NCBI GenBank assembly: GCA_016209865.1
Contig: JACQVL010000099.1
Coordinates: 1-7,592, forward strand
Origin: Candidatus Latescibacterota bacterium
Lineage (GTDB): Bacteria; JAAXHH01; JACQVL01
DNA: 7,592 nt
Reading direction: 5' to 3'
Shown here piece after piece: positions 1-7,592 of the stretch. Under the pieces are notes generated by a model. The model did no database searches, was not told the DNA's origin, and saw only the letters and a list, made by a program, of their open reading frames with translations. The position numbers and the translations under genes were made by a program. Numbering within the stretch: position 1 is the first letter of the stretch; each line of letters opens with the position of its first letter.

Positions 1-410
1 AGACATTACCACGGTCTCAGGTGACCCAGAGTTTGAATGCGGTCATCTTCACTCCGCCAGATGCAAAGGACTGGTTGCTTGTCGTCACCCCTGATGCCAT
101 GAGCTTTCGTGTATCGTCTGCGGCGGCCCCAACGCACTTTGAATTGAGCCAGAATACCCCCAACCCCTTTAACCCGACCACTCGGATCGAGTATCAATTG
201 CCGAGATCGGTGCACGTCCGATTGATGATCTACAACGTGCAAGGGCAGGAAGTCCGAAGACTGGTGGATGTGGAACAGCAGGTCGGGGTCTACCGGGTCG
301 AATGGAACGGACTGAACGACGCCGGAAAACCTGTGGCGTCGGGTATTTATCTCTACCGGCTCCAGGCGGACGAGTTCACCCAGACACGAAAAATGATGTT
401 GGTGAGGTAA
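1..410 (+). CDS. 3' end of secreted/surface protein with FlgD-like / type-A C-terminal sorting domain (5' partial)
   Basis: The reading frame (first full codon at position 3) is open from the left edge to TAA at 408-410, so this is the C-terminal fragment of a longer protein; a GTG at 21 is internal, not a convincing start. The last 90 residues form a typical C-terminal beta-sandwich tail: NPFNPTTRIEYQLP, then VRLMIYNVQGQEVRRLV, then YRVEWNGLNDAGKPVASGIY, ending TRKMMLVR. In Bacteroidetes such tails direct export and anchoring through the type IX secretion system. In other phyla the same fold is annotated as a FlgD Ig-like domain at the end of large extracellular proteins. The catalytic or binding part lies outside the window, so the function of the whole protein cannot be given. 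The residues before the tail match nothing I recognise. The domain call is strong; the secretion route is inference. Confidence 0.85.
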   Translation, partial: TLPRSQVTQSLNAVIFTPPDAKDWLLVVTPDAMSFRVSSAAAPTHFELSQNTPNPFNPTTRIEYQLPRSVHVRLMIYNVQGQEVRRLVDVEQQVGVYRVEWNGLNDAGKPVASGIYLYRLQADEFTQTRKMMLVR

Positions 411-452
411 AAGCAAAGGGGGCCCAATCGTGCTTTCTGTCATTTCTATTTT

Positions 453-480
453 TCACTCGTCACTTGTCACTCGTCACTGA
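453..480 (+). repeat. Four-copy heptamer tandem repeat (TCACTYG)
   Basis: Four contiguous 7-nt units: TCACTCG (453-459), TCACTTG (460-466), TCACTCG (467-473) and TCACTGA (474-480). The array sits in the 79-nt spacer after the sorting-domain gene and ends 9 nt before the ATG of the cytochrome gene, where a ribosome binding site would be expected. Short heptamer arrays are known from intergenic regions of several bacterial groups, including cyanobacteria. I cannot assign a function. Confidence 0.75.
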
Positions 481-489
481 ACCTATACT

Positions 490-1740
490 ATGCAGCCTCG
501 ACTCCCTCTCTTTCTCTACACTATTCTTGCCGTCCTTGCCCAGCTGGTCGGCACGACCGAGACAGTGGCGCATAAGCCGGTGACGGCGAAGTACACGTTC
601 AACGAGCATATCCGGCCGATTTTTCAGACCTACTGTGGAGGGTGTCATGCGCCCGGGCGCATCGCGCCGATGTCGCTCTTGACCTACCAGGAGGCGTATC
701 CGTGGGCAGAATCCATCAAGGAAGTCTTGCTGGCCGAGAGCCTGCATCCCTGGCACGTCGAGGAGGGAGTTGGCGCGTTCACGAACGGACGATGGTTGAC
801 CGCCCGCGAACTCGATATGGTCATCGATTGGGCAACAGGCAGTGCCCCTGAGGGCTCTCCATCGCCCACTCCGGCCCCGGTTGCCGGACAGGAAGAATGG
901 CCGTCAGGCCCCCCCGACCTGGTGCTCACGATGGCCGATAGCCTGTCCGTCGGCGCGGAGACGATGGAGAAGACACGCTGCATCGTGCTGCCGACGGGCC
1001 TCACGACCGACCGATGGGTGACCGGACTGGACGTTCGTCCCGGCAACCCGGCCATCGTCCACGACGCGGTCATCTACACGGTTGCTGCCGGGCAGGGATT
1101 CGCTCAAGGACGGGGAACCGAAGCCGAGTGTGCCGACGGGACAGCCCTTCCGGCGGAGCAGATTGTCGGGACCTGGTTTCCCGACCAGCCTCCGCCGTCA
1201 GTGCCCGAGGATGCAGCATACCGCCTCCCTGCCGGCTCTCCGATCATCCTTCGTATTCACTACCGCAAGACCTGGAGGTACGAGGGACGTGAGATGAAAG
1301 ACCGGAGCGCCGTCGGACTCTACTTTGCGAAACGGCCGGTCGAGAAGCGCATCCGGACGGCGGTGATCCGCCAGGCGACGACCGCTCCCTCAGACACCCT
1401 GACCGCTGTGCACGTGCTGGAATCTGACGCCCATCTCACGTCGATCCTGCCGCAGATCAGCGTGCCCGGAGCGATCATTCAGGCGACAGTCGTACGGCCA
1501 GATGGTACGACGGTGTGGCTCGTGAAGGTGAAGTCCGCCGACCCGGCCTGGCCGATCCGGTATGATGTGACGGAATCAGTTCCCCTGCCCCGAGGCAGCC
1601 GGATTGCGATCACGGCCTCCGTTGAGCAGCCCGAAAGGCTGGGACCATCCAGGTTGGCTGTCTGGGTCGGCTACACCGTCGACGGCGAGCATCTTCACGG
1701 CGGCGGGGCGAAGACGGTTCCACAGCGCCGGCAACGGTAG
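490..1740 (+). CDS. Exported c-type cytochrome with PHM-like (copper type II monooxygenase C-terminal-like) region
   Basis: A 416-residue protein with a probable signal peptide (residues 1-27: hydrophobic LFLYTILAVLAQLVG, likely cleavage after TVA), so it should act outside the cytoplasmic membrane. Residues 35-120 form a heme domain: the only CxxCH is C49-GG-C52-H53, followed by APGRIAPM, where M61 is the likely axial ligand, and then the family signature HPWH ... FTNGRWLT ... IDWATGSAPEG. After a Pro-rich linker (122-132), residues about 140-405 resemble the two beta-sandwich lobes of ascorbate-dependent type II copper monooxygenases (LRIHYRKTW at 254-262, VRPDGTTVWLVKV at 335-347, PLPRGSRI at 365-372). 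Such cytochrome-PHM fusions are common in Acidobacteria and Planctomycetes, with unproven redox roles. Several usual copper positions look altered (HD at 191-192 instead of HH). The ATG at 490 is the only start that keeps the signal peptide, since an in-frame stop lies at 478-480, and it has no Shine-Dalgarno. The 3' end overlaps the opposite-strand zinc-ribbon gene by 46 nt. Confidence 0.85.
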   Translation: MQPRLPLFLYTILAVLAQLVGTTETVAHKPVTAKYTFNEHIRPIFQTYCGGCHAPGRIAPMSLLTYQEAYPWAESIKEVLLAESLHPWHVEEGVGAFTNGRWLTARELDMVIDWATGSAPEGSPSPTPAPVAGQEEWPSGPPDLVLTMADSLSVGAETMEKTRCIVLPTGLTTDRWVTGLDVRPGNPAIVHDAVIYTVAAGQGFAQGRGTEAECADGTALPAEQIVGTWFPDQPPPSVPEDAAYRLPAGSPIILRIHYRKTWRYEGREMKDRSAVGLYFAKRPVEKRIRTAVIRQATTAPSDTLTAVHVLESDAHLTSILPQISVPGAIIQATVVRPDGTTVWLVKVKSADPAWPIRYDVTESVPLPRGSRIAITASVEQPERLGPSRLAVWVGYTVDGEHLHGGGAKTVPQRRQR

Positions 1741-2084
1741 AGTTTGTTGCGCCCGCTCTGCCACGTCCACAGGTCATCCCACCAGCGCCCGACCGTGGTC
1801 TTCCACGTGCCGCAGGATGGACACTGCAGCCCGATGTGGTCGCGACGGACGGGCGGATCGGGAGCTTCCCGTGGCACTGACAGGCCGTAGGTGTTCTCTC
1901 GCCGGTCGGCGGGGGATTGGTATTGGACGGGTAACTCGGCAATATCCCAGTAGTGAGTGCCACAGGTGTGACAGTGGAACAACCGTCGTCCCGGGTGAAG
2001 CCACTGGAGGCATCGTTCATGCCATCGATGCCGGGAACGGTAGACTTCCCGGCTTTTGCATGAGGGACAACGGCGGACGCGCAT
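1695..2084 (-). CDS. Small protein with two tandem zinc ribbons
   Basis: A 129-residue cytosolic protein with two four-cysteine zinc ribbons. The first is C6-x2-C9 ... C38-x2-C41 (CPSC ... CHTC) and the second is C88-x2-C91 ... C118-x2-C121 (CPSC ... CRRC). The spacing between cysteine pairs is nearly equal (28 and 26 residues) and both halves end in a CGT motif, suggesting an internal duplication joined by a charged, Pro-rich linker (about 52-82). The first half resembles short zinc-ribbon proteins seen in Acidobacteria and relatives (CPxC, basic Arg-rich stretch, CxxCG). Such proteins may bind nucleic acid or another protein; the function is unknown. I chose the ATG at 2084 because GGGAG lies 5 nt upstream and the protein then begins directly before the first ribbon. 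An upstream in-frame ATG at 2141 would add 19 residues but lacks a Shine-Dalgarno and lies at the predicted transcription start. The 3' end overlaps the convergent cytochrome gene by 46 nt. Confidence 0.78.
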   Translation of the reverse strand: MRVRRCPSCKSREVYRSRHRWHERCLQWLHPGRRLFHCHTCGTHYWDIAELPVQYQSPADRRENTYGLSVPREAPDPPVRRDHIGLQCPSCGTWKTTVGRWWDDLWTWQSGRNKLYRCRRCGTVFAPPP

Positions 2085-2089
2085 GCGTG

Positions 2090-2094
2090 CTCCC
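2090..2094 (-). promoter_or_regulatory. Ribosome binding site that decides the zinc-ribbon start
   Basis: Read on the - strand this is GGGAG, 5 nt before the ATG at 2084. No comparable site precedes the upstream in-frame ATGs, including the one at 2141. Confidence 0.6.
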
Positions 2095-2145
2095 GTACCC
2101 ACAATCATCGCAGGAGGGAAAAGCATCGTCGTGTTGAGCATTCAG

Positions 2146-2189
2146 TTCATACTATAAGAGATCATGGATGTCAACGTTTTTTTCATTTT
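2146..2189 (-). promoter_or_regulatory. Candidate sigma70-type promoter for the zinc-ribbon gene
   Basis: On the - strand there is a perfect -35 hexamer TTGACA (2174-2169), a 17-nt spacer, and a weaker -10 TATGAA (2151-2146). An A-rich tract (2189-2177, including seven A in a row) lies just upstream of the -35 and looks like an UP element. Transcription would begin near 2139, giving a leader of about 55 nt before the ATG at 2084 and excluding the ATG at 2141. The local AT content stands out from the GC-rich surroundings. The -10 matches only four of six positions, so this remains a prediction. Confidence 0.42.
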
Positions 2190-2207
2190 CGACAGGCTGG
2201 GAGATTC

Positions 2208-4286
2208 GTGCAGATGCTCGTCATTCACTGTGATGTCCTGTTCGATGGGGCATCAGTTCTCTCGTGCTCTCTCGTGTTCGTCGGGCTGGTGTTCGCCGGG
2301 GTGTTCTTCGACCTCGGCCGGCCGGTGATCGGCGGGTGGCTCGGCGGCGGGCGGGTCATCAAGGAGAGGGCGCGCGACCGTTATCTCCTCTGGGGATCGG
2401 AACATTCGCAGGAAGGCGCTGTCCTCTTCGCCGTGGACATCGAGCAGGGCGAGGTCGTCGAACAGCACGAGATCGGCGCGCGGGAGGTGGGCGCCCCGTT
2501 TGTCGATGCAGCGACGGGATTGTTGTATTGTACCACCTATCAAGGTATCAATCAGCCGGGCAACCTGCTCTGGCGCCGCGAACGAGACGGCCGCCTGCGA
2601 AGCTTAGGCTTTCCACCCATTCCCGGCAATCGGTTTCTCTGCGCGGTGCTCGGACGGGATGGGCGCATCTACGCCGGAACCCATCCCGACGGCCATCTTG
2701 CGGCGTACGACCTTGCGCGGGGAGAATGGCGCGACCTCGGCTGTCTCGCTCCTCCCCCGCTCAGACCGGGCCAGCAGGTCTTTCTGTCCGGCCTCTGCAT
2801 CACACCCGGCGGGGAAGTGCTCGGCTCGATCATGCGCGCCCTCCCGCGTATCACGGTCATCTACAACCCGCTGACGGGAGAGACGCGGGTCCTGGAGGGG
2901 TTCGAGGGCAGCCTGCCCATCGTCGAAGGGGAACGGCTGTACCTGAACCGCCCGTCCGGCGTCGAGGTGTACGACGCTGAGTTCCACCTGGTTGAAACCG
3001 TGACGGTTGAGTCGCTCCGCTGCGAGGGTCTCATCACCCCGTCGTCGTCTACACTCTCCGTGGCCGTTGGGGACGGCCAGGGACGCCTATACGGCTGGTG
3101 TAGCCATGATCTGGTGCGCATCGACCCGGATGCTCGCACGATCAGAGTGATTGGGCATCTCAACGGAGGCGGGACGATCGAGCTGACGGACGACGGCCGC
3201 GCGGTCATCCCATCCATCCCGGAGCGCCGGTACACAGTCGTCGACCTCCACTCCGGGAAGACGGACACGCGCACGTTCGTCTATGCCGGACAGCGAGCGA
3301 CCGACATCTGCGGGCTGGCGAAAGGGCCGGATGGGAAGATTTATGGGGCGACGATCATCAGCATGCATCTGTTCCGGTTCGACCCGTCATCACGGGAATT
3401 GACCGACCTGGGACACGTCGGCTGGCCGGGCGGAGAGGTGTACGACCTGATCGCGTACGACGACCGGATGTACTTAGGGTCGTACACCGGGGCGATCTGG
3501 GGAGAATACGACCCGGCACAGCCGTGGCGGCCCGACCCGGCGACGCACAGCACGAGTCCGGCGAGCAATCCTCGCAACTTGGGTCCCTTAGGAGAGCAAC
3601 AAAACCGGCCGTTCGAGTATGCCGTCGGCCCCGATCGCCGCATCTACATCGCCTGCCGGTCGGATTACGGGGTCGGGGGCGGCGCGCTCGCCTGTTACGA
3701 CCCGGCGACGGGAACAAAGACCGTCTATCGGGATCACGACCAGAGCATCCAGTCCGTGGCGGCGAACGACCGGTATGTGTACGGGGGGACGAGCATCCGC
3801 GGGGGACGGGGCTGGGCGGAGACGACGTGCGAGGGAAGACTGTTCGTCTTCGACCCGGGCCAGCGCCGGCGCATCTTCGAGCTGGTGCCGGTCACGGGCG
3901 CGATCGCCGTGACCTCCCTGGCGGTCAGCCCGGTCACCCGTCTGGTCTACGGGACGACGGACACGTGTCGGCTCTTCGCGTTCGACCCGGACGCGCTGCA
4001 GGTCGTGCAAACCTGGACGCTCCGCAACCCGGGAACCCCGCTGATGGGCGTCCCCGAAGCGTACGGGATCATCCATCTCACCGCCGGGAGCGACGGGGAT
4101 ATCTACGGGGTCACCCGGTACGATGTCTTTAAGCTCGACCTCTCGACCGGCCGGATCATCTACCTCGACCAACCGCCCATTCCTGACCTGTATCAGATCG
4201 TCGAAGGCGCGCCCGGCGTGTTCTACATCGGCGCGCGATCGCACCTGTTGGAGTACCACCTGCGGGATATCCCGCATTACCGTTGA
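2208..4286 (+). CDS. Large protein of about 13 beta-propeller-like repeats, possibly membrane-anchored
   Basis: A 692-residue protein dominated by a repeating pattern G-[RKD]-[IL]-Y-[GA]-x-[TS] ... [FY]-D-P-x-[TS]-G ... D-L-G. The Tyr-centred strand recurs near residues 107, 155, 204, 245, 295, 333, 379, 422, 480, 525, 581, 633 and 673, an average period of about 47 residues. This fits blades of a beta-propeller, and 13 blades would make two tandem six- or seven-bladed propellers. No catalytic motif or named family is recognisable; ligand binding, sugar/lactone handling or a scaffold role are all possible. Residues about 16-36 are hydrophobic (VLSCSLVFVGLVFAGVFF) and could be a signal anchor, with a basic stretch following. 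The GTG at 2208 lies 4 nt after GGGAG; the ATG at 2214 is an alternative with 10-nt spacing. The first 50 residues are less propeller-like, so a later start cannot be excluded. The stop lies 11 nt before the aldolase ATG, suggesting one transcript. Confidence 0.75.
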   Translation: MQMLVIHCDVLFDGASVLSCSLVFVGLVFAGVFFDLGRPVIGGWLGGGRVIKERARDRYLLWGSEHSQEGAVLFAVDIEQGEVVEQHEIGAREVGAPFVDAATGLLYCTTYQGINQPGNLLWRRERDGRLRSLGFPPIPGNRFLCAVLGRDGRIYAGTHPDGHLAAYDLARGEWRDLGCLAPPPLRPGQQVFLSGLCITPGGEVLGSIMRALPRITVIYNPLTGETRVLEGFEGSLPIVEGERLYLNRPSGVEVYDAEFHLVETVTVESLRCEGLITPSSSTLSVAVGDGQGRLYGWCSHDLVRIDPDARTIRVIGHLNGGGTIELTDDGRAVIPSIPERRYTVVDLHSGKTDTRTFVYAGQRATDICGLAKGPDGKIYGATIISMHLFRFDPSSRELTDLGHVGWPGGEVYDLIAYDDRMYLGSYTGAIWGEYDPAQPWRPDPATHSTSPASNPRNLGPLGEQQNRPFEYAVGPDRRIYIACRSDYGVGGGALACYDPATGTKTVYRDHDQSIQSVAANDRYVYGGTSIRGGRGWAETTCEGRLFVFDPGQRRRIFELVPVTGAIAVTSLAVSPVTRLVYGTTDTCRLFAFDPDALQVVQTWTLRNPGTPLMGVPEAYGIIHLTAGSDGDIYGVTRYDVFKLDLSTGRIIYLDQPPIPDLYQIVEGAPGVFYIGARSHLLEYHLRDIPHYR

Positions 4287-4292
4287 AAGGAG
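4286..4292 (+). promoter_or_regulatory. Strong ribosome binding site of the aldolase gene
   Basis: AAAGGAG starts on the last base of the propeller gene's TGA and ends 5 nt before the ATG at 4298. It shows that the ATG, not the upstream in-frame TTG at 4283, is the start. It also makes translational coupling with the propeller gene likely. Confidence 0.75.
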
Positions 4293-4297
4293 CCTTC

Positions 4298-5053
4298 ATG
4301 CGTAATCCAGTGAAAGAGAAGTTGCGTCGAGGAGAAGTCACCTTGGGAGTCGCGGTCGGGACTCCCTGTCTTGATCTGGTGGAGATGCTCTCGCGGATGA
4401 ATTTCGACTGGATCTGGTTCGACGCGGAGCACGGGCCGCTGAACACCGAGATCCTCCAGGCCATGCTCCAGGTCGGCCGCGGCGGGCAGGCGACGTCGAT
4501 CGTCCGCGTCCCCTGGAACGACCTGGTGCATATCAAGAAGGCGCTGGATGTCGGAGCTCAGGGGCTGATCATCCCGTGGGTGAATACCCGTGAGCAGGCG
4601 GAGATGGCTGTACGTGCTGCGAAGTACCCGCCAGAGGGGATTCGCGGGATCGGCCCGCGGTGGGTCGCCACGGCGGGTGAGGACACAGCCGAGTATCTTC
4701 GAACCGCCAACGACGAAGTGCTGATCATCGTTCAGATCGAAACGCGCGAGGCGGTGAATAACTTAGAGGCGATCATCACCACGCCTGGTATCGATGCGTT
4801 CCTCATCGGGCCGAGCGACCTGGCGGCTTCGTTAGGCCATCTCGGCGATAACGCGCATCCGGACGTGCAGGCGACGATTGACGACATCATCGAACGAGGG
4901 AAGAAGGCAGGAGTGCCGGGCGGGTTCGCGACGGCACCGCCCGCGGAATGTGAGAAGCGGATCAAACAGGGGTTTCAGTTGATCACCATCGGCAGCGACC
5001 TCGGCTTCATCCGGCAGGGCGCGCAGGCGGTGCTGGCGCATTTTGGGCGGTAA
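4298..5053 (+). CDS. HpcH/HpaI-family class II aldolase
   Basis: A 251-residue cytosolic enzyme of the HpcH/HpaI aldolase/citrate lyase family, a metal-dependent TIM barrel that reversibly splits 4-hydroxy-2-keto acids into pyruvate and an aldehyde. Members include 4-hydroxy-2-oxoheptane-1,7-dioate aldolase (HpaI), 2-dehydro-3-deoxyglucarate aldolase (GarL) and the rhamnonate-pathway enzyme RhmA. The key residues are present and in almost the same numbering as HpaI: H45 in FDAEHGPLN, R70 in IVRVPWND, metal ligand E148 in QIETREAVNNLEAI, and metal ligand D174 in GPSDLAASLG. Length and C-terminus are normal. The substrate cannot be told from sequence: no neighbouring dehydratase or sugar-acid gene points to galactarate, rhamnonate or homoprotocatechuate. 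The ATG at 4298 is supported by AAAGGAG. The gene follows the propeller gene by 11 nt and runs head-on into hisD, with the ACGTT hairpin between them. Confidence 0.93.
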   Translation: MRNPVKEKLRRGEVTLGVAVGTPCLDLVEMLSRMNFDWIWFDAEHGPLNTEILQAMLQVGRGGQATSIVRVPWNDLVHIKKALDVGAQGLIIPWVNTREQAEMAVRAAKYPPEGIRGIGPRWVATAGEDTAEYLRTANDEVLIIVQIETREAVNNLEAIITTPGIDAFLIGPSDLAASLGHLGDNAHPDVQATIDDIIERGKKAGVPGGFATAPPAECEKRIKQGFQLITIGSDLGFIRQGAQAVLAHFGR

Positions 5054-5057
5054 CTAC

Positions 5058-5147
5058 ACGTTAGCACGTTCATACGTTCGAACGTTGACACGTTCTATTA
5101 GCCTATCTTTAACGTGCCAACGTGTGAACGTTCAAACGTGCTAACGT
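5058..5147. repeat. Inverted array of ACGTT octamers forming a 37-bp imperfect hairpin
   Basis: The left arm (5058-5094) is ACGTT repeated at an exact 8-nt period: ACGTTAGC, ACGTTCAT, ACGTTCGA, ACGTTGAC, ACGTT. The right arm (5111-5147) holds the complementary form at the same period: AACGTGCC, AACGTGTG, AACGTTCA, AACGTGCT, AACGT. The arms pair at 31 of 37 positions around a 16-nt loop (5095-5110). The element fills the gap between the convergent aldolase and hisD genes and includes the last two sense codons and the stop codon of hisD. Position and folding suit a bidirectional transcription terminator or 3'-end protector, but there is no U-tract after either arm. It could also be a member of a dispersed palindromic repeat family. 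Confidence 0.85.
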
Positions 5148-6469
5148 TGTCTTATCTTGACCGCGGCCGCGTGGGCGGTGAGGCCCTCCGCCTCAGCCAG
5201 GGCGATGGCGGCAGGCCCCAGCCGTTGGCCGGCCCGGCCGTTCACCACGAACAGGCTCGTCACCTTCAGAAAATCGCGGACGCTGAGCGGGGACGCGAAC
5301 CGCGCCGTCCCGCCGGTCGGCATGATGTGACTCGGCCCGACGACGTAGTCGCCCAACGCCTCGGACGACTGTTCGCCGACGAACATGCCGCCCGCGTGCT
5401 TCACCCGGCCGACGAGCGCCCACGGGTCGCGGACGAGCAGGCAGAGATGTTCGGGCGCGTACTCGTTCGCTAAGTCGATCGCCTCATCCAGGCTGGTCGT
5501 GACGACCACCCCCCCGTTCCGGGCGAGTGACTCGCGGATGATGGACGCCCGGTCGAGACGGTCGATCTGTCGGGCGACTTCTGCGCTGACCGCTTCAGCG
5601 AACGAACGAGACGGCGTCATCAGGATCGCGCTCGCTAAGGCGTCGTGCTCCGCTTGCGCGAGCAGGTCGGCCGCCGCGTACGCCGGGTTGGCGGATTCAT
5701 CCGCGATCACGAGCGTCTCCGTCGGGCCGGGTAACTGGTCGATGTCGACAACCCCGTACACCTGCCGCTTCGCTAAGACGACGAACAGCCCGCCCGGTCC
5801 GAGGATTTTGTCCACGCGTGGGATCGACTCCGTCCCGTACGCGAACGCCGCGATCGCCTGCGCTCCGCCGACCCGGTAGACAGCATCTACCCCTGCAGTC
5901 CTGGCAGCCGCCAAGACGGCCGGGTTGACTCGCCCGGTTCGGTCTGCGGGAGTCGCAACCGCGACATGGGCGACTCCGGCGACACGCGCGGGAATGGCGG
6001 CCATCAGCAGGGACGATGGGTAGGCGGCCTGGCCGCCCGGCACGTAGAGGCCGACCCGTTCGAGCGGGCGGACGAGATGGCCGACTCCGCCGTCCTCATC
6101 CCAGTGGACCCACGAGCCTGTCGGTTGGCGTTCATGGAAGCGCTTGATCCGGTCGGACGCAGCCTGTAGCGCCTCATGGAGGGACGCCGGGATCGCGGCC
6201 AGCGCTGCGTCGAGCTCCTCCGGCTCGACTCGAAACGCGCTCATCTCCATCCCATCGATCCGCTTCGCGTACTCCCGCACCGCGCGATCCCCGTCCCGAC
6301 GGACATCCCGGATGATCCGGGACACCGCCTGGTCCGGACTCAGTGACTCTCCGAAGATGAGCCGGAGCCGTTCCGCGATCTGTGGGGTCACCTCCGCTTC
6401 ATCCGGCGGCCGCCGGACGAGGATGGTCGTTCGCGCCTCCTGAGCGGAAAGAATGCGGATGACGTCCAT
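5141..6469 (-). CDS. hisD: Histidinol dehydrogenase family protein
   Basis: A 442-residue cytosolic enzyme matching the full length of histidinol dehydrogenase, the NAD- and zinc-dependent enzyme that oxidises L-histidinol twice to L-histidine. Counting from the ATG at 6469, the four zinc ligands of the E. coli enzyme (Q259, H262, D360, H419) are all matched: Q272 and H275 in LLAQAEHD, D374 in LGDYVVGP, and H433 in AEAEGLTAHA. The catalytic Glu-His pair is present at E340-H341 in EYAPEHL, and PSHIMPTGGTARF follows. The GPTET signature (usually GPSE) is known from some HisD subgroups; GPGG replaces the usual GPGN. The start at 6469 has GGAG 6 nt upstream; an ATG at 6481 would add four residues with a weaker site. 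No other his gene is visible, so a HisD-like dehydrogenase on another amino alcohol is possible. The gene lies downstream of the DgcN-like gene on the same strand, with a repeat in the spacer. Confidence 0.92.
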   Translation of the reverse strand: MDVIRILSAQEARTTILVRRPPDEAEVTPQIAERLRLIFGESLSPDQAVSRIIRDVRRDGDRAVREYAKRIDGMEMSAFRVEPEELDAALAAIPASLHEALQAASDRIKRFHERQPTGSWVHWDEDGGVGHLVRPLERVGLYVPGGQAAYPSSLLMAAIPARVAGVAHVAVATPADRTGRVNPAVLAAARTAGVDAVYRVGGAQAIAAFAYGTESIPRVDKILGPGGLFVVLAKRQVYGVVDIDQLPGPTETLVIADESANPAYAAADLLAQAEHDALASAILMTPSRSFAEAVSAEVARQIDRLDRASIIRESLARNGGVVVTTSLDEAIDLANEYAPEHLCLLVRDPWALVGRVKHAGGMFVGEQSSEALGDYVVGPSHIMPTGGTARFASPLSVRDFLKVTSLFVVNGRAGQRLGPAAIALAEAEGLTAHAAAVKIRQR

Positions 6470-6475
6470 AGAGGG

Positions 6476-6479
6476 CTCC
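6476..6479 (-). promoter_or_regulatory. Ribosome binding site favouring the 6469 start of hisD
   Basis: On the - strand GGAG lies 6 nt before the ATG at 6469 and overlaps the alternative ATG at 6481. The alternative start has only AGG-T close to it. Confidence 0.5.
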
Positions 6480-6502
6480 ATCTACCTGTCAACCCGGGCA
6501 AT

Positions 6503-6586
6503 CACCACAAAGACACAAAGCGCACAAAGAAAGGCGATCAAACATTTTTCTCAGATTTTCTTCGTGTCCTTTGTGCCTTTGTGGTG
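6503..6586. repeat. Inverted repeat of CACAAAG units
   Basis: The left arm (6503-6532) contains CACAAAG at 6506, 6514 and 6523. The right arm (6557-6586) contains the complementary CTTTGTG-type units. The arms pair at 26 of 30 positions around a 24-nt AT-rich loop (6533-6556). The element occupies most of the spacer between the DgcN-like stop (6594) and the hisD start (6469). Related CACAAAG/CACAGAG-type inverted repeats are a recurring intergenic class in many environmental bacterial genomes, where they are often mistranslated as short hypothetical proteins. No U-tract follows on the - strand, so it is not an obvious intrinsic terminator and need not split the two genes transcriptionally. 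Confidence 0.8.
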
Positions 6587-6593
6587 AATCCCA

Positions 6594-7592
6594 TCACCGC
6601 TTCCTCCTGAACGGCTCGAGCGCCGCCACGATAGACTCGCACCCGAACTTGACGCAATCGGTCGTCGGGAGTCCGGTCTCCCGATGCACCGCGTCGACCG
6701 TCCGGCGCGCCTCGGCGACGGGCATTCCCGCACAATTGAGAGCGATGGCAATCACCTCGGTCGGGAAGATCGGGCGGGCGATCATCTCGTGGAGATGGAT
6801 GATCTCCGCGAGCGGAGGAATCCGGATGGTATGCCGCCGAAGGAAGTCCCGGCCGGGCTGATGGCAGAGGACGAGCGCTTGTGGGGCGGCGCCGTGCAAC
6901 AGTCCAAGCGCCACCCCTGAATACGACGGATGGATGATCGTCCCCTGGCCCTCGATGATGAGGAGTTCACGGTTGCGCCGCTCCATCACCAGCCGTTCGA
7001 CCGCGCCAGAGATGAAATCAGACACCACCGTATCGATCGCGATCCCTGACCCGGCGATCATGATGCCGGTCTGCCCGGTGGCGACGAACTCCGCGTCCCA
7101 TCCCACGGCCTGGGCCGCTTTGGCGATCTCGATCGCGGCGACCATCTTACCGATGCTGGAATCCGCCCCGACCGTCAACACCCGGACGACCTGGAGTTCC
7201 TGGACTCGATTCCGCCCGATGTCTAAGTCGTCCGGCGGACGTCGGACATCCCAGAGCTTCGCCCCGTGCGCCTCAGCCAGACCGACCAACTCCTGATCAT
7301 CCGTCAGGAACGTATGAAGCCCGTTCACGATCTCCAGCCCGTTTCTGATCGCCTGGATGATGACCGTGCGCCACTCCACGGGCAGCACCCCGCCCGGCGG
7401 CGCGATCCCGATGACGAGCGCGGTCGGCTGGTAGGGGAGGGCGTCCTGGAGCGTCCCCACGATCGGAATGCCTTGACCAACCTCGATGATCTCCTCAACC
7501 CGTTCGCCGGCGTGCGTGCTGTCCAACACCGCCACGACTTCATTCGGCTTGTACCGGATGAGGGACGCCGCCGTCTTGGAGGAGAACGTCCC
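6594..7592 (-). CDS. DUF1611 family protein, DgcN-like (D-glutamate N-acetyltransferase-like); N-terminus cut by window edge
   Basis: The frame is open from the right edge to TGA at 6594-6596, giving 332 residues. The GTG at 7535 is not the start, because the upstream codons continue a family-typical N-terminus (FSSKTAASLIRYKPNEVVAV ... DSTHAG). Only about the first 10-20 residues are missing. The N-terminal half (to about residue 130) is the Rossmann-like DUF1611 N domain. The C-terminal half is a P-loop NTPase-like domain: VGADSSIGKM (141-150), ATGQTGIMIAG (171-181), EGQGTIIHPSYSG (214-226), GLLHG (230-234) and LVLCHQPGR (240-248). The family includes DgcN, which N-acetylates D-glutamate ahead of racemisation by the enolase-family enzyme DgcA in marine bacteria and haloarchaea. 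dgcA is usually adjacent and, if present, lies outside the window; the substrate here is therefore inferred. hisD follows on the same strand after about 124 nt. Confidence 0.9.
   Translation of the reverse strand, partial: GTFSSKTAASLIRYKPNEVVAVLDSTHAGERVEEIIEVGQGIPIVGTLQDALPYQPTALVIGIAPPGGVLPVEWRTVIIQAIRNGLEIVNGLHTFLTDDQELVGLAEAHGAKLWDVRRPPDDLDIGRNRVQELQVVRVLTVGADSSIGKMVAAIEIAKAAQAVGWDAEFVATGQTGIMIAGSGIAIDTVVSDFISGAVERLVMERRNRELLIIEGQGTIIHPSYSGVALGLLHGAAPQALVLCHQPGRDFLRRHTIRIPPLAEIIHLHEMIARPIFPTEVIAIALNCAGMPVAEARRTVDAVHRETGLPTTDCVKFGCESIVAALEPFRRKR

Follow-up and report, generated by a model that had tools for sequence, protein, structure and literature searches.

The 7,592-nucleotide stretch of Candidatus Latescibacterota DNA analysed here (the window) contains, between two convergent genes, a 90-base element of regularly phased ACGTT cores (positions 5058–5147), and the question that this locus raises is whether such an element is maintained for the hairpin that it can form, for its own spread, or for a sequence that is read. 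The element consists of two facing 37-nt arms, 16 nt apart, each of which carries five ACGTT cores with an exact 8-nt period. The left arm (5058–5094, plus strand, ACGTTAGCACGTTCATACGTTCGAACGTTGACACGTT) has the spacers AGC, CAT, CGA and GAC, the right arm (5111–5147, read on the minus strand as ACGTTAGCACGTTTGAACGTTCACACGTTGGCACGTT) has the spacers AGC, TGA, CAC and GGC, and the loop between them (5095–5110) is CTATTAGCCTATCTTT. Both arms are exact matches to the pattern (ACGTTNNN)x5, i.e., (ACGTTNNN)x4-ACGTT, for which no arm match was obtained in 200 dinucleotide shuffles of the window. The arms pair at 31 of 37 positions, exactly as a first-pass annotation of the window had described (25/25 core and 6/12 spacer positions), and the predicted fold of the element is strong for both nucleic acids (RNA, -43.7 kcal/mol, z -7.26; DNA, -30.4, z -7.21).

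The convergent setting described in the same annotation is also correct. On the plus strand, a gene of the HpcH/HpaI aldolase family (4283–5053; Pfam PF03328, E 2.3e-37) ends with a TAA stop codon (5051–5053) located 4 nt from the left arm, and on the minus strand the 3' end of the histidinol dehydrogenase gene hisD (5141–6481; Pfam PF00815, E 9.2e-158) overlaps the right arm. The final codons of hisD are CAA CGT TAG, and the TAG (5141–5143) lies inside the outermost unit of the right arm, ACGTTAGC; hisD takes its stop codon from the element. A scan of positions 4900–5300 revealed no U-tract or terminator-like sites, promoter patterns were likewise not found in the scan, and no curated RNA family of Rfam matches the window.

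Comparison with relatives suggests that the element is a local addition to a conserved gene pair. No ACGTT arm is present in 15 genomes of the same order, even with up to 3 mismatches allowed, and at least 11 of these 15 relatives keep the convergent hisD–aldolase neighbourhood without the array. The HisD protein of the source genome ends in KIRQR, whereas that of the relatives has a longer tail (e.g., RRRLSKDRNGD after HAMAI), a difference that is consistent with hisD having received an insertion at its 3' end; at about 65% protein identity, the exact insertion boundary cannot be drawn. The source lineage thus appears to have acquired the element by insertion where the 3' ends of hisD and the aldolase gene meet.

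The element belongs to a multi-copy family. The source genome (G000) is a 3.75-Mb metagenome-assembled genome, 83% complete and the sole genome of its family, in which we identified some 33 elements with a total of about 51 distinct arms, confirming the earlier suggestion of a dispersed palindromic family; the reversed pattern, used as a control, gave no match in this genome. There are 47 forward and 42 reverse matches with four units and 86 and 77, respectively, with three; the regions around every four-unit match were inspected. A single copy in the genome and a lack of conservation had been named as grounds for discounting the element; neither holds for the family, although relatives lack this particular site. 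Eighteen elements have two facing arms with loops of 5–58 nt and about 15 are single arms, often self-palindromic, and the arm length is nearly always exactly five units. Two contigs (C23 and C208) both end in one copy of the element (L032 1–140, L048 1–100), a probable assembly overlap at the repeat, so that the copy counts are slightly uncertain.

The repeat unit of the family is ACGTT-N-R-M with a period of 8. In the 51 arms, which were found by a search that tolerated 3 mismatches over 33 informative positions with a pattern that itself partly imposes the unit statistics, 1214 of 1224 core positions (~99%, the first base of the first core being excluded) are intact, the second spacer base is a purine in 198/204 cases, the third is A or C in 203/204, and the N base is near even and close to random. 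Few of the arms used the three allowed mismatches; decayed copies are thus nearly missing. The units are heterogeneous inside single arms. In 13 of 17 two-arm elements exactly one arm starts with GCGTT instead of ACGTT, both arms doing so in 1/17 and neither in 3/17. Pairs of arms with near-identical spacers (at least 10/12 equal) number 18, where 9.6 +/- 3.1 are expected, an excess too weak for shared descent of the copies to be judged from spacer similarity, and this approach was set aside.

The placement of the copies relative to genes is non-random. In the source genome, 24 elements are located in gaps between tandem genes, 3 in convergent and none in divergent gaps, with 5 others overlapping a predicted gene end and 3 at contig ends; these assignments come from a gene caller of our own, which was based on codon usage, was trained on the regions concerned and recovered the genes of the window. 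The expectation that copies would lie at convergent 3' ends was therefore too narrow. Divergent gaps account for 0/30 of the gaps with an element and for 27/138 of background gaps (Fisher p 0.005; background gaps of at least 60 nt, our own gene calls, and regions that are a non-random sample). For the tandem copies, the median distance is 2 nt from the upstream stop codon to the element and 22 nt from the element to the next start codon, with 22 of 24 within tight limits. The upstream stop codon is often inside the first unit, and the room after the last unit is about that of one ribosome-binding site. The distance of about 22 nt to the next start is too short for a promoter, and transcription must therefore read through the tandem copies. 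Judged by reading, the outer-G arm sits on either side relative to transcription about equally often.

All of the two-arm copies that were folded fold strongly on either strand (z -2.9 to -10.9). However, the pairing derives from the fixed cores, and mismatches at inner positions are favoured. Identity between the spacers of the two arms (73/192) is below that of permuted pairs (87.5 +/- 6.0), and the arms disagree at 28 of 34 third spacer bases in units 3–4, against 17.2 in permuted pairs (p 0.0004), or at 22 of 26 when the arm type is kept (p 0.0012). Perhaps the inner mismatches avoid a perfect long palindrome. Compensatory base changes, which the first-pass annotation had proposed as the sign of a selected hairpin, are absent between arms across the copies: the cores are invariant and the spacers match less often than permuted ones. 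Compensatory spacer pairing was hence rejected. Because the spacers are uncompensated and the cores do not change, it is the sequence of the unit that is conserved and not base pairing, a result that argues for a sequence-specific reader rather than for a plain hairpin under selection. Invariant cores beside a free N at about 33 unrelated sites require either such a reader or a generator of degenerate spacers. Local ACGT-TNRM-ACGT tetraloop hairpins were also considered as an RNA signal and were dropped because, given the opposed polarity of the arms, the loops are displayed on one strand per arm only. A multi-site protein target, one of the earlier suggestions, fits the conservation of sequence best, though no such protein was found.

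The family is not limited to the source genome. When 84,980 species genomes were scanned, the two-arm pattern was matched by 83 stretches in Abditibacteriales (Armatimonadota), several Chloroflexota, KSB1, Calditrichota, Poribacteria and further lineages, and the four-unit pattern yielded 39 stretches in viral contigs, although the scan matches include simple repeats with other spacers that may be a different family. Carrier genomes have from 1 to 300 copies and the distribution is patchy, with 15/100 genomes of one family carrying arrays. In eight groups of carrier genomes, the copies lie in 58 tandem, 8 convergent and 3 divergent gaps; a second set, from the bacterium Bin_019, lies in 20 tandem and 1 convergent gaps, and many copies in this genome have their arms fused into contiguous boxes without a loop, the polarity turning at the centre. 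In SKYG70 and some Chloroflexota the arrays are longer and more homogeneous. The presence of similar elements at gene junctions of several unrelated phyla points to a shared reading factor. No convincing orthologous site was found in other array-bearing genomes (13 tblastn rows), and no match in plasmid records, where the low-complexity filter of BLAST may hide any. One viral-labelled contig (IMGVR_UViG_3300037264_008483) carries inverted pairs of another octamer (ACGTTTCG/CGAAACGT) of opposite polarity with stop-to-start placement (L078 9734–9833, L101 2230–2343).

Other short-period arrays accompany the ACGTT family. A lag scan made without a consensus identified 74 period-7 arrays, with a modal length of 30–33 nt, in 400 kb of the source genome, compared with 0–2 at most other lags (multiples apart); the ACGTT family appears at lag 8 and not at lag 7. 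Neighbours of the same family no more than 150 nt apart are inverted in a ratio of 8:1 for the heptamers and 10:0 for the octamers. The main heptamer family consists of AGTGAC plus one variable base, limited to G, A or C at the 100 listed places; it has 65 + 55 four-unit matches in the source genome and none in the 15 relatives. These heptamers are nearly absent from the other octamer carriers, and the two families thus do not travel together. Within the window, a single array of this heptamer family (TCACTCGTCACTTGTCACTCGTCACTG, 453–478) is located between a FlgD-like gene and the next gene, and a second inverted pair, TCACCACAAAGACACAAAG... and ...CCTTTGTGCCTTTGTGGTGA (6503–6588), with the layout of the element at 5058–5147 and a different unit, lies between the tandem DUF1611 gene and hisD. 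Inverted heptamer pairs of several families, with 24–110 nt between the arms, were also observed at L034 4236–4343, L053 6696–6785, L059 7817–7966, L256 383–516 and L267 2767–2906. One relative that lacks the ACGTT family (G013) has period-8 arrays of other units (ACCTGCCT, CAAATCAC) at L236 4951–5011, 7526–7597 and 8647–8700.

Several known systems resemble the ACGTT family in part. Short tandemly repeated repetitive (STRR) sequences are heptanucleotide arrays of cyanobacteria. Like them, the ACGTT family has a short tandem unit with a fixed core and degenerate positions and many dispersed intergenic copies, with several families per genome, and the source genome also has heptamer families that resemble STRRs. 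Unlike STRRs, the ACGTT unit is 8 nt long with a palindromic ACGT core, a three-base spacer and a fixed number of five units, its arms mostly form inverted pairs that make one hairpin, and its hosts are non-cyanobacterial. The met-box operators of MetJ are tandem 8-bp boxes centred on ACGT (consensus AGACGTCT) and are found in promoters. The 8-bp step and the ACGT centre are shared, whereas the ACGTT sites avoid promoters. Comparison with integron attC sites, by reading, indicates that the ends of the ACGTT elements are ACGTT/AACGT and not RYYYAAC/GTTRRRY, and that the copies are dispersed.

Short intergenic repeats related to STRRs sit in the Nostoc hyp operon (PMC2408588), and TAACTGA direct repeats occur in Beggiatoaceae, Cyanobacteria and Bacteroidetes, mostly just upstream of start codons with some overlapping upstream stop codons; a post-transcriptional role has been proposed for the latter, and no mechanism of their spread is known (PMC4679880). 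Both TAACTGA, a 7-nt unit, and ACGTT form dispersed intergenic sets of a short unit that are patchy across distant phyla, but the TAACTGA repeats are direct and in one orientation (1 inverted case in 170), whereas the ACGTT repeats are degenerate octamers in inverted pairs (PMC4679880). REP elements occur as extragenic singles and as inverted dimers (REPINs), which in many families have spacers of 20–100 bp and can form one large hairpin, and some REP families exist without a resident RAYT (PMC3733652). The ACGTT family likewise consists of extragenic palindromes in which singles and inverted dimers are both present. Unlike REPs, its copies share no sequence outside the cores and have an internal 8-nt phase; the GTAG/CGTC tag is absent, the outer flanks being (A/C)ACGTT or AGCGTT. 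No match to Y1_Tnp/RAYT (PF01797) was found in the 83%-complete source genome or in SKYG70, the two richest genomes, and a RAYT/Y1 transposase was rejected as the mover on that account. The ACGTT family is a new variant among STRR-type repeats, with the layout of REP dimers, and by their defining features it is a member of neither. In the literature searched, which lay largely outside subscription papers, we saw no account of a family of ACGTT octamers.

Of the explanations considered, we tentatively prefer one in which the elements are dispersed, STRR/REPIN-like inverted arrays that were inserted, owe their retention to a sequence-specific factor and act as transcribed junction hairpins. Their copy number, geometry, placement and absence from relatives are established by the data, whereas insertion, selection and the role in mRNA are inferences. 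The factor is suggested by cores that are 99% intact, a random N and the lack of decayed copies, and it would be what keeps the ACGTTNRM units. The element itself would work after transcription, most likely as the junction hairpin: most copies, lying within co-directional runs of genes, would be copied into mRNA and form an imperfect hairpin between cistrons, and the copy at 5058–5147 would form one at two convergent 3' ends. Such a hairpin could be used by the factor or by RNases to protect the upstream 3' end or to separate the expression of the two cistrons. Against this account, no trans-acting factor was found, the spacers are not paired beyond chance, which means that hairpin strength itself is not conserved, and an RNA-level signal would not require the outer-G arm to occur on either side equally.

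Somewhat unlikely, in our assessment, is a non-autonomous mobile palindrome (REP/REPIN- or MITE-like) that prefers gene ends and brings the host no benefit, its arms serving as the recognition sites of a transposase. Such an element would account for dispersed copies as inverted pairs and singles, for the same gene pair without the element in relatives, for the fact that the element provides the hisD stop codon, for the patchy occurrence within one family and for copies on some viral contigs. It would also predict shared spacers or even decay, whereas near-random spacers and ~99% intact cores are observed; in addition, a Y1_Tnp/RAYT is absent from G000 and SKYG70, the GTAG/CGTC tag is lacking and a target-site duplication was not established.

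By analogy with MetJ, the arrays could instead be double-stranded DNA operators, in which each 8-bp ACGT box would bind a dimer of a cooperative, ribbon-helix-helix-like protein and the whole would serve as a roadblock, nucleoid or insulator site. This reading, which we consider unlikely, gains from the 8-bp period and palindromic centre, from conservation that concerns sequence rather than pairing with a PWM-like unit ACGTTNRM, and from the contiguous, loop-free boxes of Bin_019 and the indifference to orientation. However, the sites avoid promoter regions (none divergent) and sit within co-directional runs, and the polarity flip at the centre of two-arm copies would be superfluous in a simple array of boxes.

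Improbable is a functionless microsatellite formed by octanucleotide slippage and inverted by template switching at the palindromic ACGT: the longer, locally homogenised arrays of SKYG70 and some Chloroflexota are what slippage would yield, but source-genome units differ within an arm whose length is almost fixed at five, and this one unit is seen at some 33 unrelated sites and across several phyla, with non-random placement. Very improbable, in turn, is that the arrays are written and not copied, by an enzyme that would add ACGTTNRM units to a count of five at gene ends with the degenerate spacer built in, such that each copy would be born with different spacers and perfect cores; the lack of decayed copies, the near-even N, the restricted R and M and the sister AGTGAC heptamer families of like design are compatible with this. 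A bidirectional intrinsic terminator for the convergent pair, as the first-pass annotation had suggested, is likewise very improbable, the strong hairpin between the convergent stop codons (z -7.3) notwithstanding, as both a U-tract and a terminator-like match are absent and most family members lie between tandem genes, ~22 nt from the next start, which leaves too little space for a promoter.

Although short degenerate intergenic arrays such as STRR and TAACTGA were recognised decades ago, they still lack a mechanism. The ACGTT family provides a sharp handle on them, owing to its fixed register, its fixed number of units and its invariant cores beside near-random spacers, together with its exact placement between stop codon and ribosome-binding site, its recurrence in distant phyla and its absence from the corresponding gene pair of relatives. 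This combination indicates that something reads the ACGTT sequence, and the reader could therefore be found by pull-down or by strain comparison.
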